Assembly: GCF_004006315.1 (NCBI RefSeq)
Contig: NZ_CP026530.1
Coordinates: 1,600,001 to 1,664,000 of the forward strand
DNA: 64,000 bases
Direction: 5' to 3'
DNA from: Nautilia sp. PV-1
Lineage (GTDB): Bacteria > Campylobacterota > Campylobacteria > Campylobacterales > Nautiliaceae
The notes under the pieces are model-generated. The model was given only the letters and a program-made list of their open reading frames with translations, had not been told where the DNA came from and did no database searches. Below, one piece after another: positions 1 through 64,000 of this stretch; positions within the stretch are counted from its first letter, which is position 1, and each line of letters starts with the position of its first letter. The translations under genes were made by a program, and so were the position numbers.

Positions 1-1184
1 GCAACTTGGACAACGATAAGTACAGCTGTACCACCAAAATAAAAATTAATACCTATAAGTTTTACAAGCAGCCAAGGCATTACTGTAATTGCACCTAAGT
101 ACAGCGCACCCCAGAATGTAAGTCTGCTTGCAACTTCATTCAAAAATTTAGCAGTTTGTTCTCCAGGTCTGATCCCAGGTATAAATCCGCCCTGTTTTTT
201 TAAGTTTTCCGCGATTTCTTTTGCATTAAATACAATAGAAGCATAAAAATAAGCAAAAAATATAACGAAAGCAAACAATAATACATGGTATAAATATCCG
301 TTTGGATTTAAATAATCTCTAATTGTTACTAATACCGGATTGGATACTCCACTTAAAACAGTTAGAGGAAACATTAATATCGCACTAGCAAAAATTGGAG
401 GAATAACACCACTCAAGTTTACTTTAATAGGAATATAATTCATAACTCTTTTAAATTTATTTTGCATTAATACTTTTTTCTGATATGAAATCGGTACTCT
501 TCTCTCAGCAAGTTCAACATATATAATAAACGCTATTGTTCCTACTACGATTAACAGAATAAAGATCAGCCCTATAACAGACAATTCTCCTACGTCTACG
601 AGGTTAAGGGTGCCTACAATCGCTGCCGGAATTCTACTCACTATTCCTGCAAAGATAATTAAACTGATACCGTTACCTACACCTCTTTCAGTAATCTGTT
701 CACCGATCCATACAAGAAGCATTGTACCGCCCATCATAGAAAATGCGGTTAATATTACAAATGTAGATGTGTCGATCATAACTGCAGATTCACCTGCTTT
801 GCCTGTTAAAGATGTAAGACCGATTGCAATACCGATAGCCTGTACAAAAGCAATTGCTACCGTAGAATATTTAACTATTTGCATATATTTTTGAAAGCCT
901 TGAGAATCTTTTTTCATCTCGCCAAGTTTTGGGAATGTTGCTGCAAGAAGCTCCATAATAATTGACGCAGTAATGTATGGCATAACACCAAGAGCAATAA
1001 TACTCATTCTGCTCACAGCATTACCACTGAACATATTAAGTAAACCTAATGCATCGTGCTGATGTCCTGAAAAAAAGTCTTTAATTACATCTATATTTAC
1101 CCCTGGTACCGGGACATATGCTAGAACTCTATAAATGAGAAGGAAACCAAGGGTAATTAAGATTTTTTTTGCTATCGGATTCAT
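1..1184 (-). CDS. secY: Protein translocase subunit SecY (C-terminus cut by window edge)
   Basis: This is the channel subunit of the SecYEG inner-membrane translocon. About 394 residues are visible, starting MNPIAKKILITLGFLLIYR, followed by regularly spaced hydrophobic helices. Family segments are recognisable: VPGVNIDVI near residue 27, the loop around ITERGVGNGISLIIF, the cytoplasmic loop RRVPISYQKK and GGFIPGIRPGEQTA. The 3' end runs off base 1, so the last one or two helices are missing. The ATG lies four bases after the rplO stop, which fits the spc-operon order with secY after rplO. The call is very secure; only the C-terminus is unknown. Confidence 0.97.
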   Translation of the reverse strand, partial: MNPIAKKILITLGFLLIYRVLAYVPVPGVNIDVIKDFFSGHQHDALGLLNMFSGNAVSRMSIIALGVMPYITASIIMELLAATFPKLGEMKKDSQGFQKYMQIVKYSTVAIAFVQAIGIAIGLTSLTGKAGESAVMIDTSTFVILTAFSMMGGTMLLVWIGEQITERGVGNGISLIIFAGIVSRIPAAIVGTLNLVDVGELSVIGLIFILLIVVGTIAFIIYVELAERRVPISYQKKVLMQNKFKRVMNYIPIKVNLSGVIPPIFASAILMFPLTVLSGVSNPVLVTIRDYLNPNGYLYHVLLFAFVIFFAYFYASIVFNAKEIAENLKKQGGFIPGIRPGEQTAKFLNEVASRLTFWGALYLGAITVMPWLLVKLIGINFYFGGTAVLIVVQV

Positions 1185-1188
1185 ACCC

Positions 1189-1581
1189 TTACTTTCCAGA
1201 TGTAGTTATGTTAGCATCTTTTATTTTATCTTTAAGCTCTTTAGCTTTTGTTCCAATAAGTTTTACTTTTTTTGCTTTAATTTTTACAATGTTAGCTAAA
1301 GCTTCCATTGTAATTTCTTCAAGTTCTACAATTGCAGGAAACTTGTCCACGTTAATCGCCTGAGGTTTTACCACTCTACTTTTAAATCCAACTTTTGGAA
1401 GTCTTCTTTGAAGCGGCTGTTGACCACCTTCAAATCCTCTTTTTTGTGAATAACCAGTTCTTGATTTCTGACCTTTTTGTCCTCTGCTACTAGTTTTTCC
1501 GTATCCTGAACCTGCTCCACGTCCTACTCTTTTTGTTTTATGAGTAGAACCGCATGCCGGTTTTAAATTATTTAACGCCAT
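1189..1581 (-). CDS. rplO: 50S ribosomal protein L15
   Basis: L15 is a late-assembly protein of the large subunit that binds 23S rRNA. The 130-residue product has the glycine- and arginine-rich N-terminal extension typical of L15 ([21 protein letters not shown], then [18 protein letters not shown]). Its length is normal for the family. It lies between rpsE (two bases upstream) and secY, as in the standard spc operon, and is probably translated from the same long mRNA. Confidence 0.97.
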
Positions 1582-1583
1582 GA

Positions 1584-2060
1584 TTACGCCTTTTTGCTTT
1601 TAATCATTTTTAGAGCTTCTACTGTAGCTCTAACTAAGTTGTGAGGCTCGTTTGAACCTAATGATTTAGAAAGAATATCTTTAATACCTACAAGTTCAAG
1701 TACCGGTCTCACCGCACCACCGGCGATTAGCCCTGTACCCTCACTTGCCGGTTTAAGTAAAATTTTAGATGCATTATATTTAGCTTGTACGTCATGATTA
1801 ATTGTATTACCGTGAATACCGTTAATTTCAACTAAGTTTTTAAATGCATCGTCAATTGCTTTTTTGATAGCATCAGGAACTTCTTTAGCTTTACCAGTTC
1901 CGATTCCAACAATACCTTTTTTGTTTCCAACAACTACCAAAGCGTTAAATCTGAATCTTCTACCACCTTTAACAACTTTAGTAATTCTTCCAATGTTAAC
2001 AACTACTTCTTCAAAATCTTCTCTGTTATAATCTCTAATTACTTGAGCTTTTTTAGCCAT
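1584..2060 (-). CDS. rpsE: 30S ribosomal protein S5
   Basis: S5 helps set decoding accuracy in the small subunit. The 158-residue protein shows the double-stranded-RNA-binding N-terminal fold ([21 protein letters not shown]) and the C-terminal S5 domain with [19 protein letters not shown]. Its length is normal. Gaps of two bases to rplO and nine bases to rplR indicate a shared transcript. Confidence 0.97.
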
Positions 2061-2069
2061 TTGCCTTCC

Positions 2070-2435
2070 TTATAATTTTATACCGTTTTCTCTAAGAGTA
2101 TCTGCAAACGCTGCAACTACACCGTGATATTTGTATCCATTTCTGTCAAATCTAACAGCATCAATATCAGCTGCTTTTAATTTTTCAGCAAAAATTTTAG
2201 CCGCTTCTTTTGCACCGTTAATGTTTGACGGTAATTTGTTTTCTAAATGAGCAGTATTTAAAAATGCCAATGTGTTACCAGCAACATCATCAATAGCTTG
2301 AATAACTAAGTATCTGTTTGATTTAAAAATAGTTACTCTAGGCATATCAGCAGTACCGCTGATTCTACCTCTTACTCTTCTTTTTCTTTTTAATCTTCTT
2401 AAATCTCTTTTAGCTAATGCTTTACTTCTTCTCAT
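2070..2435 (-). CDS. rplR: 50S ribosomal protein L18
   Basis: L18 binds 5S rRNA and anchors it to the central protuberance. The 121-residue product has a very basic N-terminus ([16 protein letters not shown]) and the L18 core with [18 protein letters not shown] and [20 protein letters not shown]. Length and position between rplF and rpsE match the standard spc order. Confidence 0.97.
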
Positions 2436-2444
2436 CTCTCACCC

Positions 2445-2981
2445 TTATTTTTTAGCTGTTTTACCAGCTTTTCTGATAATATGTTCATCAACATATTTAA
2501 CACCTTTACCTTTGTAAGGCTCAGGTTTTCTAAAGCTTCTGATTTCTGAAGCAACTTGACCAACTTGTTGTTTATCGCTACCTTTTACTGTAATAATATT
2601 TTTTTCAACAGTAATAGTAATTCCTTTAGGAATTTCATAATTTATAGGGTGTGAATATCCAAGTTGTAATTCTAAAATATTACCTTTTACAGCTGCTCTG
2701 TAACCAACACCGTTGATTTCAAGTTTTTTCTCAAATCCTTGAGTTAATCCGATAACAGCATTATTAGCTAAAGCTCTTACAGTTCCCCACATAGCTTTTG
2801 CGAATTTAGTTTCTTCTACCGGTTCAAAAGTTAATTCATCACCGTTAATATTAACTTTTACAACACCTTTAGTGTCGATTTCTTTTGAATCTTGGCCTTT
2901 TTTAATAATTAATTTATTCCCTTCAAGTTTAGCTTCAAGGCCGGAAGCTAACTTTACGGGTTGTTTACCTATTCTACTCAT
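2445..2981 (-). CDS. rplF: 50S ribosomal protein L6
   Basis: L6 supports the factor-binding region of the large subunit near the sarcin-ricin loop. The 178-residue product starts MSRIGKQPV and contains two related L6 domains. The second has the conserved run [13 protein letters not shown] before a basic tail. It lies ten bases from rplR and eleven from rpsH in the spc gene order. Confidence 0.97.
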
Positions 2982-2992
2982 AAATTATCTCC

Positions 2993-3388
2993 TTACCAAA
3001 TACTACAGATTACTTCGCCGCCTACTTTTTCTTTGTAATCTTCGTCATTAGGTAAAACGCCTTTGCTAGTTGATACTACTAGAGTACCGTATCCGTTTTT
3101 AAATCTTTTAATGTCTTCGTATCCTTTATAAACCCTTCTACCAGGTTTAGACACTTTTTTAACTTCTCTGATAACAGAGTTGCCGTTTTCATCATATTTT
3201 AAAGTCACGTTGATGAATTTTTTGTTACCATCTTCAATTACTTTAAAACTTTCAATATAACCTTTTTCTTCAAAAACTTTCAATACCGCTTCCATAAGTT
3301 TAGAGTGATTAAGTTTAGTCACTTCTAAACCTCTCATAGCGGCATTTCTGATTCTTGTTAATCCGTCTGCAATAATATCGTTCATCAT
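2993..3388 (-). CDS. rpsH: 30S ribosomal protein S8
   Basis: S8 is a primary 16S rRNA-binding protein and, in enterobacteria, the spc-operon translational repressor; whether it regulates here cannot be read from sequence. The 131-residue product starts [16 protein letters not shown] and ends with the S8 signature [25 protein letters not shown] second in-frame Met follows the first; both are plausible starts. Confidence 0.97.
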
Positions 3389-3400
3389 CTTGGCATCCTT

Positions 3401-3586
3401 TTACCAACTTGCTTTTTTAACACCAGGGAGTAATCCCTCGTTTGCCATTTTTCTTAGACAAATTCTACAAATACCAAAATCTCTGTAAACAGAGTGAACT
3501 CTACCACAGATAGAGCATCTTGTATATGCTCTTACTTTGAATTTTGGTTTTCTTTTAGCTTTAGCTATCATACTTTTTTTCGCCAT
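3401..3586 (-). CDS. rpsN: 30S ribosomal protein S14, zinc-binding short type
   Basis: S14 sits in the head of the small subunit. At 61 residues this is the short form, with four zinc-ligand cysteines in CSIC and CRIC spaced as in type-Z S14 (residues about 24 to 43). The long zinc-free paralogue of many other proteobacteria is absent here. The gene lies one base from rplE and twelve from rpsH. Confidence 0.96.
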
Positions 3587-3587
3587 A

Positions 3588-4133
3588 TTACTTTCCTTTT
3601 GTGAATGGGAATCCGATAAGTTCTAGCATTCTTTCAGCCAGTCTATCGTCTTCAGTTGTTGTGGAAATATTAATATTCATACCATGTACTCTGATAATAC
3701 TGTCGTAATCAACTTCAGTAAACACTAACTGTTCTGTAAGACCGAAGTTAAAGTTACCTCTTCCGTCAAAACCGTCTCTTTTTACACCTTTAAAGTCTCT
3801 AACTCTCGGTAGTGCGATTGAGATAAGTTTTTGAAGGAAATTCCACATCATTTCACCTCTAAGTGTTACTTTAACACCTACAGGCATACCTTCTCTTACT
3901 TTAAATCCTGCAACTGATTTTTTAGCAGGTGTAATTACCGCTTTTTGACCAGTAATAATTGTTAATGTATCAGCTACGCTTTGAAGGAATTTTTTATCTT
4001 TGCTTCCTTCACCAACACCAGCACTAACAACGATTTTTTCAATGTTAGGAATCAGCATAGGGTTTTTAATATCAAACTCTTCTGCAAGTTTTGCCCTAAC
4101 TTCGTCTTTATATTTTTTTTGTACTTCAAACAT
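3588..4133 (-). CDS. rplE: 50S ribosomal protein L5
   Basis: L5 binds 5S rRNA and contacts the P-site tRNA. The 181-residue product has the L5 hallmarks [39 protein letters not shown] and the C-terminal [14 protein letters not shown]. Length is normal. It is placed between rplX and rpsN in the standard order. Confidence 0.97.
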
Positions 4134-4137
4134 CTTC

Positions 4138-4389
4138 TCAGCCTTCTACTTTTTTTACATTTGAGATGTGAATTGGTCTTTCAACATATTCAAATCCACC
4201 TTTTGGATTTTGCTCAGTAGGCTTAACAGCCTTTTTAACTACGTTCACACCTTTAACAAGTACTTTTGAATCTTTAACAAGTACTTTTAAAACTTCACCA
4301 GTTTTTCCTCTGTCATCTCCTGCGATAACTTTTACGCTGTCGCCTTTTTTAATTTTGAATTTAGGAGGTAAATTTTTTCTAGCACCCAT
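4138..4389 (-). CDS. rplX: 50S ribosomal protein L24
   Basis: L24 is an assembly initiator of the large subunit. The 83-residue protein carries the KOW motif ([20 protein letters not shown]) near its N-terminus, then [20 protein letters not shown]. It is slightly short, as usual for this phylum. Its first base coincides with the last base of the rplN stop codon, which suggests translational coupling. Confidence 0.96.
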
Positions 4390-4757
4390 TATAGCACCTC
4401 CGGAGCAAGTGATGTAATTTTTTGGAAACCTTCGTATCTAACTTCTCTCGCGATTGGTCCGAAAATACGAGTTCCTACAGGTTCTTTTTTAGCATCAATG
4501 ATAACTGCCGCGTTATCATCGAATCTGATTAGCGAACCGTTTTCTCTTTGAACTTCTTTTTTAGTTCTAACGATTACCGCTTTTACAACTTGACCTTTTT
4601 TAATTTTACCGTTTGGAAGGGCTTTTTTTACAGAAGCGACAATAATGTCACCTACTGAAGCATATCTTCTTTTAGACCCTCCCAAAACTTTAATACACAT
4701 GATTTCTTTAGCACCGCTGTTATCAGCAACTTTTAATCTTGTAAATGGTTGAATCAT
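4389..4757 (-). CDS. rplN: 50S ribosomal protein L14
   Basis: L14 is a core protein of the intersubunit face. The 122-residue product begins [19 protein letters not shown] and ends [13 protein letters not shown], both diagnostic for L14. Length equals the bacterial norm. It is separated by two bases from rpsQ and overlaps rplX by one base. Confidence 0.97.
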
Positions 4758-4759
4758 TC

Positions 4760-5005
4760 TTATTCTCCTCTCTCAAGAATATCTTTAAGAACGAAAGATT
4801 TTCTTTTAGAAATTGGTCTGTGTTCAATTGCGGTAACAACATCGCCAACGTTAGCCGCATTTTCTTCATCATGAACAAGGTATTTTTTAAATTTTTTAAC
4901 AATTTTATGATATTTAGGATGTAAAACTTTTCTTTCAACCAATACGTTGATAGTTTTATCTCCAGTTTTTTTGATAACTTTTCCAGTAATAATTCTTTTA
5001 GGCAT
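4760..5005 (-). CDS. rpsQ: 30S ribosomal protein S17
   Basis: S17 is an early 16S rRNA-binding protein with an OB fold. The 81-residue product contains [20 protein letters not shown] and the loop [20 protein letters not shown], then [18 protein letters not shown]. It overlaps rpmC by one base. A second open frame of 71 codons over this gene is a shadow. Confidence 0.96.
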
Positions 5006-5217
5006 TAGTTACCCCTTTTTGCTCTCATCGCAGTTTTAATTCTTGCGATGTCTTTTCTAATTTTTCTAACAAGAGATGTGTCTTGTAGCTGCATAGTTTT
5101 TAATTTCATTCTTGTTTCAAAAAGCTCCATTTTTTTCTCTTTTAAAAGATCCTGAAGCTCTTTTTCAGTTTTTTCAATAAGTTCCGCTACGTTAAGTTTA
5201 GTATAGCTCATTTTCAC
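5005..5217 (-). CDS. rpmC: 50S ribosomal protein L29
   Basis: L29 lies at the polypeptide exit and contributes to the docking site for trigger factor and SRP. It is a 70-residue helical hairpin with [20 protein letters not shown] and the [18 protein letters not shown] tail. Its 5' end overlaps the 3' end of rplP by twenty bases, so translation is probably coupled. Confidence 0.95.
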
Positions 5218-5617
5218 TCTCCATGCTTACAATTTTTGTTTTGAACGGCAATTTAGCAGCTGCAAGAGTTAATGCCCTAACGGCAGTTTCATTATTAACA
5301 CCAGTAATTTCGAAAATAATTCTTCCGGGTTTAATATTCATAACCCACTCTTCAACACTACCTTTACCTTTACCCATTCTCACACCAACAGGTTTTGCTG
5401 TTAGAGGTTTGTCTGGGAATACTCTAATCCAGATTTTACCTGTTCTTTTCATAGTTCTTGAAAGCGCAACCCTTCCCGCTTCAATTTGTCTTGAGTTGAT
5501 TCTTCCAAGTTCTACGGCTTTAAGACCGTATGTTCCGAATGACAGAGTACTACCTCTGTAGGCTTTACCTCTGTTTCTACCTTTTTGTTGTTTTCTGTAT
5601 TTAGTTCTTTTTGGCAT
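5198..5617 (-). CDS. rplP: 50S ribosomal protein L16
   Basis: L16 lies near the A-site tRNA elbow. The product starts [17 protein letters not shown] and has the L16 motifs [20 protein letters not shown] and [18 protein letters not shown] chose the ATG at 5617 because homologues begin MPKR; another ATG two codons upstream (5623) lies deeper inside rpsC. The gene overlaps rpsC upstream and rpmC downstream. Confidence 0.96.
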
Positions 5618-6323
5618 TAACATTTCTGCGTCCTTTTCTTCTTCTTGGAGCTTTTCTTTCTGGCGCTTGAGTATCGTCAGAATTCATTTTTCTTTGAAGA
5701 ACTTCACCTTTGAATATCCATACTTTAACACCGATAATACCATATGTAGTTAAAGCTTCAGCAAAACCGTAATCAATTTTTGCTCTTAATGTATGAAGAG
5801 GAACTCTTCCCTCAAGATACCATTCAGTTCTAGCCATTTCAGCACCGTTAAGTCTTCCTGCAACCTGAACTTTAATACCTTTTGCACCAGATTTAAGTGC
5901 TGATTGAATAACTTTTTTCATAGCTCTTCTGAATGCTACCCTTCTTTCTATCTGAGTAGCAACGTTTTCAGCTGCAAGCTGAGCTGAAATTTGAGGTTTT
6001 CTTTCTTCTTTAATGTTAAGAATAAGTTCTTTTCCGCCAATTCTTTTTTGAAGTTCAGCTTTAAGAGCTTCTATTTCGCTTCCGCCTTTACCAATGATGA
6101 TACCAGGTTTTGCTGCAAAAATAGTAATTCTGATTTTTTTAGCTGTTCTTTCAATAATAATATCACTTACACCTGCGTAATAAAGTTTCTTTTTAAGAAA
6201 TTTTCTTAGTTCATAATCACCTAATACGTTTTCAGGCATTGTATTATAGTTAATGAACCATCTACTTCTCCAGTTTTTGTTTATCCCTAGTCTTAGTCCG
6301 ATTGGATTCGTTTTTTGACCCAT
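5601..6323 (-). CDS. rpsC: 30S ribosomal protein S3
   Basis: S3 shapes the mRNA entry tunnel and takes part in mRNA unwinding. The 240-residue protein starts [18 protein letters not shown], contains the type-II KH motif [18 protein letters not shown] near residue 75, and has the C-terminal S3 domain with [20 protein letters not shown] and WIFKGE. The arginine-rich tail is longer than the minimal form. It overlaps rplV by one base. Confidence 0.97.
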
Positions 6324-6646
6324 TAGCTTTCCTTTTCAACTTCTACAAAAATGTGTGCTGTAGGTTTTTGGATTCTGCTCGCCATACCTCTAGCTCTTGG
6401 TCTGAATCTTTTTAGATACGGACCTCTGTCGATTCTGCATGAAGTAATAACTACTTCATTTGCATCATATCCGCCGTTTGCAACCGCACTTGCAACAACT
6501 TTAGCGATAACTCTTGCCGCTTTATTAGGCATAAATTCTAATTTAGCAAGTGCTTCTTCAGCATTCATACCTTGAATTTCTTTAGCAATCAATCTTGCTT
6601 TAGTTGGGGATAGTCTTATAAATTTTAATACTGCTTTACTCATCAC
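6323..6646 (-). CDS. rplV: 50S ribosomal protein L22
   Basis: L22 lines the nascent-chain exit tunnel. The 107-residue product has the entire L22 pattern: [19 protein letters not shown] at the start, [18 protein letters not shown] in the middle, and [19 protein letters not shown] before HIFVEV. Two Met codons open the frame; either may be used. Six bases separate it from rpsS. Confidence 0.97.
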
Positions 6647-6652
6647 CTATCC

Positions 6653-6934
6653 TTACTTACCAATTTTCTTTTGAACAGAACCTTTATGTCCTCTAAAAGT
6701 TCTGGTAGGTGCAAATTCACCTAATTTAAATCCAACGTGTCTTTCAGTAACATATACCGGAACGAAATCTCTTCCGTTGTGTACGTTAATTGTAAGCCCG
6801 ATCATATCAGGCGTAATAGTACTTCTTCTTGACCAAGTTTTAATTGGTTTAGGATTTTTTTCTTCTTTTGCTTTAAGAACTTTTTTCATTAAATGGTCAT
6901 CTACAAAAGGACCTTTTTTTAAACTTCTAGCCAT
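6653..6934 (-). CDS. rpsS: 30S ribosomal protein S19
   Basis: S19 is in the small-subunit head and contacts S13. The 93-residue protein shows [19 protein letters not shown], the S19 core [21 protein letters not shown] and the C-terminal [12 protein letters not shown]. Length is standard and it lies between rplB and rplV as expected. Confidence 0.97.
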
Positions 6935-6943
6935 GAGCTATCC

Positions 6944-7768
6944 TTATTTCTTTCTTCTTGAGATGATATATTTATCAGATTGTTTTTTCTTTCTAGTTTT
7001 GTAACCTTTAGTCGGCATACCCCAAGGTGTAACAGGATGGTTACCTTTACTTCTACCTTCACCCCCACCGTGTGGATGGTCAACCGGGTTCATTGCAATA
7101 CCTCTTGTCTGAGGTCTGATACCTAGGTGTCTGCTTCTACCAGCTTTACCGATTGTAATATTTTGGAAATCAGCGTTTCCAACAGTACCGATAGTCGCCA
7201 TACATTCACCAAGAATATATCTCATCTCACCGCTTGGTAATCTTAAGATAACGTATTTACCCTCACGTCCCATGATTTGGCAGCTGTTTCCGGCACTTCT
7301 TGCGATTTGTCCGCCTTTACCAGGCTTCATTTCAACATTGTGCACAACAGTACCAACAGGTATGTTTTTAAGTTTCATTGCGTTACCAGGTTTAATATCA
7401 AGTCCGGCTTCAGCTGCTAAAACAGTGTCACCTATTTTTAAACCTTCAGGCTGAATGATATATCTTTTGTCTCCATCAACATAGCTGATAAGACAAATTC
7501 TACAGTTTCTGTACGGATCGTATTCTACTGTTACAACTTTACCAGGTACTCCGAATTTATTTCTTTTAAAATCAATGATTCTGTAAAGTTTTTTTGCTCC
7601 AGCTTCTCTATGTCTAGATGTAATTCTTCCGTGATTGTTTCTACCCGCTTTTTGCGGAAGTTTAATTAATAATTTTTTTACCGTCGGTTTTGAAGTTATG
7701 TCACTGTTATCAAGTGTTGTCATAAATCTTCTTGACGGTGTATATGGTTTATAACTCTTTACTGCCAT
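6944..7768 (-). CDS. rplB: 50S ribosomal protein L2
   Basis: L2 is needed for subunit joining and the peptidyl-transferase centre. The 274-residue product has [19 protein letters not shown] and the C-terminal signature [20 protein letters not shown], including the conserved histidines. Length is normal; nine bases separate it from both neighbours. Confidence 0.98.
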
Positions 7769-7777
7769 CTTCTATCC

Positions 7778-8059
7778 TTATACACTTAGGCTTTCAAGTT
7801 TTGCATCTTCAGGTAATTTAACATAGAATTTTTTATAATCCGGTCTTTTACCTTCGATTCCTCTAAATCTTTTCACTTTACCTTTTTGTTTAAGTGAATT
7901 TACTTTTAGCGGAGTTACTCCGAAATATTCCTTAAAAATCTCTTTAAGTTGATTTTTAGTCACTTTTGGTGTAGTTTGAACTACTAGCACACCCTGCTCT
8001 TGAAGGTTAAGTGCTTTTTCTGTATACACAATTGATTTAATATCTGTAATATCCGCCAT
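7778..8059 (-). CDS. rplW: 50S ribosomal protein L23
   Basis: L23 is at the tunnel exit and docks chaperones and SRP. The 93-residue product has [18 protein letters not shown], the [19 protein letters not shown] helix and [19 protein letters not shown], which fit L23. It lies three bases after rplD. Sequence identity is modest, as usual for L23, but the operon position removes doubt. Confidence 0.95.
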
Positions 8060-8062
8060 CGC

Positions 8063-8644
8063 TTAGCCCTTTATAACTTTTTCGTAAGCCGCTTTATCAA
8101 AAATAATGCTGTGGAATACACTCGCATAATAAGCGTTTAATTCTTCTGGTGTAATAATATACACGTTTGGAATATTTCTAAATGCTAAAAATGTTTTTTC
8201 ATCCATTTCGTCAACTACGATTAAGTAATCTCTTTGGTTTACTTCATTTAGCCATTTAACAGCGTCTTTTGTTTTACCGCTTTCGATTTTAATTGCATCT
8301 ACAACGAAAAGTTTTCCGTTTTCAGCTTTTTCATTAAGTGCGTATTTAAGCGCAACTCTTTTTTGTTTTTTATTTAATTTTTGAGACCAGTCTCTTTCGT
8401 TTCTTGGCCCGTGAGCTACACCACCACCTACGAATTGAGGTGCTCTGATACTACCTTGTCTAGCTCTACCTAGACCTTTTTGTCTGAAAGGTTTTTTTCC
8501 ACCACCGCTTACTTCGCCTCTAGTTTTTGTATGCGCAGTTCCCGCTCTTTGATTAGCAAGGTATGCTTTTACATACAAATAAAGGTTATGCGGATTGATG
8601 TTTTGAAAATCCTCAGGTAATTGCTTAATTACTTCTATACTCAT
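8063..8644 (-). CDS. rplD: 50S ribosomal protein L4
   Basis: L4 extends a loop into the exit tunnel and in Escherichia coli also represses the S10 operon. The 193-residue product holds the loop motif [20 protein letters not shown] and [14 protein letters not shown], then a Rossmann-like C-terminal half. The start overlaps the rplC stop by four bases (ATGA type). Whether L4 acts on the hairpin leader upstream of rpsJ is open. Confidence 0.97.
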
Positions 8645-9216
8645 TTCACAATCCTTACTTTTCCTAAACTTCCGTTAGCTCCAGGAACACTTCCTTTAAT
8701 TACAAGTACACCCATGTTTTCGTCGTACTCTAATACTTCTGCGTTAACAGTAATGTTTTTGTTACCGTAATGCCCAGGCATTTTTCTACCAGGCATAACT
8801 CTACCAGGCCATTCACAGTTACCGATTGATCCCGGTGCTCTGTGAAATCTTGAACCGTGTCCGCCAGGTCCACCTGCGAATCCGTGTCTTTTTACAACAC
8901 CTTGGAAACCTCTACCTTTGCTTTTGAAAGTAAGTTTTACTTTTTTAGCTTCTTTAAGTGGTTCAACACTTAGGTCTCCAGGTTCAGTGTTTGCAACTTT
9001 TAATTCAACGAATCTGTTGAATTCTTTGCTTAATCCGTATTTTTTCTGCATACCTTCAATCGGTTTATTGATTTTTTTACCGTTTGCGTATGCAACTAAC
9101 GCTTTGTCATCTTTTATTTCACAAACTTTAGCCGGAACTACTTTTAATAAAGTTACCGGAATACTTGGGATTCCTACCGTCCTACTCATTCCTATTTTTT
9201 CAACTATAAATTCCAT
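8641..9216 (-). CDS. rplC: 50S ribosomal protein L3
   Basis: L3 initiates large-subunit assembly and reaches the peptidyl-transferase centre. The 191-residue product contains the L3 signature: [20 protein letters not shown] followed by HRAPGSIGN and [15 protein letters not shown]. Length is near the lower end for bacterial L3. It starts ten bases after rpsJ. Confidence 0.97.
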
Positions 9217-9226
9217 TCAATTCTCC

Positions 9227-9535
9227 TTAACTTAATGCCCTAACTTCTACATCAACCTCTGGTGCCAACTCTAGCTTCATAAGTTGATCAACAGTTTCAG
9301 GCGATGCGTTCACAACATCAACAATTCTTCTGTGAATTCTGATTTCAAATTGCTCTCTTGAATCTTTGTTAATGTGAGGTGATCTTAATACCGTATATCT
9401 TCTGATTTTTGTAGGTAGAGGAATTGGTCCCTTTACTTCCGCTCCAGTTCTTTTAATAGCATCTGTAATAATGCTAACAGCTTTATCAAGCACTCTATGG
9501 TCATATGCTTGAAGTTTGATTCTGATTTTCTCCAT
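9227..9535 (-). CDS. rpsJ: 30S ribosomal protein S10
   Basis: S10 is a small-subunit head protein and also a transcription antitermination factor (NusE). The 102-residue product has [18 protein letters not shown] and the signature [19 protein letters not shown]. It is the first gene of the cluster. A clean AAGGAAGG ribosome-binding site precedes the ATG, and a strong promoter and hairpin leader lie just upstream. Confidence 0.98.
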
Positions 9536-9556
9536 AGCCTTCCTTTTTAAAGATCT

Positions 9557-9580
9557 CGTGGTTTTTCCACGCTTTTGTGG
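9557..9580 (-). promoter_or_regulatory. Mutually exclusive hairpins in the rpsJ leader
   Basis: On the minus strand the leader reads CCAC, AAAAG, CGTGG, AAAAA, CCACG. The central CGTGG arm can pair with the upstream CCAC (loop about six bases) or with the downstream CCACG (loop five bases), not both. With the promoter at 9587-9615, transcription would start within a few bases of this structure, about 45 bases ahead of rpsJ. A regulatory role is inference. Confidence 0.55.
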
Positions 9581-9586
9581 ACTGAA

Positions 9587-9615
9587 ATTATAAATGATTT
9601 TAATTGTAAATGCAA
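9587..9615 (-). promoter_or_regulatory. Promoter of the S10-spc ribosomal operon
   Basis: On the minus strand TTGCAT (9615-9610) and TATAAT (9592-9587) are exactly 17 bp apart, five of six plus six of six matches to the vegetative sigma-70 consensus. It points at rpsJ and is the only good promoter in the 124-base gap between the LOG-family gene and rpsJ. Confidence 0.85.
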
Positions 9616-9630
9616 GATTTTTGGGAGTGT

Positions 9631-9653
9631 TTTTTCCTTAAAAAAAGGAAAAA
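9631..9653 (-). terminator. Weak terminator after the LOG-family gene
   Basis: A perfect 9-bp inverted repeat (TTTTTCCTT and AAGGAAAAA, loop five) starts seven bases after the stop codon of the upstream gene. The stem is A/T-rich, with a U-rich 3' arm, so it may end transcription just before the rpsJ promoter. It has only two G-C pairs, hence modest confidence. Confidence 0.45.
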
Positions 9654-9659
9654 GAAAGG

Positions 9660-10325
9660 TTATTTATTTTTTAGAATCTCCGAAATAGGAGCATTTTGAA
9701 AAATATAATCAACAGCCTCTTCCACATCGTCAGTAAGTAAATAAAGATTTTTGTCTTCCGGAGAGATATATTTCATTTCAAGCATTTTTTCATAAAAATC
9801 CAAAAGAGGTTTATAAAATTCGCTTCCGAAAAAAACTATCGGAATCTGACTCATTCTCTTTGTCTGAACGAGTGTAAGCACTTCGCTTAGCTCGTCAAGC
9901 GTTCCAAAACCTCCCGGCATCATTACCGTTGCAACGCTGTATTTTAGGAATGTTACTTTCCTTGTAAAGAAATATTTAAATTTCAAAGGAATTTTTACAT
10001 ACGGATTTGTATGCTGTTCATGAGGCAGTTCGATATTTAAACCTATACTGATTTTCGCACCTTTATTTGCGGCTTCCATAATCCCGGGTCCCCCGCCTGT
10101 AATAATCGCATATCCCTTATCACTTAGGCCTTTTGAAATTTCCGTAGCCTTTTCATAATAATAGTGCCCCGGTTTCTCTCTTGCACTACCGAATATGGAA
10201 ACTGCAGGAGGAATATCTTCAAGCTCGTCAAACGCATCAGTAAAATCGCTTATTACCCTGAATATTCTCCAAACGTCTTTGTTTATGTTTCTGTTATCCA
10301 GAAATTCTTTTTGTATATCACGCAT
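9660..10325 (-). CDS. LOG-family protein (cytokinin riboside 5'-monophosphate phosphoribohydrolase-like)
   Basis: This is a Rossmann-fold protein of the TIGR00730/LOG family (the 'lysine decarboxylase-like' fold), which in characterised members cleaves nucleoside 5'-monophosphates to free base and ribose 5-phosphate. It is 221 residues long, with SIFGSAREKPG near residue 44, the nucleotide loop ITGGGPGIMEAANKGA, and the catalytic PGGFGTLDELSEVLT motif holding the conserved Arg/Glu region. It has no signal peptide. Its start overlaps the PIN toxin stop by eight bases, so it may be co-transcribed with the toxin-antitoxin pair. The true substrate in bacteria is uncertain. Confidence 0.88.
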   Translation of the reverse strand: MRDIQKEFLDNRNINKDVWRIFRVISDFTDAFDELEDIPPAVSIFGSAREKPGHYYYEKATEISKGLSDKGYAIITGGGPGIMEAANKGAKISIGLNIELPHEQHTNPYVKIPLKFKYFFTRKVTFLKYSVATVMMPGGFGTLDELSEVLTLVQTKRMSQIPIVFFGSEFYKPLLDFYEKMLEMKYISPEDKNLYLLTDDVEEAVDYIFQNAPISEILKNK

Positions 10326-10731
10326 TTTTTTCCTTTAAGAAGCTATCATAATCCATAATCTCAATTCCGCAGTTTACAAATTTTTTATCGTTTGTAATCA
10401 ACCATTTACACCCATAGTTTTTAGCACAAAAACATTGCATTGCATCTTCTAAATCGGCATTATTTTTCTTGCAGTATTCTATACTTTCTATTATCGTCTT
10501 TTTCCCAAAAGCAACAATATTCCATTCTTCCAAAACTTTTTCAAAAAAAGTCAAAAGTTCCGGAATTCCTCTTAACACATAATAAACTGTAGATATCATG
10601 TCTTCGCTTATAAAAATCTCATATTCTTTTTCAATTAATTTTACTATTAATTTCTTCGCTTTTAAATGATTTTTTCTGCTTGTATCAATAAAATCGATAA
10701 TTATATTAGTATCTAAAAAGATTTTATTCAT
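10318..10731 (-). CDS. PIN-domain ribonuclease toxin
   Basis: The gene codes for a PIN-domain protein of about 137 residues starting MNKIFLDTNIIIDFID, typical of the VapC-like ribonuclease toxins. Acidic active-site residues are visible at the usual places: the Asp in LDTN, a Glu in ISEDM, Asp/Glu in NADLEDAMQ and the C-terminal TNDKKF. A longer open frame begins at 10806, but the PIN fold starts at the Met at 10731, which overlaps the preceding antitoxin gene by eight bases. Family members degrade specific RNAs unless bound by the antitoxin. The RNA target is not predictable. Confidence 0.85.
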   Translation of the reverse strand: MNKIFLDTNIIIDFIDTSRKNHLKAKKLIVKLIEKEYEIFISEDMISTVYYVLRGIPELLTFFEKVLEEWNIVAFGKKTIIESIEYCKKNNADLEDAMQCFCAKNYGCKWLITNDKKFVNCGIEIMDYDSFLKEKNA

Positions 10732-10993
10732 AATATTTTTCTCTTTTTTTTCTTTTAATATCCTGAACGTCCATATCTCCAAATTCTCCGTTGGCAATTC
10801 CCGCAAATTTTAAAATACCCTCAATATTTTCTTTTTTGCTCTTTGATAATAAATCTTTCACTTTTTCCGCCGCTTTAGGCGATATGAAGACACCTTTTAC
10901 CTCATCTGTTTTTTTATCAATTATTTCCACCATTTCCATATTTTGATATTTACTGAAATTTTTCGTAAATTCCCTGACTCCGACTCTCAGCAT
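10724..10993 (-). CDS. Phd/YefM-like antitoxin
   Basis: This 89-residue protein starts MLRVGVREFTKNFSKYQN, the kind of N-terminal beta-strand and helix seen in Phd/YefM and other DNA-binding antitoxins. The charged C-terminal half would be the part that wraps around the toxin. It overlaps the PIN gene downstream and has its own consensus promoter with a palindrome (11011-11021) directly after the -10 box, a usual autoregulation set-up. Assignment to Phd rather than another small antitoxin family is by general pattern. Confidence 0.75.
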   Translation of the reverse strand: MLRVGVREFTKNFSKYQNMEMVEIIDKKTDEVKGVFISPKAAEKVKDLLSKSKKENIEGILKFAGIANGEFGDMDVQDIKRKKREKYYE

Positions 10994-11010
10994 AGCTGTT
11001 CCTTTAATTA

Positions 11011-11021
11011 ATATCCGATAT
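11011..11021. promoter_or_regulatory. Palindromic operator of the toxin-antitoxin operon
   Basis: ATATC-C-GATAT is a perfect 5-bp inverted repeat with a one-base centre, placed six bases after the -10 box and about 18 bases before the antitoxin ATG. Position and symmetry fit an autorepression site for the antitoxin-toxin complex. No binding data can be inferred beyond that. Confidence 0.6.
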
Positions 11022-11026
11022 CAGAC

Positions 11027-11055
11027 ATTATATGCTAATTACATTCTTATGTCAA
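11027..11055 (-). promoter_or_regulatory. Consensus promoter of the toxin-antitoxin operon
   Basis: On the minus strand TTGACA (11055-11050) and TATAAT (11032-11027) are separated by exactly 17 bp, a full match to the vegetative consensus. It drives the antitoxin, PIN toxin and probably the LOG-family gene. Such a strong promoter fits a tightly autorepressed operon. Confidence 0.88.
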
Positions 11056-11064
11056 ATACCATCC

Positions 11065-11090
11065 GCTAAAAAATCATCAGATTTTTTAGC
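11065..11090 (-). terminator. Hairpin after the efflux operon
   Basis: A perfect 11-bp stem (GCTAAAAAATC and GATTTTTTAGC, loop ATCA) begins 21 bases after the stop codon of the last ABC permease gene and ends ten bases before the -35 box of the toxin-antitoxin promoter. It probably insulates the two operons. The U-run lies inside the 3' arm rather than after it. Confidence 0.6.
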
Positions 11091-11094
11091 AATA

Positions 11095-11115
11095 ATTATC
11101 CATTCTCAATTCTAA
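11095..11115. repeat. Heptamer array, ATTCTCA family (3 units)
   Basis: Three 7-bp units (ATTATCC, ATTCTCA, ATTCTAA) overlap the stop codon of the final ABC permease gene. This is the first array of the kind in the window and a weak one. Confidence 0.5.
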
Positions 11116-12191
11116 AACAGTCTTCCCATTTTTTTGAATCCAATATAAAACAAAACAACGCCTATAATAATTTCACCGGCAAAATAAGGAAGCAAATTGA
11201 TAAAATCCGTTCCCCTGAAAAATATAGATTCCGTACCTTCTATAAAATATCTCACCGGAGAAAAAATAGTCAACGTCTGCAAAAACTGATTCATTGAATT
11301 TATAGGCGTCCATGCACCGCTTAAAAAGAGTAGCGGCAGCATTACAAGCATACTGACCTGCGACACCTGCATGACACTGTTTGAATATGCAGCTATTACA
11401 AGGGCGATGCCTCCGAGAGAAAGGGCGAAAAAGAAACTTAAAACAAAAAACGCCAAAAGGTTTCCGTTAATAGGCACGTCAAAAATACCGAACACGACAA
11501 TTCCGACGCTTATTACTATACCCACCATTAGCAGTGCGATTTGCGAGAGTACTTTGGCCAGAATAATAACATTGCCGCTAACCGGCATCAAAAGCATAAT
11601 ATCCCATGTCCCAGCCTCTTTTTCTTTTACAAATACAACGGCAATAAGTATCAAAGCCAGCATGGTTATAACGCTCATAAGCTCACTCAGACTCATAAAC
11701 CATTCTGAATTAGAGTTTTGGTTAAAGAGTTTATGTATTTTTACGTTAAGCGGCATTTTGGTATTGAGCATGGCGTAAAGTATCTGGTTGAGATATATAA
11801 GCGTAACCTGTGCCTGGGCTGAAGCCGTGGCGTCTATTAATACGTTTATCTGTGCGGTTTTATGCGAAACAAAATCTTTTTCAAAATTTTTGTCGAATAT
11901 AATCCCGACCATTATACGTCTGTTGAATATCGCTCTTTTTAAGTCTTTTTCGTTTAAAAACATTTTTGGTTTTTGAAATTCCGGCTGATGAAAATGCGAA
12001 ATAATCTTTTCCGGAATGACGCTCCCCGAACGGTTGACATACCCAATGCTGACATTTTGCGGTTTAATCTCAATGCCTTTGCCTGCCGTATAAATATCAA
12101 ACGTAAACATATAAAGTACAAAAAACACCAAACCTATATTTCTTAAAAAAAGCAGTATTTCCTTTTTAAATACGGCCCAGAATCCTTTCAT
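11112..12191 (-). CDS. ABC-2 type permease (YbhR/YhhJ-like)
   Basis: This 359-residue inner-membrane protein is one half of an ABC exporter channel. It has one N-terminal helix (residues about 12 to 30), a large periplasmic domain to about residue 165, then five or six helices and the motif EKEAGTWDIMLLMPVSG typical of ABC-2 permeases. It is the last gene of the efflux operon, overlapping the preceding permease by four bases. With that gene, the double ATPase and the HlyD protein it resembles the YbhFSR/YhiI-type drug or export systems. Substrate unknown. Confidence 0.88.
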   Translation of the reverse strand: MKGFWAVFKKEILLFLRNIGLVFFVLYMFTFDIYTAGKGIEIKPQNVSIGYVNRSGSVIPEKIISHFHQPEFQKPKMFLNEKDLKRAIFNRRIMVGIIFDKNFEKDFVSHKTAQINVLIDATASAQAQVTLIYLNQILYAMLNTKMPLNVKIHKLFNQNSNSEWFMSLSELMSVITMLALILIAVVFVKEKEAGTWDIMLLMPVSGNVIILAKVLSQIALLMVGIVISVGIVVFGIFDVPINGNLLAFFVLSFFFALSLGGIALVIAAYSNSVMQVSQVSMLVMLPLLFLSGAWTPINSMNQFLQTLTIFSPVRYFIEGTESIFFRGTDFINLLPYFAGEIIIGVVLFYIGFKKMGRLF

Positions 12192-13291
12192 TTTATCGCC
12201 TTTTTAAGAAGCGCAGAACCTATCGCTATCAGACCAATGCCGTAAAAAAAGAGAATAATCAGATATTTTATATTAACGGCCGATTCAAATCCCCTGCCGA
12301 CCAGAAACGTGTCATACACTATGTGATTGTAATACATTACCGGGAAAATATGCGCTTCTATGTAACTCTCCCCCGTCATTGACGAAATAGGCATCATTAT
12401 GCCCGAATACAAAAATCCCGGAATTACAGTAATGATTACAGAAAGAACAAGCGCACTGACCTGTGTTTTCGTAATAATGGAAACCAGAAGCCCGATACCG
12501 ACACTAACGAGTATATACAGCTCGCTTGCCAGTATATAAAGCATAAAACTCCCCTTAAAAGGAACCTTAAACCAGTAAACCGCCCATAAAAACAGTATTA
12601 TGATGTTAACGGAATGCAAAACAAAAGGCGGTGTAAGTTTGGCTATTAAAAATTCGCTTTTTTTAATAGATGTCGAATAAAAATTGAATATCGTTCCGAG
12701 TTCTTTTTCTTTTACGATCAGCAAAGCCGCCAAAATCGAAGGCGCTATCAACAGTGCCAAGCCTATAACTCCTGGAATAATAGCGTTTTCATCCCTCATC
12801 GATTCGTTGAACAGGTTTCTCTGATTAACCTTAAACGGCATTTTAATCCCGTTTTTTTCTAAAACACTTAAAAATACGCCGTTTACATATCCGTCAAGGG
12901 TTGTAGCCCTCAAAGGGAAAGAGCCGTCTATAAAAACCCCGACTTCAGAATTTTTGGAATGAATCAAATTTCTTTGAAAATTATGAGGAATTATTATAAA
13001 AAGATCCGCCTTATTCTGTTTTATGAGTTTCAACGCCTGATTATCAGAAATATTAAGCAGTTTCGAATCGAAATATTTCGAATTCGAAAAAGCCCTTACT
13101 ATTTCAGTTGAAAGTTTCGTATTGTCCCTGTCTATAAGCACGGTCCTTGCGTGAGTTATTTCGAGTTTAAGCCCGTAGCCGAATAAAAATATAATAAGAC
13201 TCGGCATAAAATAAACCAAAAATATCATTTTCGAACGGATAAGATCAATAAACTCTTTTTTTAAATACGCTTTAACCACTCCTAGTTTCAT
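12188..13291 (-). CDS. ABC-2 type permease (YbhS-like)
   Basis: This is the second permease half, 367 residues: an N-terminal helix (about 20 to 40), a periplasmic domain with DRDNTKLSTEIVRAF, then a multi-helix C-terminal half with KEKELGTIFNFYSTSIKKSEF, the ABC-2 coupling region. It starts within the stop of the ATPase gene (four-base overlap) and ends overlapping the next permease, so all three are probably translated as a unit. It would form the heterodimeric pore with the downstream permease. Confidence 0.88.
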   Translation of the reverse strand: MKLGVVKAYLKKEFIDLIRSKMIFLVYFMPSLIIFLFGYGLKLEITHARTVLIDRDNTKLSTEIVRAFSNSKYFDSKLLNISDNQALKLIKQNKADLFIIIPHNFQRNLIHSKNSEVGVFIDGSFPLRATTLDGYVNGVFLSVLEKNGIKMPFKVNQRNLFNESMRDENAIIPGVIGLALLIAPSILAALLIVKEKELGTIFNFYSTSIKKSEFLIAKLTPPFVLHSVNIIILFLWAVYWFKVPFKGSFMLYILASELYILVSVGIGLLVSIITKTQVSALVLSVIITVIPGFLYSGIMMPISSMTGESYIEAHIFPVMYYNHIVYDTFLVGRGFESAVNIKYLIILFFYGIGLIAIGSALLKKAIK

Positions 13292-14886
13292 GCCTTGCCT
13301 TCGTAATATTTTATAAATATATCTTCAAATGAAAGTCCCGGGAATTTTTTGTGTAAATTCTCAACGCTGTCATCGATGATTTTTTTACCTCTTTTAAGCA
13401 CAACCACCCTGTCGCAGTATTCCGCTTCGCTCATATAATGGGTTGTAATTAAAATGGAAATTTTCCATTTATTTTTAAGTTCTCTCAAAAGCTTCCAAAA
13501 CGTAGCTCTTGCTATCGTATCGACACCGCTTGTAGGCTCATCCAAAAACAGTACCACCGGATCGTGAAGAAGAGCAACAGCCACCGAAAACCTCTGATTG
13601 ATCCCAAGAGGCACGTCTTTTGGAAATTCGTTCAGATAGTCTTTAAATCCCAAAAGATTGGCAAAAAATTCTTTTTTTTCTTTTATTTCTTTATTAGAAA
13701 GAGCATGCATTTTTCCGAAATAATCAATGTTTTCAGATATGGTTAAATCGTCATAAAGAGCAAACCTCTGGGAGACGTATCCGATTTTGCTTTTAAGTTT
13801 AATCCTGTCTTTGTATGAATGTATTTTTTCTCCTAAAAGATAAAGCTCTCCCTCGTCTATCGGATAAAGCCCCAGAAGCATTTTCATAAATGTTGTCTTC
13901 CCGGCTCCGTTTGCACCTAAAAGTCCTAAAATTTCCCCGCTTTTAAGCTCCAGATCAATATGGTCGTCGGCAATAAACGAACCGAATTTTTTAGTGAGCC
14001 CTATCGCTTTTACAACTGTTTCCGGCATTTCCATACTTCTCGGTTCAAGATCTATCTTAATGGACTTTTTACCTTTTTTTATGGCATTAACAAAAAACAA
14101 CCCTTCAAGAGTCGGTTTTTTATGTTTGTAAGGCAACGGTTTTAGGGAATATGTGGTGGAATTAAAACTCATACACCCCTCACAGTCTATTTCCCCTTCG
14201 TAAGTATACTCTTCTATGCTTTTTACAAGCTCCTCATTAGTCCCTGCCGCAATAACTTCTCCTTCGTCAAAAAGCATAACCCTGTCCATAAGTGCGGCTT
14301 CTTGCATATATGCGGTAGATATAAGCGCTATAATGTTTTCTTTTTTTCTTATATCATCCACTATATTCCAAAGCTCCCGCCTGCTTATAGGATCCACCCC
14401 CGTTGTGGGCTCATCCAAAATAAGAAGTTTGGGTCTGTTTAAAAGTGTGAGGATAAGAGAGAGTTTCTGTCTCATCCCGCCGCTTAAATTTCCGGCAAGC
14501 CTGTCCTGAAATTCGTAAAGACCCGCCATTTTTAAAAGTCTCGTTTCATATTCCTCGTCTTTTGTCACCCCTCTTAAACTTCTGAAAAAATCAAAATGCT
14601 CTTTTACGCTTAAAAGATCATATAAAACAAGTCCGAGTCCCTGGGGCATAAGTCCTATATGGGTTTTGAGGTTTTCGGCCTCTTTAGGAGAATGGTACGC
14701 CACACCGTTATAAACAATTTCGCCTTCAAAACTTTTGACCCCCGCAATAGCGTGTAAAAGCGAACTTTTCCCCGCTCCGTCCGCTCCAATTAAACCGATA
14801 ATTTCACCCTCTTTTACTTTAAAACTTATGTTTTTAACAGCTGTGACGTTTTTGTATTTTACGGTTACGTTCTTAACTATTAGCAT
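13288..14886 (-). CDS. ABC transporter ATPase with two fused nucleotide-binding domains (YbhF-like)
   Basis: The 532-residue protein holds two ABC ATPase domains. Domain 1 (residues 1 to about 230) has Walker A GADGAGKSS, signature LSGGMRQKL and Walker B LLILDEPTTGVD. Domain 2 (about 290 to 530) has Walker A GANGAGKTT and Walker B VLFLDEPTSGVD, but its signature reads PLGINQRFS where LSGGQ is expected, so one composite ATP site is probably degenerate. No Shine-Dalgarno sequence is visible: the stretch before the ATG is occupied by a heptamer array (14894-14930). It energises the two downstream permeases. Confidence 0.92.
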   Translation of the reverse strand: MLIVKNVTVKYKNVTAVKNISFKVKEGEIIGLIGADGAGKSSLLHAIAGVKSFEGEIVYNGVAYHSPKEAENLKTHIGLMPQGLGLVLYDLLSVKEHFDFFRSLRGVTKDEEYETRLLKMAGLYEFQDRLAGNLSGGMRQKLSLILTLLNRPKLLILDEPTTGVDPISRRELWNIVDDIRKKENIIALISTAYMQEAALMDRVMLFDEGEVIAAGTNEELVKSIEEYTYEGEIDCEGCMSFNSTTYSLKPLPYKHKKPTLEGLFFVNAIKKGKKSIKIDLEPRSMEMPETVVKAIGLTKKFGSFIADDHIDLELKSGEILGLLGANGAGKTTFMKMLLGLYPIDEGELYLLGEKIHSYKDRIKLKSKIGYVSQRFALYDDLTISENIDYFGKMHALSNKEIKEKKEFFANLLGFKDYLNEFPKDVPLGINQRFSVAVALLHDPVVLFLDEPTSGVDTIARATFWKLLRELKNKWKISILITTHYMSEAEYCDRVVVLKRGKKIIDDSVENLHKKFPGLSFEDIFIKYYEGKA

Positions 14887-14893
14887 AGTGGTA

Positions 14894-14930
14894 TATTTGT
14901 TATTAGTGTATTTGTATATTTGTCATTGGT
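14894..14930. repeat. Heptamer array, TATTTGT family
   Basis: Five units close to TATTTGT (TATTTGT, TATTAGT, CATTGGT and similar; two steps have 8 bp) fill the space just before the ABC ATPase start codon, where a ribosome-binding site would be expected. Confidence 0.75.
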
Positions 14931-14949
14931 ATAATGGTTTTTTATTTTT

Positions 14950-14977
14950 AACTTTTCACTTTTCATTTTTCACTTCT
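14950..14977. repeat. Heptamer array, CACTTTT family (4 units)
   Basis: Four exact 7-bp steps (AACTTTT, CACTTTT, CATTTTT, CACTTCT) directly follow the stop codon of the HlyD gene. With the TATTTGT array beside it, two unrelated heptamer families fill this one intergenic gap. Confidence 0.75.
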
Positions 14978-16087
14978 TTACAGTTCCGGCAGTTCATTAA
15001 GTGATTTAGGCAAACTGCCGTTACCGATAAGTATCACACCCGTAGCCGGAAGTCCGAGTTTTAAATATTTGCACGGTTTTAAAGGTTTTAACCTAACTTC
15101 ATATACTCTTGTGATCCTGTCACTTCTTACCGCAACGTCTTTAGGTGTGAATTCCGCTTTTTTGGCAATTTTACTTACAACCGCAGGAATTGGTTTATTC
15201 GGAAACGAATCCAAAAATATCTCTGCCTTGTCTCCCACTTTTACTTTTCCGTTGTTTATCTCATCAATAAATACGCTTAAATAAAAACTTTCGGGATCAA
15301 TCACAGACACAACCGGCATACCTGCTCCGAGCACTTCTCCGACATTAGCTATTTTACTGTCAACATATCCGTTTACCGGAGATTTAATAGTTAGATCGTT
15401 TATAACGGTTTTAAGTTCTGCTTCTTTTGCTTTGAGAGCATTAATGGAATTTTGCATTGCGGTTATATTTGCTTTTGAAGCAAGTGCGGTATTTAGATCC
15501 TTTTTTGAAATTTCAACAGCTATACTCAAAGCTTTTTTCTTTTCTAAAAGGGCTTTGAGTTTATTGATATCAGTTTTAGTTTTAAGTTTCGCCATTTCAA
15601 GTTCATGTGGTTTTGCAAGATGTCTGTCAACAAGAGAATATATTCTTTTTTCGTCTTTTTCATCCTGTGCTATTACGGCTTTTAAAGAGTTTATCTGAGG
15701 TAACAGCACATTTAGTTCTTTTTGTTTTGCATTTATAGCAAGTTTTGCTTTTTTTATAAGATTGTTAATTTTCTCTTTCGTATAATTAAATTCATTTTCT
15801 TTAGCTTTTATTTCATACTTTAAAGCTTCAAGTTTATCTCTGTATTCCTTAGAGTCAAGAACGGCAAGCGTCTGATCCTTTGCAACTTCATCACCGGTAT
15901 CAACATTTAAAACAAGAACCCGTCCGGGATATTTCGTATTAATATTAATCAAATCACCGTCAATTTTTCCAACCGCTTCTATTAAATAAGGAGGCACTTT
16001 TTTCGGATTTAATTTTTTATATATCAAATATCCCGAGATTGCCACAAGTATCAGTATTATTGCCGGGACGATTTTTTTAGAATTCAT
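14978..16087 (-). CDS. HlyD-family membrane fusion protein (partner of the ABC exporter)
   Basis: This 369-residue periplasmic adaptor links the ABC-2 exporter to the TolC-like channel. It has one N-terminal membrane helix (residues about 7 to 23), a first lipoyl half (NTKYPGRVLVLNVDTGDEV), a long coiled-coil hairpin (about 65 to 230, rich in Lys/Glu/Ala), a second lipoyl half (KSPVNGYVDSKIANVGEVL) and a C-terminal beta-barrel. It starts inside the TolC gene end (11-base overlap) and precedes the ATPase gene, as in YbhG/YhiI-type systems. Confidence 0.9.
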   Translation of the reverse strand: MNSKKIVPAIILILVAISGYLIYKKLNPKKVPPYLIEAVGKIDGDLININTKYPGRVLVLNVDTGDEVAKDQTLAVLDSKEYRDKLEALKYEIKAKENEFNYTKEKINNLIKKAKLAINAKQKELNVLLPQINSLKAVIAQDEKDEKRIYSLVDRHLAKPHELEMAKLKTKTDINKLKALLEKKKALSIAVEISKKDLNTALASKANITAMQNSINALKAKEAELKTVINDLTIKSPVNGYVDSKIANVGEVLGAGMPVVSVIDPESFYLSVFIDEINNGKVKVGDKAEIFLDSFPNKPIPAVVSKIAKKAEFTPKDVAVRSDRITRVYEVRLKPLKPCKYLKLGLPATGVILIGNGSLPKSLNELPEL

Positions 16088-17411
16088 AATCTCCTCCGTT
16101 AATTTTCAGTTTTATATCCAAAAAGAATATTTTCGCAATAATTGCCTCTTTTTTAGCTCTTGCAGTAGCAAGTTTAGCTATTGCGTCATTTAAATCACTG
16201 CTGTCCGCAAGACCTTCGTCAAATTTCGCTTTTATATATTCATAATAACTTTCTCTTGCTTTTATCTCTTCTTTTGCAGCATTAAGCTGTGTATAAAGTG
16301 CCCTTAAAGTCTGTTTATCGTTTTTATAATCCGTTTTAATTTTGTTCATATAATCATTATAAAAAATCATTTCGGCGTTTTTTGCAAGCTTTGCGGCTTC
16401 CAAATCGGCTTTTTTCGCTCCGCCGTCAAAAATATTGAATTTTATTCCAAGAGCTATATATGATTTATCCGTATTTTGATAATCGTTTCTGCTAAGAGCC
16501 AGGTTGTCCCCCTCTTTTTTCAGTCCGGCTTCTACTCCTATTTGAGGGTAATATTTTGATTTAGCCAGTTTTATATCGGTATCCGAAATTCTTAATGCTT
16601 CTTTTATGGCTTTTACGTCAGGTCTGTTTTTAAAATCAGGCTTATACAAAGTTTTTTGTATATTCACACCGTCTATATCTTTTATTTTTTTATTTAGAAG
16701 ATAGCTTAACATGTTTATTAAAGAAAGCTTTTGAGACCGGGTTTCTTTTATGGATGCAGTTATTTCATAATATTTTGCATTAATCTCATCTACGCTCGAT
16801 TTATTTATAAGACCCTCTTTATAAAACCCCATAGCTTTTTCTTTTGCGATTATCAATGCGTCTTTAGCCTTTTGAAGGGCGTAAAGCTTTGCTTTAAGAG
16901 CATATATGTCAGAATATATTTCCGCCGCGTTTAAAATAAGCTCTCTTTTAACATTCTGAAGAGTAAGTTTTTCTTTTATAAGTTCAAGTTTGGCTTTGTT
17001 TATCATATTACTCAACGCAAAACCAGTAAATAAAGGATATGAATATTTGATAACACCCATAAAATGATTTTTATCCGCCATAGGAAGCTCACTGTTAAAA
17101 GTCTGATATACTAAATGTACACCGTCCGGAGCAACTGCAACAGGCTGAACGGTTGTCAGTTTCATAACCGGTCTGTCAAACATATGTACTGCATTATATT
17201 CGGCATCAAGACTTCCGAAATTTTTTGCCTGTACGGCTTTTAGTTTCTGCTCGTATATTTTTACTTTTTGAGCTTCCATTTTATATTTTAATGAATTAGT
17301 TATATCTTTTTGTATATCACTAAAACTTTCTGCATTTAAAAATAAAGAAAATAACAAAAGTAAAAACAATTTCTTTAATTCTCCATTCTCAATTCTCAAT
17401 TCTCCATTCAT
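16077..17411 (-). CDS. TolC-family outer membrane efflux protein
   Basis: About 444 residues with a signal peptide and two repeated helical/strand halves typical of TolC channels (for example KKADLEAAKLAKNAEMIF and the C-terminal ARESYYEYIKAKFDEGLADSSDLNDA region). I start it at the ATG at 17411, which overlaps the upstream stop as ATGA and has AAAGGAA upstream; an open frame continues further up but is inside emrB. The first 13 codons (MNGELRIENGELK) are encoded by an ATTCTCC/ATTCTCA heptamer array, so the secretion signal begins only at about residue 14. It probably serves both the EmrAB-like and the ABC pump. Confidence 0.88.
   Translation of the reverse strand: MNGELRIENGELKKLFLLLLFSLFLNAESFSDIQKDITNSLKYKMEAQKVKIYEQKLKAVQAKNFGSLDAEYNAVHMFDRPVMKLTTVQPVAVAPDGVHLVYQTFNSELPMADKNHFMGVIKYSYPLFTGFALSNMINKAKLELIKEKLTLQNVKRELILNAAEIYSDIYALKAKLYALQKAKDALIIAKEKAMGFYKEGLINKSSVDEINAKYYEITASIKETRSQKLSLINMLSYLLNKKIKDIDGVNIQKTLYKPDFKNRPDVKAIKEALRISDTDIKLAKSKYYPQIGVEAGLKKEGDNLALSRNDYQNTDKSYIALGIKFNIFDGGAKKADLEAAKLAKNAEMIFYNDYMNKIKTDYKNDKQTLRALYTQLNAAKEEIKARESYYEYIKAKFDEGLADSSDLNDAIAKLATARAKKEAIIAKIFFLDIKLKINGGDYEF
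17378..17405. repeat. Heptamer array, ATTCTCC/ATTCTCA family (4 units)
   Basis: Four exact 7-bp units in perfect register lie inside the first codons of the TolC-family gene and encode its repetitive GEL-RIEN-GEL N-terminus. The following unit (ATTCATA) is degenerate and carries the start codon. Confidence 0.85.
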
Positions 17412-18934
17412 ATCGTTCCTTTCACTTTTCTTTTTTTCACAAACAACAGGGCAAAAACAAACAAACTTCCTACAAATCCCCAAAATCCTGCATCAAGCCA
17501 GACGTATTTATACCCGTAATTGGCACTCATAAACGATTCGAGCATTCTGAATATCTCTATTCCGGCTTTTCCGAAATAACTCTCAAGTGCAGAAACAAAA
17601 TCACTGACTATATGGTGATTCTGAATACTTACCATCCCGTCAAACTCTTTATTGCTGTAATATACTAAATTGTTAGTAGCAATAGCAGTTCCGAAACTGC
17701 CTCCTATAAATCTTACATAATCCATAGTCATAATACCCTGCTCTATTTTTCCGTTAGAGTTATTCATAACAAGCACGGTAATCGGAGCAAAGAAAAGACC
17801 CATTGCTATTCCAAAAGGCATCGTTTTAAGCACAGCTTCATAAAACGGCGTATAATAATTAAGAGTCGGAAAAAGCACAAACGAACTGTAAAGGTATATT
17901 ACAGCCCCCACAATCAGTACAGGCACGGGAGAGAATTTATCACTTAAAGCCCCGGCTATCATACTAAACACACCTATCCATATACCAAATCCCAAAACAC
18001 CGAGCCCTGTCTGAATGGAACTCAGCCCTTTAATATGCTCATAAAACATCGGAATCAGATAAAAATACTGATACATTGAAAATCCAAGCAGTACAAAATA
18101 TATAAGAATTCCCAGAGAATAATTAGGATTTTTAAACAATGTATAATCAAACAGCGACTCTTTAGAATAATATTCGCTCATAATAAAAAATAACGTGCCG
18201 AAAAACGTAGCAAAAGCAAGATATACAATTAAAGAAGAATTAAACCATCCATACTGCTGCCCTTTGCTAAGCAGTATCAAAAGTGCCACAGTTGCAACAG
18301 TTAAAAACGCGACGGATATGAAATTCAGCTTTTCATCTTTTCTTTCATCCCTGTCCGGAAGAAGGAGTGAACCGAATATAACCAGAACAATACCGATAGG
18401 AACATTTACAAAAAATACCGCCCTCCAGCTGAACCATTCCGTCAGATACCCTCCGAGTGTCGGACCTATCGCCGGTGCAAAGGCAACTCCAAGGGCAAAT
18501 ATACCCATGGCAATCCCTCTTTTTTCAGGCGGGAAAAAGCCAAAAAGCATCGCCTGGGCCGTAACCATTATAAGCGCTTCGGCAAACCCCTGAATCACCC
18601 TGGCGACTATTATAAAAGAAAGCGAATTTGATATACCGCATAAAAAAGAAGCCACCGTAAAAACACCCACGGCTGTTATGTATATCCACTTGTTTCCGAA
18701 TTTTTTAATCATCCACTCAACAAGCAAAAGCCCAACCGCAGCGGCAATCATATACGCGGTAATTACCCACTGCACACCGTACATATCGGTTGAGAGCGGC
18801 CCCTTAAGACGAGGCACGATAATATCTACGACAGTAGTGTCAAGTACCGCCATGAAAGCACCGACAACAACTAACAACACCCATGTTGTTAAATTGAGAA
18901 TTGAGAATTGAGAATTGAGAATTTTAGTTTGCAT
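17408..18934 (-). CDS. MFS multidrug exporter, DHA2 (EmrB/QacA-like) family
   Basis: This is a proton-driven drug exporter of about 508 residues and roughly 14 membrane helices. Helix 1 holds the DHA2-type motif VLDTTVVDIIVPRL, and WFSWRAVFFVNVPIG follows helix 5. With the upstream HlyD-type EmrA homologue it would form an EmrAB-like pump using the downstream TolC protein. The ATG at 18934 is preferred to a TTG three codons earlier. Codons 5 to 14 (ILNSQFSILN) are a translated heptamer array, placed between the start codon and helix 1. A four-helix-bundle gene now separates this gene from emrA. Confidence 0.92.
   Translation of the reverse strand: MQTKILNSQFSILNLTTWVLLVVVGAFMAVLDTTVVDIIVPRLKGPLSTDMYGVQWVITAYMIAAAVGLLLVEWMIKKFGNKWIYITAVGVFTVASFLCGISNSLSFIIVARVIQGFAEALIMVTAQAMLFGFFPPEKRGIAMGIFALGVAFAPAIGPTLGGYLTEWFSWRAVFFVNVPIGIVLVIFGSLLLPDRDERKDEKLNFISVAFLTVATVALLILLSKGQQYGWFNSSLIVYLAFATFFGTLFFIMSEYYSKESLFDYTLFKNPNYSLGILIYFVLLGFSMYQYFYLIPMFYEHIKGLSSIQTGLGVLGFGIWIGVFSMIAGALSDKFSPVPVLIVGAVIYLYSSFVLFPTLNYYTPFYEAVLKTMPFGIAMGLFFAPITVLVMNNSNGKIEQGIMTMDYVRFIGGSFGTAIATNNLVYYSNKEFDGMVSIQNHHIVSDFVSALESYFGKAGIEIFRMLESFMSANYGYKYVWLDAGFWGFVGSLFVFALLFVKKRKVKGTI
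18893..18920. repeat. Heptamer array, ATTGAGA family (4 units), left of four-helix-bundle gene 1
   Basis: Four perfect copies of ATTGAGA on the plus strand lie inside the emrB-like N-terminus, three bases beyond the stop codon of the four-helix-bundle gene. The array on the other side of that gene reads ATTCTCC on the plus strand, so the two are inverted. Confidence 0.9.
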
Positions 18935-19286
18935 TTTTAACAATTCTGACTAAAATTTTTGTTACTTCTTCTAAAAGCGCTAAAACTTGCTCAGTTTTTT
19001 GCTTAGGCAAATAATCACTAGCAATTAATAAATCCGGCCAATACTTAGTTTCCCTTGCCTCCTTTAAAGCAATAGACATTTTATTTCTAAAATCCTTTTT
19101 ACTGATACCGTCTAACGCTTCAACAACATTTGCTCCAATAGATGTACCGCTTCTAAGCAACTGTTTTGAGAGTACAAATTCTTTTTTTTCATTTAAATAC
19201 TTATACACTTTTATTATTTTGAGAGAAAGTTCAAACGTTTTGTCTTTAATAATATTTGTTTTTAATTCTCCATTCTCCATTCTCAA
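18924..19286 (-). CDS. Four-helix-bundle protein, 23S intervening-sequence (IVP/S23) family, copy 1
   Basis: About 120 residues of the PF05635/TIGR02436 family, known from proteins encoded in 23S rRNA intervening sequences and related to the Avd accessory protein of diversity-generating retroelements. The hallmark LLRSGTSIGANVVEAL is followed by KDFRNKMSIALKEARETKYW. Function in the family is not established. The gene starts inside a heptamer array (TTG at 19286, or ATG at 19280 with GGAG eight bases upstream, itself part of the array); its first residues RMENGEL are array-coded. It sits between emrA and emrB, overlapping both, and is unrelated to efflux, which points to insertion. Confidence 0.9.
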   Translation of the reverse strand: MRMENGELKTNIIKDKTFELSLKIIKVYKYLNEKKEFVLSKQLLRSGTSIGANVVEALDGISKKDFRNKMSIALKEARETKYWPDLLIASDYLPKQKTEQVLALLEEVTKILVRIVKNAN

Positions 19287-19299
19287 TTCTCCATTCTTT
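19265..19299. repeat. Heptamer array, ATTCTCC family (5 units), right of four-helix-bundle gene 1
   Basis: Five exact 7-bp units (ATTCTCC, ATTCTCC, ATTCTCA, ATTCTCC, ATTCTTT on the plus strand) span the emrA stop codon and the start of the four-helix-bundle gene. One unit supplies the TGA stop of emrA, others the GGAG and ATG of the next gene. Confidence 0.9.
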
Positions 19300-20404
19300 T
19301 AATCTCAACTTCTCCTCCCATTCCTACAAGCACGCCTTGAGGAACTTTATTAAATTTTATTCTTACATAAAATCTCTGAGCTAATTTTGTAAATTCCCCG
19401 CTGCTGATATCCCTTGGGACAAGTGCAAAAGTTGCGGCGCTTGCAGGCAGGATTTTACTTACATATCCTTCAAAATCCTTATCCAGCGCGTCTATATGGA
19501 TTTTAACTTTACATCCCGGCTTGATACCTTTCATTTTTGTTTCTTCCAACAAATCCAAAACATATAAATCTTTAGGATTTACAACACTTAAAACCTTTGT
19601 TCCGGCATCTACAACCTCATCGTTATTTGCAAATTTTTTAGCAACCCTGCCATTTATAGGAGAATAAATATATGAATTTTTTATATTTTGATTTACCAGT
19701 CCTAATTTGTCATTTAAGGCTTTTAACTGATTTTGCTGAGCTTCTATTGATTTTTGAAGTCTTAAAAGCTCTTTTTTATTGTTTTGTACAAGTTTAATTT
19801 TCAGATCAAGCGTTTTGTTATTCAACATCAACGCTTCAAGTTTTCTCTCTTCTGCTTTAATCTGATCTTTTAACGAATCAAAAGCCACTTTTACGGTATC
19901 GTATTTTTCTTTTGAAACTTTATGTTCCATGTACAATCTTTTAAATTTTTTATAGTCGTTTTTTAATTTTTGCAGTTTGTATTTCATTGCGTCAATAGAA
20001 AATGCCATGGCTTCTATGTTTTTTTGCAATTTGTCTTTTTCATTATTCAAAAGATTTAAATTAGTATTTATATCGTTAGAAAGTTTTTCTTTTTGTATAA
20101 CGGTCGCTTTTATTTTGTCTTCTAAAGCATTAATGTTATTTTGCAGTTCTTTTTTTTGAAATATAAGCTCTTTTGTTTCAAGCTTAGCAAGAAGCTGTCC
20201 TTTTTTAACATTATCGCCCTCGTTGACATATATTCTTTCTATTTTTCCCGGAAGTTTAAAGCTCAAAAAAGTAAGAGAATCCGATTTCACAAATACGGCG
20301 TTGCTTTCGGCATAATTTTTGTTAAAAACTATATATTTATACAATCCAAAGACACCTGCAAGTATCAAAATAATAAAAGTAAAAAGTGCTATTTTCTTTT
20401 TCAT
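19283..20404 (-). CDS. HlyD-family membrane fusion protein (EmrA-like)
   Basis: This 373-residue adaptor has one N-terminal membrane helix (KIALFTFIILILAGVFGLYK), lipoyl halves (LPGKIERIYVNEGDNVKKGQ and SPINGRVAKKFANNDEVV) flanking a long coiled coil (about 80 to 240), and a C-terminal barrel ending GMGGEVEIKR. The last residues (MEN) come from the heptamer array that overlaps its stop codon. It is the first gene of the operon, after a good promoter, and would pair with the MFS exporter two genes downstream. Confidence 0.9.
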   Translation of the reverse strand: MKKKIALFTFIILILAGVFGLYKYIVFNKNYAESNAVFVKSDSLTFLSFKLPGKIERIYVNEGDNVKKGQLLAKLETKELIFQKKELQNNINALEDKIKATVIQKEKLSNDINTNLNLLNNEKDKLQKNIEAMAFSIDAMKYKLQKLKNDYKKFKRLYMEHKVSKEKYDTVKVAFDSLKDQIKAEERKLEALMLNNKTLDLKIKLVQNNKKELLRLQKSIEAQQNQLKALNDKLGLVNQNIKNSYIYSPINGRVAKKFANNDEVVDAGTKVLSVVNPKDLYVLDLLEETKMKGIKPGCKVKIHIDALDKDFEGYVSKILPASAATFALVPRDISSGEFTKLAQRFYVRIKFNKVPQGVLVGMGGEVEIKRMEN

Positions 20405-20432
20405 AAACTAACCTTTTCGAGTAATTTAGAGA

Positions 20433-20461
20433 ATTTTAGCAGAGTTGTGTTGATATGTCAA
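20433..20461 (-). promoter_or_regulatory. Promoter of the efflux operon
   Basis: On the minus strand TTGACA (20461-20456) and TAAAAT (20438-20433) are 17 bp apart, eleven of twelve matches to the sigma-70 consensus. The -35 box is part of a short inverted repeat (TTGA-CATA-TCAA), a possible repressor site. AAAAGG precedes the emrA-like ATG. Confidence 0.8.
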
Positions 20462-20482
20462 TAAAAGAGAAGGGAGAATATT

Positions 20483-22630
20483 TTATTTTTTTAATTTATA
20501 TATTCTCACAAAAGGGTTTTCTATTACCGGTTCGAATAAATTCTTGTCATAATTTCCTAAAAAGAACATCTGAACATATGTGGAATTAAATATATTTTTA
20601 TCTACTATCAGAAGTTTATTTAAAGGTTTATACCATACGATATAAATATTAGAATCAGGATTAAAGCTTTGTTTTAAAAGCCTGAATTTGCCTGTTTTGT
20701 CATAGGTACTTATGTAAAACGTATTAATCGGAGCCATTTTATCGCCTATATGAAGCATGCCTCTCATATCCATCCACATACCATTTGCAAACTGGACTCC
20801 TTTATTATTGCCGCCTAAAACACTTGAAGGAATAATAAACGGCTGTTTCACTTTCCCGGTATTTAAATCAATATAGCTAAACACTGCAATGGTAGGATAG
20901 ATATCCGCCATTCTAAACGGCAGATAAAAATAAATATCCCTTGTTTTTTTTGGAAGTTTGAAATTAGGATTGTTTAAAGCGTTTAAGAAATCATTAACGT
21001 CTTTATACCCGTATTTTTTCATCATATCAGGCAGGAAGCCTTTTGTTTTAAATTTTTTACCGAGTTCTCTGGCAACTTCTACTTTATCCGTATATTCTAC
21101 ATCTAGTCTTGCAATATTAGCTGCAGCCACCTGATTCCTGGTAAGAGCAAAACTTACAGGGAAATTTACCTCCCCGCTGTGTTTACCTCCGTCAATAAGA
21201 GTTTTGGTTCCCGCATAATACCTGATAGGATATCCGTAATCCCACCATGTTACCGTATAATCTTCCCTTGAAGCTATTTTTGAAAGTTTATCTAACGCAG
21301 CAACTTCCTGTTTCAAAAACGTAGTAGGAGTTTTATATACCAGTACATGGCTGATATTTGCATACAACGATCCTAGCAAAAACAATGTAATAACAATATA
21401 TTTAGATACCTTTGCTATTTTATCGTCAATAAACAGTCTTGAAATATATTCAGCTGTTAAAAGAGCCAAATACGCAAATCCAAGAGCAAAAAACGGTACC
21501 GCGTAAATTGTAAAACGAAGACCGAGTTTGTGAGCCAACAAACCTATAACTACAGAAGGAAGCGAAATCGCCATTACCGGATATCTGATAATCATAAGCA
21601 GATACCCTATGCCCGAAAGTATAAACAGCGACCAGCTGCCGCTTACCCTATGAGCAACTACAGTATATGATATATGTGACGCTTCTCTTATGGTTTTAGC
21701 AACATTATAAAAATGCAATCCGCCTAAATCTTTATTCGACCTGTTAAAATAAGCCAAAAATTTCCCAATAAGAAGGTCAAAAGTACCACTGAAAGCCAAC
21801 AAAATCAATCCAAGTATAAATAAAAACCATATATTTTTTTTAGTAAAAAAAACTTCTTTTTTTAACACAGCAATATACAAAACAATAAATATAAGTAAGT
21901 TTATATAATAAGGAAATTTTGAAAGAGTTATCATTACTATTGTTAAAAACAAAAATGACTGTTTTTCTCTTTTGAAAAAGTACGCATATACAAAGGCGAA
22001 AGCCACAATAGCAAGCAATACAGTCCTACAGCCTGGATACCAGCCTTCATAAAAAACAACAATAAGTGGAACTATCCACATCATTTTTTTATTATCATTA
22101 ACAAAAAACTCAACCAGCCCCCAAAATACAAACACAAGCAGAGGTATTACGAGCATATCCGTATCATAATACCCAATCATAGAACGGTTATAATAACTCC
22201 ATACTATTCCGCCGATCATTGCAGCTATAAATCCTAATATATCGTTTTTCAGACTTCTGCCTATCAAAAACAGCGGGATCACCACCAGCGAACCGAAAAC
22301 AGTTGGAAGCCAAAGAATAACCTGATCAAGCGTCAAAAACGGGAAAATTTTCACAAATAACGCCGTAATAATACTCGGCAGTGAATGATAAGGGTTAAGA
22401 TCGCCAATGATATGCGAATGATTTAAAAATTCCTTAGCACCTGCCGCATAAGAATAACCGTCCACATTATTTATCATAAGAGTACCATGCCACAGAAACT
22501 CTTTAATATGACTCGCCCAGTTATAATAATAAAGTCTTACAACAATTGAAAAAATATAAGCCGTCAATATCATAAAAAACGCTATTTTATTTGAAAATCT
22601 AATTTCCTGAATATTTAAATTTTCTTTCAT
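20483..22630 (-). CDS. pglB: STT3/PglB-type oligosaccharyltransferase
   Basis: This 715-residue inner-membrane enzyme would transfer a lipid-linked glycan to asparagine in N-glycosylation. It has about a dozen N-terminal helices, the first external loop acidic motif (NNVDGYSYAAGAKEF region), GYYDTDMLV near residue 163, and the catalytic WWDYGYPIRYYAG at the start of the periplasmic domain (about residue 455). Length and motif order match Campylobacter PglB. It starts the minus-strand side of a divergent pair with the phosphoglycosyltransferase gene. The acceptor sequon range cannot be told from this. Confidence 0.93.
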   Translation of the reverse strand: MKENLNIQEIRFSNKIAFFMILTAYIFSIVVRLYYYNWASHIKEFLWHGTLMINNVDGYSYAAGAKEFLNHSHIIGDLNPYHSLPSIITALFVKIFPFLTLDQVILWLPTVFGSLVVIPLFLIGRSLKNDILGFIAAMIGGIVWSYYNRSMIGYYDTDMLVIPLLVFVFWGLVEFFVNDNKKMMWIVPLIVVFYEGWYPGCRTVLLAIVAFAFVYAYFFKREKQSFLFLTIVMITLSKFPYYINLLIFIVLYIAVLKKEVFFTKKNIWFLFILGLILLAFSGTFDLLIGKFLAYFNRSNKDLGGLHFYNVAKTIREASHISYTVVAHRVSGSWSLFILSGIGYLLMIIRYPVMAISLPSVVIGLLAHKLGLRFTIYAVPFFALGFAYLALLTAEYISRLFIDDKIAKVSKYIVITLFLLGSLYANISHVLVYKTPTTFLKQEVAALDKLSKIASREDYTVTWWDYGYPIRYYAGTKTLIDGGKHSGEVNFPVSFALTRNQVAAANIARLDVEYTDKVEVARELGKKFKTKGFLPDMMKKYGYKDVNDFLNALNNPNFKLPKKTRDIYFYLPFRMADIYPTIAVFSYIDLNTGKVKQPFIIPSSVLGGNNKGVQFANGMWMDMRGMLHIGDKMAPINTFYISTYDKTGKFRLLKQSFNPDSNIYIVWYKPLNKLLIVDKNIFNSTYVQMFFLGNYDKNLFEPVIENPFVRIYKLKK

Positions 22631-22691
22631 TCTACCCCTTTTTTTAAATATTTGTTATTATAGCAATAATTTACATATCTAAAGGATGATA

Positions 22692-23615
22692 TTGATAATT
22701 TTAGGAGATAAATACAAGCTTAATAAAATTGAATTAAATCAGATTCAAAAAAAATACAGCCCTAATCATATTTCATTAGAAAACAAATCAACTGAACAAA
22801 TTATTAAAGAATTATCAAAATTATGCAAAAACCAAAAATATAAACTAATTATTTTGAATACCAAAGCCAATATACCGGATGAACTTATAAAATATCTAAC
22901 TTCACTAGAGTTGAAAGGCATTAAATTCCTTACAATAGAACATTTCCTCGAAAAATATTTAGGCAAAGTATATATCCCGAGAGACGGCAGCAATATTGAT
23001 TTTTTAGATCAAATCAAATCATATAAACAAAAACAACTTTTAATAAAAAGAATCATAGATTTTTCTATATCCATTCCTCTTGGAATAATTTCTATGCCGA
23101 TTATGCTTTACGCTGCTTACAGAATCAAAAAAGAATCTCCCGAGGGACCTGTAATATTTAAACAAAAAAGAATAGGTTTAAACGGCAAAGAATTCGTATG
23201 TTATAAATTCAGAAGCATGGTACCGGATGCGGAAAAAGGCAAACCAAAATTTGCCAGCAAAGACGATCCTAGAGTATTTAAATGGGGGGCATTTATGAGA
23301 AAAACCCGTATTGACGAACTTCCCCAGCTCTGGAATGTCATAAAAGGAGATATGCACCTAATCGGTCCGAGACCAGAGAGAAAATACTGGATTGACATAT
23401 TTGAAAAAAACATTCCTTATTATAATTTAAGACATATAGTCAAACCCGGTATTACGGGATGGGCACAGGTATGTTATCCATATGGAGCTAATGAAGAAGA
23501 CGCCTATCAGAAACTGCTTTACGACCTCTACTATATCAAAAACTGGTCATTTTGGCTGGAAATGAAAACTATTTTCAAAACTATATTAGTAATGTTCGGT
23601 AAAAAAGGAATTTAA
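22692..23615 (+). CDS. Polyprenyl-phosphate sugar-1-phosphate transferase (bacterial sugar transferase family)
   Basis: This enzyme would start a glycan by moving a sugar phosphate from a UDP-sugar to undecaprenyl phosphate. The catalytic core has a single membrane segment (IDFSISIPLGIISMPIMLYA), GPVIFKQKRIGLNGKEF, YKFRSMVPDAE, DELPQLWNVIKGDM and IGPRPERKYW, all family marks. An N-terminal domain of about 120 residues precedes it, longer than in minimal PglC. An ATG at 22686 directly abuts AAAGG with no spacing, so I prefer the TTG at 22692. It is the only plus-strand gene here and converges with the next gene with a four-base overlap. Confidence 0.92.
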   Translation: MIILGDKYKLNKIELNQIQKKYSPNHISLENKSTEQIIKELSKLCKNQKYKLIILNTKANIPDELIKYLTSLELKGIKFLTIEHFLEKYLGKVYIPRDGSNIDFLDQIKSYKQKQLLIKRIIDFSISIPLGIISMPIMLYAAYRIKKESPEGPVIFKQKRIGLNGKEFVCYKFRSMVPDAEKGKPKFASKDDPRVFKWGAFMRKTRIDELPQLWNVIKGDMHLIGPRPERKYWIDIFEKNIPYYNLRHIVKPGITGWAQVCYPYGANEEDAYQKLLYDLYYIKNWSFWLEMKTIFKTILVMFGKKGI

Positions 23616-24358
23616 TATTTTTTCAACCCATAATACGCATAATTCATAAAATAATACATACTCTGAAATATATTTAATTTTTCCACTTCTCTGTAAATTT
23701 TCCATTGATACATCGCGGCTTTTAATTTATTGGAAGAAACGGAATTTTTTCTTATTCTGTAAATTGCAAGTGGTTCTGTTATGCCTTTAGTTGACTTGAT
23801 TTGCTTTAAAATTTTAAGCCAAAGCCCATAATCTTGCCTTTTTAAAATATTCGGCATATACATTTTTCCTATTTTATTCGTATCGTATATTGCAGTCAAA
23901 CATCCAATGAAATTAGTTTTTAAAAGAGAACTATAATCAGCTAATACAGGAGGAATAAATACTCCCAAATCATTATCTTCTTCATCTATTAATCTATAAG
24001 CGCTATATGTAAAACTCAAATCATTTTCTTTCATAAATAATAACTGCTTTTCAAGTTTTTCAGGAAGCCATATATCATCGGCATCCAAAAAAGCTATAAA
24101 TCTTCCTTTTGCTTGCTCAATTGCCATATTTCTTGCAATTGCAGGACCAGAGTTTTTTTTCAGTTTTATCAGTTTAATACGTTTTTCTTTTTGCATATAA
24201 TTTTCAATGATTTCATTAGAATTATCTGGACTACAGTCATCCACGATAATCATTTCCCAATTTTCACACGTCTGATTTATAATCGATTCTATGGTTTTCG
24301 CTATAAATTTTTCGGAATTATATGATGGGGTTATTATTGAAACTAAATCATTTTGCAT
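23612..24358 (-). CDS. Family 2 glycosyltransferase
   Basis: This cytoplasmic, inverting GT-A glycosyltransferase has 248 residues. The N-terminal fold shows VSIITPSYNSEKFIAKTIES, the first aspartates in MIIVDDCSPDNS, and the metal-binding FLDADDIWLPEKLEKQ. The C-terminal part is short, as for enzymes that add one sugar to a lipid-linked glycan. It overlaps the next upstream gene by eleven bases. Donor and acceptor cannot be predicted. Confidence 0.9.
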   Translation of the reverse strand: MQNDLVSIITPSYNSEKFIAKTIESIINQTCENWEMIIVDDCSPDNSNEIIENYMQKEKRIKLIKLKKNSGPAIARNMAIEQAKGRFIAFLDADDIWLPEKLEKQLLFMKENDLSFTYSAYRLIDEEDNDLGVFIPPVLADYSSLLKTNFIGCLTAIYDTNKIGKMYMPNILKRQDYGLWLKILKQIKSTKGITEPLAIYRIRKNSVSSNKLKAAMYQWKIYREVEKLNIFQSMYYFMNYAYYGLKKY

Positions 24359-25331
24359 TGTTTAAAACTTCAGAATTTTTTAATATAAAATCATATACGT
24401 AGTCCACAGATAAATTTTTCAAACATTCTAAATTTTTACATTTTTTAAATCTGTCTGTTCCATAACAAGGCTGACATTCAAGCCCTAATTTAATAACATG
24501 AGCTTTTTTACTATAAGGCTTGGCTTTATAATCTTTTGCGGGTCCAAATATAGTGAAAATTTCTATATTTTCAAAACAGGAAGCTATATGCCCAAGTCCG
24601 GAATCAGTATTTATAAAAACATCGCAAACTGAGATTTCTTTCGCCAATCTATTAAACGGTAAATTTAATAATAATTTTGAATTCGTCATTTCAGCTACTT
24701 CTTGGCTTTCATTCTGTTCATCGGGACCGGAGAAAATTATTGTTTCAATATTACCGAAATTTGATTTTATTTTATTAATTAATTTTATAAATTTACTTTT
24801 TTCCCATCTCTTTTTTTCAAATTGTTTATTAGAACCTATATGAAATCCTATTTTTATATCTTTATTGAATAATTTTTTTTCATTAACCCCACAAATAAAA
24901 GGTTTTATTTTCTTTTCTTTACAACCTACTAACATCAAATTGTTTTCAACTCTGTGCAGTTTTTCTATATATTGGACTGTTCGTGTGTAAAATAAATTTT
25001 TAAATTTTTTATATTCTCCCACTCTTTCCTTTGCTCCGATTAAAAACGAAAACAAACCTCCTTTTAAAGAAGACGTTCCGCTTGTTACAAATGAAATATC
25101 ATATTTATTTTTTCTTAAAAAGTAAACAGTCTTAATTATATTTTTTATATTAAAATCTGAAGTATAAATATTTTTAACAAAATCACAATTTTTTATAGGA
25201 TTTATCGCAAATTTTTGAAAAACTACAAAATCTATTTCAGCTTTTGGATACTTTTCTTTAATTTTTTTTAATGCAGGAGTGAACATTATCATATCACCCA
25301 TTCCATATGTATGAATAATCAATATTTTCAT
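24348..25331 (-). CDS. Family 9 (heptosyltransferase-like) glycosyltransferase
   Basis: The 327-residue GT-B protein starts MKILIIHTYGMGDMIMFTPA, the GT9 nucleotide-sugar fold. The C-terminal half has IGFHIGSNKQFEKKRW, the Ser-Gly-Pro turn IIFSGPDEQNE, FINTDSGLGHIASCFE and IFGPAKDYKAKPYS, in the same order as WaaC/WaaF heptosyltransferases. A cysteine-rich tail (CQPCYG, CKNLECL) is common in this family. Gene ends overlap both neighbours, so it belongs to the glycan operon. Whether it uses heptose is not certain. Confidence 0.9.
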   Translation of the reverse strand: MKILIIHTYGMGDMIMFTPALKKIKEKYPKAEIDFVVFQKFAINPIKNCDFVKNIYTSDFNIKNIIKTVYFLRKNKYDISFVTSGTSSLKGGLFSFLIGAKERVGEYKKFKNLFYTRTVQYIEKLHRVENNLMLVGCKEKKIKPFICGVNEKKLFNKDIKIGFHIGSNKQFEKKRWEKSKFIKLINKIKSNFGNIETIIFSGPDEQNESQEVAEMTNSKLLLNLPFNRLAKEISVCDVFINTDSGLGHIASCFENIEIFTIFGPAKDYKAKPYSKKAHVIKLGLECQPCYGTDRFKKCKNLECLKNLSVDYVYDFILKNSEVLNNAK

Positions 25332-26257
25332 ATTTTTGCCTTAATTTTATTCATTAAAGCCCTTAACGCGTACAATTTATTTTCTTGATAGCTTTTAAAT
25401 TTTGAATAATATACATCAAATTCATCGTTAAATTCTCTTAAAACTTTTAACTGTTTTACAACTAATCTATGATAAAAGCCACTTGCCACATTGCCGTCTA
25501 AAGAATACAAAGACCAATAACCTAAATCATATAAAGATAAAATATTTAAAAGATTATTTATATTTTCATCAAATAAGCGCGTAAAACCACTATCAACTTT
25601 ACTCAATTCACAAATACCTAAAACAGCTGAAATATATCCATTCAAAACACCGTTTAATTTTTTTGTAGGATATTCCTCATAAACAAACCCTTTTATACCT
25701 TTTTTCACAAAATTCCTTTTTACACCGTTACTATTTATGCCAACTTCCAAAAACTCACATGCTTTTATTGCCGAATACAGGTATTTATTTTCATTTGTAT
25801 AATAATACGCTCTTATTAAGGAAGAGATGGCTAACCCTTGAGCCAATGCGGAAACCCAAGGGGAATTCATGTCTTTATATTTTGGATTTTTATGTTTAAT
25901 TTTCCAACTTCCATCTTTTTCTTGATTTTTCAATAACCAGTCACAATGTTTTAAAGCTTTTTTTAACCAGATTTCACTTTCAGTCTTTCTCCATGCAATC
26001 CAGCAAGCTAAAGAATATTGAGCAATTTCCAATGCATGCATATGATATTTACCATCATAACCTAAAAACAAATAAATACCTTCGTCACTAAATTGACCTT
26101 TATATAACATTACCTTCTTTGAAATATCATAAAAATACAAAAATTTGTCTTTTTTAAGATTTTTTGATGATTCTAACGGATACAAAATATGCCAGTAATC
26201 CTCTACTTTATCTGTAAAATATTGCAAAACAGTCACTAATTTACCATGACTAAACAT
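25328..26257 (-). CDS. D-glucuronyl C5-epimerase-like protein
   Basis: The 309-residue protein matches the C-terminal catalytic part of heparan-type glucuronyl C5-epimerases (PF06662 pattern). SPWVSALAQGLAISSLIRAY corresponds to the helix after the WK..MxxPW region, YEEYPTKKLNGVLNGYI to the conserved YPT...LNGF segment, and LYDLGYWSLYSL then YHRLVVKQLKVL to the last conserved helices. These enzymes turn D-glucuronate into L-iduronate inside a glycan. No signal peptide or membrane helix is seen, so it would act in the cytoplasm on lipid-linked glycan. It sits between glycosyltransferases; ugd upstream supplies UDP-glucuronate. Confidence 0.8.
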   Translation of the reverse strand: MFSHGKLVTVLQYFTDKVEDYWHILYPLESSKNLKKDKFLYFYDISKKVMLYKGQFSDEGIYLFLGYDGKYHMHALEIAQYSLACWIAWRKTESEIWLKKALKHCDWLLKNQEKDGSWKIKHKNPKYKDMNSPWVSALAQGLAISSLIRAYYYTNENKYLYSAIKACEFLEVGINSNGVKRNFVKKGIKGFVYEEYPTKKLNGVLNGYISAVLGICELSKVDSGFTRLFDENINNLLNILSLYDLGYWSLYSLDGNVASGFYHRLVVKQLKVLREFNDEFDVYYSKFKSYQENKLYALRALMNKIKAKI

Positions 26258-27315
26258 TTAAAACCTCATAATATATTTCAGTTATTCGTTTTATTTGTTT
26301 TTCTAATTTAAATATTTCTTTTGCCCTTTGTATATTTTTTTCTTTAATAAAAGAAATTTTGTTATTATCGTATTTTGACACTTCTAATATAGCTTTTTTT
26401 AATGCTTGAACATCGTTAGGAGGAACAATTATATTTCCATAACCAGTATCTATAATCTCTCTAACACCTCCCACATCACTGCCGATTAAAATTTTCCCTT
26501 TTGCAAGACCTTCTATTAAAACCGTTGGCAATGCATCAGCTTCAATAGATGTATGAATAACCACGTCTATTGAATTATAATAATTTTTAATATCATCAAT
26601 AAAACCTTTAAATATTACCTTATCGGTAATTAACGTTTTGATCAATTCATTATATTTTTTATCGCTGCCTTCTCTCCCAACAAGTTCAAATACACATTTA
26701 TTGCAATTTATATTATTTACAGCTTTTAAATAAACATCAACACCTTTATTTTTCAAAAAACTCCCCACAATACTAGAAAAAATCATCATCAACTCCATTA
26801 TATACAACTTCAATTAATTTTTCATTTACACCATGATCAATCCAGTTTTTTTTAACCGCATTTGAAACAACAATAATTTTATCTGAACATAATGCAACAT
26901 ATTTATGTAATAATTTGAATATAAAACCTTCTCTTATCTCATGAGAATGAGCAATAAATTTAATTCCGAATAATTTAGCCCAAAATGCAAAATAAATATT
27001 TGAAGTCAATGAATTTGAATGTATCAAATTAATTTTTTCTTTTTTCATATTGTATACTTTTTTACCACTAATCACAAAAAGTTTCAAAGCTTTTAATAAT
27101 GCTTTTAATCCTCTTTGAAGTTTCATTTGATATTGAGTGTCAAAAACTATCAATTTACACTCGTTACATTTTAAAGTTTCTACAAATTTAGTGTTTTTCG
27201 TATACACATAAACATCAAATTTACTCTTATCCAATCCTCTAATAAGTCTTTGTAATACTATCTCCCCACCGCTATATGCATCCATCACATTTATGTATGC
27301 TATTTTAATTTTCAT
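26250..27315 (-). pseudogene. Family 4 glycosyltransferase split by a frameshift
   Basis: Two overlapping frames form one GT4 enzyme. The N-terminal part (27315-26773, 180 residues) has AYINVMDAYSGGEIVLQRLI and FIAHSHEIREGF and ends YNGVDDDFF then stop. The C-terminal part (frame open to 26250) has the donor-binding half with VVIHTSIEADALPTVLIEGL and GSDVGGVREII. The frames meet at a run of six A on the plus strand (26777-26782): removing one base would join DDDF directly to SSIVGSF and restore about 354 residues, the normal GT4 length. It may be a sequencing error, a true mutation or a slippage switch; the rest of the gene is not decayed. Confidence 0.82.
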
Positions 27316-27350
27316 AAATTACCCCATTCGCTTATATAAAACAATTATTT

Positions 27351-28220
27351 TCATTTAATTTTACTTGAATTTGGCTTTAAAATATTTTTTAAAAAATATT
27401 TTAAGTTTATATAAATATACAATATAACTATATTTATATTTTTTTTAGGTAAAAACAAAAAAAACTTTTTTAAATTTATTTTTTTCCCTTTAATAAGAAA
27501 CAATTTGAACAATTGAAATTTTTTTTGATCTATATTCATCAAATGTTTATATTTTTTATAAAATAAAAAATATCCTTTTATTTTTAATTTAGATGAAGAA
27601 ATTCTTTGCATATTATTGTTTTTATTAATTATCATCAAAGGTCTTTTAACTTTTTGAGCGTAAGGTTTTATTTGTAATAACCTAATCCACATATCGTAAT
27701 CCTGAGCGGAAGGCAATTTTTCATCATATTTTCCAGCTTTAATTAAATTTTCCTTAGTAGTTAAAACCTGATTTCCCGTAAAATTGACATATAACATATC
27801 ATTCAATGTCAATATATTTTTAAATTTAGCAAAATCTTTTTTCAACTTCTTATAGCCATCATCAAAATAAACTTGTGAAAACACATACGCATATTTATCA
27901 TTATAAGATTCTACCAATCTTTTAACTCTATCAGGCAACATTTCATCATCATCATCTAATCCGGTGATATAATAACCGTTGGCTAAATCTATTCCTTTAT
28001 TCCTTGCCACATTTGCTCCGGATTGAACAGATAATCTATAATAAATAATCGGATAATCAAAACTTTTAACTACCTCATAAGTATTATCATCTGAACAATC
28101 ATCTACAACAATAAGCTCTATATTTTTATATGTTTGTTTAATAACGCTATTTATCGCTTTTTTTAATAATTGACTTCTGTTATGAGTAACTATAATTACT
28201 GAAACTAACTTATCATCCAA
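27351..28220 (-). CDS. Family 2 glycosyltransferase
   Basis: This 289-residue GT-A enzyme has VSVIIVTHNRSQLLKKAINS, ELIVVDDCSDDNTYEVV, the pre-motif SGANVARNKGIDLANG and the metal-binding GLDDDDEMLPDRVKRL. A DYDMWIRLLQI segment follows, typical of glycan-locus GT2 enzymes. The C-terminus is very lysine-rich and ends with a hydrophobic helix. It overlaps the Wzx gene by eight bases. Sugar specificity unknown. Confidence 0.9.
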   Translation of the reverse strand: MDDKLVSVIIVTHNRSQLLKKAINSVIKQTYKNIELIVVDDCSDDNTYEVVKSFDYPIIYYRLSVQSGANVARNKGIDLANGYYITGLDDDDEMLPDRVKRLVESYNDKYAYVFSQVYFDDGYKKLKKDFAKFKNILTLNDMLYVNFTGNQVLTTKENLIKAGKYDEKLPSAQDYDMWIRLLQIKPYAQKVKRPLMIINKNNNMQRISSSKLKIKGYFLFYKKYKHLMNIDQKKFQLFKLFLIKGKKINLKKFFLFLPKKNINIVILYIYINLKYFLKNILKPNSSKIK

Positions 28221-29535
28221 TTAACAATCCTTTAATTTTAAAAATAATAACTCCTATAATAAAACTGATTATTAAAGGTTTAATTATACAAATCAAATAT
28301 TCTATTAACTTTGCTCCGCATAATTTTTTAATTAAAAAATACCAAGCAGGCATTATAAGAACTATCTGTAAAACAATCCAAGCAAATGCAACTCCCATAA
28401 TTCCCCTTGATGTTCCTATATAAATAGTAATCGGTATTAATAAAAACAATCCTATATTCCAATACATCTCATATTGTGGTTTTCCTTTTGCCAAAACTAA
28501 AGACCCTATAGGATTACCTATAGAACGTATTAAAGCATATATACTAAGTAATTGAAATAAAATATCGCCTTTTAGCCACTCTTTACCTAAAAAAAGCAAA
28601 ATAATTTCTTTAGAAAAAATTATCATTAATATATAAATGGGAAAATTAATTATTGACAAATAATAAACTGTTTTTAAGTATATTTCTTTTAATTTTTCAG
28701 TATTATTTTGTATTTTAGCCATAGTAGGAAAAGTTACTCTTGTTACAATCGGATTTATAATCTGTGCCGGTCTCATAATCAACTGTTTAACGATGGTATA
28801 TAAACCCAATGTTTCACTCCCTAATAATTTCCCTATAATTATAATATCAAACTGAGAATTAAAATAATTAATTATTCCATTTCCAATCTGATAAATACCA
28901 AAAATTATAAATTCTTTAACTTCTTTTAAATTAAAATAAATTTTTGGTTTATGATATTTTAATCCAAAAAAAACATATCCTAATGATTTAAGACTAATCA
29001 CTAAAATAGTAGGATAAATTAAAGCATATATTCTAAATCCATTTATAGCTAAAATTATTGCCAAAATAAAACCAGAAAAAACTGCAAAAATATCTATTTT
29101 TGCAACAATATTAAACTTTAATTCTTTTTCAAAAAGAACTAAAAACTGTTTTCCAAAAGCTTGAATAATTATCACTATACTAACCAAAGGTATTAAGGTA
29201 GATAATAATTTCTGATTGTAAAATTTAGCTATCATTGGTGACAACAAAACAATTATTATAAAAATTAAACATGCAATAATAATATTTAACCAATATAAAG
29301 TAGATAATTGATTTTGAGTAACTTTTTGTTTATGAATAATAGCACTGCTTACACCCAAATCAGACAACATCCGACTAAATCCTATAACAACCATAATAAT
29401 AGCCATAATTCCAAAATCAGATTTTTCTAAATATCTTGCTAAAATAGATATTTGTAACAATTGAACACCAGCACTGATTACAGTAGACAATGTTGTCCAT
29501 TTTATTCCTCTTATTGCTTTTTCTCTTAAGTTCAT
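28213..29535 (-). CDS. Wzx-type lipid-linked oligosaccharide flippase
   Basis: The 440-residue protein has about 12 to 14 membrane helices and the polysaccharide-export pattern of the MOP superfamily: REKAIRGIKWTTLSTVISAG at the start, EKSDFGIMAIIMVVIGFSRM, then YFNSQFDIIIIGKLLGSETLGLY. It would turn undecaprenyl-linked glycan across the inner membrane. In Campylobacter the N-glycan is flipped by the ABC protein PglK, which is absent here; a Wzx next to a PglB-type transferase may mean either an alternative flippase or a separate surface polymer. No Wzy polymerase is visible. Confidence 0.9.
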   Translation of the reverse strand: MNLREKAIRGIKWTTLSTVISAGVQLLQISILARYLEKSDFGIMAIIMVVIGFSRMLSDLGVSSAIIHKQKVTQNQLSTLYWLNIIIACLIFIIIVLLSPMIAKFYNQKLLSTLIPLVSIVIIIQAFGKQFLVLFEKELKFNIVAKIDIFAVFSGFILAIILAINGFRIYALIYPTILVISLKSLGYVFFGLKYHKPKIYFNLKEVKEFIIFGIYQIGNGIINYFNSQFDIIIIGKLLGSETLGLYTIVKQLIMRPAQIINPIVTRVTFPTMAKIQNNTEKLKEIYLKTVYYLSIINFPIYILMIIFSKEIILLFLGKEWLKGDILFQLLSIYALIRSIGNPIGSLVLAKGKPQYEMYWNIGLFLLIPITIYIGTSRGIMGVAFAWIVLQIVLIMPAWYFLIKKLCGAKLIEYLICIIKPLIISFIIGVIIFKIKGLLIG

Positions 29536-29542
29536 AATTTAA

Positions 29543-30673
29543 TTATTTAAAAAATTTTTTTATTTTATCAATTATTTTATTTAACTCATTAGTTTTTAAA
29601 CCATAATACATAGGAAGCCTAAGTAATCTTTCGCTTTCTTTTGTAGTCCATTTATCAATTCCGTTAAATCGACCGAATTTTTTACCTGCTGGGGCTGAAT
29701 GTAAAGGTATATAATGAAAAACAGTCATTATATTATTTTTCTTTAAATACTCTATAAGTTTTGTTCTTACTTCTAAATTTTCCACCTTAATATAAAACAT
29801 ATGAGCGTTGTGAATACATTCTTTTGGAATAGTAGGTAATTCTATATATCCTTTTTCTTCTAACTCTTTTAATCCGTTATAATAAATTTGCCAACTTTTA
29901 AGTCTATTTTTATTTATTTCATCAGCTTTTTCAAGTTGTCCCCAAAGATATGCGGCACTTAAATCATTCAACAAATAACTGCTGCCAATATCTACCCAAG
30001 TATATTTATCAACCATTCCTCTAAAAAACTGACTTCTATTTGTGCCTTTTTCTCTTATTATTTCAGCTCTTTCGCTAAATCTTTCATCATTAATAATCAA
30101 AAGTCCGCCTTCTCCACCGCTTGTATAATTTTTTGTTTCATGAAAACTATAACATCCTATATGTCCTATTGTTCCAAGAGGTTTACCTTTATAACTGCTC
30201 ATCATCCCTTGTGCGGCATCTTCTATTACAAACAAATTATACTTATCTGCTATTTCCATTATTTTATCCATCTCACATCCAACACCTGCATAATGCACTG
30301 GAATAATAGCCTTTGTTTTTTCAGTTATAGCAGCTTCAATTTTTTCTTCATCTATATTCATAGTATCTGGACGAATATCTACAAACACAATTTTTGCACC
30401 TCTTAATACAAAAGCATTAGCGGTTGAGACGAAAGTGTATGATGGCATTATTATTTCATCTCCTGGTCTTATATCTATCAATATTGCCGCCATTTCAAGT
30501 GCCGCTGTGCAAGATGGAGTTAGCAGGGCTTTTTTACAATTTAATTTTTCTTCAAACCAACTTTGACATTTTTTACCAAAATATCCGTCACCGCTTATTT
30601 TATCGCTTTTCATAGCTTCTAAAACATATTTATCTTCATTGCCTGTATACGGTGGTTTGTTGAATGGAATCAT
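29543..30673 (-). CDS. rffA: dTDP-4-amino-4,6-dideoxygalactose transaminase (DegT family)
   Basis: This PLP-dependent sugar aminotransferase makes dTDP-Fuc4N from dTDP-4-keto-6-deoxyglucose with glutamate. The 376 residues follow RffA/WecE closely: start MIPFNKPPYTGNEDKYV, LTPSCTAALEMAAIL, GDEIIMPSYTFVSTANAF, the DAAQGMMSSYKGKPLG region and the PLP-lysine loop GCYSFHETKNYTSGGEGG. With RmlA, RmlB and the WecF-like transferase in the same cluster, the Fuc4N route is well supported. The RraA-like gene upstream overlaps its start by four bases. Confidence 0.92.
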   Translation of the reverse strand: MIPFNKPPYTGNEDKYVLEAMKSDKISGDGYFGKKCQSWFEEKLNCKKALLTPSCTAALEMAAILIDIRPGDEIIMPSYTFVSTANAFVLRGAKIVFVDIRPDTMNIDEEKIEAAITEKTKAIIPVHYAGVGCEMDKIMEIADKYNLFVIEDAAQGMMSSYKGKPLGTIGHIGCYSFHETKNYTSGGEGGLLIINDERFSERAEIIREKGTNRSQFFRGMVDKYTWVDIGSSYLLNDLSAAYLWGQLEKADEINKNRLKSWQIYYNGLKELEEKGYIELPTIPKECIHNAHMFYIKVENLEVRTKLIEYLKKNNIMTVFHYIPLHSAPAGKKFGRFNGIDKWTTKESERLLRLPMYYGLKTNELNKIIDKIKKFFK

Positions 30674-31323
30674 TTACTGTCTCTTTCATATAAATATTTT
30701 TTTAAACAAACTGTTTCAAAAGTACTACATTTTTTCCTATCTATACAATCAAACCAAATATCTTCTTGTTCCTCTATAAATTCTAATTTTTTTAAAAATT
30801 CATTATTGTGATATTCTTTAGGAATAATTACAACACCGGTATCATCACATACGGCTATTCCACCATCAAATTTATTTTTTTCTTTAAAAATTCTTTCTTT
30901 TTGTTCATTAGTTAATTCTACTTTTTTGTTAATATACCCTTCAGGAGAAAAACCGTTACACCATATTTTCCAATTTTCTTTTATTAATCTCGGAGCATCC
31001 CTTAATAATCCGTTTGTTACAATTGCTTCCGCTTGTTTGTATAACAATAAATATTTTGAAACTAAATCTCCGAAAACAGCTTTGCCAAAATTATCAAAAA
31101 CTTGAATAAATACTATATCTCCTTCTTTTACATTTTGTATTTGTTCATGCACATCCCAATTAGTTCCATTAAAAGCATATACCCAAAATACATTTCCAAC
31201 TGCAAAATGACCTCTGTTAACAGCTTTTACATTTTTTATAGCTCCTGATTTACCTAAACAATCAGCAACTTCCGTAGAAGAAACTCTATTTCTTTTTATA
31301 AAATCAATAATTTTTTCTTTCAT
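30670..31323 (-). CDS. RraA-like / dimethylmenaquinone methyltransferase-fold protein
   Basis: The 217-residue protein resembles the RraA/HMG-CHA aldolase superfamily. It has SSTEVADCLGKSGAI near the N-terminus, GDLVSKYLLLYKQAEAIVTN in the middle and GLLRDAPRLI where the family has its G-x-R-D metal and substrate loop; GIAVCDDTGVVIIPKEY matches the usual D.DGV..IP segment. Members range from ribonuclease E inhibitors to class II pyruvate aldolases. Placed between the Fuc4N aminotransferase and an amidohydrolase, it is more likely a glycan-precursor enzyme. Its reaction is unknown. Confidence 0.75.
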   Translation of the reverse strand: MKEKIIDFIKRNRVSSTEVADCLGKSGAIKNVKAVNRGHFAVGNVFWVYAFNGTNWDVHEQIQNVKEGDIVFIQVFDNFGKAVFGDLVSKYLLLYKQAEAIVTNGLLRDAPRLIKENWKIWCNGFSPEGYINKKVELTNEQKERIFKEKNKFDGGIAVCDDTGVVIIPKEYHNNEFLKKLEFIEEQEDIWFDCIDRKKCSTFETVCLKKYLYERDSK

Positions 31324-32066
31324 TTTAGTTCCTTTAAGAATTTTTTAAAATTATTTTCTAATATATTTTTCTTATAACTTTCATCAAAATTTTTTAAAAA
31401 TTCATTATAATTTGTTAAAGCACTTTTTACACTAAAATCAGGGGAATCGGAACCAAATAATAATTTTTCTTTATTAAATTTTATAAAATTGTAAAAATTT
31501 AATGCTACTGAAGTATTATTTAAATAATTTATTGTTAATGATAAATCATAATAAATATTTTTTAAATCCCTTGTAAACAACATATATTCTAATATTCTAT
31601 GTCCTCCGCTATGAGCTAATAAAATATTAATATCAAAAAATTTCTTTGCAATCTCTATAGAAAGTTCTAAATTAATATGATATTTCAAATCTGAACCATA
31701 ATAAAAATTGTCGATAATTATAAAATTTAATAAATTTTTATTTTTTAAATTTTGTAAAAATAATTTTAATTTATTTATTGAATCATAAGTTAATTTTGAT
31801 AACCGTGGATGTATTTTTACTCCAAATTTGATATCACAGTTTTTTAAATCATTAATTAAAGATTCATCAATAAACTCAAAATTTATTGCTATGACACTAT
31901 TGTTAAAATTTTCATTAAAATTTGTTATCATATTTCTTCTAAAAAATTCTAATTCATCATTTGTATTTAATATTAAAATAAAACCTTTCAATAGTTTAAT
32001 TTGTTCAAAAAATAAATGCATATCATCTAATTTTAAATGCAAATGAGAATCATATATATTCAACAT
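31320..32066 (-). CDS. Amidohydrolase-family (TIM-barrel metal hydrolase) protein
   Basis: The 248-residue protein has metal-site marks of the amidohydrolase superfamily: IYDSHLHLKL at the N-terminus, GVKIHPRL after strand 3 or 4, ILLAHSGGHRILE and the late LLFGSDSPDF with the catalytic aspartate. It may hydrolyse an amide or lactone of a sugar precursor. It overlaps the ATP-grasp gene upstream by 17 bases and the RraA-like gene downstream by four, so these three and rffA look like one functional block. Substrate unknown. Confidence 0.75.
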   Translation of the reverse strand: MLNIYDSHLHLKLDDMHLFFEQIKLLKGFILILNTNDELEFFRRNMITNFNENFNNSVIAINFEFIDESLINDLKNCDIKFGVKIHPRLSKLTYDSINKLKLFLQNLKNKNLLNFIIIDNFYYGSDLKYHINLELSIEIAKKFFDINILLAHSGGHRILEYMLFTRDLKNIYYDLSLTINYLNNTSVALNFYNFIKFNKEKLLFGSDSPDFSVKSALTNYNEFLKNFDESYKKNILENNFKKFLKELK

Positions 32067-33174
32067 AAACTTCTTTCCTTATTTGATCCACTATATTTCT
32101 TAATTTATTTAATTTTTCTTCATAAACAATAAAATAACCAACCCGACTTCTATCATCTTCGGGAATTTTAATTATTTCTCCTTCATTTAATTCAATTTCA
32201 AAATCTAATATATTTCTATTATTTTTTAAAAAATCAATACCATTAATTCTTTTAACCTTACCGCTTGAAAAATCAAAAAAACCAAGCATAGCAACTTTAT
32301 TTGTATTTTTTATATCAAAATTAAAATTTTCAGTTTTAGAAAACAATACAGTTTCTATTAATATTTTATAAATATCTATACCTGTTAATAAAGGAACAAT
32401 GTGGGATGATATTTTAGTTCCTCCCCCTCTAATTGCGGCTTCAATCAAATAAAAATTTCCATCTTTATATTTATATTCAACATGTGTAATACCAAAAGGA
32501 ACATTTTTAAAAATTTCATTATTAATTTCAATTAATTTTTGTATATCGAAATCTAAAACTTCATTAGAATATATTAATTCTTTAGCTATAAAAGGTTTAT
32601 TATTATAATGTTGCTTTTTAGAAATTGCTAAGGTAATATGATCTCCCTTATATTTTTTAAATCCTTCAACTGTTAATTCAATTCCATCAATATATTCTTC
32701 AACCAACACTCTATCGTCACTCGAAAATTCTAATGCCTTAATATAAGCCGATTCTACTGAAAAAATTTCATTAACAATACTAATGCCTCTACTGGATTGG
32801 CTATTTAATGGCTTAATTATAATAGATTCATTTAATTTTAAAAAAAAATCTTTTATCTCTTTTATAGAATTACATATTTTATATTTTGGATGATATAATT
32901 CATTAATATTAATATGTTTTCTCATTAAATATTTATTAGTAAATAATTCTGCAATATCAGTTCCAACTCCCATTAAGTTTAATTTTTCTGTAATATAAGC
33001 AACTGTATTTACAGCAATATCTGTTTGATCACTTATGACCGCATCTATATTATATTTTTTTGCAATTTCTAAATTCTTTTCTTTATCTAAAATATCAGCA
33101 ACAATCCCAATATCTGCATAACTAAATCCTGGTGAATTTTTATATAAATTAGTATTTACAACAAAAAATCCCAT
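32050..33174 (-). CDS. ATP-grasp enzyme, 5' end probably frameshifted
   Basis: This carboxylate-amine ligase fold protein has 374 residues from the first ATG. IKPLNSQSSRGISIV is the ATP-binding lysine and loop, VLVEEYIDGIELTVEGF the second grasp strand, and FYLIEAAIRGGGTKISSH the metal- and phosphate-binding strands. Upstream, the same frame continues through ILVIGGGKWQVPLIKKIKE, the expected first Rossmann strand, but reaches no start codon. A GTG at 33239 would be in frame if the run of six A had seven. So the real gene probably begins at 33239 and carries a one-base deletion. It might acylate an amino sugar with an acid or amino acid; this is inference. Confidence 0.8.
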   Translation of the reverse strand: MGFFVVNTNLYKNSPGFSYADIGIVADILDKEKNLEIAKKYNIDAVISDQTDIAVNTVAYITEKLNLMGVGTDIAELFTNKYLMRKHININELYHPKYKICNSIKEIKDFFLKLNESIIIKPLNSQSSRGISIVNEIFSVESAYIKALEFSSDDRVLVEEYIDGIELTVEGFKKYKGDHITLAISKKQHYNNKPFIAKELIYSNEVLDFDIQKLIEINNEIFKNVPFGITHVEYKYKDGNFYLIEAAIRGGGTKISSHIVPLLTGIDIYKILIETVLFSKTENFNFDIKNTNKVAMLGFFDFSSGKVKRINGIDFLKNNRNILDFEIELNEGEIIKIPEDDRSRVGYFIVYEEKLNKLRNIVDQIRKEVYVEYI

Positions 33175-33240
33175 TTCTTTTATTTTTTTTATTAAAGGGA
33201 CTTGCCATTTTCCTCCACCGATTACTAAAATTTTTTCACA

Positions 33241-34983
33241 TTAATCCTTTTTAATTCTTTCTTGAATTCCTATAACATTAAATATTTTTTCAACTTTAAA
33301 TTTATAACTTTCATTTTCCTCTTCTAATTCTTCTAACACTTTTAAAATATTTTTTATAGCACTTCTAAAATAAATATCATCTCTTTTTTTTGCTTTTAAA
33401 AATCGAATAATTACTTCTACAAAAGCTGGATTAGATATTATACATTCTTTATATTTACTTTTTGATATATTATTTAAAATATATTGATCTTTTTCGCCCC
33501 AACCGTTTATAACTTTTTCTAATAGTTCTTTTAATCCTTTGCAAGTAGTATTTTGAATTAAAGTTTCTAGTTTTTTGTCATAAACATAATTTAATAAATC
33601 TGGATAATGTTTTCTTATCAAATCTATATTAGATTCTTCATGAATTGAAATAGATTTTTCTTGATTTACTATCTTATCGATATATTTTTTGATGGTTTTT
33701 TCTATTTTTTCACTATCAAATTTATCATATTTTTCTACAAAATTTACAAAAAAATGATACTCACTTAAACTTAAAATTTCACTAACATTTTCTTTTTCTA
33801 AAATAGGCTTAATGTCTTTAATAAAATCCTCAATAGTATATGAAAAATCTAAATGTAATCTATTCCAATTATTCATTATTTTATCTTTATCCTGATTAAT
33901 TTGATTTTCTAAAGATAATTTTTCCAAATCTTCTTTTAATTCATTTCTTATATCTCTTTCATTTTCTAATTGTTGCCAGATTAAATTTTCTATATCTTCA
34001 TTAGCAAAATCAACTAAATATTCTATTTGTTCTTTTTGAATGTCTGTCAATATTGTATCTTCTTCATTACTATCATTACCGGCTGAATTCATAAAATTTT
34101 TAATTCGAATATTATCTTGTATTTTTTTTAATTCATAATATTCTTGTGATGTTAGATTATATTTTTTCTTTAGATATAAAATACTAAATAAGAGATAAAT
34201 GAAGTCTTTTTGAATTTTCTCTGTTATATTACTTATTATATCTTTATAAAAATTAGCTTTTTCAATTAATTGTTTTATAAGTCTTAAATTATTAATTTGA
34301 TAATCATAAAAATAATCTAAAATAATATTTTTATTAAATTTCGTATCAATATGATTTTCTATAAAATCCTTTATATCATTTTTAAATAAAAATTCATAAT
34401 CTACTATTTTTTCTTTATACAAAGAAAAAGTATCTAATTCTTTTTCAGTATTTTGAATTTTATGAATTTTTTTCAACTCTTCTTCATTTAATATCATTAA
34501 TATTTTGCAATTTTTTTGTTCTTTTAAATTCGAAATAAACCCCATTAAATCTTTTATTTTAATGTTTGAAGAAAGTCTTTCAAAATCATCAAAGCATATA
34601 ATTACATTCTTAAAATCATTTACAGTTAATAATGATAATCCGGCACTTAATATTCCACCGCCTAATGAGATATTTATATCTTGTTCTTTAAAAACCATAC
34701 CTTTTATATTCTTTACTTTATCTTGGATTTTCGAAATAATTTTTGTCGTTTTTGATATTTGTAAAATTATGTCTGTTTTGATATCGTTTAAAGAATTATG
34801 ACCAAATAAAGAAACATAAGCAATTTTTTTATCTTTTAATTTATTTTTATATCTTTCTAAAAATATATTTTGCCAAAAATAAGTTTTACCACTTCCCCAT
34901 TCTCCATTTATAGCAATAACTACAGGGAAATTGTCTTTTATAAAAATTTCGTATAATTTTTCTTCTAATTGAGATATTTTCAT
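33241..34983 (-). CDS. KAP-family P-loop NTPase
   Basis: The 580-residue protein has Walker A NGEWGSGKTYFWQNIF near residue 27 and Walker B VIICFDDFERLSS near residue 128, the pattern of KAP NTPases (PF07693). The remaining 430 residues are highly charged and helical. Many KAP proteins have membrane helices inside the NTPase domain; a short hydrophobic stretch (SLGGGILSAGLSLLTV) lies between the Walker motifs here. It sits between a WecF-like transferase and the ATP-grasp gene with almost no gap, yet has no clear glycan role. Bacterial KAP proteins are often plasmid- or defence-linked; nothing here proves that. Confidence 0.8.
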   Translation of the reverse strand: MKISQLEEKLYEIFIKDNFPVVIAINGEWGSGKTYFWQNIFLERYKNKLKDKKIAYVSLFGHNSLNDIKTDIILQISKTTKIISKIQDKVKNIKGMVFKEQDINISLGGGILSAGLSLLTVNDFKNVIICFDDFERLSSNIKIKDLMGFISNLKEQKNCKILMILNEEELKKIHKIQNTEKELDTFSLYKEKIVDYEFLFKNDIKDFIENHIDTKFNKNIILDYFYDYQINNLRLIKQLIEKANFYKDIISNITEKIQKDFIYLLFSILYLKKKYNLTSQEYYELKKIQDNIRIKNFMNSAGNDSNEEDTILTDIQKEQIEYLVDFANEDIENLIWQQLENERDIRNELKEDLEKLSLENQINQDKDKIMNNWNRLHLDFSYTIEDFIKDIKPILEKENVSEILSLSEYHFFVNFVEKYDKFDSEKIEKTIKKYIDKIVNQEKSISIHEESNIDLIRKHYPDLLNYVYDKKLETLIQNTTCKGLKELLEKVINGWGEKDQYILNNISKSKYKECIISNPAFVEVIIRFLKAKKRDDIYFRSAIKNILKVLEELEEENESYKFKVEKIFNVIGIQERIKKD

Positions 34984-34984
34984 A

Positions 34985-35989
34985 TCACGACCTAAATATT
35001 TCTTCTAATTGTTTTTTAAGATTTTCTTCAGAAAAATGTATTTTTATTTTTTCAATATTTTCCTTTTTTGTTTTTTCATCTAATAAAGATAATTTAATAT
35101 TTTCAACGTCAAATACTTTTATCCCTAATTCATTAAACATCTGCCAAGGAGTAATATCACTCTTCATATAAACTTTTTTTCCTAAACCTAAAAGAGTTAT
35201 TATATTTCCCATTGCCTGCTGTCTATTATGAGCAAATATTGCAATATCAATATTGTTTAAAAATTCCAAATATTTATCAAATTGCATAAAATCAGTAAGA
35301 GGTATAAATTTATCTTTAAAAATTTTTTTACCTTCTTTTATTACTTTTTCTGCATAAACTATATCTCCATAAGATAAAGGAGCATATATTTTTATGTTTT
35401 CATCTCTATATTTTGAAAGTTTTTCTAATATTTCAAAATGATTATTTGTAGGATCTGCAGAATTTCCTATTTGAATAATGATATTTCTATTTAATTTTTT
35501 TTCAACATCAAAAGAAACATCTTTATAAAGATTGCTCGGATACATAAAACATTTATAATAATTACCTTCTGCTTTATACCATTTTTTAACTAATTCATAA
35601 TCACCTTCAATATAAGTAATAAAATTTCCCATTTTTTTAATTACTTGCTTCTTTACCCAAGATTGTTTTTCTGGAAAATAAAAATCTCCACCCCACATTA
35701 TCCAATAACTTTTTTTTAATAACCAAGGATTTAAATAAAGTATTTTTAAAAAATGTCGATTCCATAATCCATGAATTATTATTTTATCGGCTTTATAAAG
35801 ATATCTTAATAAACTAAATACTTTAGTTTTTTTATCTATCCATATGATATTTTGATATTCTTGTATTTCATATTGAGTATTTTTTCTTCCTATGAAAATA
35901 AATAAATGTTCTTTAGAATCAAAATGTTTATTAACAAATTCAATAAAAGGTGGTATAAATTTATCTAATACCATTATATGAACGATCAT
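34985..35989 (-). CDS. wecF: WecF-like TDP-Fuc4NAc transferase
   Basis: The 334-residue protein has the marks of 4-alpha-L-fucosyltransferase family (PF07429) enzymes such as WecF/RffT, which add Fuc4NAc to lipid-linked glycan in enterobacterial common antigen synthesis. The diagnostic segments are IIQIGNSADPTNNHFEIL in the middle and NRQQAMGNIITLLGLGKKVY near the C-terminus, with IMWGGDFYFPE earlier. The dTDP-Fuc4N genes rmlA, rmlB and rffA are in the same cluster, so donor supply fits. It overlaps rmlB by four bases. Confidence 0.88.
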   Translation of the reverse strand: MIVHIMVLDKFIPPFIEFVNKHFDSKEHLFIFIGRKNTQYEIQEYQNIIWIDKKTKVFSLLRYLYKADKIIIHGLWNRHFLKILYLNPWLLKKSYWIMWGGDFYFPEKQSWVKKQVIKKMGNFITYIEGDYELVKKWYKAEGNYYKCFMYPSNLYKDVSFDVEKKLNRNIIIQIGNSADPTNNHFEILEKLSKYRDENIKIYAPLSYGDIVYAEKVIKEGKKIFKDKFIPLTDFMQFDKYLEFLNNIDIAIFAHNRQQAMGNIITLLGLGKKVYMKSDITPWQMFNELGIKVFDVENIKLSLLDEKTKKENIEKIKIHFSEENLKKQLEEIFRS

Positions 35990-37002
35990 TTATATTTCTC
36001 CAAATACCACTTAATAGTTTTCACTATACCGCTTTCAAAATTCTCATCCGCTTTCCATCCGAGCTCGTTTTCTATCTTTGTGGCGTCTATTGCGTATCTT
36101 CTATCATGACCCGGTCTGTCTTCTACGAAAGTTATTAACTCTTTATAACTTCTGCTTTTTCTGGGACGAAGTTCATCTAATATCTCACAAATTTTAGTAG
36201 CTATATAAATATTTGTTCTTTCGTTTCTTCCGCCGATATTATATGTCTCCCCTGCTCCACCTTTGTGATATGCCAAATCAATTCCTTTACAGTGGTCAAG
36301 AACATAAAGCCAGTCTCTTATGTTTTTACCGTCTCCATAGATTGGAATAGGATTTCCAGCAAGTGCATTTCTTATTATTGTAGGAATCAGTTTTTCATCA
36401 TGCTGTTTTGGTCCGTAGTTGTTAGAGCAGTTTGTAATAACCGTATCCATTCCGAATGTGTGGTAATAACTTCTTACTATCATATCACTGCTTGCTTTAC
36501 TTGCACTGTATGGTGAATTAGGAGCATAAGGAGTTTCTTCCGTGAATAATACATTAGGATCATCCGGCAATGTCCCGTATACTTCATCAGTTGAAATATG
36601 ATGAAATCTGCAACCTTTATATTCATCTTTGTATTTAAAAGGCTTTTCCATCCAGTAGTTTTTCGCAACGTCAAGCAATGTATACGTTCCGTCAACGTTT
36701 GTTCTGACAAACACTCCCGGATTTTTAATAGAATTATCCACATGTGATTCAGCGGCAAAGTGAATAACTCCTCTTATATCGTATTCTTTAAAGATATATT
36801 CCACAAGCTCTCTATTGCAAATATCACCTTTAATGAATTTATATCTCGGATTGTTTTCCACTTCTTTTAAGTTTTCAAGATTACCGGCATATGTTAATAA
36901 GTCTAAATTAATTATATTGTATTCGAGATACTTTTCTAAAAAATATGGAATAAAATTACTTCCTATAAAACCGGCACCACCTGTAATTAAAATATTTTTC
37001 AA
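35986..37002 (-). CDS. rmlB: dTDP-glucose 4,6-dehydratase
   Basis: This extended short-chain dehydrogenase makes dTDP-4-keto-6-deoxyglucose. The 338-residue product has the NAD loop [26 protein letters not shown], the catalytic [10 protein letters not shown] with Asp/Glu for dehydration, and [15 protein letters not shown] with the Tyr/Lys pair. The four-base overlap with rmlA and the WecF-like gene indicates tight coupling. Because rmlC and rmlD are absent, the product probably goes to Fuc4N rather than rhamnose. Confidence 0.95.
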
Positions 37003-37871
37003 TTTTTCTCCTCTACTAAATTTATCAAATATTTTCCATATGTAGTTTTTATTAAAGGTTTGGCTAAATTTATTACATCTTCTTTACTTATCCATCCGTT
37101 TTTATATGCTATTTCCTCAATACATGCTATCATATATCCTTGCCTATGTTCAATCGTTCTTACAAATTCACTTGCTTCAAGCAAACTTTCATGTGTTCCA
37201 GTATCAAGCCAAGTAAACCCTCTTCCCAAAAGTTTTACTTTTAATTCACCTTTTTTTAAATATTCTTGATTAACTGAAGTAATTTCAAGTTCTCCTCTTT
37301 TAGACGGTTTTACTTTTTTTGCTATTTCTATTACTTTATTATCATAAAAATATAGCCCTGTTACTGCGAAATTGGATTTTGGTTTTGTTGGTTTTTCTTC
37401 TATACTTAACACATTTCCTTTTTCATCAAATTCTACTACACCAAATCTTTCTGGGTCTTGTACCTGATATCCAAATACAAACGCACCTTTTTTTAAACTT
37501 GCTGCTTCTTTAAGAAGAGGCGTAAATCCTTGCCCATAAAAAATATTGTCTCCTAAAATCAAACATACATTATCTTTACCTATAAAATCTTCTCCGATTA
37601 TAAATGCTTCAGCCAAACCATTTGGTTTCTTTTGAATAGAATAAGAAATATTAATACCCCATTGATGCCCTCTTTTTAACAATCTTTGAAAATTATCCAT
37701 ATCTTCTTCTGTTGTTATAATTAAGATATCTTTAATACCGGCAAGCATTAATACACTTAACGGATAATATATCATCGGCTTATTATAAATAGGTAACAGT
37801 TGTTTAGAAAGAGCTTTTGTTATCGGATACAGCCTGGTACCGCTCCCCCCTGCTAATATTATACCTTTCAT
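36999..37871 (-). CDS. rmlA: Glucose-1-phosphate thymidylyltransferase
   Basis: RmlA makes dTDP-glucose from dTTP and glucose 1-phosphate. The 290-residue product starts [18 protein letters not shown] and has [32 protein letters not shown] with the metal aspartate, and [17 protein letters not shown], all RmlA hallmarks. It overlaps rmlB by four bases and directly abuts the uronate epimerase gene. Confidence 0.95.
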
Positions 37872-38921
37872 TCATTTTCCTTTACAATAAAATTCTTTAT
37901 ACCACTCAACAAACTTTCTAATCCCATCTTTTACGTCAGTATACGGCTTATATCCAAAATCTTTTTCAAGATCAGTAGTATCCGCCCATGTACTCGGTAC
38001 GTCACCGGGTTGCATCGGAAGAAGGTTCTTTTTAGCTTTTTTACCAAGAGATTCTTCTATCGCTTCTATAAAATCCATAAGTTTAACTGGGCTTCCGTTT
38101 CCGATATTGTAAACCTTATAAGGAGCAATACTTTCACTGGCTCTTCCGTTCCACTCAGGATTTGATTTCGGAGGATTATCAATCACTCTTACCACACCTT
38201 CTACTATATCGTCAATATAAGTAAAATCTCTTTGCATTTCTCCATAGTTATACACATCAATCGGCTTATTTTCAAGTATGTTTTTTACAAATTTAAAAAG
38301 CGCCATATCCGGTCTTCCCCACGGCCCGTAAACGGTAAAAAATCTAAGTCCTGTAGTAGGAATATTATAAAGATACGAATAAGTGTGAGCCATTAATTCA
38401 TTTGATTTTTTTGTAGCCGCATAAAGGCTTATCGGATGATCTACATTGTCATCTGTTGAAAAGGGCTGTTTTTTATTAAGTCCGTATACACTGGAACTGC
38501 TTGCATAACACAAGTGATTTATATCATTAAATCGTGATGCTTCCAATAAATTCATAAATCCCACAATATTACTGTTAATATAAGAATACGGATTTTCAAT
38601 AGAATATCTTACTCCAGCCTGTGCAGCAAGGTGACAAACTTTATTAAATTTTTCTTCTTTAAAAAGTTTATCTACACCGGCCTTATCTTCAAGATTTAGT
38701 TTTATAAACCTGTAATTGGTGTATTTGTTACTGGTTATTAGTTTATTGTATTCTATTTCTTCTCTTTTTATTCCTGTCTCTTCCAGTCTGCCGTATTTGA
38801 GGTTTACGTCGTAATAGTCGTTGATATTATCAAGTCCGATTACTTCATCACCTCTTTCAATTAGTCTTTTTGCCAAATGAAAGCCTATAAATCCTGCTGT
38901 TCCTGTGATGAGAATTTTCAT
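37872..38921 (-). CDS. UDP-glucuronate 4-epimerase-like NAD-dependent epimerase
   Basis: The 349-residue protein has the NAD loop [32 protein letters not shown] typical of the CapI/uronate 4-epimerase group, [16 protein letters not shown] and [16 protein letters not shown] with catalytic Tyr and Lys, then [16 protein letters not shown]. It would turn UDP-glucuronate into UDP-galacturonate; ugd upstream makes the substrate. Residues around [12 protein letters not shown] are coded by a TATTNGT heptamer array (38712-38753) placed at a loop before the conserved RFIKLNLED. The start overlaps the nucleotidyltransferase gene by four bases. Confidence 0.9.
38712..38753. repeat. Heptamer array, TATTNGT family, in frame in the uronate epimerase
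   Basis: About five to six 7-bp steps on the plus strand (units such as GTAATTG, GTGTATT, GGTTATT, AGTTTAT) lie inside the epimerase gene and encode residues around [10 protein letters not shown]. The copies are degenerate but the 7-bp register holds. Confidence 0.6.
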
Positions 38922-39211
38922 ATTTTAATACCTTTTAACGCTTCTTTTTCTATTAAATTATTAAAATCTTTATGTATGACAATATCTACATTTCTAAAAA
39001 GAGCATCTTTTAAATTGATTTTCGCTTTTATTCGTTTTTCATAAATGTTTTCATAATTTTGAGGAATTACAAATATATCAACATCTCCGCCTTTTTTACT
39101 CAAATCAGTTCTGCTTCCGAATATATAAATATCACTTTTACCAAAAATTTTATTAATCGTATTTTTGATAATTTTAATTTCTTCCGAATTTAACCTGATT
39201 TGCGTATTCAT
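38918..39211 (-). CDS. MNT-type nucleotidyltransferase antitoxin
   Basis: This small protein of about 97 residues has the minimal nucleotidyltransferase motif [20 protein letters not shown] (GS...DxD). In MNT/HEPN modules such proteins AMPylate and silence the HEPN toxin. The ATG at 39211 is preferred because GAGG lies six bases upstream; a TTG at 39223 is the longer option. It overlaps the HEPN gene by about 38 bases and the epimerase gene by four, so the pair is embedded in the glycan operon. Confidence 0.82.
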
Positions 39212-39647
39212 ATTTTTCCTCAACTTTTTTAACTATTTTCTCAAATATTTCTATACTGTCTAACATTTGATTTATTGCATTAACTACAGACTCAATTTCT
39301 TCAGGATAATCGTGAGAAAGGGAATTTCTGATTTCTCTCAATTTTTTCCATTCATAAATGCTGTTGATTATTCCCTCTTTTTCTATATATTGCAAAATAT
39401 CTATATAACTTTTATCAGTTAAATCATATTCCAGTTTTTCCAATATTTCTTTAAATACTTTTTCACCTAATAAAGATTGAATTTTACTAAACCTATATGC
39501 CAATGCATCTAAAGATTTTACATCGTACGACTTAATGTCCTCATATTTTGAGATATCAATGTTTCCATATTTTTCATTAAATTCATCTCTGATATTTTTC
39601 AAAATTTCAAGACTTTCATTTAATACTTTTATATGAAATTCTATCAC
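39174..39647 (-). CDS. HEPN-domain protein (HepT-like toxin)
   Basis: The 157-residue helical protein contains the HEPN ribonuclease motif Rx4H in REIRNSLSHDYPEE near residue 118. HEPN partners of MNT proteins act as RNases and toxins. The order HEPN first, MNT second with a long overlap is common for this module. It lies between ugd (upstream) and the uronate epimerase, with no sequence relation to either; it may stabilise the glycan locus. Confidence 0.82.
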   Translation of the reverse strand: MIEFHIKVLNESLEILKNIRDEFNEKYGNIDISKYEDIKSYDVKSLDALAYRFSKIQSLLGEKVFKEILEKLEYDLTDKSYIDILQYIEKEGIINSIYEWKKLREIRNSLSHDYPEEIESVVNAINQMLDSIEIFEKIVKKVEEKYEYANQVKFGRN

Positions 39648-39666
39648 TAATTATCCTTTTTCTTTA

Positions 39667-40860
39667 TCAGTCTCTTGAATAAATATCTCTCGTATAAACT
39701 TTATCTTTTACTTTTTGAAGGTTTTCATCAATTCTGTTTGCAAGTATCACATCTGATTTTTTGGTAAATTCTTCAAAATCACTCACAAATTCAACCCCTT
39801 CAATTTCATCACCTTTTGCCATCGGCTCATATATTACAAGTTTTACGAACGGTTTTAGCATTTCCATTACGTCAAATATGGCAGAGCTTCTGAAATTATC
39901 ACTTCCGGCTTTCATTATAAGTCTGTATACTCCTACAGTACCGGTTGATGGCTGATTGTTGATGGTTGATAGTTTATCAAGCACCCTTTTGGCGATAAAC
40001 TCTTTTCTTGTTGTATTGCTATCCACAATTGCTTCCATTAATTTTTGAGGAATGTTTTCTATTGTATAATTTGCTACAAGCTGTTTAGTATCTTTTGGCA
40101 GGCAATATCCTCCGTATCCGAAGCTTGGATTATTGTAATGGTTACCAATTCTAGGGTCAAGACATACGCCTTCGATTATATCTTTGGTATTAAGATTTTT
40201 CATTTCCGCAAAAGTATCTAACTCGTTAAAAAATGAAACCCTCATAGCCAGATATGTATTGGCAAACAATTTAACTGCTTCCGCTTCAGTATTGTTAGTA
40301 AACAACAGTGGAATTGTTTCTTTAAAAGCTCCGTCTCTGAGTAAATTTGCAAATATTTCGGCTTTCGTTGATTTTTCTCCTACAATAATTCTGCTTGGAT
40401 AAAGGCTGTCAAAAAGGGCTTTTCCTTCTCTTAAAAATTCTGGTACGAAGAAAATATTTGGATAATTAAACTCTTTTTTAATTCTCTCAGTATATCCGAT
40501 TGGAATAGTAGACCTTATAACAATTGTGGCTTTCGGATTTATTTCAATCACGTCTTTTATTACGCTTTCTATTGATTTGGTATTGAAATAATTGGTTACC
40601 GGGTCATAATCCGTAGGAGTTGCAACCACCACATATTCAGCACCTTCATATGCTTCTTTTTTATCAGTCGTAGCTTTAAGATTCAAATTTTTTGTCTGGA
40701 AAAATTCCGTAATTTCCTTATCTTCAATAGGACTGATTCTTTTATTTATAAGTTCCACTTTTTCAGGAATGATATCAAGTGCCACAACTTCATTATTCTG
40801 AGCTAATAAAACCGCATTACTAAGCCCTACGTATCCTGTTCCTCCTATCGCTATTTTCAT
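39667..40860 (-). CDS. ugd: UDP-glucose 6-dehydrogenase
   Basis: This enzyme oxidises UDP-glucose twice to UDP-glucuronate. The 397-residue product has the NAD fold [52 protein letters not shown] and the active-site cysteine in [14 protein letters not shown]. Residues [11 protein letters not shown] (about 295 to 305) are coded by a GGTTGAT heptamer array in the linker before the C-terminal UDP-binding domain. AAAGGAA precedes the ATG. It supplies both the 4-epimerase and, probably, the glycan acted on by the C5-epimerase-like protein. Confidence 0.95.
39943..39977. repeat. Heptamer array, GGTTGAT family, in frame in ugd
   Basis: Five 7-bp units in exact register (GGTTGAT, GGCTGAT, TGTTGAT, GGTTGAT, AGTTTAT) encode STINNQPST in the interdomain region of the UDP-glucose dehydrogenase. 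Confidence 0.8.
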
Positions 40861-40875
40861 AAAAATTCCTTTGAA

Positions 40876-40903
40876 TTTAGTTTATTAGTTATTTGTTATT
40901 GGT
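40876..40903. repeat. Heptamer array, TATTNGT family (4 units), left of four-helix-bundle gene 2
   Basis: Four exact units on the plus strand (TTTAGTT, TATTAGT, TATTTGT, TATTGGT) overlap the 3' end of the second four-helix-bundle gene and encode its last residues DTNNK. The array on the other side reads ACCAATA, its reverse complement. Confidence 0.85.
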
Positions 40904-41260
40904 ATCATTTTTATTTTTTATGCTTTTTATAAAACCGTTTAGTCTTTTTCCTAAAATTTCCAAACTTTTTATAATATGGTCATATTCATTTTTTTCAATT
41001 AAACTTCTCTTATACAGTAAATGAATCCAATGTTTTGATTCCCACAACGACCCTCTTGCATTATAATAAAATTTTACACTATCTTTATAATGAAACCTTC
41101 CATAACCCTCTGCAATATTTGCACCGATTGAATCAATGGAACGAATTACCTGAGATCCGATATTATATTTTAAATCATTACTTAAATCCATGTAAATTTG
41201 CCAAATTTTATCACTTAATTTCAGAGATAATTTATATACTTCCAGTTTTCCTAATTCCAA
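40889..41260 (-). CDS. Four-helix-bundle protein, 23S intervening-sequence (IVP/S23) family, copy 2
   Basis: This 123-residue protein is the second PF05635/TIGR02436 member in the window. The hallmark VIRSIDSIGANIAEGYGRF is followed by KDSVKFYYNARGSLWESKHW. The start is a TTG (41260) with AGGAG six bases upstream. It resembles the first copy only in the family core, so it is not a recent duplicate. It lies between ugd and a comEA-like gene and is bracketed by two TATTNGT heptamer arrays in inverted orientation, the same arrangement as copy 1 but with a different heptamer. Confidence 0.9.
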   Translation of the reverse strand: MELGKLEVYKLSLKLSDKIWQIYMDLSNDLKYNIGSQVIRSIDSIGANIAEGYGRFHYKDSVKFYYNARGSLWESKHWIHLLYKRSLIEKNEYDHIIKSLEILGKRLNGFIKSIKNKNDTNNK

Positions 41261-41276
41261 TATTTTCTCCTAATAT

Positions 41277-41297
41277 ACAAATAACCAATATACCAGT
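41277..41297. repeat. Heptamer array, ACCAATA family (3 units), right of four-helix-bundle gene 2
   Basis: Three exact units on the plus strand (ACAAATA, ACCAATA, TACCAGT), reverse complement of the TATTNGT family, lie just upstream of the Shine-Dalgarno sequence of the second four-helix-bundle gene. Confidence 0.8.
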
Positions 41298-41300
41298 CTG

Positions 41301-41537
41301 CTATTTAACCTCTATTTCATCTTTGATTTTATCAAACGTTTTTTTGCCTATTCCTTTTACTTTCATAATGTCTTCTATTTTTTGAAACGGATGTTTTTTA
41401 CGGTATTCCATAATAGCTAAGGCTTTTGTATGACCTATACCTTTTAAAGAGTGTAATTCTTGCATTGTTGCCGTATTAATATTGACTTTTGCAAACAAAC
41501 TTATTACAAATAAAAACAAAATTAAAAACTTTCTCAT
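41301..41537 (-). CDS. ComEA-like helix-hairpin-helix protein
   Basis: A short secreted or periplasmic protein of 78 residues. It has a signal peptide (MRKFLILFLFVISLFAKV) and two helix-hairpin-helix motifs, MQELHSLKGIGHTKALAIME and IMKVKGIGKKTFDKIKDEI. This is the minimal ComEA-type DNA-binding module, used in natural transformation to hold incoming DNA. It ends just before the heptamer array next to the four-helix-bundle gene. The role in DNA uptake is by family. Confidence 0.85.
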   Translation of the reverse strand: MRKFLILFLFVISLFAKVNINTATMQELHSLKGIGHTKALAIMEYRKKHPFQKIEDIMKVKGIGKKTFDKIKDEIEVK

Positions 41538-41588
41538 CCCCGCCCCTTTTAATTTTTATAATTATACCAAACATAAAATTATTAAAAT

Positions 41589-42773
41589 TTAATACAAAAA
41601 CCCAAAAAGATAAAGAGGAATTTTATTCTCATTACCTGTTTCTATATCATCTACAGCTAAATAAGCATTTTCAATATCTTTAATCTGCTTTTGAGTTTTA
41701 TTTTTTCCGCCTATTTCAAATATGAATTTATCATCAATAATATAGTCACCCTGTTTTGAATATCTGATTTTATAAGAATTTAATTGAGAAATAAAAAAAC
41801 TCTCTCTAATTGAACCTTTGTTTTGCTTAGAACACAATGCATTAAAAAGATTTGGATTATCAAGAAGTATTTTATCCGGCTTTTGAAATATTGCATTTCC
41901 TTTTTTATTGTAATAAAGAAGATGAATAAGTTTACCTTTATGCAGTGCTTCAATGTAGTTATAAAGTGTCCTTACGTTTATTCCTATCTCTTTTGATAAA
42001 GCCGTAACGTTAAAACTTCCCGGAGGGTTTTCGCAAAGGGTTACAAGAAGTTTTTTTAAAATATGAATGTTTTTGATATCAATATTGAATAAATATAATA
42101 AATCACTCTCAATCGTTTTATTAATTACTTCTATCAGCTTTAATACAAAACTCTCTTCACTACTCTGTAAAAAAAACGGATAAGCACCGTAAGTCAGATA
42201 TTCTTCAAAATATTTAAGAGGTTTTATTTTAGAAATTATGTTAAACGCTATTTCTTCATGATTTTCAAGCAGCTCTTTAAGTGAGAAACTTTCAAACTTT
42301 TCATTTGTTTTAAGTTCCAAAAACTCCCTGAAAGACAATACTGGAACATCATAAATAACAGCCCGTCTGCTTAAATCTGTATTGCTCATGGCAATTGCTG
42401 ATGAACCTGAAAATATAACCTTTATATCAAAAAAATCATATATTGTTTTTAATTCTTTTTCAAAATTATTTTTATAATGTATTTCATCAAACGCAATGAT
42501 TTTAATATCTCTTTTATGTGCTTCTTCCGCTATATCAAGAAGAGTATATTCTTCTGCAATTGGATTATCGAGAGAAATATATAATTTTTCCTTTAAAGGA
42601 ATGGATAAAGAATTTAAATATTGATGAATAATAGTAGTTTTACCCACACCCTTTGCACCTTTTAGACCAATCATTTTTTCATTAAAATTTATTTTATTAA
42701 AGACACTTCTTCTGTATTCAGGTGTATTTGAAGAAAGAAAAAGCAATGAATAGTATTTAATTCTGTCAAACAT
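41589..42773 (-). CDS. AAA-type ATPase with DUF4143-like C-terminal domain
   Basis: The 394-residue protein has Walker A LKGAKGVGKTTIIHQYL near residue 38 and Walker B IKIIAFDEIHYKNNFEKEL near residue 92, then a winged-helix segment (VTALSKEIGINVRTLYNYIE) and a C-terminal part with IRESFFISQL and FIFEIGGKNKTQKQIKD, resembling a restriction-endonuclease-like fold as in DUF4143 proteins. Members are widespread, often in many copies, and of unknown function. Two related palindromes lie between its start and the galE end. Confidence 0.85.
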   Translation of the reverse strand: MFDRIKYYSLLFLSSNTPEYRRSVFNKINFNEKMIGLKGAKGVGKTTIIHQYLNSLSIPLKEKLYISLDNPIAEEYTLLDIAEEAHKRDIKIIAFDEIHYKNNFEKELKTIYDFFDIKVIFSGSSAIAMSNTDLSRRAVIYDVPVLSFREFLELKTNEKFESFSLKELLENHEEIAFNIISKIKPLKYFEEYLTYGAYPFFLQSSEESFVLKLIEVINKTIESDLLYLFNIDIKNIHILKKLLVTLCENPPGSFNVTALSKEIGINVRTLYNYIEALHKGKLIHLLYYNKKGNAIFQKPDKILLDNPNLFNALCSKQNKGSIRESFFISQLNSYKIRYSKQGDYIIDDKFIFEIGGKNKTQKQIKDIENAYLAVDDIETGNENKIPLYLFGFLY

Positions 42774-42780
42774 AGTTATC

Positions 42781-42833
42781 CCTTGCAGTATAATACAAGG
42801 AAATTATACAAAAGTTTGTAGTATAATGCAAAC
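42781..42833. promoter_or_regulatory. Two related 20-bp palindromic elements, centres 33 bp apart
   Basis: Elements at 42781-42800 and 42814-42833 share the core AGTATAAT and are each closed by a perfect 5-bp inverted repeat (CCTTG/CAAGG and GTTTG/CAAAC). The arms differ but compensate, so the symmetry is kept. Their spacing is 33 bp, about three helical turns. They sit directly upstream of the AAA/DUF4143 gene and each core also contains a -10-like TATAAT on the plus strand. They look like twin operators. Confidence 0.55.
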
Positions 42834-42835
42834 TA

Positions 42836-43852
42836 TTACAATTTCTTCTCCCACTCATATGCCGTTTTGCATATAGTCTCCAAATCGTCGTATTTTGGTT
42901 GCCATTTCATTTTTTCTTTTATTTTCGAACTGTCCGCTATAAGCATAGCCGGATCACCTGCTCTTCTCGGTGCTGTTTCTACCTTAAAATCAACTCCGCT
43001 TACTTTTTTAACGGTATCAACCACTTCTTTTACGCTTGCTCCACTGCCGTATCCGATATTAAAAATATCACTCTCGTTTTCATCAAGATAATCAACCGCT
43101 TTTATATGTGCATCCGCCAGATCCATTACATGTATATAGTCCCTGATACATGTCCCGTCAGGCGTAGGATAATCCGTACCGAATATATACATTCCGTCTC
43201 TTTTTCCTACAGCACATTCGCTTGCTACTTTAATCAGATGCGTTGCATTTTTCGTTTTTTGTCCTATACTGAGGTCCGGCGCAGCTCCCGCTACGTTAAA
43301 ATATCTGAAAATCACATATTTAAATTCAGAATTCGCCTTTGCCGCATCCTGTATTATTTTCTCACTGAACAGTTTGCTCTGTCCGTATGGATTTATAGGT
43401 TTTGTTTCAAACTTTTCATTAATTTTACATTCTCCATTATCAATTCTCAATTCATCAAATTTCGGCTCTCCGTATACAGCGGCTGTAGAAGAAAATATAA
43501 ATTTTTTAACACCGCTTTCGTTTGCAATACGGACTAAATTAGCAGTGTTTGCGGTATTGTTCAGATAATATTTAAGAGGTTTTTCAACGCTTTCAGGCAC
43601 AATCAGACTTGCCGCGAAATGTATTACAGCGTCAAACTTTTCTTTTTTAAAAATTTCTTCAACTTTATTCCAGTTGCTTAAATCTTCTTTTATAAATTGA
43701 AATTTCCTTATTTTTGCCAGCTCTTCAATAGTGGAATCAAACCCTGTAACCAGACTGTCTAACACACTCACTTCATAATCACTGTTTTCCAAAAGCATCT
43801 TTACTACATGACTGCCTATATAACCCGCCCCGCCCGTTATTAATATTTTCAA
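42836..43852 (-). CDS. galE: UDP-glucose 4-epimerase
   Basis: GalE interconverts UDP-glucose and UDP-galactose (or the N-acetyl forms). About 338 residues with ITGGAGYIGSHVVKML, FSSTAAVYGEPKF, and NPYGQSKLFSEKI with the catalytic Tyr and Lys. I prefer the TTG at 43852, which is six bases after AAAGGA and gives the normal LKILITGG start; an ATG six codons earlier has no ribosome-binding site. An ATTCTCC-family heptamer array inserts DELRIDNGECK between YGEPKF and the PINPYG segment. The first 21 bases and leader are duplicated upstream of cysQ. Confidence 0.95.
   Translation of the reverse strand: MKILITGGAGYIGSHVVKMLLENSDYEVSVLDSLVTGFDSTIEELAKIRKFQFIKEDLSNWNKVEEIFKKEKFDAVIHFAASLIVPESVEKPLKYYLNNTANTANLVRIANESGVKKFIFSSTAAVYGEPKFDELRIDNGECKINEKFETKPINPYGQSKLFSEKIIQDAAKANSEFKYVIFRYFNVAGAAPDLSIGQKTKNATHLIKVASECAVGKRDGMYIFGTDYPTPDGTCIRDYIHVMDLADAHIKAVDYLDENESDIFNIGYGSGASVKEVVDTVKKVSGVDFKVETAPRRAGDPAMLIADSSKIKEKMKWQPKYDDLETICKTAYEWEKKL
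43429..43456. repeat. Heptamer array, ATTCTCC family (4 units), in frame in galE
   Basis: Four 7-bp units in register (ATTCTCC, ATTATCA, ATTCTCA, ATTCATC) encode the extra residues ELRIDNGEC in the loop before the active-site tyrosine segment. Confidence 0.85.
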
Positions 43853-43864
43853 TGAATATCCTTT
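43832..43864. repeat. 33-bp direct repeat, left copy (galE start)
   Basis: This stretch covers the ribosome-binding site and first codons of galE. An exact copy is at 48167-48199, same orientation, just upstream of cysQ. The two copies bracket the cysN-cysD-cysC-cysQ block. Confidence 0.9.
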
Positions 43865-43886
43865 ATACATATTGCTTACATATTGC
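43865..43886. repeat. 11-bp tandem duplication upstream of galE
   Basis: TACATATTGCT occurs twice in tandem directly upstream of the galE leader. It may be a slippage product; no function is evident. Confidence 0.6.
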
Positions 43887-43930
43887 TAGCGTATTAAAAT
43901 TATATTATAATATTATTACAAAACTTGACA

Positions 43931-45712
43931 TCAAGTCCGCTCCCTCTTTTGAGGGTTAATTAATTTATTTAAATCTTCCTTAATTTTATCAAATTCTTTT
44001 TGTGACAACCTACATACGAAATATTTCAGCCTTTTTGCATCAAACAGTCTTATTTGAGAAAGCAGTGCCGTATTTATTTTGTTTTTGAATTTAATTTGAG
44101 TATAAAACATTCCCTCTTTTAATGAATTAGTCAGAGGAATGCCTAAAAACGTTTCATTTCCGAATTTTTTATATACTAAAACAGGCCTTAAAAACTCACT
44201 GCCTTTACCGTTTTGCTCAAAACCAACATTTTTACCCATATGCACAAAAAATATTTCTCTTTCTTTAAATTTTAACAGTATTTTCTTATTTATTTTTTGT
44301 TTTAATTCACACCATTGATAATATTTAAAACTTTCAGCGTTTATTTTCATTGATTCACCCACAATCATTCCGGCTGCAACTGTATTGTTTGTAATTTTAT
44401 CTATTAAAATAAATGCCCCTGTGTTTTTATTGTCCTCATAAAAATCAAACGCCACTTTTTCGCTCAAATCTATCTGCACTCTTGCTATATCATTAAGTTC
44501 AATTGTTTTAGCTTCAAGCTTCTCCCATGTATTTACATCTTTTTTAAATAAAATTTTACTTATCGTTGCATTAGTTTCTTTGGTATAAAGTTTAATATAA
44601 TACTCCCTATTTTTATACGGTTCTTCATCCATCCATACAATAAAAGCCTCAAAAGAATCGTTAAACCTCGATTCAATTTCATTTTCTTTTACAATCAGGT
44701 CTCCTCTACTGATATCAATTTCGTCATTAAGTGTTAATGTGACTGCCATAGGAGCAAAAGCGAAGTCAGTCGATAAACTATAGTCGTTAGATGGCAGCAG
44801 TTTTTCATTCCATTTACCGTTATCTATAATTTCTTTAATTGTAGATGTTTTTTGAGAAGGATAAACTTTTATTTTATCCCCCACATTTATTTCTCCACTG
44901 GATATAGTACCGCAAAAGCCTCTGAAGTCAAGATTCGGTCTGTTTACATATTGGATTGGAAATCTGAAAGGAGGTTTTAGGTTTTTGGTATTAGGTGTCA
45001 GATTAACGGAATCTAAATATGGAAGTAATGGAAGTCCTTTATACCAAGGCATGTTTTTTGAGTTTTCTACTACATTATCCCCTTTAAGCGCACTTATCGG
45101 AATAAAATCTATTTTTGCCTGATATTTTTTATATGGAAGGGATTCTCTGAGTTTTTCAAACATTTTTAGGTAGTCGTTAACTATTTTGTCATAAACTTCT
45201 TTAGAATAATCAACAAGATCCATTTTATTAATAGCCACTACTATATTTCTGATACCAAGAAGGGTTACCAAAAACGAGTGTCTTCTAGTTTGTGTAAGTA
45301 CACCTTTTCTTGCATCTATTAATATTACGGCAAGATCTGCCGTTGATGCGCCTGTAACCATGTTTCTTGTATACTGTTCGTGTCCAGGAGTGTCGGCAAT
45401 AATAAATTTTCTTTTATCTGTTGCAAAGAATCTGTATGCAACGTCTATAGTAATACCCTGTTCCCTTTCACTTTGAAGTCCGTCTATCAAAAGAGCAAAG
45501 TCGATTTCTTCGTTTTCAACCGTTCCGTATTTTTTAGTTTCGTTTTTTACAGCCGCAAGCTGGTCTTCGAAAATCATTTTACTGTCGTATAAAAGTCTAC
45601 CGATTAGTGTCGATTTCCCGTCATCCACACTTCCGCATGTTATGAATCTCAGCATCTCTTTGTTTTCATGTTCTTTGAGGTAATTTTCTATATTGTTCTT
45701 AATCTCCTCCAT
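43931..45712 (-). CDS. cysN: Sulfate adenylyltransferase subunit 1 (CysN) fused to a PemK/MazF-like domain
   Basis: Residues 1 to about 452 are CysN, the GTPase subunit that drives APS formation: GSVDDGKSTLIGRLLYDSK, DTPGHEQYTRNMVTGAS and NKMDLVDYS are the GTP motifs, and GAFILIDKITNNTVAAGMI is the normal CysN end. The frame then runs on without a stop into a PemK/MazF-like domain (about 463 to 588): KEREIFFVHMGKNVGFEQNG, RPVLVYKKF, IPLTNS and LLSQIRLFDAKRL. Met455 could be an internal start for the toxin-like part. Residues LTPNTKNLKPP are coded by a GGTTTTA-type heptamer array. It is the last gene of the sulfate activation block. Confidence 0.9.
   Translation of the reverse strand: MEEIKNNIENYLKEHENKEMLRFITCGSVDDGKSTLIGRLLYDSKMIFEDQLAAVKNETKKYGTVENEEIDFALLIDGLQSEREQGITIDVAYRFFATDKRKFIIADTPGHEQYTRNMVTGASTADLAVILIDARKGVLTQTRRHSFLVTLLGIRNIVVAINKMDLVDYSKEVYDKIVNDYLKMFEKLRESLPYKKYQAKIDFIPISALKGDNVVENSKNMPWYKGLPLLPYLDSVNLTPNTKNLKPPFRFPIQYVNRPNLDFRGFCGTISSGEINVGDKIKVYPSQKTSTIKEIIDNGKWNEKLLPSNDYSLSTDFAFAPMAVTLTLNDEIDISRGDLIVKENEIESRFNDSFEAFIVWMDEEPYKNREYYIKLYTKETNATISKILFKKDVNTWEKLEAKTIELNDIARVQIDLSEKVAFDFYEDNKNTGAFILIDKITNNTVAAGMIVGESMKINAESFKYYQWCELKQKINKKILLKFKEREIFFVHMGKNVGFEQNGKGSEFLRPVLVYKKFGNETFLGIPLTNSLKEGMFYTQIKFKNKINTALLSQIRLFDAKRLKYFVCRLSQKEFDKIKEDLNKLINPQKRERT
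44973..45007. repeat. Heptamer array, GGTNTTA family (5 units), in frame in cysN
   Basis: Units GGTTTTA, GGTTTTT, GGTATTA, GGTGTCA and GATTAAC in exact 7-bp register lie between the GTPase domain and the second domain of CysN and encode residues around LTPNTKNLK. Confidence 0.8.
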
Positions 45713-45752
45713 TCTTATTCCTTTAAAAATCTATTTTTCTTTTTTCTTTTCT

Positions 45753-45787
45753 CTATTGTCTATCGTCTATTGTCTATTTGTCTATTG
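45753..45787. repeat. Heptamer array, CTATTGT family (5 units)
   Basis: Five units near CTATTGT (one step of 8 bp) fill most of the gap between the cysD stop and the cysN start. Confidence 0.8.
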
Positions 45788-45788
45788 A

Positions 45789-46700
45789 CTAAAAATACCC
45801 TTCTATTTTCTTTTTTTCCATACTACCTTCCTGGTCTTTGTCTATAAGTCTTCCCTGTCGTTCACTTGTTTTGCTAAGAAGCATTTCTTCTATTATTTTT
45901 GGAAGTGTATCGGCGTCTGAATTAATAGCCCCGGTTAAAGGATAACATCCAAGTGTTCTGAATCTAACTTTTTCCATTTTGGCTTTTTTTCTAAGCTCTT
46001 CCGGCATTCTGTCATCATCAACCATAATTTTTGCACCTTCATATTCAACTACCGGTCTTTCTTTTGCAAAATAAAGTGGCACAATCGGAATATTTTCAAG
46101 ATATATATATTGCCAAATATCAAGTTCAGTCCAGTTGCTTATAGGAAACACCCTGACACTCTCGCCTTTATGGATATGAGTATTATATAAATTCCAAAGT
46201 TCCGGCCTTTGATTTTTAGGGTCCCATCTGTGGTTTTTATCACGGAAACTGAATATTCTCTCTTTCGCCCTACTCTTTTCCTCATCTCTTCTCGCTCCGC
46301 CTATTACTGCATCATATCCTCCTGCATTAAGAGCCTGTTTTAGTGCCTGGGTTTTCATAATATCTGTATGAACCTTACTGCCGTGTATAAAAGGATTGAT
46401 ATTCATTTCAATTCCTTCGGGATTCGTATGAACCACTAAATCAAGTCCTAATTCTTTTGCTCTTTTATCTCTAAATTCAATCATTTCCTTGAATTTCCAA
46501 AGAGTATCAACATGTAAAAATTTAAAAGGAGGTTTTCCCGGATAAAACGCTTTCATAGCCAAATGCAGCATAACCGAGCTGTCTTTTCCTATGCTGTACA
46601 TCATAACCGGATTACTAAAATTAGCAGCCACTTCTCTTAAAATATATATACTTTCAGCCTCAAGCTGTTTTAAATGCGTTAGCCTCTTTTTATCTATCAT
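45789..46700 (-). CDS. cysD: Sulfate adenylyltransferase subunit 2
   Basis: CysD is the catalytic ATP-sulfurylase subunit that forms APS from sulfate and ATP with CysN. The 303-residue product has the PP-loop [39 protein letters not shown] and the C-terminal [13 protein letters not shown], all typical. It overlaps cysC by eleven bases. With cysN, cysC and cysQ it forms a PAPS-making set. No CysH reductase is in the window. Confidence 0.95.
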
Positions 46701-47298
46701 CCTTTTTCCTTATATATTTGTTTTTTATTAAATATTCAATCACTATATCACTTGCTTCATCTACGCTAATATCTACATTTTTTATATGTATTTCAGGATT
46801 TATAGGTGACTCATACGGTGAATCTATACCGGTAAAATTTTTAATTTCTCCATTTCTTACTTTTTTATACAGTCCTTTAGGGTCTCTTCTTTCACATTCT
46901 TCAATAGGAGTATCAACAAATATTTCTATAAACTCTCCATCTTCTACCAAATTTCCTACAAAATCTCTATCTTTTCTAAAAGGTGAAATAAAAGCCGTTA
47001 ATACTATTAGTCCGGCATCAACGAAAAGTTTGGCGACTTCCCCTATTCTTCTAATGTTTTCAACTCTGTCTTCTTCACTAAACCCTAAGTCTTTATTCAG
47101 ACCGTGTCTAATATTGTCTCCGTCAAGCAAATAAGTATAATTTCCATTATTATAAAGTTTTTCTTCAACGGCATTTGCAATAGTGCTTTTACCGCTGCCT
47201 GACAGTCCGGTAAACCATAAAATACAAGGCTTTTGTTTTGTAAGCCTGCTTCTTTTTTCTTTTGTTATTTTCGTATCGTGCCAGACAATATTTTTCAT
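46690..47298 (-). CDS. cysC: Adenylylsulfate kinase
   Basis: CysC phosphorylates APS to PAPS, the universal sulfate donor. The 202-residue product has Walker [35 protein letters not shown] with the APS-binding residues, and [20 protein letters not shown]. Length is normal. It is directly next to cysQ (one base). PAPS is needed either for sulfate assimilation or for sulfotransferases. Confidence 0.95.
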
Positions 47299-48162
47299 TT
47301 ACACCACCACAAAATATGGATTTAAAAGGTTTTCTTTGTTGTATATGAGAGGTGTTGGGTACTTGGTGTTAGGTGTTTGGTCTTGGGTGTTGGATTTTGG
47401 GTATTGGGTATTATTATCTAAGACCTTTGACCATATACCTTCATCATAAATATAAGTCATCTTACCCGCCTCTCTTACAATAGCGTCTGCAGCCGCAGTA
47501 TCCCATTCCATGGTAGGAGCAATCCTCGGATATATATCCGCGCTTCCGTCTGCCACCATACAAAGTTTTAGACTACTGCCTTTAGATACAAGATTTAAGG
47601 TTTCAGGTGTTAGGTATTGGCTTAATTCATTAATGAATTTTTTAGTTTCGTCATTCATATGGGACTTGCTTGCTACAATTTTTAATTCTTCTTTATTTTT
47701 TAATATGTTTAATCTCTCTTTTAATGACTTTAGCGATTTTTTTATTTCTATTTTTTCTCCATTTTTATAAGCTCCCTTACCTTTTTGGGCATAATACATT
47801 ATATCTGTTACCGGAGCATAAACAACACCCAAAACAGGCTCACCATTATGGATAAGAGCAATATTTACCGTAAACTCTCCGTTTTTTTTAATAAATTCTT
47901 TTGTCCCGTCAAGAGGATCCACACACCAGTAATATTCCCAGTTTTTTCTTATATCATAAGGTATTTCTTTACCTTCTTCACTTAGTATAGGGAATTTACT
48001 GATTTTTTCTAACCCTTCTACTATTATCTCATGAGATTTTTTATCAGCAAGTGTAAGGGGAGATTTATCGTCTTTAAACTCTATTTCAAAACCATTTTTA
48101 TAAATATTTAATATTTCTTCTCCAGCTTGTTTAGCTATATTTATTAAATAAAAAATTTTCAT
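47299..48162 (-). CDS. cysQ: 3'(2'),5'-bisphosphate nucleotidase
   Basis: CysQ clears PAP, the by-product of PAPS use. The 287-residue inositol-monophosphatase-fold protein has PILSEEGKEIPYD, the metal site WCVDPLDGTKEFIKKNGEFT and the C-terminal WDTAAADAIVREAGG-like segment (AAADAIVREAGK). Two heptamer arrays are in frame: a GGTGTTA set encodes LTPETLNL, and a long nine-unit set encodes the residues between VLDNNTQYP and PTPLIYNKEN near the C-terminus. A 33-bp copy of the galE start precedes the ATG. Confidence 0.92.
   Translation of the reverse strand: MKIFYLINIAKQAGEEILNIYKNGFEIEFKDDKSPLTLADKKSHEIIVEGLEKISKFPILSEEGKEIPYDIRKNWEYYWCVDPLDGTKEFIKKNGEFTVNIALIHNGEPVLGVVYAPVTDIMYYAQKGKGAYKNGEKIEIKKSLKSLKERLNILKNKEELKIVASKSHMNDETKKFINELSQYLTPETLNLVSKGSSLKLCMVADGSADIYPRIAPTMEWDTAAADAIVREAGKMTYIYDEGIWSKVLDNNTQYPKSNTQDQTPNTKYPTPLIYNKENLLNPYFVVV
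47351..47413. repeat. Heptamer array, GGTGTTG family (9 units), in frame in cysQ
   Basis: Nine consecutive 7-bp steps hold perfect register (GGTGTTG, GGTACTT, GGTGTTA, GGTGTTT and so on). This is the longest array in the window and codes for about 20 residues rich in Asn, Thr, Pro, Gln near the CysQ C-terminus. Confidence 0.92.
47598..47625. repeat. Heptamer array, AGGTNTT family (3-4 units), in frame in cysQ
   Basis: AGGTTTC, AGGTGTT, AGGTATT and a degenerate fourth unit encode LTPETLNL in the middle of CysQ; same family as the long array 200 bp away. Confidence 0.75.
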
Positions 48163-48166
48163 TATT

Positions 48167-48199
48167 GCCCGTTATTAATATTTTCAATGAATATCCTTT
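48167..48199. repeat. 33-bp direct repeat, right copy (galE leader remnant before cysQ)
   Basis: Exact copy of 43832-43864, holding AAAGGA, the TTG start and codons KILITG of galE. Here the reading frame is lost after a few residues (it ends in TAG-less AT-rich sequence and stops inside cysQ), so it is a remnant that lies upstream of the cysQ ATG. Confidence 0.9.
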
Positions 48200-48213
48200 T
48201 TCCTAAATAAAAA

Positions 48214-48219
48214 ATTATA
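48214..48219 (-). promoter_or_regulatory. Possible extended -10 promoter for cysQ
   Basis: On the minus strand TGATATAAT gives an extended -10 box (TGN-TATAAT) about 50 bases before the cysQ ATG. No good -35 box is seen. It may drive the cysQ-C-D-N block. Confidence 0.4.
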
Positions 48220-48242
48220 TCAAACGCCGTTTATTAAAATAA

Positions 48243-48692
48243 TTAATTTAATCTATCAATATTTTTAATCATAATCAGTATATTGTTTTTTTTATCTTTA
48301 AACAAAATTTTTTGACCGTCCGTTTTACAGAAAAATCCTTTCGGACATTTATAGTCTAAAATTTTATCAAAAAAGTCGCTCGGATAACCTTTTGGCAGAT
48401 ATTCTTTAATAAATTTTTCTTTATCCATACATCTGCCGTTAAGACATACAAACGAATTTTTCAGCGTTATTACCACAGGCACGTTTCCGGCCTTGTAAAT
48501 TGTCAGTTTCTTATATCCGAATCCTTTTTCCAAAAAACCTTCGTCCGCAGCTTTAAATTTCGGTGTTTTTATTACGGCGTATATGGGTGTGGTTTTAGTC
48601 GCACAACCGGACATCACAGTGAAAAGTGAAAAACAGAAAGTAAAAAATATGACTTTTTTTATAATTCTCAATTCTAAATTCTCCATTCTCAA
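48243..48692 (-). CDS. Small lipoprotein of unknown function
   Basis: I do not recognise a family. The 149-residue product has a lipoprotein signal peptide ending in the lipobox VMSGC (Cys about residue 29) and a mature part with two cysteine pairs (FVCLNGRCMD and YKCPKGFFCK) that could form disulfides. The start is a TTG at 48692 (five to six bases after AAGG) or an ATG two codons later. Both the first ten residues (RMENLELRI) and the hydrophobic core of the signal peptide (FCFSLFTV) are coded by heptamer arrays of two families. Confidence 0.75.
   Translation of the reverse strand: MRMENLELRIIKKVIFFTFCFSLFTVMSGCATKTTPIYAVIKTPKFKAADEGFLEKGFGYKKLTIYKAGNVPVVITLKNSFVCLNGRCMDKEKFIKEYLPKGYPSDFFDKILDYKCPKGFFCKTDGQKILFKDKKNNILIMIKNIDRLN
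48617..48644. repeat. Heptamer array, AAGTGAA family (4 units), in the lipoprotein signal peptide
   Basis: CAGTGAA, AAGTGAA, AAACAGA and AAGTAAA in 7-bp register encode part of the hydrophobic segment of the lipoprotein signal peptide. It is the same family as the array near 62.36 kb. Confidence 0.65.
48664..48691. repeat. Heptamer array, ATTCTCA family (4 units), at the lipoprotein start
   Basis: ATTCTCA, ATTCTAA, ATTCTCC and ATTCTCA in exact register cover the first codons of the lipoprotein gene, just after the Sua5-like stop codon. Confidence 0.85.
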
Positions 48693-48694
48693 TT

Positions 48695-49121
48695 TTACCT
48701 TATTCTCTTAATTCTATCTCTTGATAACTTAAAAATAGATGAGGCTTTCCCCTCGAACAGTCCTCTTGAATCTTCCACAATAATATCAACCTGTTCTCTT
48801 GCCCAAATTAAGTCAAACTTTTTTCCATGCTGATTCGCCGAAGTCGAATACATCCATTTGAATTTCCTTAAAAATTCCAGATGTCTCTCATCCTTAACCA
48901 CCCTGTAACTCTCGCCGTTCGGAAAAATAAATGTTGTTTTTTTTGCTCTTCTTATCATTTTTTTATATTTATCCGGAACTCTTGCAAACTCTTTAAGAGT
49001 CTTTAAACTGTCCACTTCTCTTAATACAGGCTGGTGCAGAGGCCTGTTTTTAATTTTGTTAAGTTCTGCCCTGTTTTGCGATAAAAAACCAACCGTAGTA
49101 TCCGTCTGAGTCAGATAGACT

Positions 49122-49135
<14 letters not shown>
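48695..49135 (-). CDS. Short Sua5/YciO/YrdC-family protein
   Basis: The 146-residue protein starts NKVYLTQTDTTVGFLSQ, the nucleotide-binding entry of the YrdC fold, and has TTFIFPNGESYRV and STSANQHGK, the serine-rich loop that closes the site. Full YrdC/TsaC proteins, which make threonylcarbamoyl-AMP for tRNA t6A, are about 190 to 210 residues, so this one is short, with the middle reduced. It may be a paralogue with another role. It overlaps the FliJ-like gene by 14 bases. Confidence 0.78.
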
Positions 49136-51586
<2,451 letters not shown>

Positions 51587-51590
<4 letters not shown>

Positions 51591-52684
51591 AGTTTCTCTT
51601 TAGTGTAAACTTTCACAGCCGTTGCGTCATATTCTCTGATTCCGAGCTCATCCAGAGCAAGCTCTAAAGAATTTAGAATATATTCCATTTTGTAATCTTC
51701 TATAATACCCATGTTGTTTATTCTGAACAGTCTGCCTTTCATATGGTCCTGTCCGCCTGCTACGTTTATTTCATATTTCGTTTTAAGAATCTTTCTGATT
51801 TCCTCAGCTTTTTCACTGTAAACCGCAGCCATTGATCTTGCCGGATTTTGAGGAAAAATACTTAAACCTAATGCTTCTATTGAAGCAATTAGGGCATTAT
51901 GTCTTTTTGCGGTATTTTCATAATGTTTTTCAAGCCCTATCTCTTCTAATTTTTTAAGAACTTCGTTTAACGCTATAATAAGCCCCGTTGCCGGAGTAAA
52001 CGCGGTAGTTCCCTCGCTTTGTTTTTTTATTTCGTTTGCAAGGTTGAAATAAAAGCCTTTTCCGCTTCCGATTCTGTTCATTGCCGCTTCGCTGATTCCA
52101 AGCATACTGAGCCCCGGAGGCAGCATAAACGCTTTTTGGCTTCCTCCGACTACGATATCTATATTGCTAGTATCCAGATCTTCCACTCCAAGAGCGGTAA
52201 TACCGTCGGCAACCACTATAATATCCGGATTTATAAGCTTGATTTCCGCCGCTATTTCTTCTACAGGGTGTCTTAGTCCACCGGCGCTCTCGCTTATCTG
52301 AATAAAAAACGTATCAATAGAACTGTCTTCTTTTATTGCAGCAATTACATCGTCAACGGCTGCCGGTGTATCCCAGTCATATTTTATTTCGCTGAACTCT
52401 ATACCGTGGGCTTTAGCTATTTTACCCCATCTTTCACCAAACTTGCCGGCGTTTATCGTAAGGGCTTTGCTTTTTACCGTATTGATTAGAGCAGCTTCCA
52501 TGGCTCCAGTTCCGGAAGAGCTTAAAAATACATTGTATGGCAGTTTGGTAATATTTTTAAATCTGCTCAGCGTATCAAGCAGTATTTCTTTAAATTCAGG
52601 CGTTCTGTGATGAATTGTGTCTTTTAAATAAGTCTCCCTCACAAAATAGGGAATTTCAACTGGTCCCGGAGTCGCTAATATCAT
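51587..52684 (-). CDS. Class V PLP-dependent aminotransferase (serine/alanine-glyoxylate type)
   Basis: The 365-residue protein starts MILATPGPVEIPYFVRE, the usual opening of alanine-glyoxylate/serine-pyruvate aminotransferase-like enzymes. FLSSSGTGAMEAALIN is the phosphate-binding loop, VADGITALGVEDLD the PLP aspartate and IVVGGSQKAFMLPPGL the PLP-lysine. It overlaps transketolase and hisZ by four bases each. Substrate remains a guess between serine, alanine and phosphoserine-like amino donors. Confidence 0.9.
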
Positions 52685-54537
52685 TTTTCAATCCTTTTTA
52701 TAATTGCATCTGCGTCAAATCCGAAATGTTTATATACTTCGCTTCCTTTTCCGCTTGCACCGAATGTATCCATTCCGATTACTTCATCCGCATATTTATA
52801 CCATTCAAACCCTCTGTTTGCTTCTATTGCTATCACTCTTCCTTTGAAAAGAGATTTTTTAAATTCATCTGACTGCTCGTCTAACAAATCAAAACACGGA
52901 ACGCTTACAACTCTTGCTTCAAGCCTCTTAGCGACTTCTACGGCAAGATTTACTTCACTTCCGCTTGCAACAAGCGTAATATCGGCGTTTCCTTCTCTTA
53001 AAACATATGCGCCTTTGCTTAAATCTATATCTTTTGGAGTAATATTTCTAAGTCCCTGTCTGCTTAGCGCAAACACTACCGGAGCATCGATATTTAAAGC
53101 CGCTTTCCATGAATTTACGTTTTCATTCGCATCTGCCGGTCTGAATACATACAGATTCGGAACGGCTCTTAGAGACGTAATATGTTCAACCGGTTCGTGA
53201 GTAGGCCCGTCTTCGCCTACAACTATGCTGTCATGTGTGAATATCCAGTAGTTTTTATGGCTGCTGAGAGCCGCAATTCTAAGAGCACCTCTTAAATAAT
53301 CGCTGAATACCAAAAACGTAGCCGCAAAAGGCAGGAAGCCGTACGCGCTGAACGCATTCGTAATAGCCGCCATTGCATGCTCTCTGATTCCGAAATGAAT
53401 ATTTCTTCCGTGAGGAAAATCGTCTTCGCCTTTAAGGGTTGTGTTGTTTGAAGGTGCCAGATCCGCACTTCCACCCAAGAAACTAGGCACTGCTTTTGCT
53501 ATGGCGTTTAAAATTTCTCCGTTGCTTTTTCTGGTGGCTATACTTGCGCCTTCTTCGAACTCAGGCCACTCTATTTTGCTGAAGTCTTTTTCAAAAAACG
53601 CTTTAATTTCACCTAAATTAGCTTGTTTATTGAATTCTGCTTCTAAAAGCTCCCCTCTTTCTTTTACACATCTGAATCTGACTAATACATCATCAGGAAC
53701 TACAAAAGTTTTTTCAGGATCAAAGCCTGCCGCTTCTTTTGATTTTTTAATTACATCCTCGCCTAAAGGCGCCCCATGAGTTTTTTCACTTCCTTCAAGT
53801 CCTACCGCTCCTCTTGCTATTACGGTTTTTGCGATAATTAAAGTAGGCCTTCCGTCACTGTTTTTTGCTTCTTTGAGTTTATTTTCAATATCTTCATAAT
53901 CGTGTCCGTTCATTTCAAGAACTCTGAATCCCTGGGATTCGAATCTTTCTCTTACATCTTCTTCAAAAGCGATAGTCACTTCACCTTCGATTGATATGTT
54001 GTTGCTGTCGTATATAATAATCAGATCTTCAAGTTTATGTTTTCCGGCCAAAGAACACGCTTCGTATGAAATACCCTCTTCCAGGTCTCCGTCACCGCAG
54101 AAACACCATACTTTATGATCTATTTCCGGAAATTTTTTAGAAACAAATTTTTTAGCCATTGCAAAACCTACGGCATTTGCCACACCTTGCCCTAAAGGCC
54201 CGGTTGTTACTTCAATACCCGGTGTGTGTCCGTATTCCGGATGTCCCGGAGTTTTGCTTCCTAGCTGTCTGAAGTTTTTAAGATCTTCAAGACTCAAGTC
54301 ATATCCCCAAAGATGTAAAAGAGAATAAATAAGAGGTGTAGCATGTCCTCCCGAAAACACAACCCTGTCTCTGTTTACAAAATCCGGATTATGAGGTGTA
54401 ACGTTAACAATTTCGCTAAAAACCGTCATAACGTCAGCTAATCCCAAAGCTGCACCCGGATGCCCTGAATTTGCCTTTTGCACCATATCAGCTGCCAAAA
54501 ACCTTATCGTATCCGCCATTTTTTTTCTAAGTTCCAT
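52681..54537 (-). CDS. tkt: Transketolase
   Basis: This thiamine-diphosphate enzyme of the pentose phosphate pathway has 618 residues. It shows ADMVQKANSGHPGAALGLAD at the N-terminus, the TPP motif CGDGDLEEGISYEA with NNISIEG, and the pyrimidine-domain segment FGIREHAMAAITNAF followed by HDSIVVGEDGPTHEPVEH. The length is slightly below that of Escherichia coli. The order ispA-tkt matches what I recall of Campylobacter. Confidence 0.96.
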   Translation of the reverse strand: MELRKKMADTIRFLAADMVQKANSGHPGAALGLADVMTVFSEIVNVTPHNPDFVNRDRVVFSGGHATPLIYSLLHLWGYDLSLEDLKNFRQLGSKTPGHPEYGHTPGIEVTTGPLGQGVANAVGFAMAKKFVSKKFPEIDHKVWCFCGDGDLEEGISYEACSLAGKHKLEDLIIIYDSNNISIEGEVTIAFEEDVRERFESQGFRVLEMNGHDYEDIENKLKEAKNSDGRPTLIIAKTVIARGAVGLEGSEKTHGAPLGEDVIKKSKEAAGFDPEKTFVVPDDVLVRFRCVKERGELLEAEFNKQANLGEIKAFFEKDFSKIEWPEFEEGASIATRKSNGEILNAIAKAVPSFLGGSADLAPSNNTTLKGEDDFPHGRNIHFGIREHAMAAITNAFSAYGFLPFAATFLVFSDYLRGALRIAALSSHKNYWIFTHDSIVVGEDGPTHEPVEHITSLRAVPNLYVFRPADANENVNSWKAALNIDAPVVFALSRQGLRNITPKDIDLSKGAYVLREGNADITLVASGSEVNLAVEVAKRLEARVVSVPCFDLLDEQSDEFKKSLFKGRVIAIEANRGFEWYKYADEVIGMDTFGASGKGSEVYKHFGFDADAIIKRIEK

Positions 54538-54556
54538 TATGTCTGCTCCTTGTTTT

Positions 54557-55396
54557 CTATTGTTTTTTGTGTCGGTATAAATATTTGCTTAAAACTTTGT
54601 TTAATTCGTTTTTTAACTCTTCGTCAAATACGTTTAACTCATTTTCCAGCTCTGCTGCCAATGCATCCGCTTCTTTATGCGTTTCTTTTTCTCCAAGCAG
54701 TGTCACAAAAGTGTTTTTGTTTTCATCCACTCCTGTTGTTTTACCCGTTTCTTCACTCTCTAAAAGATCTAAAAGGTCATCCTGAATCTGGAAAAGAAGC
54801 CCAAGCTTTAAACCGAAATCGTAAAGCCTGTCGGCTAAATCGTTTTTATTTACGATTAAAGCTCCCATTTTAAGAGAAGCTGCGATAAGTTTGCCGGTTT
54901 TATTTAAATGCAAAAATTTAAGCTCTTCAAGATTTAATTTTTTATTTTCATAATAACAGTCTATTGCCTGACCGAGCACCATTCCGGCAGGACCCGCATT
55001 TTGAGCCAGAACTTTTATAAGTTCGACTTTAACGTCACTACTGAATGGCGCTTTGCTTAACACTTCAAACGCGTAAGTGTTCAGTGCGTCTCCCGCTAAA
55101 AGAGCAGTCACTTCGTCATAAGTTACGTGAAGCGTAGGATGTCCCCGTCTCAAATCCGCATTATCCATACTCGGAAGATCGTCGTGAATTAAAGAGTACG
55201 TATGTATAAGCTCCAGCGCAAAAGCCGCATATTTTGCGTTTTCCACAAGTAAAGGCTCATATGCGTTTACTACGGATAGTAAAAGTTTAGGCCTGAATCT
55301 TTTACCTCCGGCTAAAAGCATCTCATTTAAAGCTTTTTCATAATAAGGGTGAAAACTCTCCGCTTTTATCAAATTTTTTTTTATAAATTCTTCCAT
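54557..55396 (-). CDS. ispA: Polyprenyl (farnesyl-type) diphosphate synthase
   Basis: This trans-prenyltransferase condenses isopentenyl diphosphate with allylic diphosphates to make C15 (or C20) chains for quinones and undecaprenol. The 279-residue protein has GGKRFRPKLLLSV, the first aspartate-rich motif in HDDLPSMDNADLRRGHPTLH and the second in QIQDDLLDLLE. It lies between the PDZ-type gene and tkt. Chain length cannot be fixed by eye. Confidence 0.93.
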   Translation of the reverse strand: MEEFIKKNLIKAESFHPYYEKALNEMLLAGGKRFRPKLLLSVVNAYEPLLVENAKYAAFALELIHTYSLIHDDLPSMDNADLRRGHPTLHVTYDEVTALLAGDALNTYAFEVLSKAPFSSDVKVELIKVLAQNAGPAGMVLGQAIDCYYENKKLNLEELKFLHLNKTGKLIAASLKMGALIVNKNDLADRLYDFGLKLGLLFQIQDDLLDLLESEETGKTTGVDENKNTFVTLLGEKETHKEADALAAELENELNVFDEELKNELNKVLSKYLYRHKKQ

Positions 55397-55399
55397 TTC

Positions 55400-56299
55400 C
55401 TACCTTAATGGTATTGTAGCTGTTATACCCTGCTGTAATAATGAAATTGTAACATTTTTGTAGGTTGAAAGCGCTTTTTTAAGCTCTTCAAAAGTTTTAA
55501 TTTCCATGCCGTTTACTTTAATAATTTTAGCTCCGGGTCTTATAAAGTATATCTGCTGCAGTTTTTTCGGAAGAGACGTTATTTCAAGGTTTTTATTTAC
55601 TTTAATTCTAAAATGCTCCAAAGGTGTATATTCATATGTTTTCTTTCTGATTTTTAAACTGTATTTTTTAGAATTTATTACGATTTTAACCGTTTTTCCG
55701 ATTGTGTTTTGCAGAATATATTTTGAAAAGAGTGCGGGAGTCGCTCTTTTACCGTTTATATATGTAATTTTTTCATTCAGTTTTATTCCTTTAATATAAA
55801 AAGGATCAAAACTGACGATATTCATATCTTCATCAACTTCTATACCGATATCTCCCCAGTAACCGTATTTCACAAAATGTTTTACCATATCGCCTTTTAT
55901 AAACCCGTTGCCCGTGCCGACACCTATAGCCCTGCAGAACATATCGGTTATTACACTGTTTTTTTCCGATTCGACGCTTAATTTGGCAGGAATAAAATAC
56001 ACTTCGTCTTTTGCAAAATTACCTACGTAAATTTCATTGTGTTTTATACTGGCAGCCCACCATCCCAGTTTTGGAGAAGTAAAAAAGCTTATATATCTTT
56101 TGTTTTTATGTTTTATAACGCATATTCCGGTAAAAGGATCGTACCGGAAGCAATCTTTTTTATTAAAAGTTACACTTTTGTCTTTGGCAACAGGAATAAG
56201 GGTTTTAATATAAGAATATTTTTTATAGCACGGTCTGAAGTCAGGATAGGCAAAAGCAAAAAGAAAAAAAGGAATAATTAAAAAAAACAGTTTTTTCAT
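55400..56299 (-). CDS. Periplasmic PDZ-domain-like protein
   Basis: The 299-residue protein has a signal peptide (KKLFFLIIPFFLFAFA), a middle part with cysteines (CYKKYSY, DCFRYDPFTGICVIKH) and a C-terminal PDZ-like segment (FIRPGAKIIKVNGMEIKTFE). An equivalent gene lies between ybaB and ispA in Campylobacter as I remember it. Function unknown. It overlaps ybaB by four bases. Confidence 0.75.
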   Translation of the reverse strand: MKKLFFLIIPFFLFAFAYPDFRPCYKKYSYIKTLIPVAKDKSVTFNKKDCFRYDPFTGICVIKHKNKRYISFFTSPKLGWWAASIKHNEIYVGNFAKDEVYFIPAKLSVESEKNSVITDMFCRAIGVGTGNGFIKGDMVKHFVKYGYWGDIGIEVDEDMNIVSFDPFYIKGIKLNEKITYINGKRATPALFSKYILQNTIGKTVKIVINSKKYSLKIRKKTYEYTPLEHFRIKVNKNLEITSLPKKLQQIYFIRPGAKIIKVNGMEIKTFEELKKALSTYKNVTISLLQQGITATIPLR

Positions 56300-56583
56300 T
56301 GCCCTAAATTCAAACCTCCAAACATATTCATAGCCTGAGATTTTTTATCTTCAACGGCCATTTTTATCGCGTCGTTAACGGCGCTCATTAATAAAATCTG
56401 AAGAGATTCTTTGTCTTCAAGCAGTGAATCGTCGATTTTTATATCTATAACTTCAAATTTGCCGTTAACAGTAACTTCGACCAATCCGCCGCCGCTGGTT
56501 GCGGTATATGTTTTATTATCGGCTTCTTGCATCTGTTCCTGAAGTTTTTGAAGCATTTCATTCAAATCTAAATTTCCAAGCAT
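56296..56583 (-). CDS. YbaB/EbfC-family nucleoid-associated protein
   Basis: The 95-residue protein starts with a helical part (LNEMLQKLQEQMQEADNKTY) and has the family core ATSGGGLVEVTVNGKFEVIDIKID, then LMSAVNDAIKMAVEDKKSQ. YbaB/EbfC dimers bind DNA and are linked to nucleoid organisation. It shares one base with the panD stop and overlaps the PDZ-type gene by four bases, so it is within the operon. Confidence 0.92.
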   Translation of the reverse strand: MLGNLDLNEMLQKLQEQMQEADNKTYTATSGGGLVEVTVNGKFEVIDIKIDDSLLEDKESLQILLMSAVNDAIKMAVEDKKSQAMNMFGGLNLGQ

Positions 56584-56957
56584 TACCCCTCCTGCAAATA
56601 TGTGGTTTTTTCGATTATATCATTATTATCATTTACAATCAATACAGAAGGCTTGAATTCTTTGGCTTCATCGGGCGTCATTGAGGCGTAAGCGATTATA
56701 ATGATTTTATCTCCGGGATGCACTTTTCTCGCAGCTGCGCCGTTTAGACATATATCTCTTTTGCCTCTTTCGCCTTTAATGACATACGTTGAAAATCTTT
56801 CTCCGTTATTGATATTCACTATATCGACTTTTTGTCCAACAAGAAGATTCGCTTCTTCCATAAGCTCTTCATCAATCGTAATGGAACCGACATAATTAAG
56901 GTTTGCATCGGTTACCGTCGCTCTGTGAATTTTAGAATAAAGCATTTCTATTGTCAT
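56583..56957 (-). CDS. panD: Aspartate 1-decarboxylase
   Basis: PanD makes beta-alanine for pantothenate and coenzyme A. It is a pyruvoyl enzyme made as a proenzyme and cleaved between Gly24 and Ser25; here YVGSITID places exactly G24-S25. The 124-residue product also has [17 protein letters not shown] and the conserved [20 protein letters not shown]. Length is normal. Confidence 0.95.
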
Positions 56958-56966
56958 AGCTATTCC

Positions 56967-57302
56967 TTATGCCCAGAATTCCTCCGGAATTAAATATTCT
57001 TTTACTGGATTACCTTCAATTATATGTTCTTTTAATATTCTGTCTATTTTTTCTTTGTCAAGATCAACATACATATACTGACCCGGCTCTACCAGCATTA
57101 CAGGTCCGAAATTACATCTGTTAAGACATCCTGTAGGTACAATCCAGTTCACCATAGGGTCAATCCCTAGTTCCATCATTTTTTGTTGCGTATACGGAAA
57201 AAGATCTTCCTTCCCTTCTCTTACACAGCTAGGTTTTGGAAAACTAGGCGGTCTTTTTACCTGACACATATATATTATATTTTTTGGTTTTGGCATTTGC
57301 AT
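56967..57302 (-). CDS. Thioredoxin-like [2Fe-2S] ferredoxin
   Basis: The 111-residue protein has four cysteines in the pattern of thioredoxin-fold [2Fe-2S] ferredoxins: one in YMCQVKRPPSFPKPSC (with the second cysteine after 11 residues), then VPTGCLNRCNFGPVMLVEPG. The GP-V-x-V-xPG segment is typical. Homologues occur next to murE in Campylobacterota. The partner redox enzyme is unknown. Nine bases separate it from panD. Confidence 0.85.
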   Translation of the reverse strand: MQMPKPKNIIYMCQVKRPPSFPKPSCVREGKEDLFPYTQQKMMELGIDPMVNWIVPTGCLNRCNFGPVMLVEPGQYMYVDLDKEKIDRILKEHIIEGNPVKEYLIPEEFWA

Positions 57303-57350
57303 ATTACGCTCCTTAAATTTTTTGCGACTTATATCATATTTTTCTTTATT

Positions 57351-58598
57351 TTACAAATTTTTTATTAAACTTTTTATAACTTCCCTGTCGCTGTAATCTA
57401 CTTTTTTATTGCAATACTGGATGTAATTTTCATCGCCTTTGCCTAAAACCATTAAAATATACCCTTTTTCTTTAGCTAGCTCTACAGCCCTCTTAACAGC
57501 TTCTTTTCTATCGGTAATAATCTCAAACGGTTTGCTTTTTATACCCTTTGCGATTTCTTTACATATATCTTCCGCTTTTTCACATCTTGGATTATCTTCC
57601 GTAATAATTATATAATCGGCATATTTATCGGCAACCTCGCCCATTAAAGGCCGTTTATCTTTATCCCTGTCTCCTCCCGCTCCGAAAACAACTATTTTTT
57701 TGCCTTCTACGGCGCTTAGCACTTTTTCCATTCCGTCCGGCGTATGTGCAAAGTCAACAATTGACATAGGATTTTTCGACACTATTTCCATTCTGCCGGG
57801 GACACCCTTGAAATCTTTTAATTGAGAATTGAGAATTGAGAATTGAGAATTAGTTAAAATTTCCGCTGTTTTTAAAGCAAGAGAAAAATTCATTTTATTG
57901 AATTCTCCTGCCATTGGAATATCATCAACTATAGGTTTGTCTAAAACATATAAATTGTTTGCATTAACTTTAAACTCATAACCACCTACATCTACTAATG
58001 AAAAATTTGAATTCTCAATTCTCAATTCTTCATTCTCCATTCTCAATTTTCCATTAACCACTTTCAGAGCATCATCTTTTAAAAAGCTCTCTTTAACTTT
58101 TTTATATTCTTCCATTGTTTTATGAAAATCAAGATGGTCTTGTGAAAACGAAGTCAGTATTTTAGCCGTAAACTCAATGCCCTCAGTCCTTTGCTGAACT
58201 ATTGCATGCGAGCTTACTTCCATAATGTAAAAGTCCGGTTCGTATTGTACGGCTCTTTTGAGAGTTGTGATTATAGGAGGAGTTGTAAGTGTTTTGATTT
58301 CTTTTTTTTCACCGTTTAAATAAAATCCTTCGGTTCCCTGTATTCCTACACTGTAACCCAGCTGATGTAACAGATACCCTAAAACGAATGCGGTAGTTGT
58401 TTTACCATTTGTTCCTGTAATGCCGATAAATTTGGTTTTAAGATTTAATGATTTTATAAATTCTGCAGGTGTTAGAAAATTTTGAATATTAACAGCGTAT
58501 TTACTGTTTTGAGCGGTTTTTAAAAATATTTTACTATCATCAAGGTCCTGTGTGTTATCTGTAATCAATCCGTTTAATAACAGTTTTTTATAATCCAT
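57351..58598 (-). CDS. murE: UDP-MurNAc-tripeptide synthetase MurE, with two in-frame heptamer arrays
   Basis: MurE adds meso-diaminopimelate to UDP-MurNAc-L-Ala-D-Glu. The 415-residue product has the ATP loop GITGTNGKTTTAFVLGYLL, EVSSHAIVQQRTEGIEF, FSQDHLDFHKTMEEYKKVK, KGVPGRMEIV and the DAP-specific EDNPRCEKAEDI. It lacks most of the N-terminal domain, as in other Campylobacterota. Two ATTCTCA-family arrays are in frame: one codes for GKLRMENEELRIEN after LKVVN, the other for NSQFSILNSQ before LKDFKGVPGR. Both lie at surface-loop positions of the family fold. Confidence 0.94.
   Translation of the reverse strand: MDYKKLLLNGLITDNTQDLDDSKIFLKTAQNSKYAVNIQNFLTPAEFIKSLNLKTKFIGITGTNGKTTTAFVLGYLLHQLGYSVGIQGTEGFYLNGEKKEIKTLTTPPIITTLKRAVQYEPDFYIMEVSSHAIVQQRTEGIEFTAKILTSFSQDHLDFHKTMEEYKKVKESFLKDDALKVVNGKLRMENEELRIENSNFSLVDVGGYEFKVNANNLYVLDKPIVDDIPMAGEFNKMNFSLALKTAEILTNSQFSILNSQLKDFKGVPGRMEIVSKNPMSIVDFAHTPDGMEKVLSAVEGKKIVVFGAGGDRDKDKRPLMGEVADKYADYIIITEDNPRCEKAEDICKEIAKGIKSKPFEIITDRKEAVKRAVELAKEKGYILMVLGKGDENYIQYCNKKVDYSDREVIKSLIKNL
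57821..57848. repeat. Heptamer array, ATTGAGA family (4 units), in frame in murE
   Basis: Four perfect ATTGAGA copies on the plus strand encode NSQFSILNSQ just before the conserved KGVPGRME segment. Confidence 0.92.
58011..58059. repeat. Heptamer array, ATTCTCA family (7 units), in frame in murE
   Basis: Seven 7-bp units in perfect register (ATTCTCA, ATTCTCA, ATTCTTC, ATTCTCC, ATTCTCA, ATTTTCC, ATTAACC) encode the residues between LKVV and SNFSLVDVGG. Orientation is inverted relative to the array 160 bp away. Confidence 0.92.
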
Positions 58599-58616
58599 AC
58601 CAAATTATATCACACA

Positions 58617-58985
58617 TTACTGCAGCAGTGTATTGAAACCTTCGATTAATTCATAATCGCTTATTTTTGAAAGCATATCTTCAAAATAGCTTATTGCGCT
58701 GTCTTTGTAGCCGTAATTTAAAAGCATTTCAAAAAATTCCAATAAGTCCTCTTTTGTTTCAAAAACAACTTTTGTAGATAATAAAATATTTTCCAAATCT
58801 TCTTTTGTTTTGACAATCTGTTTGACATCGCTAAAAAGTATACCGTTAATTTCTTCAGAATTAAAAGGAGAAGAAGAATCAGTTACGAGCTTTTCCATAA
58901 GCTTCATAACTTTTTCATACTCCTTTTTTTCTATTGCAGATTTAAGGAGTTCTTTTAAATCAAAATGAATATTTGACAAGCTCAT
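58617..58985 (-). CDS. Small acidic helical protein of unknown function
   Basis: I do not recognise a family. From the ATG at 58985, preceded by GAGG, the product has about 122 residues, is acidic and largely helical, with MSLSNIHFDLKELLKSAIE and EDLLEFFEMLLNYGYKDSAI. A longer frame to 59006 is possible. It overlaps the NFU gene by about 26 bases and precedes murE; a gene of similar size occupies this place in Campylobacter. No signal peptide, motif or cofactor site is visible. Confidence 0.75.
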   Translation of the reverse strand: MSLSNIHFDLKELLKSAIEKKEYEKVMKLMEKLVTDSSSPFNSEEINGILFSDVKQIVKTKEDLENILLSTKVVFETKEDLLEFFEMLLNYGYKDSAISYFEDMLSKISDYELIEGFNTLLQ

Positions 58986-59256
58986 CCAATTTATCCTCAT
59001 ATCCATGAGGTACGTTCATAACTACAAGTTCAGGGTGTATTTTTTCTTTCAATGCTTTTTCGATACCGTATTTAAGTGTTGCACCGGCACTTGCACATCC
59101 TACACAGCCACCCTGAAGCTGTACAAAAACTACAGGTTTTCTAACATCAATAAGCGTTACATCGCCGCCGTCCATCTGAAGCATAGGTCTGACTTCATCA
59201 AGTACGCCAGCCACTGCTTCTTTCAGTTCTTCGTTAGAAAAAGGAATATCAGCCAT
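58960..59256 (-). CDS. NFU-type iron-sulfur carrier protein
   Basis: This NifU C-terminal domain protein of about 98 residues carries the CxxC cluster site in LQGGCVGCASAGATLKYGIE, after LQMDGGDVTLIDV. It would carry or transfer [4Fe-4S] or [2Fe-2S] clusters. I start it at MADIPF (59256), which has GGAG seven bases upstream; the frame is open to 59268 inside rplQ. It follows the alpha ribosomal operon directly. Confidence 0.92.
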   Translation of the reverse strand: MADIPFSNEELKEAVAGVLDEVRPMLQMDGGDVTLIDVRKPVVFVQLQGGCVGCASAGATLKYGIEKALKEKIHPELVVMNVPHGYEDKLDELVKYSF

Positions 59257-59257
59257 A

Positions 59258-59626
59258 TTATTCTCCAACGAATTCGATTATACACATTTCAGCTGCGTCA
59301 CCTCTTCTGAATCTTGTTTTAATAATTCTAGTATATCCACCGTTTCTGTTTTCAAACTTAGGAGCAATTTCTTCAATAACTTTTCTAGTAGCCGCTTTTG
59401 CTCTTTCGTTTGATCCTAGTTTTGAATATACATGTCTGTGTGTATTAAAATCAGCTTTTTTAGCTCTTGTGATAATTCTTTCGATATATTTTCTAAGTTC
59501 TTTTGCTTTTGGAACTGTTGTTTCAATTTTTTCATTTTCGATTAAATCGCATGCCAAGTTTTTAAGAAGCGCAAGTCTGTGCTCACTAACACGACCAAGC
59601 TTTCTGTATCCGTGTTTATGTCTCAT
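59258..59626 (-). CDS. rplQ: 50S ribosomal protein L17
   Basis: L17 lies near the exit tunnel. The 122-residue product starts [20 protein letters not shown] and has [26 protein letters not shown] split across the typical helix; the C-terminus reads [20 protein letters not shown]. It is the last gene of the alpha operon and shares one base with the rpoA stop. Confidence 0.97.
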
Positions 59627-60618
59627 TAATTCTCCTTAAGTTGTGATAATTTATCTTCGATTGCTTTTTTAATATCAAGCGGCAATGTTTTGTTTAACGG
59701 GAATCCGATTTCTTCAAGTTTGTCAAAAATCTCTTCTAAAGATTTAGTTCCAAGATTTTTAATATTTGAAATTTTTTCTTTACCCATAAGTACAAGCTCA
59801 CCTACAAATCTGATACCTGCTCTGTCAAGAGCATTAAAGCTTCTGCTTCTTAAGTTCAGATTTTCAATAGGTTCAAAAAGTACATTGTAAACTTCGTCAA
59901 GCTCTACGCTTTGTGATGTTTTCTGTTCTAATTTAAACTCTTTAGAAAATACGCTGAATTGATTTAAATAATTATTAACGGCATTTTTGAATGCTTCAAT
60001 CGGACTTATCTGTCCGTCAGTTACTACTTCAAAAATTACCTTTTCAAAATTAGGATCATCTTCAACAAGAATATTTTCAATATTATAAACTACTTTTTTT
60101 ACAGGGCTGAAATATGCGTCAAGACCTATAAATCCTTCAGGAATTTCATCTCTGAAGTTTTCAACGGCAACAAATCCCATACCTTTTCTGATAATTAAAG
60201 TTAATTTAAGCTCTGCCTCTTCATTTAATGTTGCAATATATTCATCAGGTGTAACAACGTCTACTAAATCATTAGCAAGATCGCTGCCTTTAATTTCTTT
60301 AGGACCTACAAATACATAATCAACTACTGCTTCATCGCCCTCTTTTATTTTAAATCTGATGTTTTTAAGGTTAATAATAAAACTTGCAACATCTTCAAGC
60401 ATACCTTTCAGTGAATCAAACTCGTGTTTTACACCTTCTATTTTAAGTGCGATAGGTGCAAAACCGGGAGTTGATGCGATAAGCGTTCTTCTGATCGGAT
60501 GAGCAACGCTAACGCCGAACCCGGCTTCGAAAGGATATACTTCGATTGTAGCTTTGTTTCCTTCTTCTTTGAAAGAAACATCGCTTGGAATTAAAACTTC
60601 TGTTTTTATTTTATTCAT
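59626..60618 (-). CDS. rpoA: RNA polymerase alpha subunit
   Basis: The 330-residue protein has the N-terminal assembly domain ([36 protein letters not shown]) and a C-terminal DNA- and activator-binding domain ([38 protein letters not shown]). Length is normal. The variation in the first conserved motif (STPG instead of SLPG) is common in this phylum. It sits between rpsD and rplQ. Confidence 0.97.
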
Positions 60619-60631
60619 TTTTTAGCCCCTA

Positions 60632-61258
60632 TTATTTAGAGTACAACTCAACTACTAGTCTTTCTTCTACCGGAATATTTACTTCTTCTCTTTCTGGAAC
60701 TCTTTGGAATACACCAACTAGTTTTTCTCTGTCTACGTCAACCCATGGTGCTATACCAGTTTGCTGTGACAGTTCAAGAGCTCTTTGAATTTGTACGTTA
60801 TTTTTTGATTTTTCTCTAATTTCGATTCTGTCGCCTTCTTTTACTAAATAAGAAGGAATGTTTACTTTTTTACCGTTTACTAAAACGTGCCCGTGTGTTA
60901 CAAGCTGTCTTGCAAATCTTCTAGTAGATGCAAATCCCATTCTGTAAACTACGTTGTCAAGTCTTCTTTCAAGTAACTTAATTAGGTTTTCCCCTGTGTT
61001 ACCTTCTTGTCTGTTTGCTTCTTTAAAGAATTTTCTAAATTGTTTTTCTAATACACCGTAATAGAATTTAATTTTTTGTTTTTCTCTAAGCTGTAGGCCG
61101 TATTCAGAAATTTTAGTTCTTCTTTGTCCATGCTGTCCTGGTGCATAAGGTCTTTTGTCAAGCGCTGATTTTCCAGCTAATCTTCTTTCACCTTTAAGTT
61201 CAAGTGAAACACCTAATCTTCTTTCAATTTTTTCAACTGGTCCTGTATATCTTGCCAT
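60632..61258 (-). CDS. rpsD: 30S ribosomal protein S4
   Basis: S4 is a primary assembly protein and in some bacteria represses the alpha operon. The 208-residue product has [20 protein letters not shown] and the S4 RNA-binding motif [20 protein letters not shown] followed by [16 protein letters not shown]. Length is standard. Two bases separate it from rpsK. Confidence 0.97.
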
Positions 61259-61260
61259 CG

Positions 61261-61653
61261 TTACACCCTTCTTCTTTTTCTTGGTCTACATCCGTTGTGA
61301 GGTAACGGAGTTACGTCTTTCATCCAAAGTACTTTAATACCTTCAATAGCACCAACAGTTTTTACTGCAGTTTCTCTACCTCCACCAGGTCCTTGTACTT
61401 TAATACCTACTTCTTTAATTCCGTATTCTTTGGCTTTAGCCATTACGTCTTCTACTGCCTGCTGTGCTGCGAAAGGTGTAGATTTTTTACTACCTTTGAA
61501 TCCAAGCGCACCCGCACTGCTCCAGCATAATGCGTTACCCATTTCATCAGTTACAGTAATCATTGTGTTGTTGAATGTCGCTGAAATATAAACAACCCCG
61601 CGACCAACCTGTTTTTTAATTTTTTTCTTTTTAGTTACTTTTCTTTTAGCCAT
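61261..61653 (-). CDS. rpsK: 30S ribosomal protein S11
   Basis: S11 forms part of the platform and mRNA exit site. The 130-residue product has [20 protein letters not shown] and the C-terminal signature [19 protein letters not shown]. Length is typical and the neighbours are as in other alpha operons. Confidence 0.97.
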
Positions 61654-61663
61654 CTCTCACCCT

Positions 61664-62032
61664 TTATTTAGCTTTTGCGCCAACAGTTTTCTTTTTACCT
61701 TTTCTAGTACGTGCATTGGTTTTAGTTCTCTGACCTCTAACAGGAAGTCCTCTTCTGTGTCTTAAACCTCTGTAGCACCCAAGGTCCATAAGTTCTTTAA
61801 TGTTAAGCTGAACGATTTTTCTTAGTTCACCTTCAACAATATAATTTGACTGAATTTCTTTATTTAATGTAGAAACTTCGTCTTCAGTAAGTTCGTAAAC
61901 TCTTTTTTCAGGATCAATTCCTGTGTCTTTTAAAATTTTTCTGCTTGTTGTAAGTCCGATTCCGTAAATATACGGAAGTGCATACTCGATTTTTTTCTTT
62001 TTAGGTAAGTCTATCCCTGCAATTCTTGCCAT
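61664..62032 (-). CDS. rpsM: 30S ribosomal protein S13
   Basis: S13 is in the head and forms bridges to the large subunit. The 122-residue product starts [20 protein letters not shown] and has the conserved [20 protein letters not shown] near the C-terminus. It starts three bases after the rpmJ stop. Confidence 0.97.
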
Positions 62033-62035
62033 GTT

Positions 62036-62149
62036 TTATCCTTGTCTTTGTTTATGTCTAGGATTTTCACAAATAACTCTTACAATCCCTTTTCTTTTTA
62101 CCACTTTACATTTAGGGCAAATTTTCTTAACTGATGCTCTAACTTTCAT
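62036..62149 (-). CDS. rpmJ: 50S ribosomal protein L36
   Basis: This 37-residue protein is too short for usual gene calls. The sequence starts [20 protein letters not shown] and ends [12 protein letters not shown], with the zinc ligands Cys, Cys, Cys and His of the standard L36. AAGGAG precedes the ATG by five bases. It opens the alpha operon here; infA, which often precedes it, is not present upstream. Confidence 0.95.
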
Positions 62150-62332
62150 AACTTCTCCTTAAATTTTAGGAAAATACGTTTTCCGTTTAAACGCCCCTTA
62201 GGTACAAAGACCAGCTCTTGCAATTAGTCAGCTGCGATTTTGCAAAGTTTGTGAAACAGCTTCACAACTTCACAACCCCACAACTAAACTACTTACTAAT
62301 TGCAAAACCTCTTTTACGTTCAGGGGGATGGA
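62150..62332 (-). promoter_or_regulatory. Structured leader candidate of the alpha ribosomal operon
   Basis: The leader of about 180 bases can fold into nested stems: an 11-bp long-range pair (62218-62228 with 62295-62305), inside it a 7-bp hairpin TTGTGAA/TTCACAA (62249-62255 with 62261-62267; a second TTCACAA at 62269-62275 offers an alternative), and a GGAAAA/TTTTCC hairpin (62169-62184) just before the rpmJ ribosome-binding site. S4, S13 or S11 autoregulation is possible but not proven; I know no matching leader family. Confidence 0.5.
62260..62299. repeat. Octamer-type array in the alpha-operon leader
   Basis: Units CTTCACAA, CTTCACAA, CCCCACAA, CTAAACTA and CTTACTAA keep an 8-bp register. 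It resembles the heptamer arrays but with a different period, and two of its units form the alternative hairpin arms of the leader. Confidence 0.5.
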
Positions 62333-62338
62333 ATTATA
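62333..62338 (-). promoter_or_regulatory. Extended -10 promoter of the alpha operon
   Basis: On the minus strand TGGTATAAT forms an extended -10 box (TGN-TATAAT). The -35 region is occupied by the end of the AAAAGTG heptamer array and has no good match to TTGACA. It lies about 185 bases upstream of rpmJ. Confidence 0.65.
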
Positions 62339-62355
62339 CCATATAAATATGTTTG

Positions 62356-62390
62356 AAAGTAAAAAGTAAAAAGTGAAAAGTGAAAAAGAG
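62356..62390. repeat. Heptamer array, AAAGTGA family (5 units), upstream of the alpha operon promoter
   Basis: Five exact 7-bp units (AAAGTAA, AAAGTAA, AAAGTGA, AAAGTGA, AAAAGAG) lie immediately upstream of the -10 box of the alpha operon, where a -35 box would be. Confidence 0.88.
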
Positions 62391-62409
62391 AAGAAAAAAT
62401 AGTTCTATT

Positions 62410-62430
62410 ATTTCCTTAATTAAAGGAAAT
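62410..62430 (-). terminator. Weak terminator after the purine permease gene
   Basis: An 8-bp stem (ATTTCCTT/AAGGAAAT, loop five) begins at the permease stop codon. Further along the minus strand TATTTTTTC follows after ten bases. The low GC content makes it a weak candidate. Confidence 0.4.
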
Positions 62431-63716
62431 TAAGGATGAACTATAAACATTAAGAGTCCGATTATAGCAATAGAAAGCGTTCCGAGTGTAAGTTTTTCTT
62501 TTTCTCCTCTGCATAAAGCCAATATGAAATAAGCTACAAACCCTGCGCTTAATCCTATAGTAATTGAAAAAGTTAAAGGCATTAAAAGTACTGTAATAAA
62601 TACGCTCACAGCCGTTGTAGTATCAGAAAAATTAATATTTTTAAGCTCACCGAACATTAAAACACCGACCATTACAAGAATAGGATAAATTGCGTTATCA
62701 GGAATAGCTTTATATATTGGAAGGAAAAACAGAGTTGTTACAAACAGTAATCCGGTAACTATAGCAGTAAGACCCGTTCTTCCCCCTTCTTCAACTCCTG
62801 CTGCGCTTTCAATAAAAGAAGTTGTAGTAGATGTACCGAGAGTCGCACCGATAACTGTGGCAGCAGCGTCTGCCTGAAGAGTTTTCTCAAGTTCTACAGG
62901 TTCTTTAAAAAGTCCGGCTCTCATACCGATACCGGCAAGCGTTCCTATAGTATCAAACAAATCCGTAACCAAGAACGTTACTATTACAGGAAGCAGTGAA
63001 AGTTTTAAAGCGCTCATAATATCAAAATGAAACGCTATAGGCGCCATACTTGCAGGCATTGAAACTACGCCCTGAGGCATTTGGGCAAGTCCGAACACCC
63101 ATGCGATAATAGAAGTCACCGCAATTGAGATTATAAAAGCTCCTTTTACCCTGTATGCATATAAAACTGCAGCAACAAAAAAGCCTAAAATTCCTAATAA
63201 AACTTCCGGATTATGAATTGTTCCAAGTGCAACAAAAGTAGCTTTGTTTGAAACAATCACACCCATACCTTTAAGTCCGATAAAAGCAATAAACGCACCG
63301 ATACCGGCACTGATTGCTCTTCTTAAATCATCAGGCACCGATTCAAACACCCAGGCTCTGAAACGTGTTAGAGAAAGCACAAGGAAAATTAAACCGCTTA
63401 TCATAACTACACCTAAAGCTGTCTGCCAAGGAATACCCATTCCTTTAACCAAACCGAATGTAAAATAGGCGTTTAAGCCCATTCCGACACTCATTGCAAC
63501 AGGCGTATTTGACCAAAAACCGTTTAATATAGTAGCAATAATCGTCACTACCGCCGTAGCAGTAATCAAAGCATCAAAAGGCATACCGGTTAAACTCATA
63601 ATTCCGGCATTTACCGGTACAATATACATCATGGCGAGAAACGTCGTAAATCCAGCTCTTACTTCCGTCCCCACGGTAGTATTATGCTTAGAAAGCTTGA
63701 AGAGTTTTTCAAACAT
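62430..63716 (-). CDS. NCS2-family adenine/hypoxanthine permease (AzgA-like)
   Basis: This inner-membrane purine uptake protein has 428 residues and about 13 helices. It shows NTTVGTEVRAGFTTFLAMMY at the start, AMSVGMGLNAYFTFGLVKG, and the substrate-binding STTTSFIESAAGVEEGGRTG typical of the AzgA/PbuG branch. The leader contains a CTCCTTG/CAAGGAG inverted repeat that includes the Shine-Dalgarno sequence. It probably is a single-gene transcript. Confidence 0.93.
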   Translation of the reverse strand: MFEKLFKLSKHNTTVGTEVRAGFTTFLAMMYIVPVNAGIMSLTGMPFDALITATAVVTIIATILNGFWSNTPVAMSVGMGLNAYFTFGLVKGMGIPWQTALGVVMISGLIFLVLSLTRFRAWVFESVPDDLRRAISAGIGAFIAFIGLKGMGVIVSNKATFVALGTIHNPEVLLGILGFFVAAVLYAYRVKGAFIISIAVTSIIAWVFGLAQMPQGVVSMPASMAPIAFHFDIMSALKLSLLPVIVTFLVTDLFDTIGTLAGIGMRAGLFKEPVELEKTLQADAAATVIGATLGTSTTTSFIESAAGVEEGGRTGLTAIVTGLLFVTTLFFLPIYKAIPDNAIYPILVMVGVLMFGELKNINFSDTTTAVSVFITVLLMPLTFSITIGLSAGFVAYFILALCRGEKEKLTLGTLSIAIIGLLMFIVHP

Positions 63717-63721
63717 TTTTA

Positions 63722-63743
63722 CTCCTTGATTAATTTCAAGGAG
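63722..63743 (-). promoter_or_regulatory. Inverted repeat covering the Shine-Dalgarno site of the purine permease gene
   Basis: CTCCTTG (63722-63728) and CAAGGAG (63737-63743) form a perfect 7-bp inverted repeat with an 8-base loop, so the AAGGAG ribosome-binding site could pair with CTCCTT. The -10 box directly abuts the repeat, so part of the 5' arm may lie before the start of the RNA. It may then be an operator instead of an RNA switch. Confidence 0.5.
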
Positions 63744-63749
63744 ATTATA
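63744..63749 (-). promoter_or_regulatory. Extended -10 promoter of the purine permease gene
   Basis: TGTTATAAT on the minus strand is an extended -10 box; the -35 region (TTTAAT at 17 bp) is poor. It lies about 28 bases upstream of the permease ATG, so the leader is very short. Confidence 0.6.
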
Positions 63750-63810
63750 ACAAATATGAAACTGATATTAAATGGCTACAAAAAAAGTCTTATTTAGTAA
63801 GGAATTAAAG

Positions 63811-63838
63811 GATGAAAGCAGAAGGTGGAAGGTGAAAG
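63811..63838. repeat. Heptamer array, GTGGAAG family (4 units)
   Basis: GATGAAA, GCAGAAG, GTGGAAG and GTGAAAG in exact 7-bp register lie immediately after the stop codon of the small heat-shock gene. Confidence 0.7.
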
Positions 63839-63839
63839 A

Positions 63840-64000
63840 TTATTTAATTTCGATTTTTTTACCTTCCGGTTTTTTGCGTCTTGGAATAAATAGTTTCAAT
63901 ACACCGTTTTCATATTTAGCTTCAATATTTTCGCTGTCCGCATCCGCAGGTAATTTAAAGCTTCTTTCAAATCTTCCGAAAAAGCTCTCTATTCTTGTAT
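63840..64000 (-). CDS. Small heat-shock protein, Hsp20 family (C-terminal part)
   Basis: Only the last 53 codons lie in the window. They read as the end of an alpha-crystallin domain: ESFFGRFERSFKLPADADS, then IEAKYENGVLKLFIPRRKKP and a short tail EGKKIEIK. The G-V-L-x-L-x-IP motif is the family hallmark. Such proteins are ATP-independent holding chaperones. The N-terminus is outside the window. Confidence 0.9.
   Translation of the reverse strand, partial: TRIESFFGRFERSFKLPADADSENIEAKYENGVLKLFIPRRKKPEGKKIEIK

Follow-up and report, generated by a model that had tools for sequence, protein, structure and literature searches.

Structures of PF05635 proteins have been solved; to our knowledge, the function of these proteins is unknown. 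Avd, a related protein of diversity-generating retroelements, is a pentamer. The 23S rRNA intervening sequence (IVS) is an element of ~430 nt with one PF05635 open reading frame and complementary ends of ~28 bp; it is patchy in distribution and horizontally acquired (PMC4990558). In the REP/REPIN-RAYT systems, one protein gene is located between inverted copies of a short repeat, which is possibly dispersed (PMC3116915). Bacterial heptameric tandem repeats have been noted for decades and remain unexplained ('no mechanism is evident', PMC4679880). Heptameric SSRs, such as TAACTGA of Beggiatoaceae, GGGAATC of Xanthomonas and the cyanobacterial STRR, occur close to genes and in some cases form inverted pairs (PMC4679880, PMC4692102). 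In the literature searched, we found no description of heptamer arms, of a match between arms and protein, or of a residue-base code.

The window, which is the whole stretch of 64,000 nucleotides analysed here, belongs to the single contig (1,791,100 bases) of the Nautilia sp. PV-1 genome (G000). It contains one PF05635 four-helix-bundle (4HB) gene at 18924..19286 on the minus strand, with a Pfam E-value of 3e-27 and a profile score of 95.3 bits against the gathering cut-off of 33.8. The gene product is 120 residues in length when counted from TTG; one ATG is in frame two codons downstream. On the same strand, the gene is flanked by an emrA homologue (19283..20404), encoding a HlyD-type membrane-fusion protein, and an emrB homologue (17408..18943), encoding an MFS permease. 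The 4HB start region overlaps the emrA stop, and the true start of emrB is probably the ATG at 18934, with an 11-nt overlap with the 4HB stop. The coordinates and the HlyD-type and MFS Pfam matches thus agree with the initial annotation, which placed the gene between emrA and emrB homologues, overlapping both.

Two heptamer arrays were located by the tandem-repeat scan. The 5' arm (19265..19297, minus strand) is built of AATGGAG/AATTGAG when read toward the gene on the coding strand. In forward letters it reads ATTCTCC/ATTCTCA, inverted compared to the 3' arm (18892..18923, plus strand). The 3' arm is 32 nt in length and consists of four AATTGAG units followed by AATT; it matches the unit at 100%, is error-free and contains five AATT boxes. 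The gene is therefore bracketed by inverted arrays, as had been described. Also seen in the sequence is the proposed coding role of the arrays: the 5' arm provides the end of emrA and the start region of the 4HB gene, and the 3' arm is read as codons of the emrB N-terminus.

To assess the generality of this architecture, PF05635 relatives were drawn from 84,980 species genomes (80 loci) and from whole-genome searches. Among their hosts are Bacteroidota, Clostridia, Cyanobacteria, Ignavibacteria, Verrucomicrobiota, Acidobacteria, candidate phyla and others. In 61% of 140 loci, the PF05635 gene is flanked on each side by period-7 arrays, compared to 0.14% of 700 control intervals taken from the same loci; the enrichment of flanking heptamers, which had been proposed as a check, is thus borne out. 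No enrichment comparable to that of period 7 was observed for periods 4–6 and 8–13 around the genes of these 140 loci. Strong inverted complementarity is present in 83% of 180 loci, and 8 lack any trace of arrays. Arms are most often 32 nt in length, corresponding to five AAT[T/G] boxes at seven-base spacing; on the left as on the right, the modal number of boxes is five (45/86 and 47/86, respectively). The two arms of one locus share the heptamer in inverted orientation, with a Hamming distance of 0–1 in 68 of 93 own pairs and in 46 of 554 permuted pairs. The match of the left arm is 20.3 with its own right arm and 10.4 with the right arms of other loci (p 1e-38). Paralogues within one genome use different heptamers, as for the 13 paralogues in G341.

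It could be argued that heptamer arrays are simple repeats that arise by chance or slippage and are frequent between genes, and that PF05635 genes are merely located among them. Heptameric repeats are indeed over-represented in many bacterial genomes (PMC4692102). The within-locus controls, the arm matching, the inverted orientation, the five-box mode and the residue-base correlation described below all contradict this explanation, and we regard it as highly improbable.

Neither mirrored unit order nor equal copy number between the arms is significant in general (p 0.17, rho −0.02). Copying of whole arms is unsupported for this reason, and the idea that one arm is an in-register copy of the other was rejected, despite the striking cases of L124, the Nostoc loci L365/L369 and L368. 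In L368, one dispersed Nostoc repeat (AATGGACTAACGTCCCGCTCCGCTAACGC) is located within both arms (about 1395–1495 and 1850–1905) and is mirrored.

Several variants of the arrangement were also observed. In a few loci, the inverted arrays around the PF05635 gene have a period of 6 (L246, L250) or 8 (L041, L038, L089, L104) instead of 7. Several cassettes with different repeats are clustered within 10–45 kb in L246 (G262), L248–L250 (G106) and L251–L253 (G294). On cyanobacterial plasmids (L373, L377) and one Monoglobus plasmid (L376), 4HB cassettes are located between cas2/cas1 and between hsdS/hsdR. Further cassettes, in sense orientation, precede tmRNA or tRNA genes, mostly by no more than a few tens of bases (L126, L131, L132, L143, L151, L152, L181, L184, L186); several clostridial loci have this arrangement.

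The Nautilia genome itself contains five PF05635 genes, one of which has two stops. Inverted heptamers surround each of the five, with a different heptamer in every case: the AAGTGGAT/TTGTGAAG type, AAGGTTG/AAGGATG, TTATTTG/TTATTGG, AATTGAG/AATGGAG (the emr cassette) and GTAGTAA. The TTATTTG/TTATTGG cassette is also in the window. Its gene (40934..41248, minus strand) belongs to the second clade and encodes '..IAEGYGRFHYKD..'; one arm is at 40882..40921 (plus strand), and the opposite, inverted arm, CAAATAACCAATA, is at 41275..41295 (plus strand). At the site orthologous to this cassette (40882–41295, arms TTATTTG/CAAATAA), G002, the closest complete relative of G000, has another PF05635 gene, accompanied by other repeats.

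The AF2 model of the window 4HB protein has a pLDDT of 90. Its structure matches are, in order, 2RLD, 2GSC and Avd (4DWL, 8UB7). 2RLD (BT_0352), which is 51% identical to the window protein, and 2GSC (Xcc0516) share both the family and the four-helix-bundle fold with it; TM-scores on the query are 0.84–0.89 and 0.77–0.82, respectively. Both were deposited without known function or ligand. Each of the two structures contains five chains, and the Xanthomonas protein Xcc0516 has been called a homopentamer (PMC4990558). If each subunit of a pentamer bound one heptamer, five boxes would be required, in agreement with the observed mode. The one-to-one arrangement is an inference, and no complex was modelled. 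Pairwise dN/dS of the 4HB gene is mostly 0.04–0.17, indicating that the protein is maintained by purifying selection. Values of 0.28–0.55 occur in two near-identical pairs with very few changes, and synonymous sites are close to saturation in many pairs.

The heptamers become more similar as the proteins become more identical, across phyla too (Mantel rho −0.33, 0/500 permutations; also 0/500 with heptamers permuted only within phyla). Among cross-phylum pairs, 54% of those at 70–90% identity have heptamers at most one base apart, compared to about 2% of the distant pairs. Linkage in a moving unit could explain such similarity; it cannot by itself explain the correlation of residue 59. The protein columns were screened for information on the heptamer that overall identity does not supply. 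Residue 59 (numbered as in the window protein), where helix 2 ends, was the top column, followed by residues 74, 11, 55, 58, 78 and 14. In the main clade, with the heptamer in the frame AAT[T/G]N5N6N7, the mutual information between residue 59 and base 5 has a z of 24. Arg/Lys59 is accompanied by C (15/15); Gln59 (13/13) and Asp59 (4/4) by G; Gly59 (20/21) and Tyr/Phe/Met59 (7/8) by A; and Ala59 by T (8/10). With His59 and Glu59, base 5 is mostly G.

Base 5 could be predicted from residue 59 in 71 of 86 cases (83%) with every relative of at least 60% identity left out; the shuffled mean is 23% and the maximum is 42%. For base 5, residue 59 is the best of all columns (0.76, compared to 0.49 for the next and a median of 0.20). 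Among independent close pairs, the residue class differs in 30 of 35 with unlike base 5 and in 5 of 39 with like base 5 (p 2e-10). Loci that were collected later, outside the derivation of the rule, and scored by alignment gave 8 correct predictions out of 10. These tests correct for relatedness only approximately, through pair exclusion and sister pairs, without a full phylogenetic model. The base preference of Ser59 is unsettled: two training loci have A, whereas the later loci, mostly cyanobacterial plasmid cassettes, mostly have C. Residue 11 is associated with base 2, Asn with A and others with G (p 3e-7, relatedness uncorrected). In the second 4HB clade (L217, L248, L255, L036, L260), the motif EGKGR/EGRGR pairs with AAGGNNN heptamers, which hints at a parallel code.

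Residue 59 of the window 4HB protein is Asp. For AATTGAG/AATGGAG, the prediction is that this Asp reads the G at base 5; there are no binding data. The pairs Arg/Lys-C and Asp/Glu/Gln-G are those expected when the Watson-Crick edge of a single strand is read. Since they fit the gene-ward strand, a single-stranded target is favoured, although this too is inferred. The initial annotation had offered two options, that the protein acts on the arrays or that gene and arrays form an inserted cassette. The first gains support from the prediction of base 5 with relatives excluded, while binding itself remains an inference.

The second option is supported by the co-inheritance of arms and protein across phyla and by an empty site. 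One cassette of G000 (L002), a gene-plus-arms unit of ~490 bp, is placed exactly at the hldD-hldE junction. In five relatives from several genera (G002, G004, G008, G012, G011), hldD and hldE overlap (ATGA) with nothing between them. With the cassette, hldE gains a new start codon and also codons for its N-terminus. An empty site in relatives, as for a transposon with terminal inverted repeats, is thus present; it is the only one resolved to the base.

At the emr junction, for which an empty site had been suggested as a check, the refuting condition that had been set, an old gene order conserved without arrays, is fulfilled only in part. The emrA-4HB-emrB order is common to 8 genomes of 3 genera; the cassette is therefore old here, and a recent insertion was rejected. 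The involvement of the arrays did hold up, as they are present in 7 of the 8 genomes and the heptamer type changes together with the 4HB type. Asp59 occurs with AATGGAG/AATTGAG (G000, G005), Glu59 with AATGGAA (G002, G003) and Tyr59 with an AGTGAAA arm (G001, G007, G009). The left and right arms are not always of the same type (G001, G007). Several genomes without the emr 4HB gene retain the right-hand array.

No mobilising enzyme was found in the searches for RVT_1 in G000 and G002 and for Y1 in several array-rich genomes. A reverse transcriptase acting in trans was rejected because G000 and G002 have no match to RVT_1 (PF00078). G000 has a single Y1 transposase match, in a gene separate from 4HB, and a Y1 transposase in trans was rejected as a consistent partner; no match is listed for the array-rich G106, G294, G257 and G242. 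At the arm edges of 92 loci, there is no excess of direct repeats that would indicate target-site duplication. With the A1 patterns, no relative was found among viral contigs, and phage records gave only two weak matches.

The inverted arms could also act at the level of RNA. They would pair in the transcript into a stem of ~30 bp, RNase III would cut it and the 4HB piece would leave the host transcripts; arm matching would then reflect selection for RNA pairing, with the protein incidental. Consistent with this, G085 carries a PF05635 IVS with heptameric inverted arms in its 23S rRNA gene (L245, three copies), the clostridial cassettes mentioned above lie a short distance 5' of tmRNA or tRNA genes, and 4HB genes are co-directional with their neighbours in 92–93% of cases, compared to 82% of control pairs. 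However, arm mismatches on the transcribed strand do not favour G-U pairs but are biased in the opposite sense (101 vs 156, p 7e-4), and selection on the RNA stem through G-U wobble asymmetry was rejected. Moreover, pairing alone leaves the link between residue 59 and base 5 and the seven-base period unexplained. RNA pairing and protein recognition may both be true together, but we consider RNA pairing with an incidental protein unlikely.

Arrays without a 4HB gene occur in Nautiliaceae too, and most arrays of Nautilia are of this solo type. In 464 kb of G000, the over-represented period is 7 (and its multiple 14), with 17 arrays compared to none in third-order Markov shuffles. The AATTGAG family is dispersed in Nautilia (187 pattern matches, compared to 19 for the reversed-pattern control). 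In the window, one MurE-like ORF contains two in-frame solo arrays on the plus strand, an AATTGAG array at 57820..57851 and an inverted AATTCTC/ATTCTCC array at 58010..58055; related species have another heptamer at the place of the former. Across 17 related genomes, the same two loops of this gene are about equal in length, whether they contain other heptamers, decayed arrays or no array; in relatives without arrays, an ordinary loop of comparable length is present instead. Four more solo arrays of the window are also given on the plus strand. The ATTCTCC/AATTCTC array at 17378..17409, in the N-terminus of an outer-membrane efflux ORF, is absent in G002, whereas the places of the AATTCTC array at 48663..48694 and of the AAAGTGA-family array at 62356..62386 are conserved there; the fourth, of the TTTTCAC family, is at 14938..14972. 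Orthologous solo arrays often keep the place and change the heptamer, as is the case twice in the MurE-like gene.

Many solo arrays are located at gene starts, as would fit a regulatory role. The 4HB protein would be an RNA- or DNA-binding regulator, with the start-codon arrays as operators and its own arms serving autoregulation. Translational regulation has been proposed for TAACTGA heptamers 5' of start codons (MacGregor 2015, PMC4679880), and the strong purifying selection on 4HB is in line with such a role. On the other hand, arrays are often within coding sequence. The patchy distribution, the multiple copies with different heptamers in one genome, the insertion at unrelated junctions and the empty site point to an element. 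We regard a role as regulator as unlikely.

The dispersed arrays could instead be non-autonomous elements mobilised by a resident 4HB partner, in the manner of REP/RAYT. In Nautilia, two inverted copies of the dispersed AATTGAG bracket one 4HB gene. In addition, PF05635 is carried by 17 of 18 array-rich Campylobacterota genomes and by 20 of the 280 others (298 genomes, p 1e-16, phylogeny uncorrected). However, most solo families of G000 have no matching 4HB gene, and the 4HB protein is not a Y1 transposase. G335, with 8 PF05635 genes, gave only 2 arrays in 300 kb, of other types; its arrays are almost only at cassettes. G004, with 243 pattern matches and no PF05635 match, also points against mobilisation by the 4HB protein, unless the gene was lost recently. 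We rejected the general rule that the dispersed heptamer is that of the resident 4HB, which is true for AATTGAG in Nautilia and fails in G335. Mobilisation of this kind is possible, though we hold it to be rather improbable.

Taken together, we consider it probable that gene and arms form a horizontally moving cassette whose 4HB protein specifically recognises its own flanking heptamers, even in the absence of binding data. The unit, about 430–490 bp in size, would consist of one array of ~5 boxes, the 4HB gene and the first array again in inverted orientation. The 4HB protein, whose solved relatives are pentamers, would be a sequence-specific nucleic-acid-binding protein for the heptamers around its own gene; residue 59 would read base 5, and residues 11, 55, 58, 74 and 78 are candidates for the other contacts. 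One heptamer per subunit would account for the usual five boxes. The cassette would be a horizontally transferred, probably selfish element, located in the sense direction at gene junctions. Its arms may stay matched to the protein because the protein needs both ends for its step, which we infer to be either synapsis of the ends or their protection, jointly with an as yet unidentified enzyme acting in trans; any role in movement is likewise inferred. The Ser59 conflict, the lack of target-site duplication, the unmirrored arms, the solo arrays that switch type in place, the contrast between G335 and Nautilia in where arrays occur, the mismatched emr arms, the missing mobilising enzyme and the single base-resolved empty site were counted against this explanation.

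The link between protein and heptamers would give the PF05635 protein a likely ligand and the heptameric repeats a likely partner, and it proposes a residue-to-base code. For the fullest form of this reading, the arguments seem to us evenly balanced. It holds that 4HB pentameric rings read five tandem heptamers, one per subunit, through a code with residue 59 at its centre, the target probably being single-stranded nucleic acid; that many bacterial heptamer arrays and the 23S IVSs are in the same cassette class; and that recognition could be reprogrammed.

Compared to the known systems, the window cassette shares some features with each. Like REP/RAYT, it has its gene between inverted copies of a dispersed repeat, although for AATTGAG this applies to G000 only. 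Different from RAYT, the partner is a PF05635 four-helix bundle and not a Y1 (HUH) tyrosine transposase; REP repeats are palindromes, whereas the cassette repeats are tandem heptamers. In the heptameric SSR literature, no partner of the PF05635 family has been proposed; the cassette arrays described here are tied to PF05635. The window 4HB protein shares its fold with Avd (TM about 0.75 to 4DWL and 8UB7). Unlike in Avd systems, no reverse transcriptase, template repeat or variable repeat was recognised near the window 4HB gene, and the reverse transcriptase required of a diversity-generating retroelement, in the element or the genome, is missing, with no PF00078 match in G000. The cassette also resembles the 23S IVS that encodes the PF05635/S23 protein, for example in Coxiella and Leptospira, which also has a PF05635 ORF between complementary ends. 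Unlike the 23S IVS, the window cassette, between emrA and emrB, and nearly all others found sit outside rRNA genes. Since the IVS of G085 has heptameric inverted arms, the 23S IVS elements look like a special case of the cassette, and the link would put them into this wider class.

Follow-up and report, generated by a model that had tools for sequence, protein, structure and literature searches.

Two PF05635 genes bracketed by inverted arrays in the window

The stretch of DNA analysed here, called the window, comprises 64,000 nt of Nautilia sp. PV-1 (assembly GCF_004006315.1, contig NZ_CP026530.1, positions 1,600,001-1,664,000, forward strand). The PF05635 gene under study, copy 2, is located at a comEA-like/ugd junction and not in an rRNA gene, the location expected of a 23S intervening sequence (IVS) (Table 1). 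Its product, IVP, scored 97.3 bits against the PF05635 profile (cut-off 33.8) and 100.5 bits against TIGR02436 (cut-off 24). Rfam gave no match in the window. Adjacent small ORFs at 38918-39647, amid sugar-nucleotide genes, resemble a nucleotidyltransferase together with the partner that binds its substrate, the PF08780 match being weak.

Table 1. Genes, arms and period-7 arrays in the window (positions of the window; D and U, arms downstream and upstream of the IVP gene).
Feature	Position	Strand	Remarks
PF05635/TIGR02436 four-helix-bundle protein (23S rRNA IVP, S23p), copy 2	40889..41260	-	123 aa, TTG start, RBS AGGAG
D arm, copy 2	40882..40903	-	ACCAATA-ACAAATA-ACTAATA in gene sense; period-7 array score 10
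U arm, copy 2	41277..41295	-	2 units, TATTGGT-TATTTGT in gene sense
Whole element, copy 2	40870..41300	-	arm-to-arm stem closes RNA MFE and centroid structures, z -1.55
ugd, UDP-sugar dehydrogenase-like, downstream neighbour of copy 2	39667..40860	-
comEA-like HHH protein, upstream neighbour of copy 2	41301..41537	-
PF05635 gene, copy 1, emrA-like/emrB-like junction	18924..19286	-	RNA fold z -3.6
D arm, copy 1	18892..18923	-	AATTCTC x4.6 in gene sense; reads into emrB-like N-terminus
U arm, copy 1	19265..19297	-	AATGGAG/AATTGAG in gene sense
Solo array inside ugd CDS	39943..39977	-	TCAACCA units (coding sense); in-frame insertion, +24 nt net
Inverted AATTGAG pair without IVP, inside Mur-ligase-like CDS	57820..58055	-	surrounds 158 nt
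Solo period-7 array	14938-14975
Solo period-7 array	17378-17409
Solo period-7 array	43422-43453
Solo period-7 array	45734-45778
Solo period-7 array	47365-47412
Solo period-7 array	47584-47618
Solo period-7 array	48663-48694
Solo period-7 array	62356-62386

On the forward strand, the D arm of copy 2 reads TATTAGT-TATTTGT-TATTGGT at 40883-40903 and overlaps the last codons of the gene, and the U arm (41277-41290) reads ACAAATA-ACCAATA and lies upstream of the gene, 16 nt away from the start. The two arms are mutually inverted over 17 nt (88% complementary); local alignment of the inverted arms gave 22 columns with one gap and a score of 13, against only 5 in direct orientation. The preliminary description had reported TATTNGT units facing inverted ACCAATA/ACAAATA units around this gene, and our analysis bears this out with three and two units, respectively (P = 0.0008 with a Markov null and 0.0003 with window positions of equal AT content and spacing). 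Taken alone, this bracket is short, and that of copy 1 (AATTGAG/AATTCTC) is much longer. As in 23S IVS, the ends of copy 2 are complementary and able to close a stem.

The architecture common to both window copies, with differing array sequences, extends to the whole 1.79 Mb genome: inverted brackets with differing units were found at 5/5 PF05635 genes, one of them a pseudogene, so that the outcome named in advance as fatal to the idea, other copies devoid of arrays, did not occur. The picture of heptamers throughout holds for four copies and gives way at the fifth, at 463 kb, which has an 8-nt unit (CTACTTAT). The heptamers of the two window copies, described as unrelated, match at ~4/7 positions, which is the chance level and not below it.

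Arrays flank PF05635 genes in many phyla

We collected 168 PF05635 loci, 88 from the same family and phylum, Campylobacterota, and 80 from many other phyla, and counted a flanking array when a period-7 repeat with a score of at least 10 was located within 150 nt of the gene. In the Campylobacterota set, 51% of the genes had such an array upstream and 68% had one downstream; the corresponding values in the other-phyla set were 41% and 42%, compared to 5% and 2% in control windows. The sole other period clearly enriched was 8 (~15% in the other-phyla set), the remaining ones being near zero. Units of 8 nt replace those of 7 in a minority of elements (L093, L110, L115, L124, L159 and L001).

The arms are alike within a copy. 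The U arm scored on average 17.4 against the reverse complement of its own D arm and 8.2 against those of other loci, and no direct-repeat signal between U and D arms was detected in this set. Among 82 phylum loci, the own partner arm ranked in the top 5% for 79%, and a clear bracket was missing in ~20%. At the level of units, the 84 elements with both arrays gave a U-D match of 5.83/7 within an element and 3.75/7 for mismatched pairs. Polarity is fixed, the G-rich arm lying upstream (upstream unit with G > C in 86 elements and G < C in 6), and the gene is mostly in sense between co-oriented genes (128 sense and 3 antisense among loci with both neighbours on one strand). Arm lengths of U and D were not significantly correlated (rho 0.18, p 0.10). 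A design of the U arm for stop codons with a D arm open in all frames was considered and rejected, as there was no excess over letter-shuffled units.

Some junctions recur: emrA-emrB, galE, ugd and hldE in Campylobacterota and sdhA-sdhB in Bacteroidota, names which we assigned from the translations. Often, the downstream array is translated in frame with the following gene and gives it a new N-terminus. In Campylobacterota and in Bacteroidota, orthologous IVP proteins occupy the same junction (for example emrA-emrB or sdhA-sdhB) in different families, as would be expected if IVP were a domesticated operon gene whose arrays regulate expression. We judge this very unlikely, given the many unrelated junctions, the occurrence of pseudogenes and a patchy distribution, with 44/397 genomes above the cut-off in the window's phylum (PF05635 is present in 46/61 genomes of one Bacteroidota family). 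It also speaks against domestication that, in the congener G018, the comEA-ugd junction itself holds another IVP subfamily, whose arms are of the AAGTTAG/ACTAACC type. In this genome, ugd is frameshifted downstream of the IVP element (1565488-1566677; L178, L180).

Arrays without a gene

Period-7 arrays in the window numbered 15, with 1.35 expected, and other periods were near the null. One of the solo arrays forms the N-terminus of a TolC-like ORF ending at 17483. The TCAACCA insertion in ugd is lineage-specific, being common to the congener G018 only and absent from other genera. In the Mur-ligase-like gene, the AATTGAG pair has its G-rich arm first in the coding sense, like the elements, and the array inserts translate as KLRMENEELRIEN and NSQFSILNSQL. 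IVP-free inverted pairs were also observed at L023, L032, L119 and L284. The co-occurrence of gene-flanking repeats, inverted pairs and singletons is that of RAYT/REPIN systems.

In Campylobacterota, background arrays with a score of at least 14 numbered 17 per 400 kb in IVP-bearing and 1 per 400 kb in IVP-free genomes (genome-level p 0.005). We considered whether background arrays track IVP presence generally and rejected it, since the Flavobacteriaceae values were 1 and 1; IVP is present there in 8-16 copies, and yet the sampled background held 1 array per 200 kb.

The array-gene-array block is mobile

Relatives in cyanobacterial plasmids (PLSDB) supplied filled and empty versions of sites, with flanks ~85-98% identical, and the insert at filled sites was the whole array-gene-array block. 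At the Trichormus plasmid C site, the empty version is AAAGTTAAAAA|GTAATTAAC, with flanks 98% identical in three other plasmids, and the insert is a 0.43 kb block with TCAGAAG/TTCAGGA-type arrays at its start and end. Nostoc C052 and ATCC 53789 differ reciprocally at two sites, each being filled where the other is empty, and the elements there are unrelated; the comparison of Aulosira with three plasmids gave a further site where 10-17 nt of target were lost. Moreover, a single element (78-82% DNA identity, unit TCAGGAG) was found at three plasmid sites with unrelated flanks, the similarity stopping at the outer array edges. The arrays are therefore the ends of a mobile element of ~0.42 kb and move with the gene. 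One truncated element (L242, Nostoc C052 pC052_E) retains the upstream array and the 5' part of IVP, the 3' part and the downstream array being deleted as far as the next gene.

These data bear on the reading of the arrays as ordinary microsatellites generated by slippage, with the gene among them by chance. Solo arrays, in the window and inside genes, and a varying unit count are what slippage would give. This reading nevertheless fails as a full account because the arrays lie inside the insert at filled sites; their enrichment at gene flanks with periods 7 and 8, their inverted orientation, the private unit shared by both arms and the almost array-free Flavobacteriaceae background also argue against it, and we regard it as scarcely credible.

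The element does not behave as an IS or DDE transposon, which would combine a transposase domain with a target duplication of constant length. At the plasmid junctions, we found no constant duplication, only a candidate duplication of 0-5 nt or a deletion of 10-17 nt. In the sampled chromosomes, we saw no recent, nearly identical copies occupying different sites.

Units follow protein relatedness at short range only

The preliminary description had proposed that each copy is linked to its own heptamer as a transposase is to its ends, and that protein clade should predict the unit. For proteins less than 60% identical, units matched at 3.65-3.96 of 7 positions, the chance level; the match rose to 4.5 at 60-70%, 5.2 at 70-80% and 6.0 above 80% identity (Mantel r 0.17, p 0.001). 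We counted 84 distinct units among 107 elements, and copies of the same genome were no more alike (3.66) than copies of different genomes (3.86). Even orthologous emrA-emrB proteins bear differing units (AATTGAG, AAAATGG or AAAAGTG). The link between unit and protein thus exists at short range only, and a stable clade code is not supported. Clade predicts the heptamer among close relatives, and independence of the two, which would have told against the proposal, is seen only beyond them. What remains of the proposal is that the arrays are ends travelling with the gene, as at the three sites and in the filled/empty pairs; the clade code is lost, with chance similarity below 60% identity and differing units at the emrA-emrB and comEA-ugd junctions. 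The comparison with a transposase is an analogy, a recombinase domain being absent.

Co-evolution of protein clades with their heptamers, each protein reading its own unit in keeping with that proposal, would account for the climb in unit similarity above 60% identity and for units travelling with moved copies. Common descent alone explains this short-range link, and the chance-level similarity at lower identity, the number of distinct units and the differing same-site orthologs make such pairs unlikely. Units drift faster than proteins, yet the arms of a copy remain similar. One arm is thus probably recopied from its partner, at transposition or by conversion.

Relation to 23S intervening sequences

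All three 23S genes of the genome G041 contain a PF05635 element whose heptamer arms read GAATACA-GATTACA. The element replaces the tip of a hairpin that we take to be helix 45; an IVS-free congener has the plain hairpin GGCTTGATTTATCAAGC. An rRNA-gene location was found for L088/L201 only. As one copy replaces the tip of this 23S helix, the elements can be viewed as 23S IVS that also colonise gene junctions. An arm-to-arm stem was present in the MFE and centroid structures of 4/4 elements tested (z -3.6, -1.55, -6.25 and -3.1, the third value being that of the G041 23S element), so that elements outside rRNA also fold with such stems. We examined covariation in the sense RNA as a sign of selection and rejected it: arm mismatches were not biased toward G.U, the bias being opposite (48+25 wobble versus 98+44 non-pairing), and selection on RNA pairing is therefore not seen outside rRNA.

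Taken together, these results make it likely (probability about 0.75) that gene and arrays together constitute a single mobile element of ~0.42 kb, of the 23S IVS type, which colonises gene junctions as well. One clear antisense insertion, that of a Nostoc edaphicum element (L237) between nrdB and nrdA, stands against it, as do the mismatches not biased toward G.U, the absence of a consistent target duplication, the loci with no clear bracket, the absence of a reverse transcriptase from this genome and from G238, and the lack of nearly identical recent copies in the sampled chromosomes. In the mechanism that we propose, the arms of the transcript would pair into a stem with the IVP mRNA in the loop, as in 23S rRNA. 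The 23S IVS are excised by RNase III (PMC4990558), and by analogy a similar cut in the arm stem would limit harm to the host operon. More speculatively, IVP, which is Avd-like and has pentameric homologs, might bind to its own arm, as RNA or DNA, and might aid the spread of the element through an activity supplied in trans.

The 23S IVS of Leptospira, Coxiella and Campylobacter share with the elements described here the protein family, a length of ~0.4-0.5 kb, complementary ends and an ORF in the loop, and one of our loci is a genuine helix-45 IVS whose arms consist of heptamers. Unlike them, almost every element, the window copy included, is located between protein genes, and unlike those in the papers found, the elements end in tandem arrays of a 7- or 8-nt unit private to each copy.

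Protein fold and candidate partners in movement

The AF2 model of the copy 2 protein (pLDDT 96.2) is a four-helix bundle with a TM-score of 0.88 to 2gsc. The best Foldseek matches were 2gsc and 2rld, followed by Avd 4dwl (TM-score 0.77, sequence identity ~10%), and also included Avd in reverse-transcriptase complexes of diversity-generating retroelements (DGR). The protein of structure 2GSC assembles into a toroidal homopentamer (PMC4990558). Profile scans detected no catalytic domain in IVP, PF05635 being the sole domain matched.

An element of this kind could be a passenger, moved in trans by an array-recognising transposase or HUH enzyme with IVP uninvolved. The lack of a catalytic domain agrees with this, as does the occurrence of Y1_Tnp genes in 8/14 IVP-bearing but only 1/10 IVP-free Campylobacterota genomes. 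As a regular partner, however, the HUH transposase was rejected: six IVP-rich genomes lack it, and its own loci are essentially array-free (7/8 sampled Y1_Tnp loci without a period-7 array, the eighth with a degenerate AT-rich one), the single Y1_Tnp gene of the Nautilia genome having no flanking arrays either. Neither a fixed terminal motif nor a target duplication was found, and we consider a passenger status rather unlikely, if less so than co-evolved pairs. A resident reverse transcriptase was also rejected as partner: it occurs in 4/14 IVP-bearing and 2/10 IVP-free genomes and is missing from G238 despite nine IVP copies.

Avd shares its fold with IVP and is an essential accessory of the DGR reverse transcriptase (PMC10053308). 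Unlike a DGR, the Nautilia genome has no reverse transcriptase (PF00078), and no template/variable repeat was seen. RAYT/REP/REPIN systems resemble the IVP element in having a single gene flanked by short repeats, with gene-free inverted pairs and solos (PMC3116915). In contrast to RAYTs, IVP has no Y1 HUH domain (PF01797) and its ends are 7-8 nt tandem arrays that differ in almost every copy; RAYTs are single-copy (PMC3116915), whereas the IVP gene is present in many copies. One IVP query gave no match in phage records.

A possible origin for orphan heptamer repeats

The orphan heptamers GGGAATC/GGGGAYT (Xanthomonas and Nostoc) and TAACTGA (Beggiatoaceae) have the same period 7 as the elements, and are mostly intergenic, with convergent inverted pairs reported (PMC4692102). 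Xanthomonas genomes contain 70-75 convergent GGGAATC pairs each, left without explanation (PMC4692102). Heptamer repeats were not connected to PF05635 in PMC4692102 or PMC4679880, where the corresponding terms are absent. Nor did we find such a link elsewhere in the open literature searched, or a description of array-ended elements outside rRNA in that on IVS, heptamers, REPIN and Avd; earlier notice in other places is possible.

We scanned 369 Gammaproteobacterial genomes for the published Xanthomonas heptamer as (GGGAATC)x4. A single genome matched, and its only IVP is flanked by GGGAATC arrays; the reversed control string matched a second genome, whose one IVP is flanked by heptamers of its own. 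A Nostoc plasmid element carries GTAGGGA arrays. From these few genomes, the convergent Xanthomonas pairs look like the gene-less form, and some of the seven-base repeats described without explanation from several bacteria probably originate from the heptamer-array element.

PF05635 is a very widespread family and heptamer repeats are over-represented in bacteria with an unexplained origin; the present analysis joins both into one question, namely how a protein without a catalytic domain spreads an element with drifting short-repeat ends. More tentatively, at somewhat less than even odds, PF05635 genes could mark an unrecognised pan-bacterial class of mobile elements with inverted array ends of a freely drifting 7-/8-nt unit that stays similar in both arms, no recombinase and an Avd-like nucleic-acid-binding pentamer, of which 23S IVS would be the rRNA members and the heptamer repeats of cyanobacteria, Xanthomonas and others the gene-less derivatives. 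This would explain the recurrent 'four helix bundle' genes in operons and the lineage-specific in-frame peptide insertions in conserved proteins.

Finally, lists of CRISPR-linked genes include IVP (PMC10910872). In cyanobacterial plasmids, we observed IVP elements between cas6 and cas4 in CRISPR operons (L254, 1250-1970; L255, 1100-1910), with upstream arrays of more than 100 nt, and their position may explain these entries.
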